Notes under the pieces: generated by a model
What the model saw: the letters and a program-made list of their open reading frames with translations, nothing else
What the model was told of the DNA's origin: nothing
Database searches by the model: none
Part shown: positions 1 through 64,000 of the stretch, piece by piece
How the letters are laid out: each line of letters opens with the position of its first letter
How positions within the stretch are numbered: position 1 is the first letter of the stretch
Program-made: the position numbers and the translations under genes
Source of the DNA: Gammaproteobacteria bacterium
GTDB lineage: Bacteria; Pseudomonadota; Gammaproteobacteria; Eutrophobiales; Eutrophobiaceae
Assembly: GCA_004297165.1 (NCBI GenBank)
Contig: SCUJ01000008.1
Coordinates: 372,001 to 436,000, forward strand
Direction: 5' to 3'
DNA: 64,000 nt

Positions 1-1026
1 GGCCTGCGAAACACCCCTGCGGCAACTCGGGGATCTGAGGACCGGCCATCCTATCACAACGCTGTCCAGGTATCCGCCCCAGCGGTGGTCAATATCTACG
101 CCACCAAGGTCCGGAGAAGCCTGCCGAATCCCTTGTTCCAGGACCCGCTGTTCCGGCGTTTTTTCGGCGATCAGGAGGTCGACCAACGCGCCACGAACCT
201 GGGATCAGGCGTCATCATGAGCACCGACGGCACGCTGATCACCAACGCCCATATTGTCGAGGATGCCGACGAGATCGGCGTGACCCTGGCGGACGGGCGT
301 CAGTCTCTGGCCGATGTAATTGGGATCGACAACGAAACCGATCTGGCGGTGCTCAAGATTGACCTCGCCGACCTGCCTGTCATCCCCATCGGCAATTCGG
401 ATCAATTGCAGGTCGGGGACATCGTGCTCGCCATAGGTAATCCCTACGATCTGAGCCAGACCGTCACCCAGGGGATCGTCAGCGCGGTGGGCCGCAGCCG
501 TCTCGGCATCTCCACGTTCGAGAACTTCATCCAGACCGATGCCGACATCAACCCAGGCAACTCCGGCGGTGCATTGATCAACACCTCAGGTGAACTGGTC
601 GGCATCAACACCGCCATCTATTCGATGAATGGCGGCGGCTCCCAGGGGATTGGTTTTTCCATCCCGATTAATGTCGTCACCGGCATCATGCAATCCCTCA
701 TGCAGCACGGACATGTGATTCGCGGCTGGCTGGGGATCGAGGCGCAGGCCGTGCCGCCCGACATGCGCAACCGCCAGGGTGCGCGTCAGGCCGGCGTCCT
801 GGTCGCGGGCGTCATGCAGAACAGCCCCGCCGCCGATGCGAACATCATCCCCGGCGACATCATCATCGAGATCAACGGCATCCAGATTGACGATCCCTAT
901 CGCGCCATCCAGATGATTGCCGAGATCCCTCCCGGCGACACCATAGAAATTCTGCTGCTGAGGGGCTGGCAGGAATCCCGCGTGCAGGCGATCGTCGGGC
1001 AGAGGCCGGCGCTGGAGCGTGGGTGA
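1..1026 (+). CDS. DegS/AlgW-type periplasmic serine protease (HtrA family), 5' truncated by window
   Basis: Trypsin-like HtrA protease followed by one PDZ domain. The frame is already open at base 1 and reads SYHNAVQVSAPAVVNIY before the first GTG (85), which is the usual start of the mature protease domain, so the true start and membrane anchor lie outside the window. The triad is visible: His in LITNAHIV, Asp in NETDLAVLKI, Ser in NPGNSGGALIN. A single PDZ follows (GWLGIEAQAV through GDIIIEINGIQ), which fits DegS/AlgW better than two-PDZ DegP. Family role: cleaves the anti-sigma factor RseA/MucA under envelope stress. It runs directly into hisC (stop TGA 1024-1026, hisC ATG at 1028). The symbol is withheld because DegS and other one-PDZ HtrA proteins cannot be separated without the N-terminus. 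Confidence 0.9.
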   Translation, partial: GLRNTPAATRGSEDRPSYHNAVQVSAPAVVNIYATKVRRSLPNPLFQDPLFRRFFGDQEVDQRATNLGSGVIMSTDGTLITNAHIVEDADEIGVTLADGRQSLADVIGIDNETDLAVLKIDLADLPVIPIGNSDQLQVGDIVLAIGNPYDLSQTVTQGIVSAVGRSRLGISTFENFIQTDADINPGNSGGALINTSGELVGINTAIYSMNGGGSQGIGFSIPINVVTGIMQSLMQHGHVIRGWLGIEAQAVPPDMRNRQGARQAGVLVAGVMQNSPAADANIIPGDIIIEINGIQIDDPYRAIQMIAEIPPGDTIEILLLRGWQESRVQAIVGQRPALERG

Positions 1027-1027
1027 C

Positions 1028-2092
1028 ATGAGCAGATACTGGAGCAGAAGGCTTGTCGGGATCACCGCCTATCAGGCGGGTGAACAACCCCAGGACCGGC
1101 GCTACATCAAACTGAACACCAATGAAAATCCCTACCCGCCTTCCCCGCGGGTTATGGAGCGGCTGCGAAGCATGGACCCGGAATCGTTGCGGCGCTATCC
1201 GGACCCCGACGCGCGTCTGCTGAAAGAGGCTATCGCCGCGCGGTGCGGCCTGACTCCAGACATGATCTTTCCGGGCAACGGTTCGGATGAAGTGCTGGCG
1301 CATGCCTTCATGGCCTTCTTCGATCCGGAAAAAACGCTTTGTTTTCCGGATATCAGTTACAGCTTTTATCCTGTGTACTGCGCGCGCTTCGGGTTGAAGT
1401 ATGCGCAGATGCCATTGACGGAAGATTTCCGGATCGACCTTGACGCCTACCCTGACGAATGCGGGGGCGTCATCTTCGCCAATCCCAATGCCCCAACCGG
1501 ACGATTTCTCGAGATCGAAAAGATCCGCGGTTTGCTGGGCCGTATCCGGGACGCGGTTGTCATCGTCGACGAGGCCTATGTCGATTTCGGCGGGGCAAGC
1601 TGCATCCCGTTGATCAGGGAATTTCCGAATCTCCTGGTGGTGCAGACGCTCTCCAAGGCGCGTTCGCTCGCGGGGCTGCGGGTCGGTTTCGCCCTCGGCC
1701 AGGCCGATCTGATCAAGGGCCTCGATATCGCGAAGAACTCGTTCAACTCCTACCCGCTGGGCAGTCTCGCGATCGCCCTCGCCATTGAGGCCATCAACGA
1801 TGAAGGCCATTATCTGGATTGCACACGCAAGGTGGCCGCGACCAGGGATTGGGTGGCGCCGCGCCTTTCCGATCTGGGGTTTGAGGTGATTCCTTCCGCG
1901 GCGAATTTCCTCATGATCCGGCACCCCGACGTCTCCGCCGTGAACCTGTACAAGGGGTTGCGGGATCGGGGCATCCTGGTGCGGCATTTCAACCTGCCAC
2001 GGATCGCCGACTACCTCCGGGTGAGCATCGGGACCGATGCCGAAATGCGGCAATTCCTGGACCGTATCAGCGAGATCGTGGGGAAGGAGTAA
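1028..2092 (+). CDS. hisC: Histidinol-phosphate aminotransferase
   Basis: PLP-dependent class I/II aminotransferase of about 354 aa converting imidazole-acetol phosphate to L-histidinol phosphate. The N-terminus has the HisC signature KLNTNENPYPPSP. The Schiff-base lysine lies in TLSKARSLAGLRVGFALG, and the phosphate-binding region includes FANPNAPTG. ATG at 1028 is preferred over the GTG at 1019 because it avoids overlapping the protease stop and begins MSRYWSRRLVGITAY. It is on the opposite strand from hisD and hisG, and its 3' end overlaps the hisD 3' end by about 26 bp, so it cannot share their transcript. It is probably co-transcribed with the upstream protease. Confidence 0.95.
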   Translation: MSRYWSRRLVGITAYQAGEQPQDRRYIKLNTNENPYPPSPRVMERLRSMDPESLRRYPDPDARLLKEAIAARCGLTPDMIFPGNGSDEVLAHAFMAFFDPEKTLCFPDISYSFYPVYCARFGLKYAQMPLTEDFRIDLDAYPDECGGVIFANPNAPTGRFLEIEKIRGLLGRIRDAVVIVDEAYVDFGGASCIPLIREFPNLLVVQTLSKARSLAGLRVGFALGQADLIKGLDIAKNSFNSYPLGSLAIALAIEAINDEGHYLDCTRKVAATRDWVAPRLSDLGFEVIPSAANFLMIRHPDVSAVNLYKGLRDRGILVRHFNLPRIADYLRVSIGTDAEMRQFLDRISEIVGKE

Positions 2093-3386
2093 TCCTCAAC
2101 AGGCGGTATTCCGCGGCCCGGGCATGCGCGGTCAGACCCTCCCCGCGCGCCAGCGTGGAGGCAATCGGCGCCAGCTTCGCCGCCGCCTCGCCGTCGCAGT
2201 GCATAACCGAGCTGCGTTTCTGAAAATCGTATACCCCGAGCGGCGAAGAGAATCGCGCGCACCTTGCAGTCGGCAGCACATGGTTAGGTCCGGCGCAATA
2301 ATCGCCCAGGGACTCGGCTGCATAGTGCCCGAGAAAGATCGCCCCGGCATGGCGGATCTCCTTCAGCAGATCCCGCGGTTCCCGCACGGCGAGCTCCAGA
2401 TGCTCGGGGGCAAGCCGATTGACTATCGCGGCGGCCTCTTGCAACGTGCCGGTCCTGATCATGAGACCGTGGCGTTCCAGCGATGCCCGGATGATGGATG
2501 CCCGTTCCATGTCCGGCAAGAGGCGCACGATGCTGGCCATCACCCGGTCCATGAAATCCTTATCCGTGCAGATCAGGATCGCCCGCGCCGCCTCGTCGTG
2601 TTCGGCCTGGGCGAAGAGGTCCATGGCCGTCCAGTCAGGTTCGCCGCTGCCATCGCTGACGATCACCACCTCGGAAGGCCCGGCGACCATATCGATGCCG
2701 ACGATCCCGAAGACCTGACGTTTCGCCTCGGCGACGTATGCCCCGCCCGGACCGACGATCTTGTCCACCGCGGGCACGAGCTCCGTGCCATAGGCCAGGG
2801 CGCCGACAGCCTGAGCCCCACCGATGCTGAATATCTTTTCAATACCCAACATCCCGGCTGCCGCGAGCGCCACGGTTGATGGCCGGTCATCGGGCGCCGG
2901 CATCACCATCACGATCTCGCCGACGCCGGCCACCTGCGCGGGGATGACGTTCATCAGAACCGAGGAGGGATAATCCGCCTTGCCGCCCGGCACGTAGACG
3001 CCCACGCGATCGAGTGGCGTCACCTGCTGACCGAGCAGTATCCCTTCCGGATCCTCGTAAAACCAGGATGCGGACTTCTGGCGTTCATGAAAGGAACGAA
3101 TCCGGTCCGCCGCCGTTTGCAGCGCCTGCCGCAATGCCTCCGGCAGTCCGGCGAAGGCTGCCCGTGCGGCATCCGGACCGATGACCAGATCCTCGATCTG
3201 CGCCCGGCGCCGATCGAAGCGGTTGGTGTAATCGAGCAGGGCGCGATCGCCTTCCGCCCGCACCGTCGCGAGGATCTCCGCCACGCGGTTACGCACTTCC
3301 GGGGCCGGCTCCGCGCTGGCTGCCAGGATCTTGTTAAGTTCCGCGCCAAAGCCATCCTGCGCGCTATCAAGGACGCGGATCTTCAT
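2067..3386 (-). CDS. hisD: Histidinol dehydrogenase
   Basis: Zn-dependent NAD enzyme oxidising L-histidinol to L-histidine, the last two steps of the pathway. The 439-aa length is family-typical. Visible motifs: VYVPGGKADYPSSVLMNVIPA, VGPGGAYVAEAKRQVFG, the metal/substrate region FAQAEHDEAARAILICTD, LAPEHLELA and CAGPNHVLPT. The ATG at 3386 overlaps the hisG stop by one base (TGATG), so translation is likely coupled to hisG. The C-terminus runs past the usual HARAAEYRL ending by about ten basic residues, and those bases overlap the convergent end of hisC. Confidence 0.97.
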   Translation of the reverse strand: MKIRVLDSAQDGFGAELNKILAASAEPAPEVRNRVAEILATVRAEGDRALLDYTNRFDRRRAQIEDLVIGPDAARAAFAGLPEALRQALQTAADRIRSFHERQKSASWFYEDPEGILLGQQVTPLDRVGVYVPGGKADYPSSVLMNVIPAQVAGVGEIVMVMPAPDDRPSTVALAAAGMLGIEKIFSIGGAQAVGALAYGTELVPAVDKIVGPGGAYVAEAKRQVFGIVGIDMVAGPSEVVIVSDGSGEPDWTAMDLFAQAEHDEAARAILICTDKDFMDRVMASIVRLLPDMERASIIRASLERHGLMIRTGTLQEAAAIVNRLAPEHLELAVREPRDLLKEIRHAGAIFLGHYAAESLGDYCAGPNHVLPTARCARFSSPLGVYDFQKRSSVMHCDGEAAAKLAPIASTLARGEGLTAHARAAEYRLLRITPSPRSR

Positions 3387-4018
3387 CAGGGATTCACCAA
3401 CCGGGCGAGGTTGTTGACGAAGGGTTTGAGCAAAGCCTGTTTCATTTTCATCGAGGCCTTGTTGACCACCAGCCGCGAGCTGATATCGGCAATCTTGTCG
3501 AGGGGGACGAGACCATTCGCCTTGAGCGTGCCGCCGGTATCCACCAGGTCAACGATGAGATCGGCCAGCCGGAGGATCGGCGCAAGCTCCATGGAACCAT
3601 ACAACTTGATGATCTCCACCTGACGGCCAAGCTCGGCGAAATAATTGCGGGTGGTCTTCACATATTTGGTCGCGACCCGGGCCCGGCCCGTCGTATCCGG
3701 CCGATCCCGCGCCCCCGCCAGCATCAGCCGGCAACAGGCGATGCCGAGATCGACCGGCTCGTACAATCCGTCCCCGTCATATTCGAGCAGAACATCCTTG
3801 CCGGCGATGCCCGCATCCGCCGCACCATATTCCACATAGACCGGGACATCGGTGGCCCGGACCACGATCAGGCGGATCTCCGGGCGGTTCGTCTCCAGCA
3901 CCAGCTTTCTCGATGTTTCAGGATCCTCCAGTGGAACGATATCCATGCGGGCGAGCAGTGGCAGGGACTCCTTCAATATGCGTCCCTTGGATACCGCGAT
4001 GGTAAGTATTTCTGGCAT
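3386..4018 (-). CDS. hisG: ATP phosphoribosyltransferase, short (HisZ-dependent) form
   Basis: Catalyses the first committed step of histidine synthesis, ATP + PRPP to phosphoribosyl-ATP. At about 210 aa it is the short form: the catalytic core ends at [13 protein letters not shown] and lacks the C-terminal regulatory ACT-like domain of the long form of about 300 aa. Short HisG needs the HisRS-like regulator HisZ, which is not in this window. Visible motifs: [39 protein letters not shown] and [21 protein letters not shown] 4018 ([13 protein letters not shown]) matches the usual N-terminus; an in-frame ATG at 4027 adds three residues. It lies 57 bp downstream of murA and is coupled to hisD. 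Confidence 0.95.
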
Positions 4019-4075
4019 GGCGATCATTACATTTGCTCATGTGCTTGGATCGGCGGCGCGGCCTACCTGGATGAG

Positions 4076-5618
<1,543 letters not shown>

Positions 5619-5714
5619 ATGTCGTAACCTGCCAGTGTTTGGCTGTGCGCGGGTCATCCCGCGCGCTGGCCGGGAAATCGCCGGTATTCTATTGCGAAAA
5701 ACGTTGTGTTAGAG

Positions 5715-6350
5715 CTAGAGCGATTGCTCTGTGCCCGTGCCTTCGAGCAATTTCGCGTTGCGTTCGGTTAGTTTCAGAATCAGGGAATCGATGCCGTTTT
5801 TGCGGATCTCGGACGCGAACGAACCGCGATAAGTGCCGATAAGACTGACGCCATCCACGGAGATATCGATCACCTTCCAGTCGCCACCGCTGACATGCAT
5901 GCGGTAATTTATGGGTATGGGATTCCCCGACCCTTTTCCCACCACCTGGGATTTGACCACGACCAGATTGGAATTCGGATCGCTTTCCATGGGCAAGAAT
6001 TCGATGGTCTCATCCGAGTATTCCATCAGGGCCTTGGCGTAGGTCCTGACCAGCATGGTCCGGAATTGGTCGATGAACTGCGCCTGACTCCCGGCATCGA
6101 TGGTATTCCACGCCTTGCCCAGCACCCAGCGGGACATGATGGGAAAATCGAAATGCGGGACAACCATCTCCTGGATGAGCTCGTAGAGTTTCTCCGGATG
6201 GGCGTTGAGATTCTCCTTCTCCTCAGCAAGCTTATCGATCACCTGGCTGGAGGCGGTGCGGACAATCTCTTCGGCCTCATTCGTGGCGGCGGATGCCGCC
6301 GACAAACTTATTAACAGCGTAAGGGCGCTTAATGCGACGCCTGCCTTCAT
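5715..6350 (-). CDS. mlaC: MlaC/Ttg2D (HpnM)-family periplasmic phospholipid-binding protein
   Basis: Periplasmic lipid carrier of the MlaC/Ttg2 family, about 211 aa. A cleavable signal peptide ends at SAASA. Family features follow: IQEMVVPHFDFPIMSRWVLGKAW, FRTMLVRTYAKAL and the C-terminal WKVIDISVDGVSLIGTYRGSFASEI. ATG 6350 is preferred because a GGAG lies ten bases upstream; the TTG at 6359 is too close to it. In E. coli MlaC shuttles phospholipid between outer-membrane MlaA and the inner-membrane MlaFEDB ABC complex. Here no mlaF, E, D or B is nearby, and the upstream gene on this strand is a large RND/MMPL transporter. The family also includes HpnM, which is paired with RND protein HpnN in hopanoid producers. 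Confidence 0.9.
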   Translation of the reverse strand: MKAGVALSALTLLISLSAASAATNEAEEIVRTASSQVIDKLAEEKENLNAHPEKLYELIQEMVVPHFDFPIMSRWVLGKAWNTIDAGSQAQFIDQFRTMLVRTYAKALMEYSDETIEFLPMESDPNSNLVVVKSQVVGKGSGNPIPINYRMHVSGGDWKVIDISVDGVSLIGTYRGSFASEIRKNGIDSLILKLTERNAKLLEGTGTEQSL

Positions 6351-6567
6351 GGTATTCAATCTCCGTTGGAAAAGTTACGGCCACACAGGCGGCATATTTT
6401 AGATGAGTTGGAGCGGCGGGAAAAAGCCTTTTTTCTCGTCCCGCGCAGGAATTCGGGACCTCGCTTCCGCAAACGAGGTTTTCGAGCCCGCGCGCAACTC
6501 CATTAGGCCTGGCGCAGTAGATTTTCAACAACCTGCCGAGGGGGCCGCTGACTGAATCGAAGCTTCC
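6351..6567 (-). other. Intergenic region between RND transporter gene and mlaC
   Basis: About 217 bp with no convincing gene. It should carry the mlaC promoter on the minus strand. An imperfect inverted repeat at 6416-6444 (GCGGG arm with A-rich spacer, TCCCGC arm) and a second at about 6465-6485 (CCTCG/CGAGG) could fold in the transcript. Neither is followed by a clear minus-strand T run, so I do not call a terminator. Confidence 0.4.
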
Positions 6568-9036
6568 CTAAAAGGGCCGCCACATCAGGATCAACTTGGG
6601 CAGGAGCGTCAGCGCCGCAATCAGCGCAATCAGCATGGCCAGCGCCGTCAGCAGTCCGAAGGAGATGGTCGGAATGAAATTCGACAATACCAGTATGGAA
6701 AAGCCGACAATAATGGTAATGACCGTATAAAAAATCCCGCGCCCGATGCTGGCATGACAATAATGCAGGGTCTTGACGTAATCCCGGCCATGACGATCGA
6801 ATTCCTGCCGGAACCTGTAGATGTAATGAATGCTGTTGTCCACGGCGATACCCAGCGTGATGGAGGAGATCATGATGGTCATCATGTCCAGCGGGATGCC
6901 GAGCAGCCCCATCAGCCCCAGGATGATCAGCGCCGACAGGATATTCGGGATGATGCCGATGATGGATAGCGACAACGAGCGGAACAACACCAGGAGCATC
7001 AGCCAGATGCCGAGAATGACGATCCCCAGCGTCATGATCTGGGACTGATACAGGCTTTGCAGCATGTTGTTGTAGAGCACCAGGAGCCCGCTGATCTGCA
7101 TGTTCTCCGGCGTCAGTCCGAATTTGCCTTCCAGGTCCGAACGGATCCGCTCCAGCAGTTCCTTGCGGCGGAGGTCCTTCAGCGAATCCTTGACCCGCAG
7201 GTTGATGCGGGCCTCGTCGTGTTCGATCGAGATGTAGGGCGTCAGCATCTCGGCGCGCAGCGCCTCGGGTAGCCGCTTGTTGATGACCGCGAGTTCGAAG
7301 GTGTCGAATTCCTGGCCATGGGCGAGGTCTTCCGCGATCCGGATGGTGGAGGCAAGCGAGCGCACCTTGCCCACGGCCGGCAGCCCCTCCAGATAATCGT
7401 GTATGCCCTTGATCAGATCGATCTTATCGGGCGAGAACCAGTAATCCGCCTTGTCCACCTCGATCTCGCCGAACAGCTCGTCGAACTCGTCCGTATCCTC
7501 CGCCGCCGGGTCTTCCGGGGCGGTCTCGGGAAATTTCACCACGATATCCAGCGAGGTCGTGCCGCCGAGTTTGTCATCGATAAGCTTCAAGCCCCGGTGG
7601 ATCTCGGTGTTCTCGCTGAAATAATTGACAAAACTGTTCTCCACCCGCAGCCGGCTGACGCCGATTGCCGTGATTATCGTCAGGACCACTGCGGCGGCGA
7701 TGATGACATTGCCGTGCCGTTCCGAGAACCGCGCCAGCATGGCGGTGAACGGCACCTTCGAATTTTCGGTATCGCTGCCGGCCGATTTGCCCAGCATCAC
7801 CAGCACCGCCGGGAAGAGCAGGAAGGAAAGGACCAGCGTCACGCCCAGACCCACGGTCATCATCCAGCCGAAATCGATCACGGGCTTGATATTGCTGGTC
7901 ACGAGCGAACCGAATCCCACCATCGTGGTGGTGGCGGTGTAAAAACACGGCCAGAACATCATGCGCACCGTCTGCGAAACCAGTTGTTTCTGATCGAGGT
8001 CCTGGAAATCCCAGCGCAACTGGCGGTACCTGACGGCCAGATGGATGTTCATCGAGATGGTGATGATCAACATCAGCGAGATGAAATTCGAGGAGATGAC
8101 CGTCACCCGCCAGCCCGTGAAGCCCAAGAGGCCAATCATGAACCACACCGCGAGCAGACAGGCGCCAAGCGGCAACACCACCCAGCGGACCTGCCGGAAG
8201 ATCAGGAACAGCATCGCCACCAGGAAGACAACGATGCAACTGCCGAAGACGACGAGGTCATTCTTGACGAAGGTGATCATGTCGTCGGCGATCATCGGGA
8301 CGCCCCCCAGATACAAGTCGCCTTCGCCCCGATAACGATCCATGACCGCGCGGATCTCCTTGATCGTTTCATGCATCGCCACGTCATAACGGTCCTTGGC
8401 GGCGTCATAGGCGGCAGTGACCCGCTCCAGTTCCAGTTTGGCCTCGTCAGTCAGTCCGCTCTCGTATTTGTTCAGTATCAGTTCGTTCCGCCGCCGGGAG
8501 AGATCCTGATATTCCGGATCGGTCTTCAGGGTCAGCATCATCGCCGTGGTGGCGCCGTCCTTGCTGACGATCAATTCGTTGAATAACGGGCTGTTGAGCA
8601 ACTCCTCTTTCGCCTTGGCGAGGTCGATGTCGGCGGCGGTCAACGTCCGATAATTTTTCGCGACATCGGAGAGCTTGCCTTCCGCCTGTTTCAACAGCGG
8701 CACATCGACCAATGACGTCACGGAATCGATCATGCCGACCTTCCGGAAATCGTCCCGCATGGCGGCGATGGTGGCGCGGGCGTGCTCCGAGAACAGATCG
8801 TCCTTCGGCGCAAAAGCGACGAACAGGAATTCACTGCTCCCATAGCGGTTGGTCATGTCCCGGTACTGTCGCAGGTCCTTGTCGTTCTCGAGCAGCAGGG
8901 AATCCGCCGAGGCATCCAGGTCGAAATCCCTGGCATAGAAGCTGAAATACAGGATCACTCCGCCGAGCAGCAGCAACACAAGGACGGGGCGATCAAGCAC
9001 CAGCCAATCATAAAACCGGGAGAGTCTTGGAAACAT
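6568..9036 (-). CDS. RND superfamily (MMPL/HpnN-like) lipid transporter
   Basis: Inner-membrane RND/MMPL exporter of about 822 aa with two repeats. Each repeat has one N-terminal helix, a periplasmic porter domain and five further helices. The first helix is DRPVLVLLLLGGVILYFSFYA; helix clusters lie at about residues 235-400 and 675-815. The periplasmic start has the family signature DASADSLLLENDKDLRQY. The second repeat carries SITLGIAVDNSIHYIYRFR in the proton-relay region. The second porter domain has an acidic low-complexity insertion (EDPAAEDTDEFDELFGEIE). Start set at ATG 9036 because upstream in-frame sequence overlaps purN. It lies 40 bp downstream of purN and 217 bp upstream of mlaC. 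Hydrophobic lipid transport is inferred from the family and the mlaC neighbour; substrate unknown. Confidence 0.88.
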   Translation of the reverse strand: MFPRLSRFYDWLVLDRPVLVLLLLGGVILYFSFYARDFDLDASADSLLLENDKDLRQYRDMTNRYGSSEFLFVAFAPKDDLFSEHARATIAAMRDDFRKVGMIDSVTSLVDVPLLKQAEGKLSDVAKNYRTLTAADIDLAKAKEELLNSPLFNELIVSKDGATTAMMLTLKTDPEYQDLSRRRNELILNKYESGLTDEAKLELERVTAAYDAAKDRYDVAMHETIKEIRAVMDRYRGEGDLYLGGVPMIADDMITFVKNDLVVFGSCIVVFLVAMLFLIFRQVRWVVLPLGACLLAVWFMIGLLGFTGWRVTVISSNFISLMLIITISMNIHLAVRYRQLRWDFQDLDQKQLVSQTVRMMFWPCFYTATTTMVGFGSLVTSNIKPVIDFGWMMTVGLGVTLVLSFLLFPAVLVMLGKSAGSDTENSKVPFTAMLARFSERHGNVIIAAAVVLTIITAIGVSRLRVENSFVNYFSENTEIHRGLKLIDDKLGGTTSLDIVVKFPETAPEDPAAEDTDEFDELFGEIEVDKADYWFSPDKIDLIKGIHDYLEGLPAVGKVRSLASTIRIAEDLAHGQEFDTFELAVINKRLPEALRAEMLTPYISIEHDEARINLRVKDSLKDLRRKELLERIRSDLEGKFGLTPENMQISGLLVLYNNMLQSLYQSQIMTLGIVILGIWLMLLVLFRSLSLSIIGIIPNILSALIILGLMGLLGIPLDMMTIMISSITLGIAVDNSIHYIYRFRQEFDRHGRDYVKTLHYCHASIGRGIFYTVITIIVGFSILVLSNFIPTISFGLLTALAMLIALIAALTLLPKLILMWRPF

Positions 9037-9076
9037 AGTTAAAGCTTTTTCCGGATATAAAAAGAAATCTTTCCAT

Positions 9077-9691
9077 TCACCGCATATAAACTTCGAGCCT
9101 GAGGTCGCCGCTGATAATCCGGCTGATGGTATCCACGTACAATTCATGTTCCACCGGCAGGACCCGCTCCGCCAGCGTCTCCGGCGTGTCCTGCTCCGCC
9201 ACCCGCACCTTGCGCTGGGCGAGGATGGGGCCGGTATCGTAATCCCCGGCGACCAGGTGAATCGTCGCGCCGCTTTCCTTTTCCCCGGCGGCGATGACCG
9301 CCTCATGCACATGCATGCCGTACATGCCCTTGCCGCCGAAGCGCGGCAACAGGGAGGGATGGACATTGAGGATCCGGCCGCGGTAGGTGTCGAGCAGGCA
9401 GGGCCCGATCTTCTTCATATAACCGGCGAGGATCACCAGCTCCACTTCGTGATCCAGCAGGGTATTGGTAATCAGGCGATCGAGTTCCTCCGGATCAGTG
9501 TAAGCGGCGCTGCCGAGATGATAGGCGGGAATGCCTTCTTCCACCGCGCGTTGCAGGGCCCTGGCGGCGCTGTTGTTCGATATCACGACCGCCGGATTCG
9601 CGGCCAGGCGTCCGGATTTGCAGGCATCGATGATCGCCTGCATGTTCGTTCCGCGGAAAGAGGCCAGGAAGCCCAGATTTATTTTTTTCAT
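9077..9691 (-). CDS. purN: Phosphoribosylglycinamide formyltransferase (folate-dependent)
   Basis: Transfers a formyl group from 10-formyl-tetrahydrofolate to GAR in de novo purine synthesis; 204 aa, family-typical. Visible: N-terminal GFLASFRGTNMQAII (phosphate-binding loop), LAGYMKKIGP, NVHPSLLPRFGGKG with the catalytic Asn/His pair, and GDYDTGPILAQ with the catalytic Asp. The loop reads SFRGTN instead of the E. coli SGNGSN form, a common variant. Located 8 bp after pdxB, with which it is probably co-transcribed. Purine and pyridoxal genes are not functionally linked in an obvious way here. Confidence 0.95.
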   Translation of the reverse strand: MKKINLGFLASFRGTNMQAIIDACKSGRLAANPAVVISNNSAARALQRAVEEGIPAYHLGSAAYTDPEELDRLITNTLLDHEVELVILAGYMKKIGPCLLDTYRGRILNVHPSLLPRFGGKGMYGMHVHEAVIAAGEKESGATIHLVAGDYDTGPILAQRKVRVAEQDTPETLAERVLPVEHELYVDTISRIISGDLRLEVYMR

Positions 9692-9699
9692 GGTAGGTG

Positions 9700-10866
9700 T
9701 CAGGTTAGTGCCACTTGGAACCCCAGGCCGGCAAGGCTCCGCCTGAGATCGGGATCGGGATCGGCTGTGGCCAGATCAATCCGTAACGAGGGAAACTCCC
9801 TGCGCATCCGGTAGTTCTTGCGCAAATCATCGAAACAGGCGGCGCGGTCCCGTGGATCCCTATCCAGTAACTTCTTCAGGTTATGATTGTCATGAAGGAT
9901 ATCATAAACCGCCGCAACGGCTGCCTGCATGACAGCGATATAGTCGCCACTGACATGTATTCGTAGCTCCCTGCCCGCATCAGACTTTGATAAGGGCAGA
10001 TTGACTTCCGTATTCAGACCAAAAAACTCACATAACCCGGCATTGATCATTCTGGTGGCCAGGATCCTGCCGTCCTGGCTGTAACCGGCGATATGCGGCG
10101 TTCCTATAGACACCTTGGCAAGCAAGGCCGGGTTGATGCGGGGCTCATCCCGCCAAACATCCAGCACCACCCGCGCCCCTGGGCATGCCGCCAAGAACTC
10201 AAGCAGGGCGTCATCATCGATGACCTCGCCGCGTGCGGTATTGATCAGCACCACATCCGGACGCACACCGGCGAGGAACCCCGCATCGATCATATCCCGC
10301 GTGGGATGGGGGCCGGAATCCGACAGCGGTACGTGCAGACTGATGATATCCGCCGTCTGCATTGCCTCCACATTCAGATATTCCGGATTCCCCGTACGCT
10401 CCGCCAGCGGCGGGTCATGAGCACGACATTCTATTCCCGCCGCTTCGAGCAGGGTTCGCGTCATGGACCCAGCGTTGCCGCAGCCGATCACCAGGGCGCG
10501 TTTTCCGGAGAGATCCCGACGCCCCGCCTGGCGCAAAGCCAGCAGGGCGGCGAGCACATACTCGGCCACGGAACGGGCGTTGCATCCGGGGGCATGACGG
10601 AATCCGATGCCGCGGCGTTGCAGGTATTCGATATCGACATGATCCGTCCCGCTGGTCGCCGATCCCACGAAGCGGACCGGACTTTGCTGGAGCAAATCGG
10701 AGTTCACCCGGGTGACGGAGCGGACCAGCAGGATGTCGGCGCGGGCGAGGGATGCGGCATCGATGGCCCGTCCGGGTAAAAGTTTCAGGCCGCCGCACCC
10801 GCGAAACAACTCCTCTACACGCGGGATATTTTCATCGGCGACGATCGCGAGACTCGTCCGTTCCAT
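9700..10866 (-). CDS. pdxB: 4-phosphoerythronate dehydrogenase
   Basis: Oxidises 4-phospho-D-erythronate in the DXP-dependent pyridoxal phosphate pathway; D-2-hydroxyacid dehydrogenase fold, 388 aa. Diagnostic parts: N-terminal VADENIPRVEELF, FVGSATSGTDHVD, APGCNARSVAEYV, the NAD-binding GxGxxG variant VIGCGNAGSM, NTARGEVIDDDAL, GTPHIAGYSQDGR with the catalytic His, and a C-terminal dimerisation domain of about 100 aa typical of PdxB. ATG 10866 is the only good start. A 74-bp gap separates it from secF upstream on the same strand. Confidence 0.95.
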   Translation of the reverse strand: MERTSLAIVADENIPRVEELFRGCGGLKLLPGRAIDAASLARADILLVRSVTRVNSDLLQQSPVRFVGSATSGTDHVDIEYLQRRGIGFRHAPGCNARSVAEYVLAALLALRQAGRRDLSGKRALVIGCGNAGSMTRTLLEAAGIECRAHDPPLAERTGNPEYLNVEAMQTADIISLHVPLSDSGPHPTRDMIDAGFLAGVRPDVVLINTARGEVIDDDALLEFLAACPGARVVLDVWRDEPRINPALLAKVSIGTPHIAGYSQDGRILATRMINAGLCEFFGLNTEVNLPLSKSDAGRELRIHVSGDYIAVMQAAVAAVYDILHDNHNLKKLLDRDPRDRAACFDDLRKNYRMRREFPSLRIDLATADPDPDLRRSLAGLGFQVALT

Positions 10867-10940
10867 GACTGGCAGCTTCTAGCTGGAGAGAAACCGGCGC
10901 GGCATGACGAAATTGCGTCGTTGGAGCCCGTACCCTGCCT

Positions 10941-11873
10941 TCAGGGCAGGTCGTCCACCGGCTGGCCTTCCTTTTCAACGGGCATCAGATCCTTGCGGGT
11001 CACTCCGAGATCCAGGGCCAGCGCGCTGGCCACGAAGATGGACGAGTAGGTACCGACCAGGACGCCGACGATCAGGGCGATCGAAAATCCATGGATCACC
11101 CTCCCGCCGAAGAAGAAGAGGGCAATGACCACGAGCAGCGTGGCCCAGGAGGTCATGGTGGTCCGGCTGAGCGTCTGGTTGATCGCCATGTTCATCACTT
11201 CCGACGGGCTGGCCTTGCGCTGCTTGCGGAAGACCTCCCGGATACGATCGAAGATCACGATGGTATCGTTGATGGAGTAGCCGATCACCGCGAGCACGGC
11301 GGCGACGACCGTCAAATCGAATTCGAGCCCGAGGATGGAAAAGAACCCTATGGTAATGATTGGATCATGCAACAGGGCCACGTTAGCGCCGACGGAAAAG
11401 CGCATCTGGAAACGCATGGCGACATAGATCAGGATCAACCCCATGGCGATGAGGGTGGCCAGGATGGCGCCTTCCCGCAGGTCTTCCCCGACCTGCGGTC
11501 CGACGAAATCGACCCGGTGGAGTTGTACCTCACGCCCGGACTCCCGGAGCAGTTCCAGGAGTTCATTGCTGATCTGGGCGCTGCTCAACTCCGTACGCAA
11601 CGGGATACGGATCATGATCTCGCTGGACGACCCGAAATACTGGACCACTGCGTCGCTGTAAGCCGAGCCGGAGATCGCGTTCCTCACCTCGGCCAGATCC
11701 ACGGACTCGCTGTAACTCAGTTCAACCAGGGTGCCGCCGGTGAAATCGATCCCCAGATTCAGCCCGCGCACCGCCATCGACAAGAGGGAGACTATGATCA
11801 TGATGGCGGAGACGATATACGCTTTCCGGCGTCCGCCCATGAAATCGATGTTCAAGTTATTCAAATCCAGCAT
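10941..11873 (-). CDS. secF: Protein translocase subunit SecF
   Basis: Inner-membrane partner of SecD that uses proton motive force to assist late stages of Sec export; 310 aa, six predicted helices. Visible: NNLNIDFMGGRRKAYIVSA at the N-terminus, LGIDFTGGTLVELSY (the SecF signature after helix 1), VGPQVGEDLREGAILA, and NDTIVIFDRIREVFRK in the conserved cytoplasmic loop. It follows secD after 16 bp. A small inverted repeat (CCTGCC/GGCAGG, 10934-10950) overlaps the stop codon, with no T run after it. Confidence 0.97.
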   Translation of the reverse strand: MLDLNNLNIDFMGGRRKAYIVSAIMIIVSLLSMAVRGLNLGIDFTGGTLVELSYSESVDLAEVRNAISGSAYSDAVVQYFGSSSEIMIRIPLRTELSSAQISNELLELLRESGREVQLHRVDFVGPQVGEDLREGAILATLIAMGLILIYVAMRFQMRFSVGANVALLHDPIITIGFFSILGLEFDLTVVAAVLAVIGYSINDTIVIFDRIREVFRKQRKASPSEVMNMAINQTLSRTTMTSWATLLVVIALFFFGGRVIHGFSIALIVGVLVGTYSSIFVASALALDLGVTRKDLMPVEKEGQPVDDLP

Positions 11874-11889
11874 GACGGGGCTCCTCGCC

Positions 11890-13749
<1,860 letters not shown>

Positions 13750-13781
13750 GTATTTCAACTACCGGTTGTTATGACCTGCAA

Positions 13782-14114
13782 TCAGGAATTCTTCATGGTT
13801 CCTTTGGGCAGCACGGCCGAGATCGCGCTTTTCTGCACCTTGACCTCGACCTCGGCGGCGATCTCGATGGTAACGAAATTATCGCCCATCTTGCTCACGC
13901 GTCCCAGCAGCCCCCCGGAGGTCATCACCTCGTCCCCCTTGCCCAGACCTTCCAGCATCTTCTTGTGATCCTTCGCCTGTTTGCTTTGCGGGCGGATGAT
14001 CATGAAGTAAAAGATGGCGAAGAAGACGACCATCATGATCAGGAGGGAGGTTCCGCCTCCGCCCTGCGGGGCGGCGCCCTGGGCCTGGGCCTCGCGGATA
14101 AGGAATTCGAACAT
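13782..14114 (-). CDS. yajC: Preprotein translocase accessory protein YajC
   Basis: Single-pass inner-membrane protein of 110 aa associated with SecDF. One helix (SLLIMMVVFFAIFYFMIIRP) is followed by the family motif RPQSKQAKDHKKMLEGLGKGDEV and GGLLGRVSKMGDNFVTIEIA. Located 31 bp after tgt and 32 bp before secD on the same strand. Confidence 0.95.
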   Translation of the reverse strand: MFEFLIREAQAQGAAPQGGGGTSLLIMMVVFFAIFYFMIIRPQSKQAKDHKKMLEGLGKGDEVMTSGGLLGRVSKMGDNFVTIEIAAEVEVKVQKSAISAVLPKGTMKNS

Positions 14115-14145
14115 TACTTAAGTCCTGGAATATTGAAGCGGCGTA

Positions 14146-15286
<1,141 letters not shown>

Positions 15287-15314
<28 letters not shown>

Positions 15315-16333
15315 GAAGCGATGAACATGGCGTCCCCATAACTGAAGAATCTGTAGCCCGTGGCAACCGCATGTTCATATGCGGTGAGCACACGCTCCCG
15401 TCCGGCGAAGGCGCAGACCAGCATCAGCAACGAGGATTCCGGCAAGTGAAAATTCGTGATCAAGGCATCGACCATCCTGAACCGGTAACCGGGATAGATG
15501 AAAATGCTCGTCTCGCCCTGCCCCGCGCGCAGGATGCCTTCCTGTCCGGCCGCTTCCAGACAGCGCACCATGGTCGTGCCGACGGCGACCACCCGGCGCC
15601 CCTCAGTCCGGGCCTGGTTCACCGCCTGCGCTGCCTCCGCGCCGATCTCGAACCATTCAGGGTGCATCACATGTTCCTCGATCTCCTCGGCCCTCACCGG
15701 TTGAAAGGTGCCGGCCCCCACATGCAATGTGAGCTTTGCCATTTCGATCCCGGCCGCGCGTAAACGATCGAGCATCTCTTGCGTGAAATGGAGTCCCGCG
15801 GTGGGGGCGGCGACCGCCCCCGGCTGCGTGGCATAAACGGTCTGATAGCGGGTTCGATCGCCAGCCTCATCCGTTCGCCTGATATATGGCGGGAGCGGGA
15901 CATGCCCGGCCGACTCCAACAAGGCGGCCGGGTCGTCCCCGCCCCGCAACTCCAGGAGATAAAAATCGCCCTGGCGTTCGATGACGACAAGCTCAATGTC
16001 ATCATCCAGACGGATCGCAGTCCCCCCGCGGCAGGGTTTGCTGGACCGCAACTGCGCGAGCAGGCGCCGATCGGAGAGCATGCGCTCGATGAGGATCTCC
16101 ACGCGGCCTCCGCTCGCTTTGGCGCCGAAGAGACGGGCGGGGATCACGCGGGTATCATTGAACACCAGCAAGTCCCCAGGACGCAGCAGACGATCAAGCT
16201 CGTTAAAATCCCTGTCCTCCGGCGGGGCGTCCATACCGGGCAAATGGAGCAACCGGCTATCCCCGCGATTCTCCGGCGGGTATTGGGCGATGAGGGATTC
16301 GGGCAGATGGTAGTGGAAATCGCTGCGGCGCAT
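15287..16333 (-). CDS. queA: S-adenosylmethionine:tRNA ribosyltransferase-isomerase
   Basis: Adds the epoxycyclopentane of epoxyqueuosine from AdoMet to preQ1-tRNA; about 348 aa. Visible: MRRSDFHYHLPESLIAQYPPENR at the start, LLRPGDLLVFNDTRVIPARLFG, GAVAAPTAGLHFTQEML, LHVGAGTFQPVRAE and TNFHLPESSLLMLVCAFAG. ATG 16333 is chosen; the open frame continues upstream but would run antisense through tRNA-Leu. The final residues (QQPMTSDK) are encoded by tandem 14-bp repeats and are probably not conserved. First gene of the queA-tgt-yajC-secD-secF set. Confidence 0.96.
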
Positions 16334-16377
16334 GGTGCGCGATCCTAACAAATTTGCGGATGACACGGACGAGGCAA

Positions 16378-16405
16378 TTGAATTATCAGGAACTTTGCTT
16401 ATACT
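16378..16405 (+). promoter_or_regulatory. Predicted sigma-70 promoter of tRNA-Leu
   Basis: TTGAAT (16378-16383), 16-bp spacer, TATACT (16400-16405). Transcription would begin near 16412, about 16 bases before the mature tRNA 5' end. Divergent from queA. Confidence 0.55.
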
Positions 16406-16427
16406 CTCCAGCCTTCCCGCAACCGTG

Positions 16428-16514
16428 GCCGGAGTGGCGGAATTGGTAGACGCGCCAGACTCAAAATCTGGTTCAGGCAACTGAGTGGGGGTTCGATTCC
16501 CTTCTCCGGCACCA
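16428..16514 (+). tRNA. tRNA-Leu (CAA)
   Basis: Class II tRNA of 87 nt including an encoded CCA. Acceptor stem GCCGGAG/CTCCGGC, discriminator A511, CCA 16512-16514. Anticodon stem CCAGA/TCTGG encloses loop CTCAAAA, giving anticodon CAA at 16462-16464 (reads UUG). The variable arm is long, as expected for Leu, and the T-loop reads GGTTCGATTCC. Confidence 0.97.
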
Positions 16515-16587
16515 GATCTGACTTCCCTTGCGTTCTTCAGAGACACGTTCAGTACTCCTGCTGAAACTGCTCTGTTACCATCTCTCC

Positions 16588-17424
16588 ATGAGTGTCCTTC
16601 GTTGGTTCATGCGTGTATCTCCCAGATTCTTGAAAATCATCACGCTGATTGCCTTGTCCTTGTATGTCCCAGCTTCCATGGCCTGGGGCTTGCTGGGTCA
16701 TCAACTCGTATGCGATATCGCCTGGCGCAGTCTGCATGACGATGCCCGGCTGGAATTAAAGGAATTGCTGGATGCTACCGGCACTCGCAGCTTCGCGACC
16801 GCCTGTTTCCTCCCGGATCGGCTCCGCGATAGTGAGGAATGGGCCTGGACCAAACCATACCATTACATGAATGTGCCGATTGCCGCGCGGGCCGTGAACC
16901 CCGCTGACTGTCCCACGGAAGGCTGTGTGCTGCGCGGGATCGAGCTACATCTGCGGGAGGCGCGCGATCCCGCCGCAAACATCGACCCCCGCCAGCGCCT
17001 GAACAACCTCCTGTTTCTCTCCCATTATGTCGCGGACATTCATCAACCCCTGCATGTGAGCTACAGCGCAGACCGGGGCGGCAACATGACGCTGGTGATC
17101 TTTGAAGGCGAACGGCTGAACCTGCATGAACTCTGGGACGGCAAGTTGCTGACCAGGGACAAGCGGCCGAACTGGAAGACCCTTGGCGCGCGGCTCGCGC
17201 GCGAATTGGGGCAGCGGGAAATTCCGGGTTCCACCCCGCGCGACTGGGCCGATGAGTCACTTGCCCTGACGCGCAGGATCTATGCCGAGCTTCCCGCAGA
17301 CAGCAAGTTGAAGGAGGATTATTTCGCTCTCCATCAGCCGCTGGCGACCGAACGCATCACCCTCGCCGGACGGCGTCTCGGGCTGATGCTCGATACGTTG
17401 CTGTCAGATCAAAGACACGACTGA
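16588..17424 (+). CDS. Secreted S1/P1-type zinc-dependent nuclease
   Basis: Exported phospholipase C/P1 nuclease-fold enzyme expected to cleave single-stranded nucleic acid and remove 3'-phosphates from nucleotides. A signal peptide ends at VPASMA and the mature protein starts WGLLGHQ, placing the canonical N-terminal Trp and His zinc ligands exactly. Further ligands are visible: Asp in LPDRLRD, His in KPYHYMNVP, the HYVADIHQPLH cluster, and LHELWDG. All nine expected ligands seem present, so it should be active. Start uncertain: ATG 16588 or ATG 16609; both leave a signal peptide, neither has a strong ribosome-binding site. Its 3' end overlaps the convergent gene by 16 bp. Confidence 0.9.
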   Translation: MSVLRWFMRVSPRFLKIITLIALSLYVPASMAWGLLGHQLVCDIAWRSLHDDARLELKELLDATGTRSFATACFLPDRLRDSEEWAWTKPYHYMNVPIAARAVNPADCPTEGCVLRGIELHLREARDPAANIDPRQRLNNLLFLSHYVADIHQPLHVSYSADRGGNMTLVIFEGERLNLHELWDGKLLTRDKRPNWKTLGARLARELGQREIPGSTPRDWADESLALTRRIYAELPADSKLKEDYFALHQPLATERITLAGRRLGLMLDTLLSDQRHD

Positions 17425-18587
17425 CTGAGCGTATACACCGTATTCCTCGGCCTGGCATGCGCGGCAACGCCGATGTAGGTATTGGTCTCGGGCACGCTCC
17501 AGGCGGAGAAGTCCCGCACCGCGCCGCTGCCGCTATCATCCCAGATCTTCCGGCCAAGGCCGGTTTGCACCACGCAACTCTCCGGCACACAACGCACGGC
17601 GTCCAGTGAGGGTTTCCCATCCAGCGAGTTGCTGCCGACATCGCCCAGGCATTGGTAACCGGCGGGCGGAATCGGTTCCCAGGTGCTGAACGGCAGGTTG
17701 GAATCGCTTCCGCGAGACGACCAGGTCAGGCGGTAATCCACGGGCTGGGCAAGCGGTACTGTTCCATCTTTCACCATTAGTGTAGTGAACGTCGGCGCGC
17801 CATAACGGGCGCCTGACCAGGGCCCGGATTGGGCCACGTCGCCGAGGGGATAATATCCTGCCGGACCGACCGGCCTGAAGGTGGCGAAATCCACCATGGC
17901 GCCACTCCCGGAATCGTTCCAGATCATGTCATAGTCAGAGGCGCTGATGGTCTGGATCGCGCCGGGCTGCGCCGCCACAGTGTGCGCCGCTCTTGCCGGT
18001 GCTGGCTGGGTTCGCGGCTGCGCGGCCGCGCTCGCCCTCACCGGGGGCTGGGTTGCGGTTATTGGCGCCTGACCAGGGCGATAACCCGGTTGTAACCAGA
18101 ACAACTCATCCGTGGGGTCCGCGGTCTGGGCAGTTTGCGCAGGCGGGGCATTTGCCGCGCCCTGGTCTCGCCAGAAAAGTTCGGAGTTGCGCGCCGGCTG
18201 ACTGGCCGTTGTGGTCTGCTGATTACCTGCTGCGCGCCTCGCGGCGCCGGTGAAGACGGTTGCCTGCATGCCGGTATCCACGGGCAGTTTCGCGACTGTC
18301 TCTTCAGCGTAGACCGTTCGTCCTGAGACCCGGATGACCTGCCAGTCGCCCACCATGAATTTCTTTTCACCCACCTTGAAACTGATCTCCACCCGATCGC
18401 CGATGCCTGGCGAGAGCTGCCCCGGGGCCATATCGATGACCACCGTCTTGCCATTGACGGAGGAGACTGTGCCGGTGACCTCCGCGGCGGATATCAGCCC
18501 TGGACAAAACAGCAGTACCGTCAACACGCCGCACAGCGCGAGTTTCAGTTTAGCGCCGATCGTAAAAATAGAGTTCAGTGTATTCAT
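17409..18587 (-). CDS. Exported protein with C-terminal Vps62-like repeats
   Basis: Signal peptide (hydrophobic LALCGVLTVLLFCPGLISA), then a small domain at about residues 35-115 with GDRVEISFKVGEKKF and VGDWQVIRVSGRTVYAE. A Pro/Ala/Gln-rich linker (about 120-215) carries two ELFW motifs. The C-terminal region (about 215-392) has three related blocks: IWNDSGSGAMVDFATF with GYYPLGDV, LTWSSRGSDSNLPFSTW with GYQCLGDV, and IWDDSGSGAVRDFSAW. This pattern resembles the Vps62/DUF946 family known mainly from eukaryotes. Start ATG 18587 has GAGG six bases upstream. Function unknown; a surface or carbohydrate-binding role is only a guess. It is convergent with the S1/P1 nuclease. Confidence 0.75.
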   Translation of the reverse strand: MNTLNSIFTIGAKLKLALCGVLTVLLFCPGLISAAEVTGTVSSVNGKTVVIDMAPGQLSPGIGDRVEISFKVGEKKFMVGDWQVIRVSGRTVYAEETVAKLPVDTGMQATVFTGAARRAAGNQQTTTASQPARNSELFWRDQGAANAPPAQTAQTADPTDELFWLQPGYRPGQAPITATQPPVRASAAAQPRTQPAPARAAHTVAAQPGAIQTISASDYDMIWNDSGSGAMVDFATFRPVGPAGYYPLGDVAQSGPWSGARYGAPTFTTLMVKDGTVPLAQPVDYRLTWSSRGSDSNLPFSTWEPIPPAGYQCLGDVGSNSLDGKPSLDAVRCVPESCVVQTGLGRKIWDDSGSGAVRDFSAWSVPETNTYIGVAAHARPRNTVYTLSQSCL

Positions 18588-19012
18588 CGCCTGCCTCACA
18601 CAATAGTTTATGTATACAGATCAATATAAGTTCTGCGACCTCACCAGCTTTGACATCGTCCCGCCAGGGTCTGGTATAACACGCCGCAATCCTGGATCCC
18701 GAGCGATTGATAGTTGCCCGGCATGAAGTGACCACGGGCAACCCTGGCGCGATTCACGATCTGGTGAACCTCGCGTCCATCCTCTTTCCTGTCAACGAAA
18801 TCATAGCAGACCCTGTCATCGCCCTGCATCAGGGATAAAACACATTCCTGTTTGTCACCAAGCGATCAACTTTAGGATCAGTTCGGTAAAACAGACTATG
18901 CCTATCACAAAGCGGTCATCAGTTCGGAGTTTATCTCAAAACCGAACGATTAAGCCCCCGCACACGGTGGGCATGCGGTATCAATTTGGGAGGTTATCGC
19001 GATTAAGAGATG
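18588..19012. other. Gene-poor interval between the Vps62-like gene and panD
   Basis: About 425 bp without a convincing gene. It contains a short minus-strand frame (listed separately), two copies of ATCAGTTCGG (about 18877 and 18919), and a possible hairpin with arms GTTCGG/CCGAAC at 18922-18947 that could end the panD transcript. The G+C appears lower than in the flanks. No clear promoter hexamers were found for the Vps62-like gene. Confidence 0.4.
18641..18829 (-). CDS. Possible small protein or gene remnant
   Basis: A 62-codon frame upstream of and on the same strand as the Vps62-like gene. Its composition is protein-like, with DDRVCYDFVDRKEDGREVH and a Cys/Trp C-terminus GVLYQTLAGRCQSW, and the frame stays open for 13 more codons upstream to a TGA. 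There is no ribosome-binding site and I recognise no family. It may be a decayed fragment of a larger gene or chance. Confidence 0.25.
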   Translation of the reverse strand: MQGDDRVCYDFVDRKEDGREVHQIVNRARVARGHFMPGNYQSLGIQDCGVLYQTLAGRCQSW

Positions 19013-19393
19013 TCAGGCCGCCTGGGCGGGGATGGCGTGCTTGATCTGCCTGATGTGGTTGTGTTCGTCCAGATAAACCAGTGTGGGCTTGTAGGTCCGC
19101 ATCTCGCGTTCGTCGATTACGCCATAACTGCAGATGATGACCCGATCGCCCGGATTTGCCTTGTGGGCGGCGGCGCCGTTCACCGAGATGATCCGGGAGC
19201 CTTCCTCAGCCCTGATGGCATAGGTGGTGAAGCGCTCGCCATTGGTGATGTTGTAGATCTGAATCTGCTCGTAGGGATGGATCCCTGCCTTGTCGAGCAG
19301 GATGCCGTCAATGGCGCAGGAACCGTCATAATGCAGCTCCGCATGCGTCACACAGGCTTGATGGAGTTTTGCTTTCAATACGGTTAATTGCAT
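19013..19393 (-). CDS. panD: Aspartate 1-decarboxylase
   Basis: Pyruvoyl-dependent enzyme making beta-alanine for pantothenate; 126 aa. The self-processing site is at Gly24-Ser25 in YDGSCAIDG, where cleavage generates the pyruvoyl group on Ser25. Other hallmarks: N-terminal [28 protein letters not shown], and [20 protein letters not shown]. Separated from panC by 141 bp, so it may have its own promoter. The usual third partner panB is not in this cluster. Confidence 0.97.
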
Positions 19394-19534
19394 GATGGCA
19401 CAGCCCAGGTTACATCGGACGGGCGATTATGGACGATATCACCCCCCAGTTCAATCCACCGCATGCTGGATTTCACTGCCCGGATAACTTGACCACGGCA
19501 GGTTTCGATGCGGTAACCGCTTGAATTTATGTCC

Positions 19535-20386
19535 TTATTGTAATTCGACCCGGAGGTTGTCAAGCAACCGCGCGCCGCCGAGCCAGGCCGCCGTCAGGAG
19601 GATCAATTGTTTGTCTCCTGGACTGTGCGGCGCCAGATCGGCCGCCCTGCGTGCGGTGAAATATTCAGGCCGGAAACCCGCGGCTGACAATCTGGTCAAC
19701 GCCGCCACCTCAATCTCCAGGATCGCGTCCGGGCTTTGCGCCAATTTCGCTGCGGATTCCTTCAATAGCTGGTATATCAACGACGCCTTACCCCGTTGTA
19801 CGGGATCGAGATAGGCATTGCGGGAACTCATGGCCAGGCCGTCAGTCTCGCGCATGATCGGCATGCCGATAATCTCTATCGGGAAACAGAGATCCTTGAC
19901 CATGCGTTTAATTACCAGTAACTGCTGGTAATCCTTCTCGCCGAACAAAGCGTAGTCCGGCATGGTATTTATAAAGAGTTTGGAAACCACGGTGGCGACG
20001 CCGGAAAAATGTCCCGGCCGGAATTGCCCGCACAGGATATTTGAGATCTCAGGCACAGTGACTCTCGTATCCGTTTCCATGCCGGCGGGGTATAGCTGCC
20101 GGAGGTCCGGCGCGAACAGTAAATCCAACCCCTCTGCGGCGAGTTTCTCCTGGTCTTCGGCGAGCGTGCTGGGGTACTTCTCGTAATCCTCACCCTTGCC
20201 GAACTGGATTGGGTTGACGAATATGCTGACTACCGTCCTTTTGGCAAGCCGGCGCGCCTCCCGCAGGAGCGACAGGTGTCCGTCATGCAGGTTGCCCATG
20301 GTCGGCGCCAGGGCGATGGTTTCGCCGGCCCCTTTCCAACGGCGGATCTCAGCGCGCAACTCGTCGAGTGTATGAACGGTTTTCAT
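19535..20386 (-). CDS. panC: Pantothenate synthetase (pantoate--beta-alanine ligase)
   Basis: ATP-dependent condensation of pantoate with beta-alanine; 283 aa. Nucleotidyltransferase motifs are visible: APTMGNLHDGHLSLL with the HIGH-like HDGH, SIFVNPIQFGKGEDYEKYP, GHFSGVATVVSKLF, ALFGEKDYQQL and the KMSKS-like MSSRNAYLDP. Preceded by a deoxynucleoside kinase gene after 39 bp where many gammaproteobacteria carry panB. Confidence 0.97.
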   Translation of the reverse strand: MKTVHTLDELRAEIRRWKGAGETIALAPTMGNLHDGHLSLLREARRLAKRTVVSIFVNPIQFGKGEDYEKYPSTLAEDQEKLAAEGLDLLFAPDLRQLYPAGMETDTRVTVPEISNILCGQFRPGHFSGVATVVSKLFINTMPDYALFGEKDYQQLLVIKRMVKDLCFPIEIIGMPIMRETDGLAMSSRNAYLDPVQRGKASLIYQLLKESAAKLAQSPDAILEIEVAALTRLSAAGFRPEYFTARRAADLAPHSPGDKQLILLTAAWLGGARLLDNLRVELQ

Positions 20387-20425
20387 AATGTCTGCTCGTG
20401 AAACACAATCTTCATCATGGGAGCT

Positions 20426-21064
20426 TTAACCAGGATTGAAATAATGCCTGCCCGGGGGAAGATTGCGGATGTATTCCAGCAACTGGCAGTAATTTTTATC
20501 GCCGGAGGCGAGATTGAATTCCCTGGTGTTGACGATGAGCAGGGGAGAATCGTTGTAATGATAAAAAAATTCGACATAGGCGTCCGCGATCTGTTTCAGG
20601 TAACGTTCGTCGATATCCCGCTCGTAATCGATGCCTCGTTCCAGCACCCGTTGCAGCAACACTTCCACCGGCGCCTGAAGGTAGATCACCAGGTCGGGGG
20701 CCGGCGCATCCAGCGTAATGCGGTTGTAGACCTGATGATAGAGGTTGAGCTCATCCCGATCCAGCGTCGCTTCGGCGAACAACCGATCCTTCTGGATGAG
20801 GAAATCCGCGACCTGCGCCGGCCGGAACAAGTCGGACTGACGCAGGCATTCGATCTGTCGCGCCCGCTGGAACAGGAAGTAAAGTTGGGTCGGGAGAGCC
20901 GCGTTCCGCGGTTCCCGGTAAAACCGCGGCAAAAAGGGATTTTCTGCGGCCTGCTCCAACATCAGGCCGGTCTTTAATGTTTCGGCCAGTCGTCTGGCCA
21001 GGGTGGTCTTACCGACCCCGATGGGTCCCTCGATCACGATATATTCCGGTAATTGCTTTTCCAT
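20426..21064 (-). CDS. Deoxynucleoside kinase family protein
   Basis: P-loop kinase of the deoxyadenosine/deoxyguanosine kinase family, 212 aa. Walker A at the N-terminus is GPIGVGKTTLARRLA. YFLFQRARQ and DRLFAEATLDRDE form the substrate region with the catalytic Glu/Arg, and LQAPVEVLLQRVLERGIDYERDI gives the ERxR-like lid. Located 3 bp after folK and 39 bp before panC, a placement common in gammaproteobacteria. Predicted to phosphorylate purine deoxynucleosides in salvage; exact specificity cannot be read from sequence. Confidence 0.9.
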   Translation of the reverse strand: MEKQLPEYIVIEGPIGVGKTTLARRLAETLKTGLMLEQAAENPFLPRFYREPRNAALPTQLYFLFQRARQIECLRQSDLFRPAQVADFLIQKDRLFAEATLDRDELNLYHQVYNRITLDAPAPDLVIYLQAPVEVLLQRVLERGIDYERDIDERYLKQIADAYVEFFYHYNDSPLLIVNTREFNLASGDKNYCQLLEYIRNLPPGRHYFNPG

Positions 21065-21067
21065 CTT

Positions 21068-21562
21068 TCATGAATCTGGTCGTTTCAATTTTTCGATGCC
21101 CTGCATGCCGATGCGTTCGAGGATCTCCCGTGCGGGTCCCCACCCGGGAATCCGCATCTTACTATCAATCTCAAGCAACGGGCACAACACGAAGTTGCGC
21201 TGCGGGATCCCCGGATGTGGGATGGTCAATTCATCCGAGAGAATCTGACTATCGCCATATAGAAGGAGATCCAGATCGAGCGTCCGGGGACTCCAGCGGC
21301 TGCCGCTTCGATCCCGTCCATGGTCTCGTTCGATCGTCTGCAAGGCATGCAGCAGTTCGAACGGCGGGAGCGCGGTCTCGATGCTAACCACGGCGTTGAT
21401 ATAGTCCGGCTGCGCGAGGTTGCCCAGCGGCTTACTGCGATAGAGCGAGGATTGCGCCCGGATGGCGCTCCCCGGGAGATGCGCCAGGGCTTCGATCCCG
21501 GAACGTACCTGCGCCTGCGGATCGGCGAGATTGCTCCCCAATCCGATCCAGGCAAGGGTCAT
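21068..21562 (-). CDS. folK: HPPK, 6-hydroxymethyl-7,8-dihydropterin pyrophosphokinase
   Basis: Transfers pyrophosphate from ATP to hydroxymethyl-dihydropterin in folate synthesis; 164 aa. Motifs: N-terminal IGLGSNLADP, YRSKPLGNLAQPDYINAV, and the HPPK signature RWSPRTLDLDLLLYG with the two Mg-binding Asp residues, followed by IPHPGIPQRNFVLCPLLEI. Its ATG overlaps the pcnB stop by four bases (ATGA), so translation is coupled. Confidence 0.97.
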   Translation of the reverse strand: MTLAWIGLGSNLADPQAQVRSGIEALAHLPGSAIRAQSSLYRSKPLGNLAQPDYINAVVSIETALPPFELLHALQTIERDHGRDRSGSRWSPRTLDLDLLLYGDSQILSDELTIPHPGIPQRNFVLCPLLEIDSKMRIPGWGPAREILERIGMQGIEKLKRPDS

Positions 21563-22887
21563 GATTTGCTGGACTGGCCGCCCGGTTTACGCCGGCGTCG
21601 CGTGCGGCGGCGCTTGCGCGGTCCCGCTGGCTGGAGCGGCTCTGTTTGTTCGGTTGTATTTTGCGCTCTCGTCCACCACTCGGCGGCCTCGGCCACATCC
21701 TCGCCTGCCGCGGCCCTCAATAACAGAAAATCGTAGGCGGAACGAAACCGTGGATTCGAAAGGAGGCGACCCGGCTGGCGTTTGGCCGCGCGGGTAAGTC
21801 GCGGTTGCATCTGCCAGATCTCGCGGGCGATACAGGTGAAACGCCGCGGCACGGCGGTGGACGCGATCTGTCTGGAGATGACCACATCGCTGGCCAGATC
21901 GATCGCCTCATGCTCCTCCAGACCCCTGGCCAGGTTTTCTCTCGCCAGGTTCTGCATGGGCGTCCACAGGAGCGCGGCCAAAATAAAGCTGGGCGCTACG
22001 GGTTTGTTCTCCGCCAGACGGTTATCGGCATCCTGCAGGGCGCGGATCAGGACGGTATGCGGAAATCCGCCTTCCTCCTCTGCCAGGGTTGCCTCCGTCT
22101 GGGGAAAGAGATGGGCGAAGAGGCCGTAGTGCCGCAACATCTCGAAGGTCTGCAATGCATATCCCCCGAGAAACAATTTCAGGACCTCCTCAAAAAGCCT
22201 GGCCGGAGGAATCTTTTCCAGCAGGTCCGAAAGTTCCTCAATCGGACCCTCCGTGCCGGGTTCGATGCGAAATCCCAGTTTCACCGCGAACCGGACCACT
22301 CGTAACAAACGAACCGGGTCTTCGATGTAACGCGTACGCGGCTCGCCGATAAGCCGGATCTGGCCGGCTTTGATATCTTGCAGACCGCCCACATAATCGA
22401 TCACGGAAAAATCTTCGATGTTGTAATACAACGCATTCACGGTCAGGTCGCGCCGCCAGACATCGTCATCGAGTCTGCCGTAGACGTTATCCCTTACGAT
22501 CCGGCCATCGACGACATGTCCCTCGCCTTCGCCGTCCGCCACATGGTGCGCGGCCCGGAAGGTCGAGACCTCGATGATCTCGTCGCCGTAACGGACATGC
22601 ACCAGGCGGAATCGCCGGCCGATAAGGCGGCTGTTGCGAAACAACTCCCGCACCTGTTCCGGCAGGGCGTTGGTCACCACGTCAAAATCCTTGGGTTCGC
22701 GTCCGAGGAGCAGATCGCGGACGCTGCCGCCGACGAGGAAGGACTGGAATCCGGCGTTTCTCAGGCGATAGAGCACCTTCAGCGCATTCTCGCTGATCTG
22801 TGCGCGGGAGATATTATGCTCGCTGCGGGGAACGATCCTGGCTTGGGGCCTCAGGATGGCGACCTCGTGTCGTGCTTCCTCGGACAT
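21559..22887 (-). CDS. pcnB: Poly(A) polymerase I
   Basis: Adds 3' poly(A) tails to RNA, promoting decay; 442 aa. Nucleotidyltransferase head: FQSFLVGGSVRDLLLGREPKDFDVVTNALPEQ with the catalytic Asp pair, then RRFRLVHVRYG, RRDLTVNALYYNI and RYIEDPVRLLRVVRFAVKLGF. The region before position 60 includes ISRAQISENALKVLYRL, typical of PcnB rather than CCA-adding enzyme. The C-terminus is strongly basic (RKRRRTRRRRKPGG), as in other PcnB proteins. First gene of the pcnB-folK-kinase-panC set. Confidence 0.94.
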   Translation of the reverse strand: MSEEARHEVAILRPQARIVPRSEHNISRAQISENALKVLYRLRNAGFQSFLVGGSVRDLLLGREPKDFDVVTNALPEQVRELFRNSRLIGRRFRLVHVRYGDEIIEVSTFRAAHHVADGEGEGHVVDGRIVRDNVYGRLDDDVWRRDLTVNALYYNIEDFSVIDYVGGLQDIKAGQIRLIGEPRTRYIEDPVRLLRVVRFAVKLGFRIEPGTEGPIEELSDLLEKIPPARLFEEVLKLFLGGYALQTFEMLRHYGLFAHLFPQTEATLAEEEGGFPHTVLIRALQDADNRLAENKPVAPSFILAALLWTPMQNLARENLARGLEEHEAIDLASDVVISRQIASTAVPRRFTCIAREIWQMQPRLTRAAKRQPGRLLSNPRFRSAYDFLLLRAAAGEDVAEAAEWWTRAQNTTEQTEPLQPAGPRKRRRTRRRRKPGGQSSKS

Positions 22888-23035
22888 GAATAATTAATAC
22901 TGTCTGCTCGCTGAGATTTGTTACCGGGCATGGACAAACTGTAAACGGGGCGCGGCTCTGGTTTACTGATTGGCATCGAGTATAACCCACACCATGTCTC
23001 TCGCGAAGCTGCTTCCGGTAATCCACGGACACACG

Positions 23036-23041
23036 TATAAT
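23036..23041 (+). promoter_or_regulatory. Predicted -10 element of tRNA-Glu
   Basis: A perfect TATAAT lies 26 bases before the mature tRNA 5' end. The -35 region 17 bp further upstream (TTCCGG) is a poor match, which may be compensated by activation. Confidence 0.45.
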
Positions 23042-23067
23042 GCCATCACCTTTCAGGTTTCCCTCAC

Positions 23068-23143
23068 GCTCCCTTCGTCTAGTGGCCCAGGACGCTGGCC
23101 TCTCACGCCGGAAACAGGGGTTCGAGTCCCCTAGGGAGCGCCA
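23068..23143 (+). tRNA. tRNA-Glu (CTC)
   Basis: 76-nt tRNA with encoded CCA. Acceptor stem GCTCCCT/AGGGAGC, discriminator G140, CCA 23141-23143. Anticodon stem CTGGC/GCCGG holds loop CTCTCAC, giving anticodon CTC at 23102-23104 (reads GAG). The D-arm CGTCTAGTGGCCCAGGAC and T-arm AGGGGTTCGAGTCCCCT are typical of tRNA-Glu. A TTC isoacceptor is expected elsewhere. Confidence 0.97.
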
Positions 23144-23147
23144 TTTC

Positions 23148-23175
23148 GCCGGATATATTTTCCGGCACATTTTTG
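23148..23175 (+). terminator. Predicted intrinsic terminator after tRNA-Glu
   Basis: Hairpin GCCGGA-(7 nt)-TCCGGC at 23148-23166, followed by ACATTTTTGC with five T. It separates the tRNA from the TPR lipoprotein gene. Confidence 0.5.
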
Positions 23176-23243
23176 CTACAGTCATCCGTCACAGGGCCGT
23201 TGACAAACTGGCCGCCACCAGTAACTTCATACAGGAATACAGC

Positions 23244-26048
23244 ATGAACGCCGCACTCAAGACATTCTCGTTCTTAGTTGGTCGTCTGCACATCCAGGTC
23301 GCACTTTTCGCCATCCTGTTCTGCATGAGCGCCTGTGGCCAGAAACTTGACCCGGAGACTTATCTACAACGCGCAAAGGAACATATCGCCGCCGCCCGGT
23401 ACGCCGAAGGCATCATCGAACTCAAGAACGCCCTTCAGGGCGATGCCGACCTGGCCGAGGCCCGCTGGCTGCTCGGGGATCTCTATCTCAAGACTGGCGA
23501 CGGCGCCGCCGCTCAAAAGGAACTGGAGCGCGCCAGGGAATTGGGTTACGCCGAACCGGATATGGATCTCGCCATCTTGCGCAGCCTGCTCTTGCAGGAG
23601 GATTATACGGAGGTGTTGTTGCGGGTGCCGGACGTGGACGATGCCAATGCCACGGCCGATCTCCTGTCCATACGTGGCGAGGCCAGACTCGGTCAGGGCA
23701 AACCGGATGAGGCCGCGAAGTCCTTTACGAAGGCGCTCGAACTGGAACCGGATTCTGTCAATGCCTTACTGGGCAACGCGCGTCTCGCCATCGGCAGAGG
23801 GGCATTCGATGAGGCAACGGCGCACCTTGACCATCTCGAACAAATCGCCCCGGATCGTATCGAACTGGGCTTGTCCAGAGGCGCGCTTGGCCTTGCCCGC
23901 AATGACCCTGCAGCCGCCGAGGCTGGATACCGTCAGGCGCTCGCGATCGATGCAACGCATCCGGTGGCGCGACTTGGCCTGGCCCGCGCCCTGCTGGCGC
24001 AAAACCGCATCGACGAGGCCGCGACCCTTATCGATTCAATCAACCAGCAATACCCGAACAACCCCGCGGGCAGTTTTCTGCTCGGGGTACTGGAACTCCA
24101 GCGAGGCAACCGGCAACCGGCCAAGGACGCCCTGTTGCAGGTTATCAAGGCCGACCCCGGACATCTCCAGGCCCTGATTACCCTGGCCTCGATTTATTTT
24201 GAGGATGGGCAACTGGAGCAGGCCCAATCCCATATCAAGATGTTCCAGGTGACCATACCGGATTATCTGCCCGCGCAGAAACTGGCCTCCGCCATCAGCA
24301 TGCGCATCGGCAATGTCGATGAAGCCATCGGCGACCTCGAGGCCGTTATCGATCAGGCCAGCAACGATCCCCAGTTTTATTCCATGCTGGGCAGCGCCTA
24401 TATGAGCAAGGGCAACATGGAAAAAGGCATCGCTTACCTCACCCAGGCCGCGGAACTTGCGCCGGATCAGGCCTCGATCAAGACCCAATTGGCCATGGGC
24501 AAACTCAGTGGCGGCGATATCGAACAGGCCATCGAGGACCTGGAATCGGCCGTGGAACTCGACCCGGAGATGTTGCAAGCGGAGATCCTGTTGATCGCCG
24601 TCAATCTGCAAAAGGGTGACTTTGCCAAGGCGCTCGAACAGGCAACGGCCTCGGTGACAAAACATCCGGACAACCCTGTCTACCACAATCTGGCGGGCGC
24701 CGCGCACCTCGGCCTGAAGAACAACGTCAAGGCCTTGGAATTTTTCAATAAAGCCATCGAATTGGACGCCAAATTCACCCCGGCGATGATCAATCTGGCC
24801 TTGCTGGATCTGCAAAACGACGCCAAAGATTCGGCCAAGCAGAAATTCGAGCAGGTACTGGCCATTAATGAAAACAACATCCAGGCCCTGGTGGGACTCG
24901 CGCGACTGGCGCAATCCGGCAACGATATGGAGACCCTCGCGCGGCATCTGGAAAAGGCGCGCCTGAATAACAAACTCGCCCTGGAACCCCGCCTCATGCT
25001 CGCAAATTATCACTTGCGAAGAGGCGATAGCGCCAAGGCCCTGGAGGTTGCCAGAGAAGCCGGCGACATCGCTCCGGAACGCGCACAGGTGCTGGATGTT
25101 CTGGGACAGGCGGAGCAGGCGGCCGGTAATTATTCTGAAGCAATCGCTCAATTCGCCAAGCTGAGCGCCCAGGCGCCCAATAATGCCGATGTGTTGTATC
25201 GCCTCGCGCTGGCCCAGGCCTCGGCGGGCGATACCGCCGAGGCCGCAGCGTCGCTGGGCAAGGCTGGCGAGATCGATCCCGATAATCCCATGGTCCTGAT
25301 CGCCCGGACAACTCTCGCGCTGCGCGAGGGTAGGCATGACGAGGCCCTAGGTTATGCCGGCGCGCTCAAAGAAAAACAACCCAAATCCCCCGAGGGCTAC
25401 GCGCTGGAGGGCGATGTCTATCTTGCCAAGGATAAACTCGACGAAGCGGTCCGCGCCTATGAGAAGGCTTACAGCGTACAGAGGACCAGCCTGTTGACTA
25501 TCAAGCTGCACGGGGCCTATCGCGCTGCCGGAAAAAGAGACGACGCCATCAATATCGTCGAACAATGGTTGAAGGACAATCCGGATGACCCGGGGGCGAA
25601 ATCCGTGCTCGCGGGAAGCTATCTCCAAGAGGGCGATAATGCAAACGCCAAGCGCTTGTACAACGAAGTGTTGCAGAAATACCCGGATCATATCCTCTCA
25701 TTGAATAATCTGGCCTGGCTTATGCATGAGGAAGGCAACCCCGATGCGCTCAAGCTTGCGGAACGCGCCTACCAGATGAATCCCGACCTCGCAAATGTGA
25801 CCGACACTTATGCCTGGATCCTCATCGAGTCGGATCAACTCGAACAGGGTCTCACCCTCCTGCGCAAGGTCATTGATAAAGGGGTTAAAGACCCGAGCAT
25901 CCGTTACCACTACGCCACGGGCCTCTCCCGCTCCGGTGACCGGCTCCGCGCCATCAGCGAACTCGAATCCCTCCTCGCGGGGGGGGCGCCCTTTGCCGAG
26001 CGCGCAGCCGCGCAAAAATTACTGGAAGATATCAGCGGCGGACGGTAA
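23244..26048 (+). CDS. PrsT-type TPR-repeat lipoprotein (PEP-CTERM/exosortase-associated)
   Basis: Exported TPR lipoprotein of about 934 aa. A signal peptide with lipobox ends FCMSACGQ, and the mature N-terminus KLDPETYLQRAKEHIAAARYAEGIIELKNALQGDADLAEARWLLGDLYLKTGD is characteristic of PrsT. TPR-like repeats (A.LDLE.A..L.P.) then run to the C-terminus, roughly 20 units. Start at ATG 23244 with AGGA eight bases upstream; the frame continues further upstream through tRNA-Glu and is rejected there. In other bacteria PrsT is encoded near exosortase and exopolysaccharide genes of the XrtA/PEP-CTERM system. None is visible here, so this is an orphan member. Role is probably in assembly of exported polymer or protein; unproven. 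Confidence 0.85.
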   Translation: MNAALKTFSFLVGRLHIQVALFAILFCMSACGQKLDPETYLQRAKEHIAAARYAEGIIELKNALQGDADLAEARWLLGDLYLKTGDGAAAQKELERARELGYAEPDMDLAILRSLLLQEDYTEVLLRVPDVDDANATADLLSIRGEARLGQGKPDEAAKSFTKALELEPDSVNALLGNARLAIGRGAFDEATAHLDHLEQIAPDRIELGLSRGALGLARNDPAAAEAGYRQALAIDATHPVARLGLARALLAQNRIDEAATLIDSINQQYPNNPAGSFLLGVLELQRGNRQPAKDALLQVIKADPGHLQALITLASIYFEDGQLEQAQSHIKMFQVTIPDYLPAQKLASAISMRIGNVDEAIGDLEAVIDQASNDPQFYSMLGSAYMSKGNMEKGIAYLTQAAELAPDQASIKTQLAMGKLSGGDIEQAIEDLESAVELDPEMLQAEILLIAVNLQKGDFAKALEQATASVTKHPDNPVYHNLAGAAHLGLKNNVKALEFFNKAIELDAKFTPAMINLALLDLQNDAKDSAKQKFEQVLAINENNIQALVGLARLAQSGNDMETLARHLEKARLNNKLALEPRLMLANYHLRRGDSAKALEVAREAGDIAPERAQVLDVLGQAEQAAGNYSEAIAQFAKLSAQAPNNADVLYRLALAQASAGDTAEAAASLGKAGEIDPDNPMVLIARTTLALREGRHDEALGYAGALKEKQPKSPEGYALEGDVYLAKDKLDEAVRAYEKAYSVQRTSLLTIKLHGAYRAAGKRDDAINIVEQWLKDNPDDPGAKSVLAGSYLQEGDNANAKRLYNEVLQKYPDHILSLNNLAWLMHEEGNPDALKLAERAYQMNPDLANVTDTYAWILIESDQLEQGLTLLRKVIDKGVKDPSIRYHYATGLSRSGDRLRAISELESLLAGGAPFAERAAAQKLLEDISGGR

Positions 26049-26395
26049 TTACCCTTAATCAAACGTCAGATCGGACGGCCGGCAAACTGGTTGTTTATTG
26101 ATAAAAATCAATATGGAACCGTACTCTTTCTGTTTCCATTGACGTGACTGGTTGTACGTCCGGGGGCATTCAAAGCCTTACCGGTAACCCCTGTGTTGAC
26201 CAGAGATGCAACACGGGACCGTACAGTTTCCATTTGCGTGATTCGCTTATCATACCCGGCTGACTGAAACTGCCAGGCACGATAACGACTGCGCCTAAGC
26301 CCGCGCAACCTGGACATTTCGCGGTTATTGCCACATTCGGAGATTGAGAATGTGTCTATAGCCGTCGACGACAGTTATACTTGATATTGAAATGG
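26049..26395 (+). other. Upstream region of the giant oxidoreductase, with direct repeat and hairpin
   Basis: About 347 bp with no gene. It holds an imperfect direct repeat: copy 1 at 26115-26151 (GGAACCGTAC ... TTTCCATTGACGTGACTGG) and copy 2 at 26215-26245 (GGGACCGTAC ... TTTCCATTTGCGTGATTCG). Between them is a hairpin at 26190-26217 with 9-bp arms CCTGTGTTG/CAACACGGG and a 10-nt loop. There is no T run, so it is not a plain terminator. The layout could serve a regulator or leader RNA for the following gene, or be the remains of a mobile palindrome. Confidence 0.45.
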
Positions 26396-29300
26396 ATGCG
26401 GACCTACAACCCGCTTCTATTTCGTGAATCGGGCCGCCGATTGGCCGCCGAACACATCCGTAACCAGATAGGGTATAAAGAGATGCCACGTGGAGAATTT
26501 GGAATTGTAAAACTGCTGGGGCAAGACACGCTGTCCACGAGATCGCTGATCGTTGGCGGATATCTGAAATCCTATCTTGGCGAGCAGGGCCGGCAACTGC
26601 TGCACCATGACCTCGGCAAAAAGCTCTGGAAGCTGAAACCCGGATGGGAAAAGGCGGATCTCGCCCTCGTCAGCCATCAGGATTCGGGACAGACCCTGGG
26701 CATCGTTGCCGAATATGCCGACGGCACCTTCGTGCTGCTCAGCGAGTACGCTGAAGGCGCGCCGGAAAGGCTCAATGGCCTTACCAACATGTATCTAACG
26801 GAAGAGGCAAAACATCCCTATCATCGCGGCCAATGGGGCTGGGAAGACGTGACCCCCGGCGCGGTCATCCGCGAGCAGTTCACGGCGAAACAGAACATCA
26901 CCGGACTCTGGGCCAAGGAAGTCGCGGTCATCGACGCCGACAAATGCAATGCCTGTCAGCAATGCGGGATCTGGTGCCCGGAAGACGCGATTAAACTCGA
27001 TCCCATCACCGGCAAACTGGACATCGTCGATTACGACTTCTGCAAGGGTTGCGGCATCTGCGATTTCGTCTGCCCGCCGGAGCAGAAGGCCATCAAAATG
27101 GTGGAGGAGAGCAAGGTCAAGGCCGCCCAGGCCAACGTCTTTCACGGCATTTACGCCAAACGCCTGGAAATCAGGGGCGACTACATCCGCCACGAAGTGG
27201 AAAAGATCTCCAGTCTGCCGCAACCGGAATATCAGGTGATCTACCAGGATGACTCCGGTAAGCAGTCCCTGTCCGGCAAACGCCTGATCCAGATCAAACA
27301 CACCCCCAAGGACCTCAAGGGCGCACAACGTCCGTTTCTGTATACCTACAGCAGCAGCGACGGCCGCCATTGGGAAAAACTCGTCCGGCCCATGACCAAC
27401 ATCCTGGTTTATGGCGCGAGCGAGTTCGACAAGGAATTCGCCGCCAACATGCAACTGGAAGGCTTCGCGATCAAGGTGCTGCCGTCGCAGAAGAGCGGCA
27501 ACTACAACAAGGAACTCCAGTCCTTCAACCGGGCAGGTCTCGCGCTCGGCGCGGGCGCCGGCATCGAGCAGGTGGTCTCCAATGCGGACGCCGCCATCGA
27601 CGCGGTGGTCAGCGCGCATTATGAGAATTTCGACACCGCGCTGGACAAGCTGATCATGGACAAGATCGGCGTTTTGCGCGCGCCTTTCCTGCCAACCACG
27701 ACTCGTGACAGCCACCTGGAAGAGATCATCGCCAACCTCGAGGCCAAAATGACGCGGCCGGAAGTAAAGAAGGACGATCGTCCGCTGGCGCTGCTGAAAC
27801 AACAATGTGGTGACATCAGTTCGGGTCATCGCCTGTGCACCGGTTGCGTGGTGGGCACCGCATTCAATCTGGCCGTACGCACCATGAAAGACCTGGATCC
27901 GGATTTCGTCGCCGTTCACAGCGGCGCCACGGGTTGCGCCGAGGTGGCGACCACGGTCTATCCGGACACCTCCTGGCCAAGCTTCCTGCACACCACCTTC
28001 GGCGGCCTCGGGGCGAATCTCGAGGGACTGAACGCCGCCTATCGTTTTCTCGTCAAGACCGGCCGCATGAAAAAGAAGATCAAATTCTTCGGCTGGGCGG
28101 GCGACGGCGGCACGTACGATATCGGCTTGCAGGCCCTGAGCGGGCTGCTGGAACGCGGCCTTGCCACCGATGCCGTGTACTTCTGCTACGACAACGGCGC
28201 CTACATGAACACCGGCATCCAGCGCTCCAGCGCGACGCCGATGGGTTCCGCCACCTCGACCTCTCCGGTCGGCGAGGTCGTCCACGGCAAACCCCAGTTC
28301 CGGAAGGACCTGGAACACATCGCCGGGGCGCATCGCGGAACCTATGTGGCCAGGGTGTCGCCGTCCCATCAGATCGACTTCATCAACAAATTGAAGAAGG
28401 CGATTATGCATGACGGCCCGGCGCTCATCATAACCTATGCCAACTGCACCACGGGCCATAGGACGGACACCAACCTTACGGCCGATCAATCGAGCCTCGC
28501 GGTGGAAAGCGGTTTCTGGCCGCTGTTCGAAATCGACAACGGCGAGACCCGTCTCAGCAAACCCTATCCGAAGGCTTATGACTCCCGCACCAAACCAGAG
28601 GATCGGGTCTCGCTGATCAACTGGATACAGAGCGAAGGCCGCTTCGCCATGCACTTCGACAAGCAGGGCAATTTCACGTCGCGGCAGCAGGAGATCGAAT
28701 TCCGCATGGCCGAGCGCCAACTGCTGGCGGACTGGCGCCAATTACAAGCGGAAGATCGCCTCACGCAGAAGAAAGACAAGCTGATGGAAGAACTCACCGC
28801 CTATCTGCGGGATAACAACCAGAAGCGCCTGCGCGACCTGACCACCAAGCCGCATCTGTTCGGTCTGGGCGGCTACACCCAGAATTATCTCGAAGAACTC
28901 TCCTGGATGGACGATTCGGGCAATCCCAAACCCTTCCTCAAACAGGTGCTGCGGCAGGTCCGGCTCAAGATCGATCCGGACGAATATAAGGCCAAGGATC
29001 CAGAACTGGGCGAAAAGCTTTACCAGGTGTTCATCGAGGAATTCGAGACCCTGGCGCTCGACATGCAGTCCCTGCGCAAGGAACAGATCGCCAAGGCCGC
29101 CAACGCGGCCCGTGCGGAACTCACCATCAAGCAGGCCTCCGATGGACATCTCGATATGCCCGCCGCGGAAAAACAGAAAAATCGCGCGGTCATCGGCGGG
29201 CAACCGATCGCCGGACGGATCTTTGCACGCGCCGGAGACGGCGGCGTTACCGCGGCCAAGATGTTCGCGGGCGTGTTGCAGGCCATCGGCCTGTTCGGCA

Positions 29301-31264
29301 AGGCCGCCCCGGATTACGGTCCCGAACGCCGGGGCGCGCCGGTGGGCACCAACTTCACCATCAGCGGCAAGGAGATGCGCACTCAGGCCAGTTTCTCGGA
29401 CCTCAATATCAGTATTGTCATCAACCCGGAAGACGCCGGCTGGAAGATCTCCCAGTGGCGCGATGCCGTGGTCAGCGGTGGTGTGATCATCATCAACACC
29501 CATCGTTCTCCTCAGGATACGCGCCGCCGTTACGAGATCCCGGATTCGGTGGCGGTGGTCACCACCGATGCGGTGGCCCTGCGGCGCTCGCACAAGGTCC
29601 CGGAGACGGTCACCCTGACGGCCGGGATGCTGAAATTCCTGGTGGGCCGCGGCATCGAGGCGCCCGAAGAGTACGTGACCCAGAAGCTGAAAAAGATCCT
29701 GACCAAGGAATTCGCCGACAAGGCGAACGCCGACAAGATCGTGAAGGGGAATCTGGACGCCTTCTTCAGCACTTACAAAAATGCCCAGCTTTCGGAATCC
29801 ACGACTGCCCCCAAGGTGGATCGCAACGGTATCGGCACAACCGGTTTCGATAGGAACCCGCCGGAGCAATTGTTTACCGGTTCCGAGGCCGTGGCCGAGG
29901 TCTGGCGCCAGATCAATCCCGGCGTCTTCGCCATGTTCCCGATTACCCCCAGCACGGAGGTTGGTCAGACCTTCTCCAACTTCTGGGCGGATGGCAAGGT
30001 GGATACAGAGTTCGTGCACACCGAATCGGAACATTCTTCGTTCATGGTCGTCATCGCCGCGCAGGCGGCCGGGGTGCGGGCAGTCACCTCCACCGCCTCG
30101 CAGGGCATGCTGCTCGGCAAGGAAGGCGGGCCGCTCACGGCCACACTGCGCCTCCCCGTGGTCGTCAATGTGGGCGCGCGCGAGGTCAACGCCCCGCTAA
30201 GCATCCATGCGGGCCATGCCGACTTTTATCAGTTTCGCGACGACGGCTGGTTGCATTTCCTCCCCCGCAATGCCCAGGAGGCCTACGACTTCGCCATCAT
30301 CGCGCAAAAGTCGGCGGAGAAGGCCCTGCTGCCTGCGTTCATCAATCAGGACGGCTTCATCGTCACGCACACCAAGGACATGCTGGACCTTCTGTCAGAC
30401 GAACAGGTCCAGACCTTCGTCGGCGAGTACGACCCCGATTACAGCATCCTCAAGACCGGGGGCACGTACAATCCGATCTCCCTGCAGGACTACTACTCGG
30501 AACACGTCCGCAACTTCGCGGAGGCGCAGAAACACGCCGCCGCCGCGATCGACGAGACCTTCAAGGAATTCGCGGCCTTGAGCGGACGCAGCTATGGCCG
30601 GACCAACGCCTACCAGACAGCGGACGCCGACGTGGTCGTCGTCGCCATGGGTTCCACTGAAGGCGCCGCCATGGACGCGACGGATGATCTGCGCGCGGCA
30701 GGCCAACGCGCAGGCGTCCTTGCAATCAAGGTTTACCGGCCCTTCCCGGTCGAAGAGATCCGCCAAGCGCTGGCGCATGCGCGGACCGTCATTGTGCTCG
30801 ACAGGGCAAATTCGCAAGGCACCGAGCTGGCACCGCTGGCCACGGAGGTGCAATCCGCCATCAATCGCCGGGTCCTGTCGCTGGAATACGGTCGCGGCGG
30901 CCGCAATACCCCGCTGGCCCTGGTCAAGGAGATCTACCAACTCGGTTTTCTGCTCAACCGGGACGTGGACAGCGATCAGGCCGCGAAGTCACTGGGACAT
31001 CCCGATGGGGAACTTTGCGCCCTGCTCGGCGAGTTGCATGCGCTGGAAGGCCAGGACTTCCTCGACCGGTTCAAACAGCATCTTATCGCCGGCCGGTTGA
31101 TCGATGCCTTCGGCCCGAAGGAACACATCGACGTTAGGGAAACCCAGAAGCGGCGCGCCATCAAGCTGCGGATCGTCGAACTGATCGTCATGCAAGAAGC
31201 CGAGGGCAAACCGGGGAAACGCGCCCGCAAGACGAAAGAGAAGGATCTGGAGGTATTGCACTGA
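26396..31264 (+). CDS. Giant single-chain 2-oxoacid:acceptor (pyruvate:ferredoxin-type) oxidoreductase, delta-beta-gamma-alpha order
   Basis: About 1622 aa carrying every PFOR/OFOR subunit in one chain. N-terminal unassigned part about 1-170. Delta two-[4Fe-4S] ferredoxin about 175-235: CNACQQCGIWCP from Cys184 and CKGCGICDFVCP from Cys216. Beta TPP domain about 465-760: cluster Cys481, Cys484, probably Cys514 and Cys684; TPP motif GDGG at 569 and DNGAYMNTG at 599. Gamma about 925-1115: RAGDGGVTAAK and YGPERRGAPVG. Alpha about 1155-1580: MFPITPSTEVG, EHSSFMV, LDRANSQGTE. It should oxidatively decarboxylate a 2-oxoacid to acyl-CoA with ferredoxin as acceptor. NifJ has alpha-gamma-delta-beta order, so this layout is permuted. 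Substrate unknown. Start uncertain: ATG 26396, TTG 26381 or ATG 26483. Confidence 0.92.
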   Translation: MRTYNPLLFRESGRRLAAEHIRNQIGYKEMPRGEFGIVKLLGQDTLSTRSLIVGGYLKSYLGEQGRQLLHHDLGKKLWKLKPGWEKADLALVSHQDSGQTLGIVAEYADGTFVLLSEYAEGAPERLNGLTNMYLTEEAKHPYHRGQWGWEDVTPGAVIREQFTAKQNITGLWAKEVAVIDADKCNACQQCGIWCPEDAIKLDPITGKLDIVDYDFCKGCGICDFVCPPEQKAIKMVEESKVKAAQANVFHGIYAKRLEIRGDYIRHEVEKISSLPQPEYQVIYQDDSGKQSLSGKRLIQIKHTPKDLKGAQRPFLYTYSSSDGRHWEKLVRPMTNILVYGASEFDKEFAANMQLEGFAIKVLPSQKSGNYNKELQSFNRAGLALGAGAGIEQVVSNADAAIDAVVSAHYENFDTALDKLIMDKIGVLRAPFLPTTTRDSHLEEIIANLEAKMTRPEVKKDDRPLALLKQQCGDISSGHRLCTGCVVGTAFNLAVRTMKDLDPDFVAVHSGATGCAEVATTVYPDTSWPSFLHTTFGGLGANLEGLNAAYRFLVKTGRMKKKIKFFGWAGDGGTYDIGLQALSGLLERGLATDAVYFCYDNGAYMNTGIQRSSATPMGSATSTSPVGEVVHGKPQFRKDLEHIAGAHRGTYVARVSPSHQIDFINKLKKAIMHDGPALIITYANCTTGHRTDTNLTADQSSLAVESGFWPLFEIDNGETRLSKPYPKAYDSRTKPEDRVSLINWIQSEGRFAMHFDKQGNFTSRQQEIEFRMAERQLLADWRQLQAEDRLTQKKDKLMEELTAYLRDNNQKRLRDLTTKPHLFGLGGYTQNYLEELSWMDDSGNPKPFLKQVLRQVRLKIDPDEYKAKDPELGEKLYQVFIEEFETLALDMQSLRKEQIAKAANAARAELTIKQASDGHLDMPAAEKQKNRAVIGGQPIAGRIFARAGDGGVTAAKMFAGVLQAIGLFGKAAPDYGPERRGAPVGTNFTISGKEMRTQASFSDLNISIVINPEDAGWKISQWRDAVVSGGVIIINTHRSPQDTRRRYEIPDSVAVVTTDAVALRRSHKVPETVTLTAGMLKFLVGRGIEAPEEYVTQKLKKILTKEFADKANADKIVKGNLDAFFSTYKNAQLSESTTAPKVDRNGIGTTGFDRNPPEQLFTGSEAVAEVWRQINPGVFAMFPITPSTEVGQTFSNFWADGKVDTEFVHTESEHSSFMVVIAAQAAGVRAVTSTASQGMLLGKEGGPLTATLRLPVVVNVGAREVNAPLSIHAGHADFYQFRDDGWLHFLPRNAQEAYDFAIIAQKSAEKALLPAFINQDGFIVTHTKDMLDLLSDEQVQTFVGEYDPDYSILKTGGTYNPISLQDYYSEHVRNFAEAQKHAAAAIDETFKEFAALSGRSYGRTNAYQTADADVVVVAMGSTEGAAMDATDDLRAAGQRAGVLAIKVYRPFPVEEIRQALAHARTVIVLDRANSQGTELAPLATEVQSAINRRVLSLEYGRGGRNTPLALVKEIYQLGFLLNRDVDSDQAAKSLGHPDGELCALLGELHALEGQDFLDRFKQHLIAGRLIDAFGPKEHIDVRETQKRRAIKLRIVELIVMQEAEGKPGKRARKTKEKDLEVLH

Positions 31265-31402
31265 TGAGACGGCGCCTCAGTCAATCTGAAAGCTGTGTTG
31301 TTGCCGAAAAAAACAGGCTAGAATAATCTACCGAGAAAGCGGCTTAGATAGTTCGAAATAACTGACAACACCCGATTAGTCAAACAGGAGAGGAAACTGA
31401 AC

Positions 31403-31900
31403 ATGAGAAACATCAAGAACATACTCGTAACGGCATGCGCCATCTTGTGCGTCGGTGCGCCTGCACAGCAGTTGATCGCGGCTGACAGCGGCGTCCAGGT
31501 CGGCGTGTTGGAATGCAAGGTCGTCCCCGGCTCCCGGGTCAATCTGCTGGTCCGCTCCACTGCCGATGTGGAATGCACCTACAACAACCAGGGCACCATC
31601 GAGCGTTATGTCGGCGAGACAGGCATCGGCCTTGGTCTCGACCTCAGCTTCAAACAGGACGAGCAGTTGCATTTCGCGGTCTTTGCCGCCAGCAATAACA
31701 TCAATCCTGGCGGTCATGCCCTGGCCGGCAGATATGTCGGCGGCGAAGCGACCGCGACCGCTGGCGTCGGCCTCGGCGCGAAGGCGCTCATCGGCGGCGG
31801 CAACAACAACTTCAGCCTGCAACCGCTGGCCCTGGAGACCAACACAGGCCTGGGCGCCTCCGGCGGCCTGAGCTTCCTGTATATCGAAAAGGCACAATAG
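31403..31900 (+). CDS. DUF992 family exported protein
   Basis: 165 aa with a cleavable signal peptide (ILVTACAILCVGAPAQQLIAA). The mature part follows the DUF992 pattern: VQVGVLECKVVPGSR, ECTYNNQGTIERYVGETGIGLGLDLSF, then a glycine-rich ALAGRYVGGEATATAGVGLGAKALIGGGNNNFSLQPLALE. Likely a small beta-sheet periplasmic or outer-membrane protein. It has a strong ribosome-binding site (GGAGAGGAA) and follows the giant oxidoreductase by 138 bp, but is followed by a hairpin and is probably its own unit. Function unknown for the family. Confidence 0.85.
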   Translation: MRNIKNILVTACAILCVGAPAQQLIAADSGVQVGVLECKVVPGSRVNLLVRSTADVECTYNNQGTIERYVGETGIGLGLDLSFKQDEQLHFAVFAASNNINPGGHALAGRYVGGEATATAGVGLGAKALIGGGNNNFSLQPLALETNTGLGASGGLSFLYIEKAQ

Positions 31901-31921
31901 CAACACCGTTTCACGCAGTTC

Positions 31922-31947
31922 GGGCGCCGGTCAAAGTGCCGGCGCCC
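31922..31947 (+). terminator. Hairpin after the DUF992 gene
   Basis: Perfect 9-bp arms GGGCGCCGG/CCGGCGCCC around an 8-nt loop, 21 bases after the stop. A T run is absent (CCCTCACTT follows), so termination efficiency is doubtful. Confidence 0.45.
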
Positions 31948-32019
31948 CCTCACTTAGCAACCCCCCTCGGCGCAAGCCACCTACAGATCAAATTATCCCC
32001 AGGCCAGCAGGAAACATCC

Positions 32020-32466
32020 GTGCAGGCGTCAACCGATCCCCCAATACAATGGCGGCCTTGCGGCCTTTTACGCCGTTTTCTCGCCATGGCCTACGACGGC
32101 GTATTGCTGATCTCCGTGCTGTTTCTGGCTACGGCCTTGCTCATGCCGTTCACGGGAGGGGCGATTACGAGCGGCAACCACCTGTTCCGGGTTTATCTTC
32201 TGATTTGGAGCTACCTCTATTTCTGCTGGCCCTGGGTAAAGGGCGGTCAGACACTCGGCATGCGGGCCTGGCGCATCCGCGTAAGCCAGGCCGACGGCGG
32301 GCGTCTGGGATGGAAACACGCCACGCTGCGATTTTTCCTGGCGATCGTCTCCTGGCTTCCGGCGGGAACCGGATATTTGTCGTCGCTATTCGATGAGCGA
32401 CAACGGACATTGCACGATCGACTCTCCCGGACCCGTCTGGAAGCGCTGACCATCGTAAAGGATTGA
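32020..32466 (+). CDS. RDD family membrane protein
   Basis: Small integral membrane protein of about 148 aa with the RDD hallmarks: LLRRFLAMAYDGVLLISVLFLATALL (Arg and Asp in the first helix), a second helix LFRVYLLIWSYLYFCWPWV, GGQTLGMRAWRIRV, a third helix in FFLAIVSWLPAGTGYLSSL, and QRTLHDRLSRTR at the end. GTG 32020 has AGGA eight bases upstream and is preferred to an ATG at 31936, which lies in the preceding hairpin. Convergent with lptG, 15 bp apart. RDD proteins are of uncertain function, some linked to ion or protein transport. Confidence 0.85.
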   Translation: MQASTDPPIQWRPCGLLRRFLAMAYDGVLLISVLFLATALLMPFTGGAITSGNHLFRVYLLIWSYLYFCWPWVKGGQTLGMRAWRIRVSQADGGRLGWKHATLRFFLAIVSWLPAGTGYLSSLFDERQRTLHDRLSRTRLEALTIVKD

Positions 32467-32481
32467 GATTAGACACACGTA

Positions 32482-33546
32482 TCAGGCCCTGGCGCGCAAG
32501 GAATGCAGGACATAGACCAGCAATAAGCCGGTCGGCAAGGCCACGCTGGGCAAGGCCGGCCAGTGATAAACGATCCCAAGATGTCCGGTTATCTGATTGA
32601 CGATATGAAAAACGATGCCGGCGAGGGCGCCGAAGAAGATCTGCCGCGCGACCGGCGTCTGCCGTGAATGCGTCCGCACCAGGGGGATGGCCAGGAGCAG
32701 CATGGTCAGGATCGCGAATGGTTTGGTGAACTTGGTCCAGATCGCCTGTTCATAACGCGAGGTATCCTCGGCATTCTGCTCCAGGTATTCGACATATTTA
32801 TATAATCCCTTCAAGGTGAGCCGCTGCGGTTCCATGATGACGGAATTGAACAGCGCGGGTTGTAATTCCGATTCCCAGATCCCCGTCTCATGCCTGGTCT
32901 GGCTGACACCGGATTCCGAGATCTCCGTCTGGGTCAAATCCTCGAGCAACCAACGATCTCCGGCATAACTGGCCTTGGCGGCAAAAGTGGCGCTCCGAAG
33001 TTGGTCCCCCTCATCGAACTCGTAGATATACAACTCTTCCACCCGGTTATCCGGCAGGATCTTCCTGACATTGACGAAGCTGTTGCCGTCCTTGCCCCAA
33101 AAACCGTTCCGCGCATTCATTGCGAGCCGGTCGGACAAGGCCATGGATCGGCGTTGCTGCGCCAGTTCCTCAGTCACGGGCGCGATTAATTCCCCGGTGA
33201 TCACCGCCCCGACAATCAGCAGAAATCCGGCCTTTGCCAGCAGCACGGAAAGTTCGAGGCGTGAGACCCCGGCGCAGCGGATCGCCGTAAGCTCGCTGCC
33301 ATGTGCGAGAACTCCCAGCGCCGCCATGCCGCCGATGACCGCAGCTATCGGGAACAAATCATAGGCCAGCCGGGGGGTGGTCAGGAGGACATACAACATG
33401 GCATCGCCGACGCCATAATTGCCGCGTCCCGTGAGTTCCAACTGATCGATGACGGAAAAGAAGGCAAACAGGGAGACCAGCACCAGCAATGCCGACAGCG
33501 TAACCCAGCATAGATTTATCGTCAGGTAACGTTGCAGGATCTTCAT
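32482..33546 (-). CDS. lptG: LPS export ABC transporter permease LptG
   Basis: Inner-membrane permease of the LptB2FGC complex that extracts LPS for transport to the outer membrane; 354 aa. Six-helix topology with a central periplasmic beta-jellyroll domain. Visible: QRYLTINLCWVTLSALLVLVSLFAFF, RLAYDLFPIAAVIGGMAALGVLAHGSELTAIRCAGVS (coupling region) and C-terminal LPTGLLLVYVLHSLRARA. Its ATG overlaps the lptF stop by four bases (ATGA), indicating coupled synthesis of equal subunits. Confidence 0.96.
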   Translation of the reverse strand: MKILQRYLTINLCWVTLSALLVLVSLFAFFSVIDQLELTGRGNYGVGDAMLYVLLTTPRLAYDLFPIAAVIGGMAALGVLAHGSELTAIRCAGVSRLELSVLLAKAGFLLIVGAVITGELIAPVTEELAQQRRSMALSDRLAMNARNGFWGKDGNSFVNVRKILPDNRVEELYIYEFDEGDQLRSATFAAKASYAGDRWLLEDLTQTEISESGVSQTRHETGIWESELQPALFNSVIMEPQRLTLKGLYKYVEYLEQNAEDTSRYEQAIWTKFTKPFAILTMLLLAIPLVRTHSRQTPVARQIFFGALAGIVFHIVNQITGHLGIVYHWPALPSVALPTGLLLVYVLHSLRARA

Positions 33547-34655
33547 TGTGCAGCGCCTGTCATCGCCGCATCGGCGCGCGCGGCCCCGCGAAAGGCCTTC
33601 TGCTGCTGCCTATACAGGACCAGCATCAAGACGGCGAGTCCGAGATGAACCCCGGAAAGCCCCAGCCACGGCGGCAATGCCTCCTGTATCGTCAGGGTGC
33701 GGGAAATACTGAGCAGATTGCTATATATGAAATAGATCGACACGGCGATCAGCAACGCGAGATAACGGTTGGCGCCGAAGGAGAACCGCGTGATGATGAT
33801 GCCGAGCAGCGGGAGGAGCAGAGAGGCAATCACATAAGCCAGCCGCCATTGCAACTCGGCGCTGTGCTCCGGCCCGGCACCACGCAGGAGTTCCAGGGTC
33901 GGCGCCCCTTCAAGCCGCCTGGATGCGGCGCCAACATTACCCGCGTCGATGAGTTGCCCGTATCTACGATAACTGGTGATTTGATAGCCCCCGCCTTCCC
34001 GCGGCAAGAGATACCGGCGACCGTTGGCGAATACGATATAGCGGCTGCCACTCTGCTGCTCGACCTTAAAACTTGCTGCATTCGAAGTCAGCAGACTGAC
34101 CCGTCCGCTGTCCCTGACTTGGAGAAAAACGCCTTGCATCGTTTGCGCATCGGCGGTCATCTCATCGACATACACCACACGGTCGCCATCGCTGAACTCC
34201 TTGAACCGGCCCGGGGTAATCCCCGAGATGTCAGATTCCCTTTGCGCCCTGAGACGTAACTGTTGCACTTCGTTCTCGGCCCACGGGGATACGCCGAAGG
34301 CCATGATGGCGACCACTGCGGCATAGATCAGGGATATTTTGCATACCGACCTGATTTTGAAGCCGATGCCTAGCCCGGCAACCCGCATGATGACGATCTC
34401 CCGATCGCCGGAGAGCCGCGTCAACGCCAGAATCACGGACAGAAACACGGCCACCGGCAGCAGCCGCGGGATCACCGCGAGCATCTTGGTCGTCAGCACG
34501 CTGAGCAATAGTTCGCCGGGCAGGCGACCGGCCGCTGCATCCTCGAGATAATCGACGAACCGGTGACTCGTGAGGATCAGCGTCAGCAGGACGATGATCC
34601 AGATCAGCTTTTCCAGGATCTCCCGCTGGAGATATTGTTCCAGTATCATTTTCAT
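33543..34655 (-). CDS. lptF: LPS export ABC transporter permease LptF
   Basis: Second permease of the LPS extractor; 370 aa. Six helices with a periplasmic domain. Visible: ILEQYLQREILEKLIWIIVLLTLILTSHRFVDYLEDAAAG, TKMLAVIPRLLPVAVFLSVILALTRLSGDREIVIMRVAGLG, and YKSA-like C-terminal helices ending LGLAVLMLVLYRQQQKA. In-frame ATGs at 34655 and 34649 are equally plausible. Divergent from pepA across about 106 bp. Confidence 0.95.
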   Translation of the reverse strand: MKMILEQYLQREILEKLIWIIVLLTLILTSHRFVDYLEDAAAGRLPGELLLSVLTTKMLAVIPRLLPVAVFLSVILALTRLSGDREIVIMRVAGLGIGFKIRSVCKISLIYAAVVAIMAFGVSPWAENEVQQLRLRAQRESDISGITPGRFKEFSDGDRVVYVDEMTADAQTMQGVFLQVRDSGRVSLLTSNAASFKVEQQSGSRYIVFANGRRYLLPREGGGYQITSYRRYGQLIDAGNVGAASRRLEGAPTLELLRGAGPEHSAELQWRLAYVIASLLLPLLGIIITRFSFGANRYLALLIAVSIYFIYSNLLSISRTLTIQEALPPWLGLSGVHLGLAVLMLVLYRQQQKAFRGAARADAAMTGAAQ

Positions 34656-34761
34656 GGTTTTTCAACTGCCTGCTAGGCAGCAAGGGCCGAAAAAACTACA
34701 CTAGGCGTGCCTGCCTTCGGGCCAGGTAACCTCCACATTCGACCGAATAGTACAGATTATT
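34656..34761. promoter_or_regulatory. lptF-pepA divergent control region
   Basis: The gap carries promoters for both directions. A 5-bp-arm inverted repeat CTGCC-TGCTA-GGCAG at 34666-34680 sits just upstream of lptF. I could not assign confident -35/-10 pairs. Confidence 0.35.
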
Positions 34762-36258
34762 ATGGAATTCATCATTAAGAGCGGTAATCCGGAAAAACAG
34801 CGCACCGGCTGTCTGGTGGTGGGCATCACCGAGCCGCGCCGCCTGACTCCCGCGGCGGCGGAAATTGATCAAGCCGCCGATCGCCATATCTCCAGGATTT
34901 TGCGCAAGGGCGACATCTCCGGCAAACCGGGACAATCCCTGTTGCTGCATAACGTTCCAGGCACCCTCGCGGACCGCGTCCTGCTCATCGGCTGCGGCAA
35001 GGAACGCGACCTTGACGATCGGCAGTACCGGACCATCATCGGCAATGCCATGAACCAACTGGGACAGACCGGGTCAATCGAGGCCGTCAGCTATCTCACC
35101 GAACTCAACGTAAAAGGCAGGGACTACTACTGGAAGGTCCGGCAGGCCGTGGAAGTCGCCGCCGCCCAGGCCTACGAATTCCGCGAATTCAAGAGCAAGC
35201 CCGCCAAGGATCGCAAACATCTGCGCCGCTTCACCCAGATGGTCGCATCGAGACGCGATCTGCCGCTCGGCATGCAGGCAGTCGCCGACGGCAAGGCCAT
35301 CGCCAACGGCATCCGCCTCACGCGCGATCTGGCGAACCGTCCGGCCAACATCTGCACCCCATCGTATCTGGCCGCGCAGGCCCAGCATCTCGCCAAGACC
35401 CACCCGGCGATCAAGGTGACCGTGCTGGAAGAGGACGCCCTGAAAAAACTGAAGATGCACTCCCTGCTGTCCGTGGCCCAGGGCTCGGCCCAACCGCCCC
35501 GCCTCATCACCCTCGAATACCGCCGCGGCGAACGCAACGGCCGGCCGGTGGCGCTCGTGGGCAAGGGCATCACCTTCGACACCGGCGGGATCTCGCTCAA
35601 GCCCGCCGCCAACATGGATGAGATGAAATACGACATGTGCGGCGCGGCTTCCGTCCTCGGCGTCTTTGCCGCGGCGGCCGAGATGAAATTGCCGATCAAT
35701 CTGGTCGGCGTCATCCCGGCGACGGAAAACATGCCGGGGAGCAAGGCCACCCGCCCGGGAGATATTTACACCAGCATGTCCGGGCAGACGATCGAGGTCC
35801 TCAACACCGACGCCGAAGGCCGCCTGATCCTCTGCGACGCCCTCACCTACAGCGAACGTTACAATCCCGAGGTCGTGATCGATATCGCGACCCTGACCGG
35901 GGCCTGCGTCATCGCGCTCGGCAAATACGCCTCGGGGCTCCTGGCCAATCACAATCCCCTGGCGAAGGATCTGCTGAGCGCCGGGGAGACCTCCGGGGAT
36001 CGCGCCTGGCAGTTGCCGCTCTGGGAGGAATATCAGAAGGCCCTGGACAGCCCCTTCGCGGACATGGCCAACGTCGGCGGACGGGACGCGGGGACCATCA
36101 CCGCCGCGTGTTTCCTCTCGCGGTTCGCCAAGAAACTCCACTGGGCACATCTCGACATCGCCGGGACAGCCTGGATCTCGGGAGACAAGAAAGGCGCAAC
36201 CGGCCGTCCGGTGGCATTGCTGACGCAGTACCTGCTGGACCGCTGCCGCAAGGATTGA
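34762..36258 (+). CDS. pepA: Leucyl (cytosol) aminopeptidase, M17 family
   Basis: Hexameric two-metal aminopeptidase of 498 aa, releasing N-terminal residues from peptides; E. coli PepA also binds DNA. Catalytic domain signatures: [32 protein letters not shown] (metal Lys/Asp), [17 protein letters not shown], and the M17 motif [16 protein letters not shown]. The N-terminal domain is normal in length. First gene of the pepA-holC-orf-valS unit. Confidence 0.96.
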
Positions 36259-36275
36259 CCAACCGCTGAACCGGC

Positions 36276-36716
36276 ATGACGCGAGTCGATTTCTACAGCC
36301 TCCCGGAACGCGGCAACTCCGGCAAGACCGCTTGTGTTCTGGCCGAGAAGGCGCGACAACGCGGCCATACCATCCGCATCCGCGCGGCCACCCGTGAGGA
36401 GGCCCTGCAACTGGACGAGCTGCTGTGGACCTTTCGCGATATCAGTTTCATCCCGCACCAGCTCGCCGATGATGCCGGTGAAACAACCGCCCCGGTGACC
36501 ATCGAATGGGAAGGCGCAGAGGCTGATGCGGGCGACGTGCTGGTCAACCTGACCGCAGCCATGCCGGCAGAGGCCGGGCGTTTCAGCCGCATCATCGAGC
36601 TGGTCCCGGCGGACGCCGAGGGACGTCAGGCGGCGCGCGAACGTTTCCGGCTATACCGCGAACAGGGGCTTGAACTGCACCATCATGAAATGGGCCAGGG
36701 CGATGCCGATGCCTGA
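36276..36716 (+). CDS. holC: DNA polymerase III chi subunit
   Basis: Clamp-loader accessory subunit that binds SSB at the replication fork; 146 aa. Family signs: N-terminal TRVDFYSLPERG, ACVLAEKARQRGHTIRI, LDELLWTFRDISFIPHQL and LVNLTAAMPAEAGRFSRIIELV. Starts 17 bp after pepA and overlaps the next gene, an arrangement usual in gammaproteobacteria (pepA-holC-valS). Confidence 0.93.
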   Translation: MTRVDFYSLPERGNSGKTACVLAEKARQRGHTIRIRAATREEALQLDELLWTFRDISFIPHQLADDAGETTAPVTIEWEGAEADAGDVLVNLTAAMPAEAGRFSRIIELVPADAEGRQAARERFRLYREQGLELHHHEMGQGDADA

Positions 36717-37083
36717 CGATCCCAGACCGGCGACCGGCCTGGCGCAGCAACTGGATGAACTCGATGCCCTGCTGCCGGAACTGATCGGCAAAAACCCGAC
36801 TGTGTCGCGTGTGGAGACCAGCCCCGAGGCCCCGCCACGCGCCGGGATCCCGGTGCTGGATCGTCCGGTGACGCCTGACGAACTCGACAATCAACCACCC
36901 TTGGAATCCGCTGCCGCCGGCTACACACCGCAAGAGGTGGCCGCGCTGCTGGACAAAATGGAACTGCGTTTTATTAATGAATTGGACAAGATGATTACTG
37001 ATCTCAAAGACCGTCTCGGCATCGAAACCCCACGCAAGGTCCAACGCGAGGATCCTGAAACCGACACCGATGGCGACTGGTAG
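36703..37083 (+). CDS. Conserved-position hypothetical protein between holC and valS
   Basis: About 126 aa, acidic and soluble with no signal peptide. The N-terminal part has [21 protein letters not shown]; the middle is Pro-rich; the C-terminal half has a predicted amphipathic helix ([30 protein letters not shown]). Start is ATG 36703 or 36709, overlapping holC by 8-14 bp, and it ends 2 bp before valS, so it is translationally embedded in the operon. I do not recognise a family. Confidence 0.75.
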
Positions 37084-37085
37084 CC

Positions 37086-39848
37086 ATGGATAAAACCTAT
37101 AACCCCGCCGCCATCGAAACCCGCTGGTACGCGGCCTGGGAAGGTCAGGGATTGTTTCAGGCCGCGGGCGATGGCGCGCCCTATTGCATCATGCTGCCCC
37201 CGCCCAACGTCACCGGCAGCCTGCACATGGGACACGCCTTCCAGCAGACCCTCATGGATGTCCTGATCCGCTTCCATCGCATGCAGGGCGACAACGCCCA
37301 CTGGCAATGCGGCACCGATCACGCGGGCATCGCGACCCAGATGGTGGTGGAGCGGCAACTGGAGGCCCAGGGCCTCAGCCGCTTGCAGCTTGGCCGCGAC
37401 AAGTTCACCCAGGCGATCTGGGACTGGAAGGAAACCTCCGGCAACACCATCACCCGGCAGTCCCGCCGGCTGGGGACCTCGATGGACTGGTCGCGGGAGC
37501 GCTTCACCATGGATGCGGGATTATCCGCCGCGGTCACCGAGGTCTTCGTCCGCTTATATGAAGAGGGACTGATCTACCGCGGCAAGCGCCTCGTCAACTG
37601 GGACCCGGTCCTGCATACCGCCATCTCGGATCTCGAGGTGGTCGCCGAGGAGGAAGACGGGTTTTTCTGGCATATCCGTTATCCGCGCTCCGACGGCAAG
37701 GGTCATATCACTGTCGCCACCACGCGTCCGGAGACCATGCTGGGCGACCTGGCGATCGCGGTGCATCCCGCAGACGAACGCTACCGCGATCTGATCGGCC
37801 AGAGCGTGATCCTGCCGCTCTGCGATCGCAACATCCCCGTCATCGCCGACGAATATGTCGATCCCGAGTTCGGCACCGGCTGCGTCAAGATCACCCCGGC
37901 GCACGATTTCAACGATTATGCCGTCGGGCAACGGCATGGGCTCGGTCTCCGCAACATCTTCACGATCGATGCCGCCATCAACGAGAACGGACCCGCCGCC
38001 TATCAGGGACTGGATCGCTACGCGGCGCGCAAACGGATCCTCGCCGATCTCGATGCCGCCGGGCTGCTGGAAAAGACCGAGGCCCGCCGTTTGGTCGTCC
38101 CGCGCGGGGACCGCTCCCATGCGGTCATCGAGCCGTACCTCACGGATCAGTGGTACGTGAAGATCCAGCCGCTGGCGGAACCCGCGATCCTCGCCGTTGA
38201 GGAAGGCCGGATCCGTTTCGTGCCGGGGAACTGGTCCAAGACCTATTTCGAATGGATGCGCAACATCCAGGACTGGTGCATCAGCCGCCAGCTCTGGTGG
38301 GGGCACCGCATCCCGGCCTGGTACGACGAGGCCGGCAACATCCATGTCGGCCGCAACGAAGCGGAAGTCCGCGCGCGGCATCGACTTGCACCCGAGTTGT
38401 CGCTGCGGCAGGACGAGGATGTCCTCGATACGTGGTTCTCCTCCGCGCTCTGGCCGTTCTCCACCCTCGGCTGGCCCGAGCTTACCCCGGAGTTGAAGAC
38501 CTGGTATCCGTCGAACGTGCTTGTCACCGGCTTCGACATCATCTTCTTCTGGGTCGCGCGCATGATCATGTTGGGACTCAAGTTCATGGGCGATGTGCCG
38601 TTCCGCGAGGTCTACATCACGGGCCTCATCCGGGATGAACAGGGACAGAAGATGTCCAAGTCCAAGGGCAATATTCTGGACCCCCTGGACCTCATCGACG
38701 GCATCGGCCTGGAGGACCTCGTCGCCAAACGCACCCGCGGGCTGATGCAGCCCCAGGACGCGCCACGGATCGAAAAATCCACCCGCAAACATTTTCCGGA
38801 CGGCATCGCCGCCTACGGCACGGACTCGCTGCGGTTCACCTTCGCCTCGCTCGCCTCCTCCGGCCGGGATATCCGTTTCGATGTCGGCCGGATCCAGGGT
38901 TACCGGAATTTCTGCAACAAGATCTGGAACGCCGCCCGTTACGTCCTCATGACGATCGAGGCCGCGGACTGGTATCGCCCGGATGCGCCGCGCGCGCTGG
39001 GTCTGCCCGAACGCTTCATCCTCGCCCGTCTCGGCGAGACTTTGACGACAGTACATGCGGGCCTCGGCGCTTACCGGTTCGACCTCGCCTCGGCGGCCAT
39101 CTACGAATTCATCTGGGATGAGTTCTGCGACTGGTATCTGGAGATGTCCAAACCCGCATTGACCTCCGCGACAACTGATCTGGCGCGCAAATGCGGGACT
39201 TGCCACACCTTGATCCGCGTGATGGAGGCCATCTGCCGCATGGCGCACCCCTTCATGCCGTTCCTCACCGAGGAGATCTGGCAACGCGTCGATCCCTTCC
39301 TTAATCGCGCCGGCGGCAGCATCATGCGTCAGCCTTATCCTGCCGCACAGGATTTCCCTCAAGACGAGAGCGCCATCGTCACGGTGACCTGGCTCAAGCA
39401 GTTCATCATGGGCGTGCGCCGGATCCGGGCGGAACGGGACATCCCGCCGGGCAAACATTTGTCCGTTCAGATCAAGGGCGGCGCGGCGGCGGAACACGGC
39501 TGGCTCAGGGAAAATCTGGAGGTGGTCAGGTCACTCGCGCGGATCGACGCCATTACTCCCACCGACACGGAACCGGAAGATGCCGTGATCGCGCTCGCCG
39601 GCGAGATGACCCTGCTCGTGCCGCTCGCCGAGCTTATCGACCTCCAGGCCGAACTCGCCCGCCTCAAAAATGATCTCGGACGCAAACAAACCGAGATCGA
39701 TCGCCTGCAAGGGAAGCTCGATAACCGGAACTTCGTTGAACGCGCGCCTCAGGAAGTCGTGGCGCAGGAACGGCAAAAGCTGGAAGAGACCCGGAGCGCC
39801 TTCGCCACGCTGCAAGCGCAGCATGATCGCATCGCCGCTTTGGTTTAA
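37086..39848 (+). CDS. valS: Valyl-tRNA synthetase
   Basis: Class I aminoacyl-tRNA synthetase charging tRNA-Val, with editing; 920 aa. HIGH motif in [25 protein letters not shown] motif in [20 protein letters not shown]. The CP1 editing region lies at about 195-340 ([27 protein letters not shown]), and [17 protein letters not shown] follows. A C-terminal coiled coil ([26 protein letters not shown]) is typical of ValRS. Last gene of the pepA-holC unit; its stop overlaps a small minus-strand orf. Confidence 0.98.
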
Positions 39849-40051
39849 TTGTCTGCTAATGGCGGCCTGGTTATTTGTTGCCACGACCGCCGCCGTCTCT
39901 GTTTGAGACGCGCGTTCCGCTCGCGCTCATCACACCCCCGCCGGGCAGCCTCGATCCAGGATTGCCACAGTGGCGGCCGCGCAAGGTGGCTGCGTTCGTT
40001 GGCCCGCAGCCATTCCCGTAAATCGCCGAATACGCCACGCTTCCCTGTCAT
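39845..40051 (-). CDS. Small basic protein translationally coupled to prmC
   Basis: 68 aa, Arg-rich, with [47 protein letters not shown]. Its ATG overlaps the prmC stop as ATGA (40048-40051), the standard coupling arrangement, and it ends overlapping the valS stop by four bases. No known family recognised. The coupling and the lack of waste space argue for a real gene; the short length and high Arg content argue caution. Confidence 0.45.
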
Positions 40052-40908
40052 GGTCTGTTTCCGAGGGAGACCCGCTCGTGTCCAGCGAGGTCCCGCAGGG
40101 TTTCCGGATCCTGGTAACCGGAGGCGGCGAGCAGCGCACGCACCGCAGCGCCCTGCGTGGCGCCATGTTCCAGCATGAGGCAGGCCCCGATCTTAAGATG
40201 ATCGAATGCGGCGGGGATGATCCGCCGGATCGGCCCCAGACCATCGACTCCGCCGTCCAGGGCGAGCCGCGGTTCATGGGCAGTCTCCCCCGTATATAAG
40301 GCAGGATCGCCGGAGGCCACATAAGGCGGATTGCTGAGGATCAGGTCGAAGGCCGTCTCCCCGAAATTGATCAGCCAGTCCACCTGTTGCAGATGGACGT
40401 TCGGCAGATCCCCGGCCGCGCGGTTGACCTCGGCCGTTGCCAGCGTCTTTGGGTCGATATCCGTCGCATACACCGTGCAAGCGGGGCGTTCACTCGCGAT
40501 GGCAAGGGCGATCGCGCCGCTCCCCGTGCCCAGATCCAGGATCCGCCAGGCCGCCTGTGCCGGGATCTGCTCCAGCGCGGCGGCGACGATCAACTCCGTC
40601 TCGGGCCTGGGGATCAGCGTCGCCGGGGTGACCTCGAGATCCAGATTCCAGAATCCCCGCCGGCCGATGAGGTAGGCGACCGGATACTCGGTACGGCGTT
40701 TCCCGATCAGCGCCCGGAACTCCAGTGCGGCGGGTTCTGTTGCTTCCAACTCCGGATGCGCATACAGGCCTTCCCGGCGAATCCCGAGGACCTGCGCGAG
40801 CAGCAATTCCGCATCGAGACGCGCGGACTCCAGATGCGCCAGATCCCGGCAGGCCTCACGCAACAACTCGCGCACGGTCGCACCCGTGCGCAAAGACCGA
40901 TCAGCCAT
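40048..40908 (-). CDS. prmC: Peptide chain release factor N5-glutamine methyltransferase
   Basis: AdoMet-dependent methylase of the GGQ glutamine in RF1/RF2; about 286 aa. Motif [17 protein letters not shown], the catalytic [14 protein letters not shown], and upstream [26 protein letters not shown]. Start at ATG 40908 ([16 protein letters not shown]) overlaps the prfA stop by eight bases; the upstream start at 40944 would overlap more. It sits directly after its substrate gene prfA, as usual. Confidence 0.95.
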
Positions 40909-41986
40909 CCGCCAGGGCCGCGAGCTGATCCGCCTGATATTCATTGATCAAGGGATCGATGATGAGGTCGAGGCGCCCTTCGAGGACCTCATCGAGCTTG
41001 TAGACCGTTAGATGGATGCGGTGATCCGTCACCCGCCCCTGGGGGAAATTATAGGTCCGGATGCGTTCCGAACGGTCCCCGGTCCCTACCAGGTTGCGGC
41101 GGTTTTCCGCGGTCTCGGCGGCCTGTTTGCGGCGTTGTTCGTCGAGGAGTTTCGCCTGCAGGAGGGCCATCGCCTTGGCGCGGTTCTTGTGCTGGGAGCG
41201 TTCATCCTGGCACTCCACCACGGTATTCGTGGGGATGTGCGTGATGCGGATCGCCGAATCCGTCTTGTTGACATGCTGTCCGCCCGCCCCGGAGGCCCGG
41301 TAGGTATCAATGCGCAGCTCGGCCGGATTGATCTCGATCTGGCTGATCTCGTCGATCTCCGGCAGCACCGCGACGGTGCAGGCGGAGGTGTGGATCCGGC
41401 CCTGCGATTCCGTGTCCGGGACCCGTTGCACGCGGTGCGCGCCGGATTCGAACTTGAGCCGGGAATAGGCCCCGTCGCCGATGATCTTCAGGATCACCTC
41501 CCGGTAACCGTTGAGGTCGCTCCAGTTGGCGCTGATGAGTTCGGTCTTCCAGCCGCGCTGCTCGGCATAGCGGCTGTACATGCGCAGGAGATCCGCGGCG
41601 AAGAGCGCGGCCTCCTCGCCACCGGTCCCGGCCCGGATCTCCACGAAGATGTTCCGCTCATCGGCGGGGTCCCTGGGCAGCAACAGCTTTTGTATGTCCA
41701 GCTCCAGTCGGGAGACCTCGGTCTCCGATTGCGCCAGTTCTTCCTCCGCCAGGGCGCGGATCCCGCTGTCGCTGTCCCGCAGCATCTCCCGCGCGGAATC
41801 CTGTTGCGCGCGCGCCTTGCGGTAGTCGTTGAAACAGTCGACCACCGGGCCGATGTCGGAGGCCTCGCGGCTCAGATCGCGAAACTTGTTCTGATCGTTG
41901 ATGATGGAAGGGTCCGACAGCAGGGCGTACAACTCCTGTTGGCGATCGACGAGATTTTCCAGTTTGCGTTGCAGGCTTTCCTTCAT
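40901..41986 (-). CDS. prfA: Peptide chain release factor 1
   Basis: Recognises UAA and UAG stop codons; 361 aa. The stop-recognition PxT tripeptide appears as PDT in [20 protein letters not shown], and the peptidyl-transferase GGQ motif is in [19 protein letters not shown], the Gln methylated by PrmC. An RF1 assignment fits PxT rather than SPF of RF2. Located 29 bp after hemA and overlapping prmC. Confidence 0.97.
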
Positions 41987-42015
41987 ATCGACAACTCACA
42001 TCACTCCAGCGTAGT

Positions 42016-43302
42016 TCAGGTCTCTGGGTCCTGGGGGGGAAGATCGGGAAAATTGCCGAGACGGAACAATTTTCTGGCGACCTGCAAAAACTCCTGCCGC
42101 CGCTCCGGCCCGGCGTTGCGCAACTCGGCGCTCGGGGCGTGGATGAGCTTGTTGGCCAGAGAGCGGACGGCCTCGGTCAGGACCTGCTCGGGATCTCCGC
42201 CCTGTTTTAATTTTACCAGCGCCGCTTCCGCCACCTGATCCTGCATCCGTTCGGCCTGAGTACGGATGGCGCGGATGGTGGGGATCGCATCGAGGGAATC
42301 CATCCAGTCCATGAAGTGCTGGACATGGGTATCGATGATCTCCTCCGCCTGCACGGCGGCCTCACGCCGGTTGCGCAGGTTTTCCTCGATCACCTCCTTG
42401 AGGTCATCGACGGTGTAGAGATACACATCCTCCAGTTCGCCCGCCTCCGGTTCGACATCCCGCGGAACGGCGAGATCGGCGATGAAGATGGGCCGGCGCC
42501 GGCGTTTGCGGATGGCGTTTTCGATCGCCCCTTTGCCGAGGATGGGCAGCGGGCTCGCGGTCGCACTGAAGATGATGTCCGCCTCGTCGAGGTGGGCTGG
42601 AATATCCTGCAGACTGATGGCGAAGGCATTCATGCCGATCGTCAACCGCTGGGATCGCTCCAGGGTGCGATTGGCGATAATCATCCGGTCCACCGCAAGG
42701 TCATGCAGATGCCGGGCGGCGAGTTCGATGGTTTCCCCCGCGCCGATCAGGAGCGCGGTGCGTTCGGACAAGTCGCCGAAGATCTGCTGGGCCAGCCGGA
42801 TCGCGGCGTAGGCGACCGAGACCGGATGCCTGCCGATGGCGGTATTGCTGCGGATCTCCTTCGCCACCATGAACGAATGTTGAAAGAGCCGGCCCAACAA
42901 CTGGCCGATGCTGCCCGAGTCCACCGCGCGGTTATACGCGTTCTTTAATTGTCCCAGCACCTGCGGTTCGCCGAGGATCATGGAATCCAGGCCGCTGGCC
43001 ACCCGCAGCATATGCTTGACCGCGCGGGCGTCGGGATGACTGTACAGATAGGGTTGCAGCTCGGCCCGCCGGAATCCGTGATAACCGGTAAGCCAGTCCA
43101 GCAGACGGTCCAAATCCCGCAGTTCGTGACTGCAATAGATCTCCGTCCGGTTACAGGTCGAGAGGATCGCCGCCTCCGCCACGCCGCCATGTTTCTTCAG
43201 GTCCCGCAAGGCATCCCCGACGATCTCGTCCCCAAAAACCACCTTCTCCCGGATGTCCAGGGGCGCGGTGGCGTGGTTCAATCCGAGCGCGAGTAATGCC
43301 AT
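42016..43302 (-). CDS. hemA: Glutamyl-tRNA reductase
   Basis: NADPH-dependent reduction of Glu-tRNA to glutamate-1-semialdehyde, the first step of C5-pathway haem synthesis; about 428 aa. N-terminal ALGLNHATAPLDIREKVVF, catalytic Cys in AAILSTCNRTEIYCS, SGLDSMILGEPQVLGQLKNAY, NADPH motif LIGAGETIELAARHL, and ATASPLPILGKGAIE. Start at ATG 43302; an in-frame TTG at 43311 adds three residues. hemA-prfA-prmC on one strand, divergent from the TPR-lolB-ispE series, is a conserved gammaproteobacterial arrangement. Confidence 0.97.
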   Translation of the reverse strand: MALLALGLNHATAPLDIREKVVFGDEIVGDALRDLKKHGGVAEAAILSTCNRTEIYCSHELRDLDRLLDWLTGYHGFRRAELQPYLYSHPDARAVKHMLRVASGLDSMILGEPQVLGQLKNAYNRAVDSGSIGQLLGRLFQHSFMVAKEIRSNTAIGRHPVSVAYAAIRLAQQIFGDLSERTALLIGAGETIELAARHLHDLAVDRMIIANRTLERSQRLTIGMNAFAISLQDIPAHLDEADIIFSATASPLPILGKGAIENAIRKRRRRPIFIADLAVPRDVEPEAGELEDVYLYTVDDLKEVIEENLRNRREAAVQAEEIIDTHVQHFMDWMDSLDAIPTIRAIRTQAERMQDQVAEAALVKLKQGGDPEQVLTEAVRSLANKLIHAPSAELRNAGPERRQEFLQVARKLFRLGNFPDLPPQDPET

Positions 43303-43406
43303 TGTCGTCAATACCTAGTAAACTATTGAAATCCTGTCATTCGTTGCCAATTATACAGCCATATATGATCGAAACACCCGTGGCCACAGTCCCTTTATAG
43401 GATTTC

Positions 43407-45209
43407 ATGAACGCTGCCGGACCCATGCCAAACATGAATTCACCCATCGTTTCCACCGCCTTCCGACCGATCCTTTGGTGTGCCCTGTTTGCCGCCATCT
43501 GCCTCGGCGCGGGATGCGCCGGGGTCGCCACACAAGCGCCGGCGGCCACAACCGGGGAAGCGACGGCGCAGCCGGAACCGGAACCGGAAATCATCAGGGT
43601 TGAACCGGAACGTCCGAAACTCGAATTGACCGAGGATCTCCTGTACAAACTCCTGTTGGGCGAGATCGCCGGACAACGCGGGCAGATCGGCATCTCGCTG
43701 GAAAACTACATGGAGCTGGCGCGCACGACCCGCGACCCCAAGGTAGTCGAGCGCGCGACCCAGATCGCCATTTACGCGCGCAACGAGACGGCAGCCAATG
43801 AAAGCGCCACGCTCTGGGCCGAACTCGATCCCCACAACCCGGATGCGCACCAGGTATTGGCCGCCATGGCGCTGCGGCGCGGCGACATCGAGGCCACCCT
43901 CGATCATCTGCGGGAAATCCTGGAATATTCCGAAGGCGATCCGAACCGGAACCTGTGGTTGATCGCGAGCTTGCTGGGACGGGAAGAGGATAAACCGCAG
44001 GTCATGACCGTGATGGAACGCCTGCTGGAGGAACGCAAGGACAATCCACAGGCGGTTTTTGCCTTCGCCAACATCGCCGCCCGCATGGGCGAGACCGATC
44101 GCGCCCTGGAATTGCTGGAGCTGTCGCTTAAGCTGGAACCCGGCAACGACGCCGTGGCGCTGGGTTACATCACCCTCCTGCAACGGCTGGAGCGCGCCGA
44201 AGAAGCGCTCGACTGGCTGGAAAAGCGTCTCGCCGATAAAAAGGCCGATGACTTCAATATCCGCCTTGCCTATGCCCGCCTGCTCACCGATGTCCAGCGT
44301 TTTGACGAGGCCCGCCGGCAGTTCGAGATGCTGGCCGTGAACTCGCCCGAAAACAGCGACGTGATCTACGCCCTCGGTCTGTTGTACTTGCAGGCCAACC
44401 GGCTGGACGATGCCGAGACACAATTCAAGCGCCTGGTCGAACAGAACGAACGCTTTTATAACGCGAAATATTACCTGGGCCGCATCGCCGAGGAGCGGGA
44501 GGACTTCGACGCGGCCAGCACGTGGTACCGCAGCGTCGCGGGGGATGAAAACTTTTTCGATGCGCAGGTGCGGCTGGTGTTGCTGCAGGCCCGCGATGGC
44601 GAACTCGAGGAGGCCTTGAAAAACCTGCGGGCCATCCAGGCGCCCTCGCCGCAGCAAAAGGCGCTGCTGATTCAGGCCGAAGGCGATCTCCTCAACTCGG
44701 AGAAACGCCATGCGGAGGCCCTGGCCGTTTACGACAAGGCGTTGGCCGATGGCGAATACAACCCGGATCTGCTTTATGCCCGCGCGATGACTGCGGAAAA
44801 ACTGGGCCGCATCGACCTGCTGGAGAAGGACCTGCGGGAGATCATCTCCAGGGACCCGAAGAACGTCCAGGCGCTTAATGCCCTGGGTTACACCCTGGCG
44901 GATCGCACGGAACGCTACGCCGAGGCGTTCGAACTGATCGAACAGGCGCTCGCCCTAAGCCCCAACGATTTCTTCATCGTCGACAGCATGGGCTGGGTGA
45001 TGTACCGGATGGGCCGGCATGAAGAGGCGCTCGAGTACCTGCAGAAGGCCCTCAAGCAGCGTGAGGACCCCGAGATCGCCGCCCATCTTTACGAGGTCCT
45101 GTGGGTGATGGGCAAGCAGGACGAGGCCAACAAGGTCTGGGAGACCGCCAAGCAGTCGAATCCGGACAGCGACCTGCTCAATCATGTCAAGGAACGCCTG
45201 AATCCCTGA
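43407..45209 (+). CDS. TPR-repeat lipoprotein upstream of lolB
   Basis: 600 aa with signal peptide and lipobox (AAICLGAGCAG, Cys37), a Pro/Glu-rich linker (AQPEPEPEIIRVEPERPKLELTED), then about a dozen TPR units. Start ATG 43407 has AGGA five to six bases upstream. Orthologous position: the PA4667-type TPR protein between hemA and lolB in pseudomonads. Likely outer-membrane anchored in the periplasm, perhaps in envelope biogenesis; function not established. It differs in length and neighbourhood from the PrsT-like protein. Confidence 0.88.
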   Translation: MNAAGPMPNMNSPIVSTAFRPILWCALFAAICLGAGCAGVATQAPAATTGEATAQPEPEPEIIRVEPERPKLELTEDLLYKLLLGEIAGQRGQIGISLENYMELARTTRDPKVVERATQIAIYARNETAANESATLWAELDPHNPDAHQVLAAMALRRGDIEATLDHLREILEYSEGDPNRNLWLIASLLGREEDKPQVMTVMERLLEERKDNPQAVFAFANIAARMGETDRALELLELSLKLEPGNDAVALGYITLLQRLERAEEALDWLEKRLADKKADDFNIRLAYARLLTDVQRFDEARRQFEMLAVNSPENSDVIYALGLLYLQANRLDDAETQFKRLVEQNERFYNAKYYLGRIAEEREDFDAASTWYRSVAGDENFFDAQVRLVLLQARDGELEEALKNLRAIQAPSPQQKALLIQAEGDLLNSEKRHAEALAVYDKALADGEYNPDLLYARAMTAEKLGRIDLLEKDLREIISRDPKNVQALNALGYTLADRTERYAEAFELIEQALALSPNDFFIVDSMGWVMYRMGRHEEALEYLQKALKQREDPEIAAHLYEVLWVMGKQDEANKVWETAKQSNPDSDLLNHVKERLNP

Positions 45210-45221
45210 CCCGATCGCGAC

Positions 45222-45839
45222 ATGCGGAATCTCTACAAGCCGTACCTGTTACTTCTACTGGCGCTGTTGCTGCTGACCGCCTGCGCCACTCGCGAGCGCG
45301 TCCCCGACAAGGCCGAGGCAAAGGGTTGGGAACTCCAGAAGGCCGCGCTGAACGAGCTGCAAAACTGGCGCGTGCGGGGACGGATCTCGGTGCAACTCGA
45401 CCGTGAGGCCTGGAGCGCGACCATGCGCTGGGAACAGAATAATGACGAATACCGGATCAACCTCACCGCCCCCCTGGGCCAGGGCGCCCTGGAACTGGTC
45501 GGCGGCCCGGATCAGGTGGTCCTGCATACCGCCGACAACCGTCTCCTGTATGACGCTAGTCCCGAAAACCTGATGGAAAAGACCTTCGGCTGGTTTGTGC
45601 CCATTGTGGGTCTCAAGCACTGGATAAAAGGCGCGCCTTCCCCCGATTCCAAACCGCGCGCCCTGAGCCTCGATGAACATGGCAGCTTGAGCACACTGGC
45701 CCAATCCGGCTGGACCATGGAGTATTCCCGCTATCTCGAAAACGGCCGCTATCGACTTCCCCAGCGGCTGAATCTCGAAAACAAACAGCGCAAACTCCGG
45801 CTGCGGCTCGTGATCCTGGAATGGATGCCCGCGCCGTGA
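45222..45839 (+). CDS. lolB: Outer-membrane lipoprotein receptor LolB
   Basis: Accepts lipoproteins from LolA and inserts them into the outer membrane; 205 aa. Lipobox [10 protein letters not shown] (Cys21). Then [57 protein letters not shown], the open beta-barrel start, and [20 protein letters not shown]. Located 12 bp after the TPR lipoprotein gene and 4 bp before ispE, a classic lolB-ispE pair. Confidence 0.95.
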
Positions 45840-45843
45840 CCCG

Positions 45844-46755
45844 ATGACATCAGCCGCGCTTGCCCAGCCTGACCCGCCCTGGCCCGCGCCGGCCAAGCTC
45901 AATCTCATCCTGCACGTAACGGGGCGCAGACCGGACGGTTATCACCTGCTCCAGACCGTATTTCAATTCCTCGATTTGGCGGACACGCTGGAATTCCGGG
46001 TGCGCACGGACGGGGCCATCACGCTGGCGGGGAACCAGCCGGAGATCCCCGTCGAAACGGACCTGATTTACCGGGCGGCCAGACTCTTGCAGCTGCGGAC
46101 TGGGACGGCTGCCGGCGCGGATATCCGGCTCAGCAAACGGATCCCGGTCGGCGGCGGCCTGGGCGGCGGCAGTTCGGACGCCGCTACGACACTGGTCGCG
46201 CTCGACCACTACTGGAAGACCGGTTTGAGTAAGCGGGAATTAGCGTCATTGGGGCTCAGCCTCGGGGCGGATGTGCCGGTCTTCGTCGCCGGACATGCGG
46301 CCTTCGCGGAGGGCGTGGGGGAATTGCTTACCCCCATCGACCCACCGGAAAAATGGTATGTCGTGGCCCATCCTGGAGTCGGCATCCCCACTGCGGCGGT
46401 CTTCAACGACCCTGATTTGACACGCAATACACCGCCTATCACAATACGCGACTTTCTCGGGGGCGCCGGCTTGAACGACTGTGAGGCCGTGGTCCGGAAA
46501 CGCTATCCGGAAGTGGCGCATCTGATTGATTGGCTTGGCGAAAGGGCCCCGGCCCGCCTTACCGGCACTGGCGCCTGCGTCTTCGCCGCCTGTCCAGATG
46601 CAGCCGGCGCGGGTAAGATCCTCGCGGAACTCCCCGCGCGTTGGCAGGGCCTCGTCGCCAGAGGCGTCAATCGTTCCCCGCTGTTGGATCGGCTGGCCCT
46701 GGCAACCGGTGCGGCGGATACCCGGCGCCGCAATGAAGCGGTGACGGACGTTTGA
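45844..46755 (+). CDS. ispE: 4-diphosphocytidyl-2-C-methyl-D-erythritol kinase
   Basis: GHMP kinase of the MEP isoprenoid pathway; 303 aa. N-terminal [35 protein letters not shown]-binding loop [40 protein letters not shown], and the C-terminal [14 protein letters not shown]. Directly after lolB (4 bp) and 15 bp before tRNA-Gln. Confidence 0.97.
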
Positions 46756-46756
46756 A

Positions 46757-46762
46757 TATAAT
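46757..46762 (+). promoter_or_regulatory. Possible -10 element of tRNA-Gln
   Basis: TATAAT at the ispE-tRNA junction, preceded by TTTGAA. It could drive the tRNA independently of ispE, since the start would fall about 2-3 bases before the mature 5' end. No good -35 is visible. Confidence 0.35.
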
Positions 46763-46770
46763 TATCCAAT

Positions 46771-46847
46771 TGGGGCGTGGCCAAGTTGGCTAAGGCACGG
46801 GATTTTGATTCCCGGATTCCCAGGTTCGAGTCCTGGCGCCCCAGCCA
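46771..46847 (+). tRNA. tRNA-Gln (TTG)
   Basis: 77-nt tRNA with encoded CCA. Acceptor TGGGGCG/CGCCCCA, discriminator G46844, CCA 46845-46847. Anticodon stem CGGGA/TCCCG, loop TTTTGAT, anticodon TTG (reads CAA). The ispE-tRNA-Gln-prs position is conserved in gammaproteobacteria. Confidence 0.97.
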
Positions 46848-46886
46848 AAATCGTATGCGCGCAGGACCCGGACAGCAGGAACACCT

Positions 46887-47855
46887 ATGACCGAAAGATA
46901 CCTCTCCGTGGAAAACATCATGCTGTGCACTGGGAATTCCAACCCCGGCCTGGCGCAGGAGATCGCCAACCATCTCAATATCCCGCTGGGGAAGGTCAAC
47001 GTCGGCAAGTTCAGCGACGGCGAGATCATGGTGGAGGTGGCCGAGCACATCCGCGGCAAGGAGGTCTTCATACTCCAGTCGATCTGCCGGCCGGCCAACG
47101 ATACCCTGATGGAGTTGATGGTCATGGCCGACGCCATCCGCCGTGCCTCCGCGAACCGGGTCTCCGCCATCATCCCGTACATGGGTTACACCCGGCAGGA
47201 CCGGCGGGTGCGCTCCGCGCGGGTGCCGATCACCGCCAAGGTGGTCGCCAACATGATCGCCTCGGTGGGGATCGACCGGGTGCTGACCGTCGACCTGCAC
47301 GCGGACCAGATCCAGGGTTTTTTCGACATCCCTATGGATAATGTCTACGCCTCGCCCGTGCTGCTCGGCGACATCTGGAAACACAAGTATCCCAAGCTGG
47401 TCGTGGTCTCGCCGGACGTCGGCGGCGTGATTCGCGCGCGGGCCCTGGCGAAACGCCTGGACGATGCGGATCTCGCCATCATCGACAAACGGCGACCCAA
47501 ACCCAACGAGTCCGAGGTCATGAATATCATCGGTAATGTTGAGGACCGCACCTGTGTTATCATAGACGACCTCGTCGATACCGCGGGGACGCTCTGCAGT
47601 GCCGCGGGGGCGCTCAAGAAATGCGGCGCGCGGAAAGTGGTCGCTTACTGTACTCACCCCGTCCTCTCCGGCAACGCCGTGCGTAACATCAACGCCTCCG
47701 TGCTGGACGAACTGGTGGTAACCGATACGATCCCCCTGGCGCCCGAGGCCGTTGCCTGCCCCCGGATCCGGCAATTGAGCGTATCCGTCATGCTGGCGGA
47801 AAGCATCCGGCGGGTCGCGTTGGGAGAATCGCTCAGCTCCATGTTTGTGGACTGA
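46887..47855 (+). CDS. prs: Ribose-phosphate pyrophosphokinase
   Basis: Makes PRPP from ribose-5-phosphate and ATP for nucleotide, His and Trp synthesis; 322 aa. Visible: [85 protein letters not shown], and the PRPP loop [21 protein letters not shown]. Start at ATG 46887 gives a slightly long N-terminus; ATG 46920 is an alternative. Feeds hisG and trpD, both encoded in this window. Confidence 0.97.
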
Positions 47856-47946
47856 GCCGGCCGCAAAGTGTGGCCAGGCAGCACCCGTACCAATCTGGTC
47901 GCGGATTGGAACGGTTTCATCATTAACCAAAACCAGGAGTCAATCC

Positions 47947-48615
47947 ATGCAACTATTCGAAATCAACGCCGAGCCGCGGCAGGACGTGGGGAAGGGTGCG
48001 AGCCGCCGCCTGCGCAAGTCCGGCAAGGTCCCCGGCATCCTCTATGGCGCGCACCAGGAGGCGGCGCTCATCAGCGTCGATCAAAACAAACTGCTGCATC
48101 AGCTCGACAACGAGGCCTTCTATTCGCACATCCTGACTCTCACTCTCGGGGCGGAATCGGGGAAGGTCGTGCTGAAGGATCTGCAACGCCACCCCTACAA
48201 ACTGGCCATCCTGCATGTGGACTTCCAGCGCGTAAGCGAAACGGAAGAACTGACCATGCGCATCCCGATCCACTTCATCAATGAAGGCATTTGTGTCGGC
48301 GTGAAGACCGGCGGCGGCGTGGTCAGTCATATCCTGAGCGACATCGAGATCACCTGTCTGCCGAAACACCTGCCGGAATACATCGAAGTCGATCTCACCG
48401 ACGTCAACGTGGGCGAATCCGTACACCTTGGCGATCTGAAACTGCCCGACGGCGTGAGATGCACCCTGCTCGTGCATGGCGGCGATCCCCACCAGGCGGT
48501 CGCTTCAGTCCACATCCCGCGGGCGGCTGAGGTCGAAACCGTGGCCGAACCCGGCGTGGAGGCCGCGGCAGCGCCTGAGGCCGGCGCCGCGCCTGCCGCC
48601 GAGTCCAAAGGCTGA
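47947..48615 (+). CDS. rplY: 50S ribosomal protein L25, long Ctc form
   Basis: 5S-rRNA-binding protein of about 222 aa: the L25 domain (EINAEPRQDVGKGASRRLRKSGKVPGILYG) plus the C-terminal Ctc domain, ending in an Ala/Glu-rich tail. ATG 47947 has AGGAGT seven bases upstream. Between prs and pth, the conserved position. Confidence 0.96.
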   Translation: MQLFEINAEPRQDVGKGASRRLRKSGKVPGILYGAHQEAALISVDQNKLLHQLDNEAFYSHILTLTLGAESGKVVLKDLQRHPYKLAILHVDFQRVSETEELTMRIPIHFINEGICVGVKTGGGVVSHILSDIEITCLPKHLPEYIEVDLTDVNVGESVHLGDLKLPDGVRCTLLVHGGDPHQAVASVHIPRAAEVETVAEPGVEAAAAPEAGAAPAAESKG

Positions 48616-48646
48616 AGCAGCGCCTCTGACACTCGCGCGGATCGGC

Positions 48647-49264
48647 ATGGCGACCACGGCCATCAGGATCGTCGCGGGTCTGGGCAACCCCGGCAAGGAC
48701 TACAGCGGAACCCGGCATAACGCCGGGTTCTGGTTTGTGGACCGTCTGATCGCGCAGGCAGGCGGCAGCTTCAGCCGGGATGCAAGACTCCAATGCGACA
48801 GCGCCCGTTTGCGCGACGCCACCCTGGATATCCGCGTGATAAAACCGCTCACCTACATGAACGAGAGCGGGCGCGCCGTGGGCCAGGCGCTCAATTACTT
48901 CAAACTCCAACCGGAAGAGCTGCTGGTGGTCCATGACGAGGTGGATTTTCCGCCCGGCGTCATCCGCCTGAAACGGGACGGCGGCCATGCGGGACACAAC
49001 GGCCTGCGCAGCATCATCGCCCACCTTGGCGCCAACAATTTTACCAGACTGCGGATCGGCGTCGGCCATCCCGGACACAAGGATCGCATGCTCGACGCGG
49101 TGCTCGGCCGTCCCTCCGCCGAGGAACAGAAACTCATCGATGCGGCGATCGCGCGGGGACTGGCGGAGATGCCGCTCATCCTCGCCGGTGAACTGGAGAA
49201 GGCCATGACCGGTCTGCATAGCGGCGAGCCGACGATGGACCCCGGGCCAGACAGCGCGCCATAA
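48647..49264 (+). CDS. pth: Peptidyl-tRNA hydrolase
   Basis: Cleaves peptidyl-tRNA released by aborted translation; about 205 aa. Visible: IVAGLGNPGKDYSGTRHNAGFWFVDRL with the catalytic His, KPLTYMNESGRAVGQ, LLVVHDEVDFPPG, and KRDGGHAGHNGLRSI. Start at ATG 48647; the open frame upstream runs into rplY in a different frame. Between rplY (31 bp) and ychF (28 bp). Confidence 0.96.
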   Translation: MATTAIRIVAGLGNPGKDYSGTRHNAGFWFVDRLIAQAGGSFSRDARLQCDSARLRDATLDIRVIKPLTYMNESGRAVGQALNYFKLQPEELLVVHDEVDFPPGVIRLKRDGGHAGHNGLRSIIAHLGANNFTRLRIGVGHPGHKDRMLDAVLGRPSAEEQKLIDAAIARGLAEMPLILAGELEKAMTGLHSGEPTMDPGPDSAP

Positions 49265-49292
49265 CTAACGAAATTTCCGGAAGCCAACCCCC

Positions 49293-50384
49293 ATGGGATT
49301 CAAATGCGGCATCGTCGGTCTGCCCAACGTCGGCAAATCAACTCTTTTTAACGCCCTGACCAGCGCCAGCATCAGCGCGGAAAATTATCCGTTCTGCACC
49401 ATCGATCCGAACGTCGGCGTGGTGCCGGTGCCGGACCCGCGCCTTGACCAGCTCGCGGCGATCGTCAAGCCGAAACAGATCATCCCGGCCCACATGGAGT
49501 TCGTGGATATCGCGGGGCTCGTGGCCGGCGCCTCCCAGGGCGAGGGCCTCGGCAACAAGTTCCTCGCGCATATCCGCGAGACCCACACCATCGCCCAGGT
49601 GGTGCGTTGTTTCGACGACGACAACATCGTGCATGTGGCGGGCAAGGTGAATCCGGTCTCGGACATCGAGGTCATCAACACGGAACTCTGCTTGGCGGAT
49701 CAGGAGACCCTCGAACGGGCAAAGGATCGCGCCTCCAAGCTCGTCAAGGCGGGCGACAAGACCGCCGTCAGGAAACTCGAACTCATCGAACGGCTGTTGA
49801 GTCACATCGATCAGGGGCGGCCCGCGCGGACGCTTGTCCTCGATCCCGCGGATGCGGCCCTGATCCAGGACCTCCATCTGCTTACCGCCAAACCCACCCT
49901 CTACATCGCCAATGTCGATGAAAAGGGGCTCTCCGGCAACGCCCATCTCGCCGCCGTGGAGGCGCATGCCGCGGCCGAGGGCGCTGAGGTCGTCCCCGTG
50001 TGCGCCGCGTTGGAGGCCGAGATTGCACAACTCGATGCGGCGGACCGCCAGGAATTCCTGGCCTCGGTGGGGCTGGAGGAACCCGGCCTCAACCGCCTGA
50101 TCCATGCCGGCTACAAACTGCTCGGCCTGCAAACCTATTTCACCGCCGGACCCAAGGAGGTCCGCGCCTGGACCATCCGCCGGGGCAGCACCGCCCCCGT
50201 CGCGGCCGCGGTCATCCACACGGATTTCGAGAAGGGTTTCATCCGTGCCGAGGTCATCGCCTTCGCAGATTACATTCAATACCGCGGCGAGCAGGGCGCT
50301 AAGGAGGCCGGCAAGTGGCGGCTGGAGGGAAAGGAGTACATCGTTCAGGATGGGGATGTGATGCTGTTTCGATTCAATGTCTGA
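49293..50384 (+). CDS. ychF: Ribosome-binding ATPase YchF/Obg-like
   Basis: P-loop ATPase associated with ribosomes and stress response; 363 aa. G1 [15 protein letters not shown]3 [20 protein letters not shown]. The nucleotide-specificity motif is NVDE rather than NKxD, consistent with ATP preference, and a C-terminal TGS domain has [21 protein letters not shown]. The length is typical. Last of the prs-rplY-pth-ychF group. Confidence 0.97.
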
Positions 50385-50419
50385 ACCGGCCTGACAAGGT
50401 TCTAAAAAGGTGGAGGCCC

Positions 50420-51208
50420 ATGATCCAGGTTCGTAATCTAAGCAAGCGCTTCAACGATCTGACCGCCGTCAACGACATCTCGTTCTCGGTGCCAGCCGGA
50501 GAGATCTTCGCCTTCCTCGGCCCGAACGGCGCGGGCAAGTCCACGACGATCAAGATCCTCACGACCCTGCTGCGGCCGACCGCGGGCGAGGTGCTGGTCA
50601 ACGACCACAACGTCGCATTGAAACCGGACGAGGTGCGCCGCTCGTTCGGCATCGTCTTTCAGGACCCGAGCCTGGACAGCGAACTCACGGCCTGGGAGAA
50701 CATGGAGATCCACGGCGTACTCTACGACCTGCCGAAGAAGCAACGCCGCGAGCGCATCGAACAACTGCTGCGGCTGGTGGAACTCTGGGATCGCAAGGAC
50801 AGCGTCGTCATGACCTTCTCCGGGGGCATGCGCCGGCGCCTCGAGATCGCCCGCGGTCTGCTACATCATCCGCGGGTCCTGTTCCTCGACGAACCGACGC
50901 TCGGGCTCGATCCGCAGACGCGCAACCAGATGTGGAATTACCTGCGGGAATTGAACCGCAACGAAGGGACCACGGTGTTCTTCTCGACGCATTACATGGA
51001 CGAGGCCGAGCGCATCGCGGATCGCATCGCGATCATCGATCATGGCCGGATCGTCGCACTGGGGACGGCGGCCGAACTCAAGCAGCAGACCAACGGCGCA
51101 ACGCTCGAGGAGGCCTTCCTAGCCCTGACCGGCTCTACCATCCGCGAGGAAACGGCGGGCGCCGCGGATCACATGCGGGCCTTCGTCCGCAGTCAAATGA
51201 GGCGCTGA
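50420..51208 (+). CDS. ABC transporter ATP-binding protein (ABC-2/DrrA-like)
   Basis: 262 aa. Walker A FLGPNGAGKSTTIKIL, signature TFSGGMRRRLEIARGLLHHP, Walker B RVLFLDEPTLGLD, and H-loop FFSTHYMDEAERIAD. The C-terminal extension (TLEEAFLALTGSTIRE) is typical of the ABC-2 daunorubicin/drug-export group. GGAGG lies just before ATG 50420. Followed after one base by its permease. Predicted to power export of a small hydrophobic molecule, polysaccharide or drug; substrate unknown. Confidence 0.93.
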   Translation: MIQVRNLSKRFNDLTAVNDISFSVPAGEIFAFLGPNGAGKSTTIKILTTLLRPTAGEVLVNDHNVALKPDEVRRSFGIVFQDPSLDSELTAWENMEIHGVLYDLPKKQRRERIEQLLRLVELWDRKDSVVMTFSGGMRRRLEIARGLLHHPRVLFLDEPTLGLDPQTRNQMWNYLRELNRNEGTTVFFSTHYMDEAERIADRIAIIDHGRIVALGTAAELKQQTNGATLEEAFLALTGSTIREETAGAADHMRAFVRSQMRR

Positions 51209-51209
51209 C

Positions 51210-51956
51210 ATGCACAAGATCTACATCCTCTGGCTCCGGCAGATCAAACGCTACCTGCGCTCCCGCTCGCGGATTGTCGGGGCGCTGGCGCAACCGATGC
51301 TCTACCTCATGGCGCTGGGCTACGGCTTCGGCGCGGTGTTCCAGCAGGCCGGACAAGGCAGCTACCTGACCTTTCTCACGCCGGGCGTCATCGGCATGAC
51401 CATCATCTTCACCTCGATGTTCTCCGGCATGGAGGTGATCTGGGATCGGCAGTTCGGCTTCCTGAAGGAAACCCTGGTGGCGCCGATGCCGCGCTTCAAC
51501 GTGATGCTGGGCCGCACGCTCGGCGGCGCGACGGTCGCGACCATCCAGGCATTGATCGTGCTGGTGGCGTCCCTGTTCTTCGGTTTCCGCCCGACGAGCT
51601 GGCCACTGCTGCTCGCGGCGATCCCGTGCATGTTCCTGGTCGCACTGCTGTTCACCGCGCTCGGCACGGCGGTCGCCTCGGGATTGAGCGACATGCAGGG
51701 CTTCCAGTTGATCATGAACTTCCTGGTGATGCCCCTATTCTTCTTCTCCGGGGCGATCTATCCGCTTGAAGGTCTGCCTCGGGCGCTCTCGCTGGTTGTC
51801 AGCATCAACCCTCTGACCTACGGCGTCGATGCGTTTCGAGGTCTGCTGATTAACTCAAGCCATTACGGGCTCGCGACCGATATCGCGGTGTTGTGCGTCG
51901 CGACCTTCGCGTTCCTGTATATGGGCAGCCGGATGTTCGAGAGGATCGAGGCGTAG
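51210..51956 (+). CDS. ABC-2 type transporter permease
   Basis: 248 aa with six predicted helices. The N-terminal cytoplasmic part has WLRQIKRYLRSRSRIVGALAQPMLYLMALGYGFGAVFQ. ABC-2 signature MQGFQLIMNFLVMPLFFFSGAIYPLEGLPRALSLVVSINPLTYGVDAFRGLLI occupies helices 5-6. Forms a two-gene exporter with the upstream ATPase, one base apart. Resembles DrrB/NodJ-like permeases; no substrate-binding protein nearby. Confidence 0.92.
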   Translation: MHKIYILWLRQIKRYLRSRSRIVGALAQPMLYLMALGYGFGAVFQQAGQGSYLTFLTPGVIGMTIIFTSMFSGMEVIWDRQFGFLKETLVAPMPRFNVMLGRTLGGATVATIQALIVLVASLFFGFRPTSWPLLLAAIPCMFLVALLFTALGTAVASGLSDMQGFQLIMNFLVMPLFFFSGAIYPLEGLPRALSLVVSINPLTYGVDAFRGLLINSSHYGLATDIAVLCVATFAFLYMGSRMFERIEA

Positions 51957-52077
51957 GTGGGGTGTAGAATGCGCGGATTTTTTACGATGGATTTTTCTAC
52001 GAGCCAAACTTTGGAGATGACCGGCGGGTAGTAGACCGACGAAGCCGGCCGTTAGGACGTACGTGTCGATCGACCTG

Positions 52078-52605
52078 TTAGCCCTTAACATGTGGTAGTG
52101 CCCCGGTGAGAACAAATAGCCACTTGAGTGCCAAAAACTTGAGTGGCCCTGCAGCCTCACCACTGGCGTTCAGTATACGGAGATTCACACTGCCTCCGCG
52201 AGTGAACTCAAACCTGTAGTTCCGAAAATGCGAGAACATAAAACCCACAGGAGGATTTCCGAGAAGCACAAAGGTATGCGGAGTGACTGGCGGAAGAGAG
52301 CGGTCAGCTTCTGCAATTTTGAATGTAGCCATTTTGAATTCCCTTCGAGCGTATCGACAGGTCATCAAAACAGTCGGCTCAAGCGAGGTCGGCTCCCGCC
52401 CCACGTTCTCAATTTCAACGCGAACTTCAGTCGGGCATTCGTAACTGCCGTTTGGTTCGTATGTGTGCCCAAGCAGGCGCACGCGAGAACGAGCCTGAGT
52501 GCGCGATTCTTTCACGAGCAGCATGACCAGGCCCAATACTCCTCCGCTTCCAAGGATCGCCTTAATTGGATCGGCCAAAAACGCTGCGACAATGGCTTCC
52601 ATCAT
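52078..52605 (-). CDS. Orphan membrane-anchored hypothetical protein
   Basis: 175 aa with one N-terminal helix (AILGSGGVLGLVMLLV), then a soluble beta-rich region: YECPTEVRVEIENVGREPTSLEPTVLMTCRYARREFKMATFKI and YRFEFTRGGSVNLRIL, resembling an Ig-like sandwich. No family recognised. ATG at 52605 or 52602 and no clear ribosome-binding site. Its base composition is visibly lower in G+C than the flanks and it lies in a gene-poor patch next to a toxin-antitoxin pair, which suggests acquisition. Confidence 0.7.
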   Translation of the reverse strand: MMEAIVAAFLADPIKAILGSGGVLGLVMLLVKESRTQARSRVRLLGHTYEPNGSYECPTEVRVEIENVGREPTSLEPTVLMTCRYARREFKMATFKIAEADRSLPPVTPHTFVLLGNPPVGFMFSHFRNYRFEFTRGGSVNLRILNASGEAAGPLKFLALKWLFVLTGALPHVKG

Positions 52606-52686
52606 TTGGACTAACTAGGGATTTATGGACATCTCGTCCGAAAAGATACTACAGAGGTGAGGGTGGACATCCGTGAAACCTCCTTA

Positions 52687-53082
52687 TCAGATCGCGATCA
52701 CCGGGGGATCCGTCGAATCATCACGGCCCGCGCGCCGTGACAGAGTGGTGTCGAAGGTGGCGAAATCATCGCAGCCGGCGGCAAGCGTGTGGTGCAGCGC
52801 GTCAGCGAAGTCCCAGCCTTGCCGCAATTTCGTGGCTGCCGCGACAACGGCCGCCTGCTCGCCGACAACGGCATTTTCCAGCATCGCGAGCTTTTCCATT
52901 GCGCCCGCAATCGCTTTGGGTGAATACCCATACCGCGAGCGCAGCACCCACTCCAGTTCAAGGATGACCGTTACCGGGATATACACCGGCTGCGCGTTCA
53001 GGCAGGCTTCTGCGCGCCGGCCCTGTGCCGCGTCATCCTGCACCAGGGCGCGCACGAGCACGTTGGTATCCAGGGCGCGCAC
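52687..53082 (-). CDS. VapC-like PIN-domain toxin
   Basis: 131 aa PIN ribonuclease. Acidic cluster: Asp5 in ALDTNVLVR, Glu42/44 in VILELEWVL, Asp in DFADALHHTLA and in FATFDTTLSR. Start codon GTG 53082, four bases after the antitoxin stop, so translation is coupled. The family cleaves RNA, often tRNA or rRNA, when the antitoxin is degraded. VapC subtype and target not determinable. Confidence 0.9.
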   Translation of the reverse strand: MRALDTNVLVRALVQDDAAQGRRAEACLNAQPVYIPVTVILELEWVLRSRYGYSPKAIAGAMEKLAMLENAVVGEQAAVVAAATKLRQGWDFADALHHTLAAGCDDFATFDTTLSRRAGRDDSTDPPVIAI

Positions 53083-53086
53083 ACCG

Positions 53087-53323
53087 TCAGTCCTTGTAGC
53101 CCGTGACCCGCATATCCTTCACGGCCACCCGTGGGCCGGAATACTTGAGGATGGCCTGGATCTCGGCCAGCTTCGTTGTATGCTTGACCGGCGCCGGGGT
53201 GATGCGCGCGCCTTTGCCTTCGACACGGATTTCGACACGCATTCCAGGCTTCAAACCGAGTGCCTTCCGCACGGCGGCGGGAAGGACGATCTGCCCCTTG
53301 GTTGACACAAGCACGGCGTTCAT
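53087..53323 (-). CDS. AbrB/SpoVT-type antitoxin
   Basis: 78 aa with a swapped-hairpin AbrB DNA-binding domain: MNAVLVSTKGQIVLPAAVRKALGLKPGMRVEIRVEG. The C-terminal tail (AILKYSGPRVAVKDMRV) would bind the toxin. ATG 53323 has GGAG six bases upstream, provided by codons following an alternative ATG at 53335. Precedes the PIN toxin; family members repress their own operon. No clear operator was found upstream. Confidence 0.9.
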   Translation of the reverse strand: MNAVLVSTKGQIVLPAAVRKALGLKPGMRVEIRVEGKGARITPAPVKHTTKLAEIQAILKYSGPRVAVKDMRVTGYKD

Positions 53324-53563
53324 CACCCGCTCCATAAGTTTTACCAGGTAGGTATTTTACACCAGCCGACATTGCAGGCCAAGCGTGCGGCGTCTGGTTT
53401 CAGGGAAAAGGGCTCGAATCCGAAAACGTCATTAACCTGCCATGCGACGCGCAGCACTTCGGAGATACACAAGAGGCCCGCTGCCGCAGTCATATTCCGC
53501 GTGGGCACAAACGGCGTGCCCACCCTACGTTTTTTTACTCGACACTGCCCGCGATATCCTTGT
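53324..53563. other. Gene-free spacer with palindromic repeat
   Basis: About 240 bp between the antitoxin gene and arsC. Apart from the palindrome at 53501-53536 no conserved element was recognised; reading frames across it look random. Confidence 0.5.
53501..53536 (+). repeat. REP-like palindrome
   Basis: Perfect 8-bp arms GTGGGCAC (53501-53508) and GTGCCCAC (53516-53523) around AAACGGC, followed by CCTACG and seven T (53530-53536). No plus-strand gene precedes it, so a terminator role is unlikely. The sequence style matches short dispersed palindromes common in proteobacterial genomes. Confidence 0.75.
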
Positions 53564-54010
53564 TCAGCACGCAAGCCCCAGGGCGGCGCGCACGGCGGGA
53601 ACGAGCCGGGCGCGGAGGTCATCGCGCACCTTTACGAAGCCTTCCAGCGGTTCGCCGAACGGATCGTGAAAAGGCAGGTGGATGGTTTGCGCCGCGCCCG
53701 GAAACACCGGACACGAATCGCGGGCGTTGTCGCACACCGTCACCACGAGATCGACGGGCTCACCCATGACGGCATCGATGCCTTTGGGATAGAGGCCGGC
53801 GGTGGGCAGACCGGCGAGTTCGAGCGCTTCGATGGCGCCGGAGGAGACCTCGAAATGAGGATGCGAGCCCGCGGACAGCGCCCGGACCCGGTCCGCGAGA
53901 TCGTGATTGAGGATGACCTCGGCCATCTGCGAGCGGCAGGAGTTGCCGGTGCAGATTACCAGGACTGTCTTCGGCGCGGCTGACGGACCGCCGGGGTCGG
54001 GTTTGTTCAT
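53564..54010 (-). CDS. Low-molecular-weight phosphatase-type arsenate reductase
   Basis: About 148 aa. CX5R loop CTGNSCRS near residue 20, and a second cysteine motif VTVCDNARDSCPVFPG that resembles the thioredoxin-coupled ArsC relay. HLPFHDPFGEPLEGF contains the catalytic Asp loop. Predicted to reduce arsenate to arsenite; a protein-tyrosine phosphatase role is possible. Start ATG 54010. No arsR or arsB is adjacent, so this is an isolated gene. Divergent from phhB. Confidence 0.85.
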   Translation of the reverse strand: MNKPDPGGPSAAPKTVLVICTGNSCRSQMAEVILNHDLADRVRALSAGSHPHFEVSSGAIEALELAGLPTAGLYPKGIDAVMGEPVDLVVTVCDNARDSCPVFPGAAQTIHLPFHDPFGEPLEGFVKVRDDLRARLVPAVRAALGLAC

Positions 54011-54103
54011 GATTCGAATAGTATTGAATTCCTCGGTCACTGCCAACGCCGTTGAAAGCCTGCCATAATGATTAATGAAAATTCATATTATAGCGGGGCG
54101 CAT

Positions 54104-54445
54104 ATGACCGATTTAATCCATGAAAAATGTGAGGCCTGCCGGGCCGGGGCGCCGGTTGTGACCAGCCGGGAGATGGATGAATTATTGCCGCAGATCCCGG
54201 ACTGGCGCGTGCTGGAGGAATCCGGCGTGAAGCGCCTCGTCCGCACCTATAAATTCCCCGATTTCCTCGCGGCGCTGGCTTTCACCAACCGGGTCGGGGA
54301 ACTGGCGGAGGCGGAAGGGCATCATCCCGCGCTGCTGACCGAGTGGGGCAAGGTCACGGTCAGTTGGTGGACGCACAAGATCAAGGGTCTGCACCGCAAT
54401 GACTTCATCATGGCGGCCCGAACGGACGTCCTCGGCAGGAATTGA
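54104..54445 (+). CDS. phhB: Pterin-4-alpha-carbinolamine dehydratase
   Basis: Dehydrates the pterin intermediate of aromatic hydroxylases; about 113 aa. Visible: [28 protein letters not shown] and [48 protein letters not shown], with the catalytic His pair. ATG 54104 matches PhhB proteins; an upstream in-frame ATG (54068) would add 12 residues. No phenylalanine hydroxylase is beside it. Its stop abuts the ATG of the next gene. Confidence 0.93.
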
Positions 54446-54826
54446 ATGAGCAATCCAAAGATATTCTGCTGGAAGTGCGGGCAGGCACAGGAGGATATCC
54501 TGCTGCCGCTCGCGCGACTGGCGAAATGCAAAAACTGTCATGCCGATCTGCATTGTTGCCGGGAGTGCCGCTTCTTCGACACCACGGTCAGCAAACAATG
54601 TCGCGAACCGGTCGCAGAAGAAGTGCAGGACAAGAAGCGCGCCAATTTCTGCGGCTACTTGGAGCCCATCCCCTCTGCACATAAAACGTCGGGCGCAGAT
54701 AAGAAGACCGATGACATGGCTGGACTCGCGGATCTCTTCGGACTCAAATCGGATGCCGGTACTTCCAACAAGAATGATGCCGACGAGGCGCGGCGCAAGC
54801 TGGAGGATCTGTTTCGAAAGGATTGA
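54446..54826 (+). CDS. Small zinc-ribbon protein of unknown function
   Basis: 126 aa with a cysteine-rich N-terminal half: FCWKCGQ, CKNCHADLHCCRECRFFD, and QCREPVAEEVQDKKRANFCGYLEP. The pattern predicts one or two structural zinc sites. The rest is Lys/Asp-rich and disordered (TSGADKKTDDMAGLADLFG, DADEARRKLEDLFRK). Starts immediately after the phhB stop and ends 1 bp from the trpC stop (convergent). Likely a conserved orf; function unrecognised. Confidence 0.8.
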   Translation: MSNPKIFCWKCGQAQEDILLPLARLAKCKNCHADLHCCRECRFFDTTVSKQCREPVAEEVQDKKRANFCGYLEPIPSAHKTSGADKKTDDMAGLADLFGLKSDAGTSNKNDADEARRKLEDLFRKD

Positions 54827-54827
54827 T

Positions 54828-55628
54828 CTACAACTCGAACAACTCTCTGAGCCTCTCACCCGGATCCGGCGCGCTCATGAAGGCCTCGCCCACGAGGAAG
54901 GCATTGACCCCCCGCAGACGCAGGGTCCTGACATCTTCCACAGTGCGGATGCCGCTCTCCGTTACCACAGTCCGATCCGGAAAAATGTCCTTCAATAAAC
55001 CGGTCGTCGTCTCCAGGCTGGTCACAAAGGTGCGCAGATCGCGGTTGTTGATCCCGATAAGCGGGGTGCGCAGCATCAGCGCCCGCGAGAGTTCCTCGCG
55101 ATTATGCACCTCCGGCAGCACGTCCATGCCGAGATCGAGGGCGAGACTTGCGAGTTCCCGCAGACTGGCATCGTCGAGGGCCGCCACGATGAGCAGTACG
55201 CAATCCGCCCCGAGCGCGCGGGCTTCGACAACCTGATACGGATCGATGATGAAATCCTTGCGCAACACCGGCAAGGAACAAGCCGCCCGCGCCTGCCGCA
55301 GATGCTCGTCGCTCCCCCGGAAATATTGCTCATCGGTGAGGACGGAGAGACAACTTGCCCCGGCCCTGGCATAGGATTTTGCGATCGTCGCCGGGTCGTA
55401 ATCCTCCCGGATCAGCCCTTTGCTCGGCGAGGCCCGCTTGCTCTCGGCGATGATCGCGGGCCTGCCGGCCTCGATGTTCTTGCGAATCGCCGCAAAAAAT
55501 CCGCGCGGCGTGTCCTGATCCCGCGCCATCCTGCGTAGCTCCGCGATATCGACGCGGGCGCTCCGTTCTTTGACCTCGGCATGCTTGGTCGCGAGGATCC
55601 GCTGGAGGATATCGGCCTGACCGGACAC
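54828..55628 (-). CDS. trpC: Indole-3-glycerol phosphate synthase
   Basis: 266 aa TIM-barrel forming indole-glycerol phosphate. Visible: [91 protein letters not shown] and [12 protein letters not shown]. Start codon GTG 55628, four bases after trpD. Monofunctional, not fused to TrpF. Confidence 0.97.
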
Positions 55629-55632
55629 GTCG

Positions 55633-56664
55633 TTATCCTTTACTTGCCTCGAATGACTGGCTCAGCGCCGCAAGTTCGTCGAGTTTCTTTTTGGCCGCGC
55701 CTGATGCGAGTGTGTCCGAAGCGAGTTGCACACCTGTCTTGATGCTGTTGCTTTGTCCGGCCACATACAACGCAGCGCCGGCATTCAGCAACACGATGTC
55801 CCGGGCCGGACCGGGCCGGTTGTCGAGGACGCTGCGGATGAGCTCAAGGCTCCGGGTCACGTTTTCCACCCGCAGATCGGCGAGACTGGTCGTGGGGATG
55901 CCGAAATCCTCGGGCGATATGCGATAGGTCTGCACCTCTCCTGCTGCGAGTTCCGCGACCTGCGTCGGGGCCGCGCAACTGATCTCATCGAGACCGTCCT
56001 CGGCATGTACGATCAGGGCGCGCTCGCTGCCCAGCCGTTGCAGCACGCGGGCCAGGTTCTCCACGAGATGGGGCGCATAGACCCCGATCAGATGACGCTT
56101 CACGCCGGCCGGGTTGGTGAGCGGGCCGAGGACATTTAAGATGGTGCGGACCCCGAGTTCCCGCCGGGGCGCGGCCGCATGCCGCATCGCCCCGTGATGC
56201 CGGGCGGCGAACATGAACCCGATCCCGGCGCGATCCACGCAAACGCCGACCTGATCCGGCGTGAGCTCGATGTTCACGCCCGCGGCCTCCAGGAGATCGG
56301 CGCTGCCGCAGGGGCTCGAGGCCGCGCGGTTGCCGTGCTTTGCCACCCGGCCGCCGGCCGCCGCGACGACGAGGGCGGCCACGGTGGAGATATTGAAGGT
56401 GCCGCTGCCATCGCCGCCGGTGCCGACGATATCGACGGCATCGGCTGCCGCAATCGTCACGCGCGCGGAGAGTTCCCGCATCACCGTGGCCGCCGCCGCG
56501 ATCTCCTCCACCGTCTCGCCCTTCATCCTGAGCGCGATGAGAAAGCCGCCGATCTGGGCGGGCGTCGCCTCGCCCCGCATGATGGTTCCCATCGCCGCGC
56601 GCATCTCGGCGTCAGTGAGGTTGCCCCGGTCGCTGACCTTAGCGATCGCCTGCTTGATATCCAT
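55633..56664 (-). CDS. trpD: Anthranilate phosphoribosyltransferase
   Basis: Uses PRPP and anthranilate; about 343 aa. Visible: [54 protein letters not shown], the PRPP and anthranilate loops, [14 protein letters not shown] and [14 protein letters not shown]. Start ATG 56664 ([14 protein letters not shown]); the frame stays open upstream but overlaps trpG in another frame. Between trpG (8 bp) and trpC (4 bp). Confidence 0.97.
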
Positions 56665-56672
56665 GCCTGAAT

Positions 56673-57254
56673 TCAGCCGGGGAGGTTCAGGAAATTCCGC
56701 AACAGGTCGTGACCGTGTTGAGTGAGGATGGATTCGGGATGGAATTGCACCCCATAAATCGGAAAGGTCTTGTGCCGCAGCCCCATGATCTCCAGCCGAT
56801 CCTGTTCGTCGCGGGTCCAGGCCGTGACCTCCAGGCAGTCCGGCAGGGTCTCGGGTTCCACCACCAGGGAATGATAACGGGTGGCGGTGAAGGGCGAAGG
56901 CAGGCCGCGGAACAGGTCCGTGTCGTTGTGCTCGATCTCGGAGGTCTTGCCGTGCATGATGCGGTGGGCGTGCACCACGCGCCCGCCGAAGACCTGGCCG
57001 ATGCTTTGGTGGCCGAGGCAGACGCCGAGGATGGGCGTCTCGCCCTTGAAGGTTTCCACGGTCGCGAGCGAGATCCCGGCCTCGTTGGGCGTGCATGGGC
57101 CGGGCGAGATGACGATGCGCGCCGGCCGCATCGCGCGCACCTCGGCGACCGTGCATTCGTCGTTGCGGATCACCTTCACCTCCTCGCCCAGTTCGCCGAG
57201 ATACTGCACCAGGTTCCAGGTGAAGGAATCGTAATTGTCGATCATCAGCAGCAT
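56673..57254 (-). CDS. trpG: Anthranilate synthase glutamine amidotransferase subunit
   Basis: 193 aa class I glutaminase supplying ammonia to TrpE. N-terminal [39 protein letters not shown], catalytic Cys in [16 protein letters not shown], and [16 protein letters not shown] with the catalytic His/Glu. In many bacteria it also serves PabB. trpE is not adjacent; upstream lies the divergent rmuC, so trpE must be elsewhere. Confidence 0.97.
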
Positions 57255-57404
57255 AGTGTGGGCTCGCAGCCCCGACCGGGGCGTGACAATGGCCCGCGAT
57301 TATCGCATAAATGACCGCGACTGGGAGGATCGCCGTAGCTACAAAACGGCGCTTCCGGTTCTGGCGCCGGAGCAGATGTGGGACTACTATTCCCAACAGC
57401 TTGC

Positions 57405-57428
57405 AGGGGCGAAAGATTTTTCGCCCCT
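57405..57428. repeat. Palindromic repeat upstream of rmuC
   Basis: Perfect 10-bp arms AGGGGCGAAA (57405-57414) and TTTCGCCCCT (57419-57428) around a 4-nt loop, ending in ACGG. It lies in the trpG-rmuC divergent gap and resembles small dispersed palindromes; a role as a leader hairpin of rmuC is possible. Confidence 0.7.
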
Positions 57429-57465
57429 ACGGATCGATTCCACAGTCCCGGAAGGAGTAATAATA

Positions 57466-58947
57466 ATGAACGAATTGCTGATCTACCTCCTCGGCGGCCT
57501 GGCAGCCGGCGCCATCATAGGCTGGTTCGTGCGGGGACTCGCCCTCAAGGAGCGGCTCGCCTCACTGCAAGGGCAGTTATCGGATCTCGATCACGAACAC
57601 GCGGAGCTACAGACCGAACGGGCTCGCCTCGTCGAGGCCCATCGGCAGGAGACCGAGCGTCGCGCCCAGGCCGAGGAGCGCGCCTCGCGTCTCCCGGCGC
57701 TCGAACACAAACTTGCGGAACAGGATAGCCTCATGTCCCGCGCCTCGACGAAGATCGCCGAGCTCACCACCCTCCTCGCCGAGGAACGCAAGTCCGCCGG
57801 CGAGAAGCTGGCCTTGCTGAACGAGGCGCAACAGAAGCTTGCCGACGCCTTCAAGGCCCTCTCAGCCGATGCCCTGAAAAGCAACAACCAGTCCTTCCTC
57901 GATCTGGCGAAATCCGCCCTCGAAAAATTTCAGGAAGGCGCCCGGACCGATCTGGAGACCCGCCAGATGGCGGTGGGCGAACTGGTGCGTCCGTTGCGGG
58001 AGTCCCTGGAAAAAGTCGAGGGCAAACTCGGGGAACTGGAAATCGCGAGGGTCCATGCCTACTCGGCCCTTTCCGAACAACTCAAGGGTCTGGTCGAGAC
58101 GCACCTCCCATTGCTGCACAACGAGACCGCCAATCTCGTCAAGGCCCTGCGCCAGCCGACCGTGCGCGGACGCTGGGGGGAGATTCAGTTGCAACGCGTG
58201 GTCGAGATGGCCGGGATGCTGGACCATTGCGATTTCCTCGAACAGGAATCGCGCGAGGGCGAGGATGGCCGGCTGCGCCCGGATATGATCGTCCGCCTGC
58301 CGGGCGGCAAACAGGTGGTGGTGGACGCCAAGGCCCCGATAGCGGCCTATCTGGAGGCGATGGACGCGACCGATGAGGCGACGCAGCAGGCCCGGCTCGC
58401 CGATCACGCCCGCCAGGTGCGCAATCATATGACCAATCTCGGCCGCAAGGCCTATTGGGAGCACTTCGATCCGACGCCGGAATTCGTGGTGCTGTTCCTG
58501 CCCGGCGAGATGTTCTTCAGCGCCGCCCTGCAACAGGACCCCGGTCTTATCGAATACGGCGTCAACGAGAAGGTCATCCCGGCGACGCCGACGACGCTCA
58601 TCGCCCTGCTGCGCGCCGTCGCCTATGGCTGGCGGCAGGAGGCCATCGCCCGCAACGCGCAGGAACTCAGCGATCTCGGCAAGGATCTCTACAAGCGTCT
58701 CGGCGATCTCGCCGAGCACTGGGTCGGCGTCGGCAAGGGACTCGATCGCGCCCTCGACGCCTACAACCGGGCCACGGGCACCCTCGAATCCCGCGTCCTC
58801 GTCTCCGCGCGCCGGTTCCGCGACCTCGGCTCAGCCCCGGCCGACACAGTCATCGAGGTGCTGGAACCGCTCGATCACGCCCCGCGCAACCTGCAGGCGC
58901 CGGAGATGAGTGAACAATTGAAAGAAGATCCGGAGAACGTCAGGTAA
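57466..58947 (+). CDS. rmuC: DNA recombination protein RmuC
   Basis: About 493 aa. N-terminal membrane helix (LLIYLLGGLAAGAIIGWFVRGL), a long coiled coil (about 25-200), and the C-terminal RmuC nuclease-like domain with RGRWGEIQLQRVVEMAGMLDHCDF, PDMIVRLPGGKQVVVDAKAPIAAYLEAMDA, and PATPTTLIALLRAVAYGWRQE. AAGGAG lies eight bases before ATG 57466; the frame continues upstream through trpG's leader and is not used. Proposed role: limits inversions between short repeats. Confidence 0.94.
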   Translation: MNELLIYLLGGLAAGAIIGWFVRGLALKERLASLQGQLSDLDHEHAELQTERARLVEAHRQETERRAQAEERASRLPALEHKLAEQDSLMSRASTKIAELTTLLAEERKSAGEKLALLNEAQQKLADAFKALSADALKSNNQSFLDLAKSALEKFQEGARTDLETRQMAVGELVRPLRESLEKVEGKLGELEIARVHAYSALSEQLKGLVETHLPLLHNETANLVKALRQPTVRGRWGEIQLQRVVEMAGMLDHCDFLEQESREGEDGRLRPDMIVRLPGGKQVVVDAKAPIAAYLEAMDATDEATQQARLADHARQVRNHMTNLGRKAYWEHFDPTPEFVVLFLPGEMFFSAALQQDPGLIEYGVNEKVIPATPTTLIALLRAVAYGWRQEAIARNAQELSDLGKDLYKRLGDLAEHWVGVGKGLDRALDAYNRATGTLESRVLVSARRFRDLGSAPADTVIEVLEPLDHAPRNLQAPEMSEQLKEDPENVR

Positions 58948-58970
58948 AAAAAAGGGCCGGATGCCGGCCC
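58946..58970 (-). terminator. Intrinsic terminator of the outer-membrane protein gene
   Basis: Hairpin GGGCCGG-ATG-CCGGCCC (58954-58970) next to an A run at 58946-58953, i.e. eight T after the stem on the minus strand. It lies 29 bases past the stop of the minus-strand beta-barrel gene, and touches the rmuC stop. Confidence 0.8.
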
Positions 58971-58999
58971 CTCGTTTGAAGACTACTAACTACTAATCG

Positions 59000-59614
59000 T
59001 TACGGCAAGTTGAAGTTGTATTGCACGCCGACGCTGAACAGGTCCAGATCGGAACCGCCGACATCGAACGCGCGTTCCCATTCGGCGCGGAAGGTAATAT
59101 TTTCGGTGTGGTGGTATTTGCCGCCGATGCCGAAATGCACATCGGTGTCGTCATCGTCAGCGCTCACAGTGACGCCTGAGACACTGGCGCTGCCATCGGC
59201 GTTCCAGACCAATACGCCAAGCTTGCCGAACACATCCAGTTGTTCGTTGATGGGATAGCTGAGGGTGCCGGAAGCCGTGAATCCATCGACATCGACGCTG
59301 GCGCTCCCCGTGGCGGCTGCTGGCGCGGTCACGCTAAAAGCCGTATCCACTGCCCCAAGGTTCACATAGCCGATTTCCGCGCCGAAATACTGGTTGAAAT
59401 TGTAGCCGCCGAAGAATTTCCAGCCGAGGTCCTCATCATCGATGTCGACAGTCCCCGTCAAGCCCGCATTCGTGAGGATGCTTTGCATCTCCGCTTCATC
59501 CTGATCGAGGTTCGCATAGCCCAGGGAACCGCCGACGTAGAAGCCGGGTTCCTGCGCCATCGCGCCCGCGGAAAAAACAGAAGTCATGATGATACCGATT
59601 AAGCGTTTATCCAT
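59000..59614 (-). CDS. OmpA-like outer-membrane beta-barrel protein
   Basis: 204 aa with signal peptide (IGIIMTSVFSAGAMA) and a mature start QEPGFYVGGSLGYANLDQDE. Alternating strands follow, with GWKFFGGYNFNQYFGAEIGYVNL, SASVDVDGFTASGTLSYPINEQLDVFGKLGVLVWN, GIGGKYHHTENITFRAEWERAFDV and the terminal VGVQYNFNLP. This is the 8-stranded OmpA/OmpW-like transmembrane barrel, without a C-terminal peptidoglycan domain. GGGAG lies about nine bases before ATG 59614. Monocistronic, with its own terminator. Confidence 0.88.
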   Translation of the reverse strand: MDKRLIGIIMTSVFSAGAMAQEPGFYVGGSLGYANLDQDEAEMQSILTNAGLTGTVDIDDEDLGWKFFGGYNFNQYFGAEIGYVNLGAVDTAFSVTAPAAATGSASVDVDGFTASGTLSYPINEQLDVFGKLGVLVWNADGSASVSGVTVSADDDDTDVHFGIGGKYHHTENITFRAEWERAFDVGGSDLDLFSVGVQYNFNLP

Positions 59615-59912
59615 TGATTGTCACTCCCAAAGAAAGTTGATTTATATATCTGTTGATTTTTTCAACGGCGCAATTCTGAAAAGATCCTTTCCCCCTGTCA
59701 ATCAGCCAGACTCGAAAAAATCAGCCCGGAATCGCGCCGCAAACATTGACAGCCCACTTTCGCCGGAGTTCCCGGCGGTTCGAGATTCACGGCGAGGTTG
59801 CGCATGGCGAAACATCCATGACTGCTGTTCCAAACCGATACGCATCTGCCTTATCATTGCCGGACACCGGACACGCTGTTACTGTTAATCGATGATGGGT
59901 ATGATGAGATTG

Positions 59913-62591
59913 ATGGCCCGACACTATCTCGACAGACTCTTTGCCCCGAATGCCATCGCCGTCTTCGGCGCCGGCGAATCGCCCGCATCCGTCGGCGGGC
60001 GTATATATATGAATCTCCGTGACGGCGGTTTCCCCGGCGCGCTCTACCCCATCAACCCCAAACGCCAGCGCATCTTCGATCGGGAGTGTCATGCCTCCCT
60101 CGCGGACATCCAGGCGGAGATCGACCTCGCCGTCATCGTGACCCCGGCGCGCACCGTTCCTGAGATCATTCAGAGTTGCGGCGAGCACGGGATTCGAATG
60201 GCCGTGGTCATCTCGGCGGGCTTCGGCGCGGGCGACGACCAGGGGAGCGAACTCTGTCGCCGGGTGCAGGCGCTTGCCCGGCAATACCGGATGCGGATCC
60301 TCGGACCGAACTGCCTCGGCCTCATCCGCACCGGAAGCAGGATGAACGCCACCTTCAGCAAGAACAACGCCCTTCCCGGCCATCTCGCCCTCATCTCGCA
60401 ATCCGGGGCGCTGTGTACCTCGATCCTCGACTGGGCCGTGACGCGCAACATCGGTTTTTCCACACTCATTTCTCTAGGGGACGCGCTCGATATCGATTTC
60501 GGCGAATTGCTCGACTATCTCGCGCAGGACCCGGAGACGGTGAGCATACTTTTATATGTGGAGGGGATCCGCAACGCGCGCGGCTTCATCAGCGGGTTGC
60601 GCGTGGCCGCGCGCATGAAGCCCGTTGTGGTCGTGAAGGCGGGACGCCATCAGGAAGGCTCGCGCGCCGCAGTCACACATACAGGTGCGCTGGTCGGCGC
60701 GGACGATGTCTTCGATGCGGCCCTGCAGCGGGCGGGCGTCGTCCGGGCCACGACCATCGGCCAGTTGTTTTCCGCAGCGGGCGTGCTGGCCGCAGGTTAC
60801 CGCGCGCGCGGCAACCGGCTTGCCATCATCACGAATGGCGGCGGTCTCGGCGTGATGGCGACGGACCGCGCCGTGGATCTCGGCGTGACGCTCGCCGACC
60901 TCGCGCCGGTGACATTAGAGACCTTGAACCGGAATCTCCCGGCCCACTGGTCGCATGCGAATCCCATCGACCTCCTCGGCGACGCCCCGCCGGGCCGTTA
61001 CGCCGCCGCCATCGATGCCTGTCTCGCGGACAACGGGATCGACGGCATCCTGGCAATGCTCTCGCCCCAGGCCATGACCGATCCGGAGGCCTGCGCCCAG
61101 GCCGTGATCGAGGCCGCCGCCGAGAGTTCGAAACCGATCCTCTGCTGCTGGATGGGGGATCAGCAGGTGGCCGCGGGCAGGAACCGCTTCATCGCCAGCC
61201 GCATCCCGCATTTCCACAGCCCCGAGGCCTCCGTCGAGGCCTTCGCCCATCTCGCGAATCATCACCACAATCAGCAACTGCTCATGCAGGTGCCGGGGCC
61301 GCTCGCTGAACGCAGCGAGCCGGATATCGAAGGGGCGCGCCTCATCATCGAAAGCGCGCTGGCCGAGCGGCGCACGCTGCTGTCACCGACCGAGGCCCGC
61401 GCCGTGCTGCATGCCTTCCGCATCCCGGCCGTGCCGGGGGTCGCCTGCGCCTCGGCGAACGAGGCCCTGGTCGCGGCGCAATCCATCGGCTTCCCGGTCG
61501 CGATGAAGATCAATTCCCCGGACATCAGCCACAAGTCCGACGTCGGCGGGGTGAAACTCAATATCCGCAATGCCCAGGCGGTGCGCGCGTGTTATCACGA
61601 TCTGATAGAGGCGGTGAAGGCCAAGTCCGCCGACCTGCGCATCGCCGGGGTCATCGTCGAACCCATGCAGTCGCCCGCGCACAGCCGCGAGTTGTTGATC
61701 GGCGTGGTGCGCGATCCCGTCTTCGGACCGGCCATCACCTTCGGCGCGGGCGGGATCACGGCCGAGGCCATGCAGGATCGCGCGGTCGCCCTGCCGCCGC
61801 TGAACGATTTCCTGATTGAGAATATGATCCGGCGGACCAGGGTGGCCCGTCTGCTTGGCCCGTTCCGCAACCTGCCGGCAATCGACATGAACGCCTTGAT
61901 CGAGATGTTGCGCCGGGTCTCGGAAATGGTGTGCGAGCTGCCGGCGCTCGTCGAGATGGATCTCAATCCGGTCATCGCCCATGCCGGCGGCGTCATGGCG
62001 CTCGATGCCCGTCTGGTCGTGGCGCATGTGCCTTCCACCCTCGAACCCTATGCCCACATGGCGATCCATCCCTATCCAGGCCATCTGGTCTCCCGCCTGC
62101 AACTCGCGGACGGCACGGACATCGTCATCCGGCCGATCCGTCCGGAGGACGCCACCATCGAAAAGAGTTTCGTTCACAATCTCTCCGCGGATTCGAAATA
62201 CTTCCGCTTCATGCAGGGGTTGAACGAACTGACACAAGACATGCTGATCCGTTTCACCCAGCTCGACTATCACCGGGAACTCGCGTTGATCGCGGTCTTC
62301 TCGGATCAAGGGCAGGAACGGGAGGTAGGCGTCGCCCGCTACGTGATGAATCCGGACGGCGCGAGCTGCGAATTCGCTTTAGTGGTCGCCGACGCCTGGC
62401 AGGGCAAGGGGATCGGCTCGAAGCTGATGACCGACCTGATGGGGGCGGCGGCGAAACGGGGGCTGAGTAAGATCGTCGGCGAGGTGCTCGCCACCAATGT
62501 GAAAATGCTGATGCTGATGCGCAGCCTCGGTTTCACGGTCACGCCGGCTGCGGACGAACCCGCGATCTGCGAAGTAAGCAGGACGTTGTGA
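59913..62591 (+). CDS. Acyl-CoA synthetase (NDP-forming)-GNAT fusion, Pat/PatZ family
   Basis: About 892 aa. Domain order: CoA-binding (FAPNAIAVFGAGESPASVGGRI), succinyl-CoA ligase-like (LGPNCLGLIRTGSRMNA, LISQSGALCTSILDWA), ATP-grasp (about 480-710, VAMKINSPDISHKSDVGGV), and C-terminal GNAT (VADAWQGKGIGSKLMTDLMGAAAKRG). This matches protein lysine acetyltransferase Pat of Salmonella, which controls acetyl-CoA synthetase. The active-site His of the synthetase half is present here (THTGALVG, His256), whereas enteric Pat is reported to lack it, so this protein might also work as a ligase. Start ATG 59913 (MARHYLDRLFAPNA); upstream ATGs 59892-59904 are in frame. Confidence 0.9.
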   Translation: MARHYLDRLFAPNAIAVFGAGESPASVGGRIYMNLRDGGFPGALYPINPKRQRIFDRECHASLADIQAEIDLAVIVTPARTVPEIIQSCGEHGIRMAVVISAGFGAGDDQGSELCRRVQALARQYRMRILGPNCLGLIRTGSRMNATFSKNNALPGHLALISQSGALCTSILDWAVTRNIGFSTLISLGDALDIDFGELLDYLAQDPETVSILLYVEGIRNARGFISGLRVAARMKPVVVVKAGRHQEGSRAAVTHTGALVGADDVFDAALQRAGVVRATTIGQLFSAAGVLAAGYRARGNRLAIITNGGGLGVMATDRAVDLGVTLADLAPVTLETLNRNLPAHWSHANPIDLLGDAPPGRYAAAIDACLADNGIDGILAMLSPQAMTDPEACAQAVIEAAAESSKPILCCWMGDQQVAAGRNRFIASRIPHFHSPEASVEAFAHLANHHHNQQLLMQVPGPLAERSEPDIEGARLIIESALAERRTLLSPTEARAVLHAFRIPAVPGVACASANEALVAAQSIGFPVAMKINSPDISHKSDVGGVKLNIRNAQAVRACYHDLIEAVKAKSADLRIAGVIVEPMQSPAHSRELLIGVVRDPVFGPAITFGAGGITAEAMQDRAVALPPLNDFLIENMIRRTRVARLLGPFRNLPAIDMNALIEMLRRVSEMVCELPALVEMDLNPVIAHAGGVMALDARLVVAHVPSTLEPYAHMAIHPYPGHLVSRLQLADGTDIVIRPIRPEDATIEKSFVHNLSADSKYFRFMQGLNELTQDMLIRFTQLDYHRELALIAVFSDQGQEREVGVARYVMNPDGASCEFALVVADAWQGKGIGSKLMTDLMGAAAKRGLSKIVGEVLATNVKMLMLMRSLGFTVTPAADEPAICEVSRTL

Positions 62592-62635
62592 ACGATTCAA
62601 ATCGCCACGGCTTCTGACAAGCTGCCGGGCCGCCG

Positions 62636-63586
62636 CTATTCGAACAACCGGCCGCCCCACCCGTCCTCAACGCCGTAGGGCACGGAGATGCCGAAGGCGA
62701 ATATTCCCCGGAGCTTGCGGTTCCTGGTCTTGAACATATCGGCCCAGGGCATGCTGTTCGGCGACTTGAAGTAGCTTTCCACGACCGTACCGTCCGGCAA
62801 CGGGATCTTGTCGATGCCCCGGTGATTGAACACGTAGAGACCCCAGGTGATGCCCTTCTCCTCGTCGATCACCGGTGTGCGGCGGGGCCGGACATTATGC
62901 ACGGTCTTCAGCGCATAAGGGACCTTGCCGTCGGGGCTTTTGCAGGCGCGGCTCGCGGGCAGGCCCGCCGCCGGCGGGACCATGCCGGGGATCTTGCCGC
63001 AGGTCGCGATACCGTTTTCCACCCGGTAGGCGTCGTCATCCCAGGGGATCTGGCTCGCGTCCAGCGTATCGAGCGCCGCAAAATAAATTTCGACCACACG
63101 CAGCATGTCCGCGCGCGGCATGCGCTCTTCCGGAGGCAGGATTTCGTCGAACCCGGGCGGCGGCGATTTCAACGTGGCGAGGTTCCGCTCCTCGTTCACG
63201 TCGCGCACGACAATCGACTCCGCCTCGGTGATACGTCGGTTCACCACCTTGAGCCGCACCGAGAGCAGCACCGGCTTGGCGTGTTCCCTGGCGACGCCGG
63301 TCCACACCACCTGCCCCGTGTGCACATCGGCGACATAAAACTTGAAATCCCCGAGCCCGGACGCCGTGAACCAGAGCCCTTCAGTCGGCGGCAGCTTCGC
63401 CGTGTTCTCGGTGAAGATAAAACCTTCCGCCAACGGCGCCTTGGCGGCATCGTGCGCGACCATGGCGGCGAGATATTGATCGGCGATCCCCTCCAGACAG
63501 GCCCGGTCACAAGCGCCGGTGTCCTGGGCCTCTGCTGCGATAACCGCGGAGCTGACGAATACTGCGATGGCTGCTAATTTTTTCAT
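62636..63586 (-). CDS. DUF8021-like secreted protein
   Basis: 316 aa with a signal peptide (IAVFVSSAVIAAEA). The mature part starts GACDRACLEGIADQYLAAMVAHDAAKAPLAEGFIFTENTAKLPPTEGLWFTASG, similar to DUF8021/SnoaL-fold proteins. It contains PYALKTVHNVRPRRTPVIDEEKGITWGLYVFNHRG and ESYFKSPNSMPWADMFK. AGGGGGG lies four bases before ATG 63586. Located between the Pat-type protein and a carboxylesterase on the same strand; many such proteins neighbour esterases. Catalytic function unknown. Confidence 0.75.
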   Translation of the reverse strand: MKKLAAIAVFVSSAVIAAEAQDTGACDRACLEGIADQYLAAMVAHDAAKAPLAEGFIFTENTAKLPPTEGLWFTASGLGDFKFYVADVHTGQVVWTGVAREHAKPVLLSVRLKVVNRRITEAESIVVRDVNEERNLATLKSPPPGFDEILPPEERMPRADMLRVVEIYFAALDTLDASQIPWDDDAYRVENGIATCGKIPGMVPPAAGLPASRACKSPDGKVPYALKTVHNVRPRRTPVIDEEKGITWGLYVFNHRGIDKIPLPDGTVVESYFKSPNSMPWADMFKTRNRKLRGIFAFGISVPYGVEDGWGGRLFE

Positions 63587-63645
63587 GATACCCCCCTGAT
63601 GACGTTGTTACTTGGGGTCAGGATGTCTCTCCCACCCCCGCAGTT

Positions 63646-64000
63646 TTACTTTGCCTGCCCTCTCAGCCAGTCGATATAGGCATCGTATGCCTTGAGTTTA
63701 TCCAGGTTGGGTACTGGTCTCGCGCCGGGCGCGGCATCGAACACCATCGCCTTCTGATCCTGCTCCGTGAACGCCGGCCACGCGGGCAGGCCCGATCCAT
63801 TCGGGTCGCCGGTCTTGGCGAAATTCACCCAGTACGCGCTGATCAGGCTGGAGAGTTTCACATCCTCCGGTGCGGGTTCCCGGCGTGAGGCGAGCGTCTG
63901 GAAGGCATACGGCACATCGCTGCCATGGCCCGAGCCGGTACCTTCCGGCGCGCCCGGATGATAATCGTAGAAATATTGGTAAACCTTCCCCTGGCCATGC
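63646..64000 (-). CDS. Type-B carboxylesterase/lipase, C-terminal part (5' end beyond window)
   Basis: The frame is open to base 64000, giving the last 117 residues: VYQYFYDYHPGAPEGTGSGHGSDVPYAFQTLAS, with the catalytic His of the esterase family (HGSDVPYAF), then LSSLISAYWVNFAKTGDPNGSGLPAWPAF and the C-terminal WLRGQAK. The Ser and Glu of the triad lie outside the window. Probably co-transcribed with the DUF8021-like gene, 59 bp downstream. Confidence 0.88.
   Translation of the reverse strand, partial: HGQGKVYQYFYDYHPGAPEGTGSGHGSDVPYAFQTLASRREPAPEDVKLSSLISAYWVNFAKTGDPNGSGLPAWPAFTEQDQKAMVFDAAPGARPVPNLDKLKAYDAYIDWLRGQAK

Follow-up and report, generated by a model that had tools for sequence, protein, structure and literature searches.

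Which engine serves the periplasmic lipid carrier MlaC at an mla locus that encodes an RND transporter and none of the components of the ABC complex MlaFEDB? Both the way in which phospholipids cross between the inner and the outer membrane and the direction in which Mla operates are matters of continuing debate. The question is raised by a stretch of 64,000 nucleotides (hereafter the window) from the genome of a gammaproteobacterium of the family Eutrophobiaceae. The preliminary description of the window had read the order RND - mlaC - ibaG - murA as a preserved mla neighbourhood, and profile matches bore this out. The whole locus lies on the - strand, in the order purN - RND - mlaC - ibaG - murA:

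9077..9691, - strand: purN, upstream flank of the RND gene (TIGR00639)
6568..9036, - strand: RND/MMPL transporter of 822 aa, ATG 9036 to stop 6568 (PF03176, 6e-29), proposed inner-membrane partner of MlaC
6351..6567, - strand: RND-mlaC gap, scanned for promoters and terminators
5715..6350, - strand: mlaC, carrier of lipids in the periplasm, with a signal peptide (PF05494, 1.4e-54)
5340..5618, - strand: ibaG/BolA-family gene, marker of the mla-murA neighbourhood (PF01722, 1.1e-18)
4076..5347, - strand: murA, marker of the mla-murA neighbourhood (TIGR01072, 1.7e-178)

The range 5715-9036 is exactly the RND gene plus mlaC. The start of mlaC was placed at ATG 6350; TTG 6359, from which the open reading frame was listed, is possible too. 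No sigma-70-like promoter was detected in the scan of the gap, which returned a single weak terminator-like hairpin (6393-6380) not above those of shuffled sequences. Because the gap ranges from 52 to 386 bp across the family, co-transcription of the two genes is not assured.

Neither mlaF nor mlaB is present between purN and murA. Searching the genome (3.53 Mb, 13 contigs, 98.95% complete), we obtained 0 matches to MlaE (PF02405), with the same search positive in the E. coli control, and no single-MCE MlaD in the MlaD/MCE search (PF02470); the sole MCE protein is PqiB-like, with three MCE domains in 550 aa. The earlier claim that mlaF, mlaE, mlaD and mlaB are missing thus extends to the whole genome for MlaE and MlaD, and no complete mlaFEDB is encoded elsewhere; for MlaF and MlaB, which belong to large families, it was judged, and holds, between purN and murA only. 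MlaC gave 2 matches genome-wide. A search for MlaA and hopanoid genes, as had been proposed, recovered two copies of MlaA, both away from the window locus (an orphan, C13, and one inside the hopanoid cluster, C9), together with a squalene-hopene cyclase (SHC) gene. It also recovered genuine HpnN and HpnM proteins distinct from the window pair: an HpnN of 912 bits (cut-off 752), adjoining a squalene-synthase-like gene, and an HpnM of 197 (cut-off 160), adjoining hpnH-hpnB.

Orthologues of the RND were found in 44 of 53 genomes of the family, in 14 of 18 genera, at 55-71% identity. Each of these 44 has mlaC immediately downstream on the same strand (30/30 and 9/9 loci in two locus surveys, and 5 by coordinates); a pair so kept is far beyond chance. 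In three sister genomes (G014, G017 and G025), none of which has an RND orthologue, mlaFED lies upstream of the orthologous mlaC, in the place of the RND. The same locus reads purN-mlaF-mlaE-mlaD-mlaC-mlaB-ibaG-murA in G017 and G025 (L167, L168), and the MlaCs of all three genomes group with RND-partnered MlaCs. A paralogous RND clade of the same family (43-45% identity) also adjoins mlaC, in reverse order (L161-L166, L173).

Beyond this locus the exchange is less strict. Among the MlaE-less genomes of the family, 14/15 carry the RND orthologue, the exception being G031, which is 63% complete. MlaE is kept elsewhere in the genome, however, by 30 of the 44 RND-bearing genomes, so that the proposal of an RND 'in place of MlaFEDB' stands in its strict form for 14/44 RND-bearing genomes of the family. 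Presence of the RND and of MlaE showed no significant anticorrelation over the 53 genomes (Fisher p = 0.42). We therefore rejected a genome-wide anticorrelation; the exchange is clear-cut at the murA locus only.

Outside the family, 11 of 60 RND places, representing 7 group codes, adjoin mlaC and/or mlaA, in the orders mlaC-RND, mlaA-RND-mlaC and RND-mlaA; the mlaA-RND-mlaC cluster is tight in three genomes. In the flanks retrieved for the other 49, neither mlaC nor mlaA occurs, and a single-sequence search for MlaC beside 53 named RND relatives returned none. In a SAR11-type set of 33 genomes, found via their RND, MlaE was detected in none and MlaC in 27; mlaA lies directly upstream of mlaC in 20/20 loci seen, and the RND lies away from mlaA-mlaC. 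Pleionea mediterranea, a named strain, carries the RND along with three MlaC, and no MlaE was detected in it. Genomes of Acidobacteria, Planctomycetota and Hydrogenedentota with members of the RND family have MlaE and no MlaC, which indicates that the RND can function without MlaC.

To what class does the RND belong? PF03176 (MMPL) matched it above the gathering score, with 101 bits in two stretches. The scores were far below the cut-offs of the HpnN models (134.8 against TIGR03480, cut-off 751.85; 78.1 against NF052374, cut-off 1100) and of the BstA model (37.4 against NF045600, cut-off 1400). As the genome also encodes a real HpnN elsewhere, we rejected the identification of the window protein as HpnN itself. 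A drug exporter (HAE-1, AcrB) was likewise rejected, ACR_tran scoring 20.9 against a gathering score of 28. An AF2 model (pLDDT 84.9, pTM 0.81) had MmpL4/5, MmpL3 and HpnN as its best Foldseek matches (E about 1e-24 to 1e-19). VIA-align 2 gave high Z values for SecDF and AcrB-type pumps too, level with MmpL, and did not separate the lipid branch; the absence of HpnN among the best 50 matches listed there has no bearing on the fold. By its MMPL domains and the fold of its model, the RND is assigned to the MMPL/HAE-3 lipid branch, and grouping with drug exporters, which would have spoken against the earlier proposal, was not observed by profile score or Foldseek.

Ionisable residues in its membrane helices are conserved. 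Among 143 members of the RND family, residue 733 in TM10 is acidic in 141 (136 with D, 5 with E), and H737 and H332 are each H in 142/143. The TM4 Asp of the genome's own HpnN falls in the column of Ser328, which is S in 128/143 members.

The window MlaC is an intact, conserved protein whose PDB matches include 2qgu (1.4e-29) and E. coli MlaC (8oj4, 3.4e-18). When the MlaC-MlaD interface residues named in the excerpts of PMC11289387 were compared for signs of a changed partner, those of MlaC that touch MlaD were mostly unchanged; the position of E. coli Q80 is suggestive, from 3 MlaED-partnered sequences only.

Might the two genes constitute a second export route for hopanoids or other triterpenoids, with an HpnN-like pump and an HpnM-like carrier? 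The genome encodes SHC, a PDB sequence search with the RND profile ranks HpnN first, and the window MlaC scored 114.4 bits against HpnM (TIGR03481, cut-off 160.1) and 76 against MlaC PRK15117, below both cut-offs. However, MlaFED-partnered orthologues of this MlaC share the bias (99 and 107 against HpnM, 64 and 86 against MlaC PRK15117), so the HpnM-leaning scores are no pointer to hopanoids. Bona fide HpnN and HpnM are encoded elsewhere in the same genome, and the window RND reaches only 135 against HpnN, lacks its TM4 Asp and has purN, mlaC, ibaG and murA, not hopanoid genes, as neighbours. The same RND family is also present in SAR11, a group not known for hopanoid synthesis. We consider this route unlikely and, given the separate HpnN and HpnM and the shared HpnM-like scores, rejected it as the main reading.

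It is also improbable that an unrelated envelope RND moved beside mlaC by chance after loss of mlaFED, leaving mlaC as a remnant or with another partner. Four genomes of the family with mlaC at murA and neither RND nor mlaFED upstream (L083, L088, L089, L107) would fit such a history, as would the majority of RND members outside the family, which lie away from mla genes. Against it stand the 44/44 conservation over 14 genera, the second arrangement with an RND paralogue beside mlaC, the mlaA-RND-mlaC clusters in other families and the intactness and conservation of MlaC. A lipid-sensing or regulatory RND of the Patched-like, sterol-sensing type, tuning rather than powering MlaC-dependent traffic, is very unlikely. 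The window RND and some relatives gave weak matches to Patched or Sterol-sensing models, and another residue stands where HpnN typically has its TM4 Asp, but the acidic residue 733 and the near-invariant H737 and H332 resemble a working proton path, and neither MlaE nor MlaD, as a possible source of power for this MlaC, was found in the window genome.

We therefore favour, as the likely explanation, that the RND works in the inner membrane as the engine of a lipid shuttle made up of MlaC and MlaA, replacing MlaFEDB at the mla locus. The exchange of RND and mlaFED at the locus and the recurrence of RND-mlaC-mlaA clusters elsewhere strongly support, as a genomic association, the suggestion of the preliminary description that an RND encoded in the mla position may be what powers lipid traffic through MlaC. 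Exclusivity is weakened by the 30/44 genomes that keep MlaE, by the members outside the family that mostly lack an mla neighbour and by the phyla without MlaC. The data show a conserved gene order, a genome lacking MlaE and MlaD, the fold class of the RND and conserved ionisable residues in its membrane part; on this footing we propose the following mechanism. MlaA would swap lipid, presumably phospholipid, with the outer membrane; MlaC would ferry it through the periplasm and dock on the periplasmic domains of the RND; and proton flow via TM4/TM10 (H332, D733, H737) would power delivery of the lipid into the inner membrane or its removal from there, with energy from the proton gradient rather than from ATP. 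We lean towards a net flow back to the inner membrane, in keeping with Mla, with HpnN-like export as the alternative.

The window bacterium and its relatives thus probably exchange lipids between inner and outer membrane by an engine other than that of the ATP-driven Mla transporter. For a widespread ATP-independent system, in which proton motive force, acting via an RND protein, powers phospholipid traffic by MlaC and MlaA in place of MlaFEDB, also in SAR11-type marine bacteria without a detected MlaE, we see about even chances. If true, an ATP-driven engine has given way to a proton-driven one with the carrier kept; the roles of MlaC and MlaA would be separable from those of MlaFEDB, bacteria without MlaFEDB, SAR11-type ocean bacteria included, would have a route to lipid asymmetry, and the energetics and direction of Mla could be tested via engine swaps. 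The literature searched by full text, which included the available portions of PMC11131202, PMC8035174 and PMC12846801 and had bioRxiv and most subscription papers outside its scope, contained no description of such an RND-MlaC replacement.

Compared with known systems, the window locus shares MlaC, MlaA and the mlaC-ibaG-murA position with canonical Mla (MlaFEDB-MlaC-MlaA), and likely also the job on outer-membrane lipid; what the window genome lacks is the ABC permease (MlaE) and the MCE protein (MlaD), whose place the RND occupies. HpnN/HpnM hopanoid transport likewise pairs an RND of related fold with a carrier of the MlaC superfamily, whereas the window RND is far under the HpnN cut-offs, lacks the TM4 Asp and lies outside the hopanoid cluster. 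BstABC sterol transport, as presented in the excerpts of PMC10942540, is also a lipid route of RND, periplasmic carrier and outer-membrane partner. BstB is, according to the same excerpts, a phosphonate-type binding protein unlike MlaC, whereas the window carrier is MlaC and the window RND, with a score of 37, falls far short of the BstA cut-off (1400). The chimeric Mla-Pqi system of Brucella (Mpc) is another mix-and-match variant of Mla; in the sections of PMC12436622 available it is MCE-based and without MlaC, whereas the window genome has no single-MCE MlaD and retains MlaC. Veillonella has a cut-down variant, minimal MlaEFD, kept in the absence of MlaA and MlaC according to the accessible text of PMC10665443. 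The window genome is its mirror image, retaining MlaA and MlaC without MlaE and MlaD.

The preliminary description gave the order RND - mlaC - ibaG - murA, which we confirmed on the - strand of the window; it had also reported no mlaF, mlaE, mlaD or mlaB, and none of the four lies between purN and murA. The genes of the locus are as follows:

9691-9077, - strand, purN, adjoining the RND gene
9036-6568, - strand, RND/MMPL protein of 822 aa (hereafter RND)
6350-5715, - strand, mlaC
5618-5340, - strand, ibaG/bolA
5347-4076, - strand, murA
beyond murA, - strand, hisG and then hisD (recognised by eye)

The genome of the same organism (3.53 Mb, 98.95% complete) was searched as a whole, and the lack of MlaE held, with 0 matches across the 13 contigs. 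Two MlaC proteins, two MlaA proteins and a squalene-hopene cyclase were found, and a single MCE protein, which has three such domains and is encoded beside a PqiA-like gene (by eye). Contig C9 carries hpnH-hpnB-hpnM-mlaA (L022:10281-14188), with mlaA directly after hpnM, and HpnN on contig C1 adjoins a squalene-synthase-like gene. HpnH, HpnB, HpnM and HpnN reached NCBIfam cut-offs (HpnN that of TIGR03480, being below the stricter NF052374); the squalene-synthase-like gene and the C9 MlaA were below theirs, the latter being above its Pfam cut-off. HpnN and HpnM thus already fill the places of RND and MlaC-like carrier in the hopanoid route, and the window pair is a second RND + MlaC set. The orphan MlaA on contig C13 would be the obvious candidate for their outer-membrane partner. 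The C9 MlaA, the second copy, appeared as a paralogue tied to the hopanoid route. On contig C12 (L024:2542-9742), PqiA-like and PqiB-like genes are followed by two more, one for a 347-aa protein and one for an HAE3-like RND that ends in a cyclic-nucleotide-binding-like domain and adjoins this MCE operon.

Against NCBIfam, the window RND was HAE3-like but below every cut-off, scoring 135 with the HpnN model (cut-off 752) and 37 with the BstA model (cut-off 1400). Over 143 RND members, D260 and N317 were invariant, H332 and H737 were each His in 142, and position 733 was Asp in 136 and Glu in 5; the TM4 Asp of the organism's own HpnN was absent from these members. We infer that the window RND is an active, proton-coupled transporter. 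Its AlphaFold2 model (33-sequence alignment; pLDDT 84.9, pTM 0.81) best matched MmpL4/5, HpnN and MmpL3 in Foldseek. SecDF and AcrB-type pumps reached similar Z in VIA-align 2, so it is sequence and Foldseek, not VIA, that place the RND in the lipid branch. The window MlaC is a normal family member (PDB relatives 2QGU and 8OJ4). The MlaC positions named as contacting MlaD in PMC11289387 were mostly alike in RND-partnered and MlaFED-partnered proteins; at the murA locus, Q80 was Gln in 2 of the three MlaFED-partnered proteins versus 0/35 RND-partnered ones, a sample too small to carry weight.

Among 53 genomes of Eutrophobiaceae, 44 (14/18 genera) carry an RND orthologue with 55-71% identity, three being cut by contig ends. 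In all 44, mlaC comes next on the same strand (30/30 and 9/9 loci, plus G009, G018, G034, G035 and G036 from coordinates), with a gap of 52-386 bp in the 30-locus set. MlaE is absent from 15 genomes, 14 of which have RND, the exception being the 63% complete G031; RND is absent from nine, eight of which have MlaE. The association over the 53 genomes was not significant (Fisher p = 0.42), because 30 carry both. Other arrangements in the family include two tandem RND genes upstream of mlaC in G010 (L172:4415-9456), and a third mla locus in which mlaC opposes mlaF-mlaE-mlaD on the other strand (L162:14309-16987, L175:3978-6765). A paralogous RND (43-45% identity) is placed after mlaC in seven loci (L161-L166 and L173).

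At the murA locus, G001, G016 and the window show purN - (0 or 1 other gene) - RND - mlaC - ibaG - murA, and G017 and G025 (L167, L168) show purN - small other genes - mlaF - mlaE - mlaD - mlaC - mlaB - ibaG - murA, mlaF and mlaB being recognised by eye. None of the family's three mlaFED genomes has the RND orthologue. In an MlaC tree of 91 rows, with several deep forks weak, the family's murA-locus proteins clustered closely whether RND (34), mlaFED (3) or nothing (4) lay upstream; L231, an RND-mlaC-murA locus of another group, branched apart, and four more rows with nothing upstream belong to non-family genomes. Most simply, RND was exchanged for the ABC genes at this locus and MlaC was retained. 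The order mlaFEDCB-ibaG-murA is well known in other Gammaproteobacteria, and for this reason, rather than from a rooted test, mlaFED is taken as ancestral.

In the wider class, 63/369 genomes had RND at E <= 1e-100. We fetched 60 non-family places, leaving out two of those listed (a G327 place and an additional G390 place), and Pfam confirmed the gene identities in a sample. Eleven had mlaC and/or mlaA adjacent:

mlaA-RND-mlaC: L276, L279, L282 (three genomes, one group)
murA/RND/mlaC/mlaA adjoining, alternating strands: L239, L240, L243 (three genomes, another group)
RND-mlaC-murA: L256
RND-mlaC: L272
mlaC-RND: L289
RND-mlaA: L262
mlaA-RND: L287

The binomial probability of 11/60, at a guessed 0.5% chance per place, is ~1e-14; relatedness makes this figure too extreme, but the 11 places span 7 separate group codes. 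Neither mlaC nor mlaA lay within the flanks of the other 49. A BolA/IbaG-like gene was seen shortly upstream of RND lacking an adjacent mlaC in L273, L275 and L294.

A scan of named records gave 53 RND loci, 36 of them from Alphaproteobacteria single-cell genomes. One is named Pelagibacteraceae; we read the remainder as SAR11, with shared gene order among the grounds. L076, titled a Klebsiella pneumoniae MAG, has an RND and gene order like those of uncultured Gammaproteobacteria MAGs and is probably mislabelled. Fifty genomes were searched for MlaE and MlaC. In the 33 SAR11-type genomes among these, incomplete and all found via RND, MlaE was found in none and MlaC in 27, a difference hard to explain by gaps in single-cell genomes. 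In all 20 SAR11-type loci shown, mlaA is immediately upstream of mlaC, with RND elsewhere. The other 17 had MlaE in 15 and MlaC in 11; the two that lack MlaE, Pleionea mediterranea and UBA7821, combine RND with MlaC. In six, from Acidobacteria, Planctomycetota, Hydrogenedentota and similar records, MlaE is present and MlaC absent, so the RND family either predates its pairing with MlaC or is independent of it; the RNDs from these six that entered a FastTree tree were basal. In Pleionea and relatives (L181-L185), a tandem mlaC pair lies between tus-like sulfur-relay and seryl-tRNA-synthetase-like genes (by eye), and RND sits elsewhere.

The RND-mlaC association is strong, and the best-supported interpretation is that an RND-driven MlaC/MlaA lipid shuttle replaced MlaFEDB in this organism; the engine role of the RND, the cargo and the direction are what we infer. 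In the literature searched, we found neither RND with MlaC/MlaA at the mla locus nor RND-MlaC/MlaA without MlaE in SAR11-type genomes, and this combination and occurrence appear to be what is new. RND-carrier pairing itself is already known from HpnN/HpnM and BstABC, and MlaC and MlaA, common to the proposed shuttle, from Mla.

Follow-up and report, generated by a model that had tools for sequence, protein, structure and literature searches.

We show that a gammaproteobacterial gene carries the modules of a four-subunit 2-oxoacid:ferredoxin oxidoreductase (OFOR) on a single chain in the order delta-beta-gamma-alpha. Pyruvate:ferredoxin oxidoreductase (PFOR), a well-known enzyme, is sensitive to oxygen and converts pyruvate to acetyl-CoA and back; in our judgement the fused gene is likely to encode a functional, CoA-dependent enzyme of this kind, of the PorA/PorB type, acting as a homodimer under the control of an FNR-type regulator.

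Reading frame, module order and extra blocks

The window, by which we mean the whole 64,000-nucleotide stretch that was analysed, contains an uninterrupted forward-strand reading frame that extends from a first start codon at 26381 to 31264 (window ORF listing). The first-pass annotation had described one frame of about 1622 codons beginning at 26396. The single frame stands, and the protein most likely starts at the ATG at 26483, giving 1593 aa, since in the only full relative that we found the frame upstream of the equivalent ATG is closed by in-frame stops. This relative belongs to a second genome of the genus (Gammaproteobacteria bacterium RIFCSPLOWO2_02_FULL_56_15, contig MGYR01000154.1); the two genomes are closely conserved from ATG CCA CGT GGA GA onward, and the preceding DNA has diverged. 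The gene and its parts are as follows.

26483..31264, + strand: whole gene, predicted single-chain 2-oxoacid (pyruvate):ferredoxin oxidoreductase, 1593 aa (from the reading frame, the domains and the start set by the homolog)
26483..26836, + strand: N-terminal extra block of 118 aa, residues 1-118, no domain match
26837..27112, + strand: delta module, residues 119-210 (TIGR02179 match; PorD alignment)
27113..27814, + strand: delta-beta block, residues 211-444, 234 aa, no domain match
27815..28744, + strand: beta (TPP) module, residues 445-754 (TPP_enzyme_C, PorB, 9bt4_C, alignment)
28745..29215, + strand: charged beta-gamma insert, residues 755-911, no domain match
29216..29770, + strand: gamma module, residues 912-1096 (PF01558, 1.4e-15; alignment)
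29771..29872, + strand: short gamma-alpha linker, residues 1097-1130, 34 aa, least conserved segment (68%)
29873..30562, + strand: alpha domain I (POR_N), residues 1131-1360 (PF01855, 4e-52)
30563..30940, + strand: alpha domain II (PFOR_II), residues 1361-1486 (PF17147, 1e-21)
30941..31261, + strand: charged C-terminal tail, residues 1487-1593, 107 aa, no match

The proposal that delta (two [4Fe-4S] clusters), beta (TPP and a [4Fe-4S] cluster), gamma and alpha follow one another in this order is borne out by an ordered search with Pfam and NCBIfam, and the order differs from the alpha-gamma-delta-beta arrangement common in NifJ. Numbered from 26396 (residue numbers of the parts count from 26483), the matches are PorD/Fer4_21 at 160-238, TPP_enzyme_C/PorB at 474-767, POR (gamma) at 941-1125, POR_N at 1171-1388 and PFOR_II at 1411-1504. 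PF01855, PF17147, PF01558 and PF02775, which correspond to the alpha I, alpha II, gamma and beta modules of the OFOR superfamily, each score above their cut-offs. The delta module exceeds the cut-off of TIGR02179 (69.7 bits against 60.05) and carries two 4Fe-4S motifs, CNACQQCGIWCP and CKGCGICDFVCP; the beta module matches PDB 9bt4_C at E=7e-51 and ends near residue 754 by alignment with PorB; and the gamma module contains the loop ARAGDGGVTAAK. The cluster and TPP motifs are intact, as had been noted at the outset: all eight delta cysteines are present (155, 158, 161, 165, 187, 190, 193 and 197), and the four of the beta cluster (C452, C455, C485 and C655), which complete the set of twelve, align with PorB together with the TPP motif GDGGTYDIG.

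The rest of the chain consists of extra blocks of 118, 234, 157, 34 and 107 residues, about 650 aa or roughly 41% of the protein. The N-terminal block had been put at about 170 residues and is shorter, about 118 aa, because delta begins near residue 119, where WGWEDVTPGA... aligns with INWKEITPGG... of free-standing PorD. The estimate of about 160 residues between beta and gamma agrees with the 157 found; the 234-aa delta-beta block, the largest of all, and the 107-aa tail had been overlooked. Searches against Pfam, PDB profiles and the genomes of the phylum returned no relative of the N-terminal and internal blocks, and the tail has no Pfam match in the window sequence and a sub-threshold match to PanZ (E 0.006) in the relative. 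Duplication of modules was considered as a source of the blocks and rejected, as profile comparison among them and against the four modules gave nothing. The structure prediction that had been proposed for the N-terminus was run on residues 1-444, as well as on 739-1593, with AlphaFold and two-row alignments; pLDDT was about 32-34 and the models were left out of fold searches. The beta-gamma insert is helical only in such a low-confidence model.

Conservation, distribution and setting of the gene

The relative's frame, 1597 aa long, is intact, lies in the same neighbourhood and shows 84% identity across 1593 aligned residues, 74% in residues 1-125 and about 88% in the beta-gamma insert. By two-sequence NG86, with dS near or above 1 and values that are therefore rough, dN/dS is 0.086 overall, 0.04-0.06 in delta, beta and alpha I, and 0.05 in the delta-beta block, 0.07 in the beta-gamma insert, 0.15 in the tail and 0.23 in the N-terminal block; the gamma-alpha linker gave no usable value. 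Every segment with a computable value is thus under purifying selection, and since the values of the extra blocks are low too, these are selected sequence rather than filler. Selection and the frame and neighbourhood shared with a second genome also show that the frame is neither a chance occurrence nor an assembly error.

Both genomes share the gene order TPR protein, fused gene, DUF992 and LptF/LptG-type permeases, and no metabolic or redox gene adjoins the fused gene at the locus. The large TPR-repeat protein lies directly upstream (window 23256-26048) and is kept in the relative. The fused gene occurs in 2 of 53 genomes of the order, both of the same genus, and full-length matches numbered zero among the other 368 genomes sampled from the class, the other 397 sampled from the phylum and 48 genomes of a neighbouring class; a second class-level sample comprised largely the same genomes as the first and added little coverage. 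Short exact peptides, searched for across about 85,000 species, recovered the one relative only, although distant relatives would escape such a scan; a scan of viral contigs recovered none, and among the matches listed for plasmid and phage records there were ordinary OFORs only, at 28-41% identity. As far as searched, the gene is so far restricted to one uncultured genus.

Two elements lie upstream of the gene, in its long leader.

26098..26111, no strand assigned: FNR-like palindrome TTGATAAAAATCAA; the relative has TTGATAAAAGTCAA at the aligned position
26192..26214, + strand: 23-base leader block TGTGTTGACCAGAGATGCAACAC, containing an inverted repeat and conserved in the relative

By sequence, TTGATAAAAATCAA is a perfect FNR-type palindrome, and its conservation suggests that the gene is probably expressed at low oxygen through an FNR-type regulator. 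The leader block is present as a single copy in its own genome, matches no Rfam family and shows no excess of folding over shuffled sequences in either genome.

The 3.5-Mb source genome has nine OFOR alpha matches, eight besides the fused gene, and curated models class the paralogs as indolepyruvate-type IorA, several KorA/OAFO and PorA/PadG-like subunits. One paralog (locus L018) adjoins genes recognised by eye as benzoyl-CoA reductase-like subunits, and another alpha match lies near a gene that by eye resembles aldehyde:ferredoxin oxidoreductase. The number of alpha matches, together with such neighbours, suggests a ferredoxin-rich anaerobic metabolism in the source organism. Elsewhere in this genome (contig C13, about 1383870-1389297; L019:11870-17297), an RnfB-like gene is followed by one for a PFOR-like protein of 1539 aa in which, by eye, the PITPS motif is missing. 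Its Pfam matches comprise partial POR_N, PFOR_II and 4Fe-4S domains and no TPP domain, and in the alpha tree its alpha part groups with a NifJ-like protein of a Gemmatirosa plasmid. This protein has the look of a PFOR relative that has lost catalysis and is linked to an electron carrier of the RnfB type.

Substrate, proposed mechanism and alternatives

The best curated models are PorA for alpha (314.5 bits, below its cut-off of 550) and PorB for beta, no equivalog cut-off being reached for alpha, beta or gamma (NCBIfam). The other alpha models score lower (VorA 186.6, PadG 182.7 and oxalate oxidoreductase alpha 156.9 bits), and the closest solved relatives are subunits of the pyruvate:ferredoxin oxidoreductase 9bt4. 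Of the module phylogenies that had been suggested, the one for alpha places the fused pair in a clade (100/99) that also includes NifJ and the PorA proteins of Peptoclostridium, G199 and Sulfurovum, and sets it apart (98/99) from the KorA/OAFO-like (2-oxoglutarate-type) paralogs in its own genome; resolution in the beta tree is too poor to tell whether alpha and beta share a source. The stem branch of the pair is long in both (1.41 in the alpha and 1.34 in the beta tree), and such strong divergence makes the transfer of a substrate from relatives uncertain. At the residue level, the fused protein retains the residues known to contact pyruvate in Desulfovibrio PFOR. Glu64, a functional residue of the Desulfovibrio africanus enzyme (DaPFOR), is matched by E1183. 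The equivalents of Thr31, Arg114 and Leu121 are T1155, R1233 and L1239 in alpha, and those of Asn996 and Ile843 are N576 and, conservatively, V488 in beta, all of them positions with described roles in DaPFOR (PMC5020499). The pyruvate-specific set of Thr31, Arg114, Ile843 and Asn996 is thus represented throughout. The earlier idea of a link to pyruvate metabolism or CO2 fixation gains support in its first half, from the alpha tree and the Thr31, Glu64, Arg114 and Asn996 equivalents; its second half is not supported by these data and stays speculative, the gene having no metabolic neighbours.

The solved members of the family suggest, by analogy, a homodimer of two chains. In it, TPP would lie between beta and alpha domain I, and pyruvate would be decarboxylated there, a direction that, like the substrate and the oligomeric state, we infer. 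CoA would be bound by the gamma module; electrons would pass from TPP to the beta cluster, on to the two delta clusters and out to an external ferredoxin. As for the extra blocks, their most likely role would be to hold the re-ordered modules together and to steady the dimer. In DaPFOR, the domain VII arm reaches over the other subunit. Since the beta-gamma insert occupies the matching position behind the beta module, it may reasonably be guessed to clamp the dimer.

Several observations weigh against pyruvate: alpha has AGHAD in place of its relatives' (G/C)DHxD, the usual Asp of the GDH/CDH motif being Gly, the curated cut-offs are not reached, and the locus lacks metabolic neighbours. With eight further OFOR alpha matches in the genome, pyruvate might also be handled elsewhere. 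A single-chain OFOR for another 2-oxoacid, whether branched-chain, aryl (phenylglyoxylate-like) or of the oxalate type, would fit the departure of AGHAD from the usual motif, the matches to the VorA, PadG and oxalate models and the benzoyl-CoA reductase-like genes beside one paralog. We nevertheless hold such a substrate to be unlikely: those models fall far under PorA, the paralogs closest to PadG and VorA (C13 140k and C13 371k) lie outside the PorA/NifJ alpha clade, and Asn576 and Val488 are of the pyruvate type (PMC5020499). Far less credible still is the idea that the gene is decaying or redundant and has persisted by chance. The many paralogs would allow for redundancy, but dN/dS is about 0.09 overall and low in every computable segment, the catalytic residues are all intact, and so are frame and neighbourhood in two genomes.

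The delta module, from which electrons would exit, has a conserved extra block on either side (118 and 234 aa). This arrangement would suit a permuted OFOR in which the N-terminal or the delta-beta block binds a dedicated or unusual acceptor that replaces ordinary ferredoxin. We consider that improbable, as the blocks contain 2 cysteines in about 650 residues and neither a redox-cofactor domain nor a cluster cysteine motif, and no redox gene adjoins; the unusual electron carrier envisaged in the first-pass annotation finds no backing in these data. A somewhat less doubtful, still speculative idea is that the flanking blocks make up a new module serving as electron outlet or in regulation, for instance by shielding the clusters from oxygen or docking a particular partner, in which case the permuted order would have a function of its own.

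Comparison with known systems

The OFOR superfamily is ancient, its members distribute one set of modules over one to five subunits, and its history is traced by fusion order. NifJ has the order alpha-gamma-delta-beta, with domains I to VII (PMC8945911, PMC5020499). The fused protein shares with NifJ and the homodimeric PFORs of Desulfovibrio africanus and Moorella the single chain, the four modules, three [4Fe-4S] clusters, TPP and the conserved pyruvate residues. It departs from their alpha-gamma-(IV)-delta-beta-(VII) order, lacks domain IV and a recognised domain VII, has about 650 extra residues, is about 30% identical in alpha, and scores 214.9 bits against the NifJ family TIGR02176, short of the cut-off of 911. 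The four-subunit enzymes of Peptoclostridium, G199 and PDB 9bt4 come closest in sequence, with 41-42% identity in alpha and 45-46% in beta, and have the same module set with PorA/PorB-type alpha and beta; in contrast to the one frame described here, they consist of separate subunits, in the operon order gamma-delta-alpha-beta, and lack the extra blocks.

Two-subunit Sulfolobus enzymes have a III-I-II (gamma-alpha) chain and carry domain VI (beta) on a second chain (PMC5020499). Gamma precedes alpha on one chain in these OFOR/KOR enzymes (Sulfolobus, KorAB) as in the fused protein; they have no delta domain (PMC5020499), and the fused protein's alpha groups elsewhere. Descent of the gamma-alpha part from the KorA/OAFO family is supported neither by the alpha tree nor by TIGR03710, the two-subunit gamma-alpha model (116.9 bits, cut-off 482.75). 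Since alpha belongs to the PorA/NifJ clade, apart from the 2-oxoglutarate-type paralogs, the adjacency of gamma and alpha probably arose by independent fusion. The simplest reading would thus be an independent fusion of a four-subunit POR, neither a permuted NifJ nor an extended Sulfolobus-type chain.

Other arrangements came up in passing. Many gammaproteobacteria (L037-L050) have OFOR clusters ordered gamma-alpha-beta-(about 1.6 kb)-delta, with an extra gene between beta and delta, and Monoglobus has an apparent alpha-beta fusion. The archaeal fusions described in the parts of PMC11237513 that were consulted (PorA-PorB, KorA-KorC and KorB-KorC) are partial, joining two subunits only within the same superfamily, and those parts contain no four-module chain in the order delta-beta-gamma-alpha; nor did we find a report of this order in the open-access literature, which omits most subscription journals. 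The fused protein's module order is unlike that of any known type checked, and we regard the protein as a true member of a known superfamily that is permuted, single-chain and confined to one lineage. As the chain was apparently built without descent from NifJ or from the gamma-alpha enzymes, the quaternary structure seems to tolerate more than one way of connecting the modules, and nature here offers a test of the connections and linkers that are required for the catalytic dimer.
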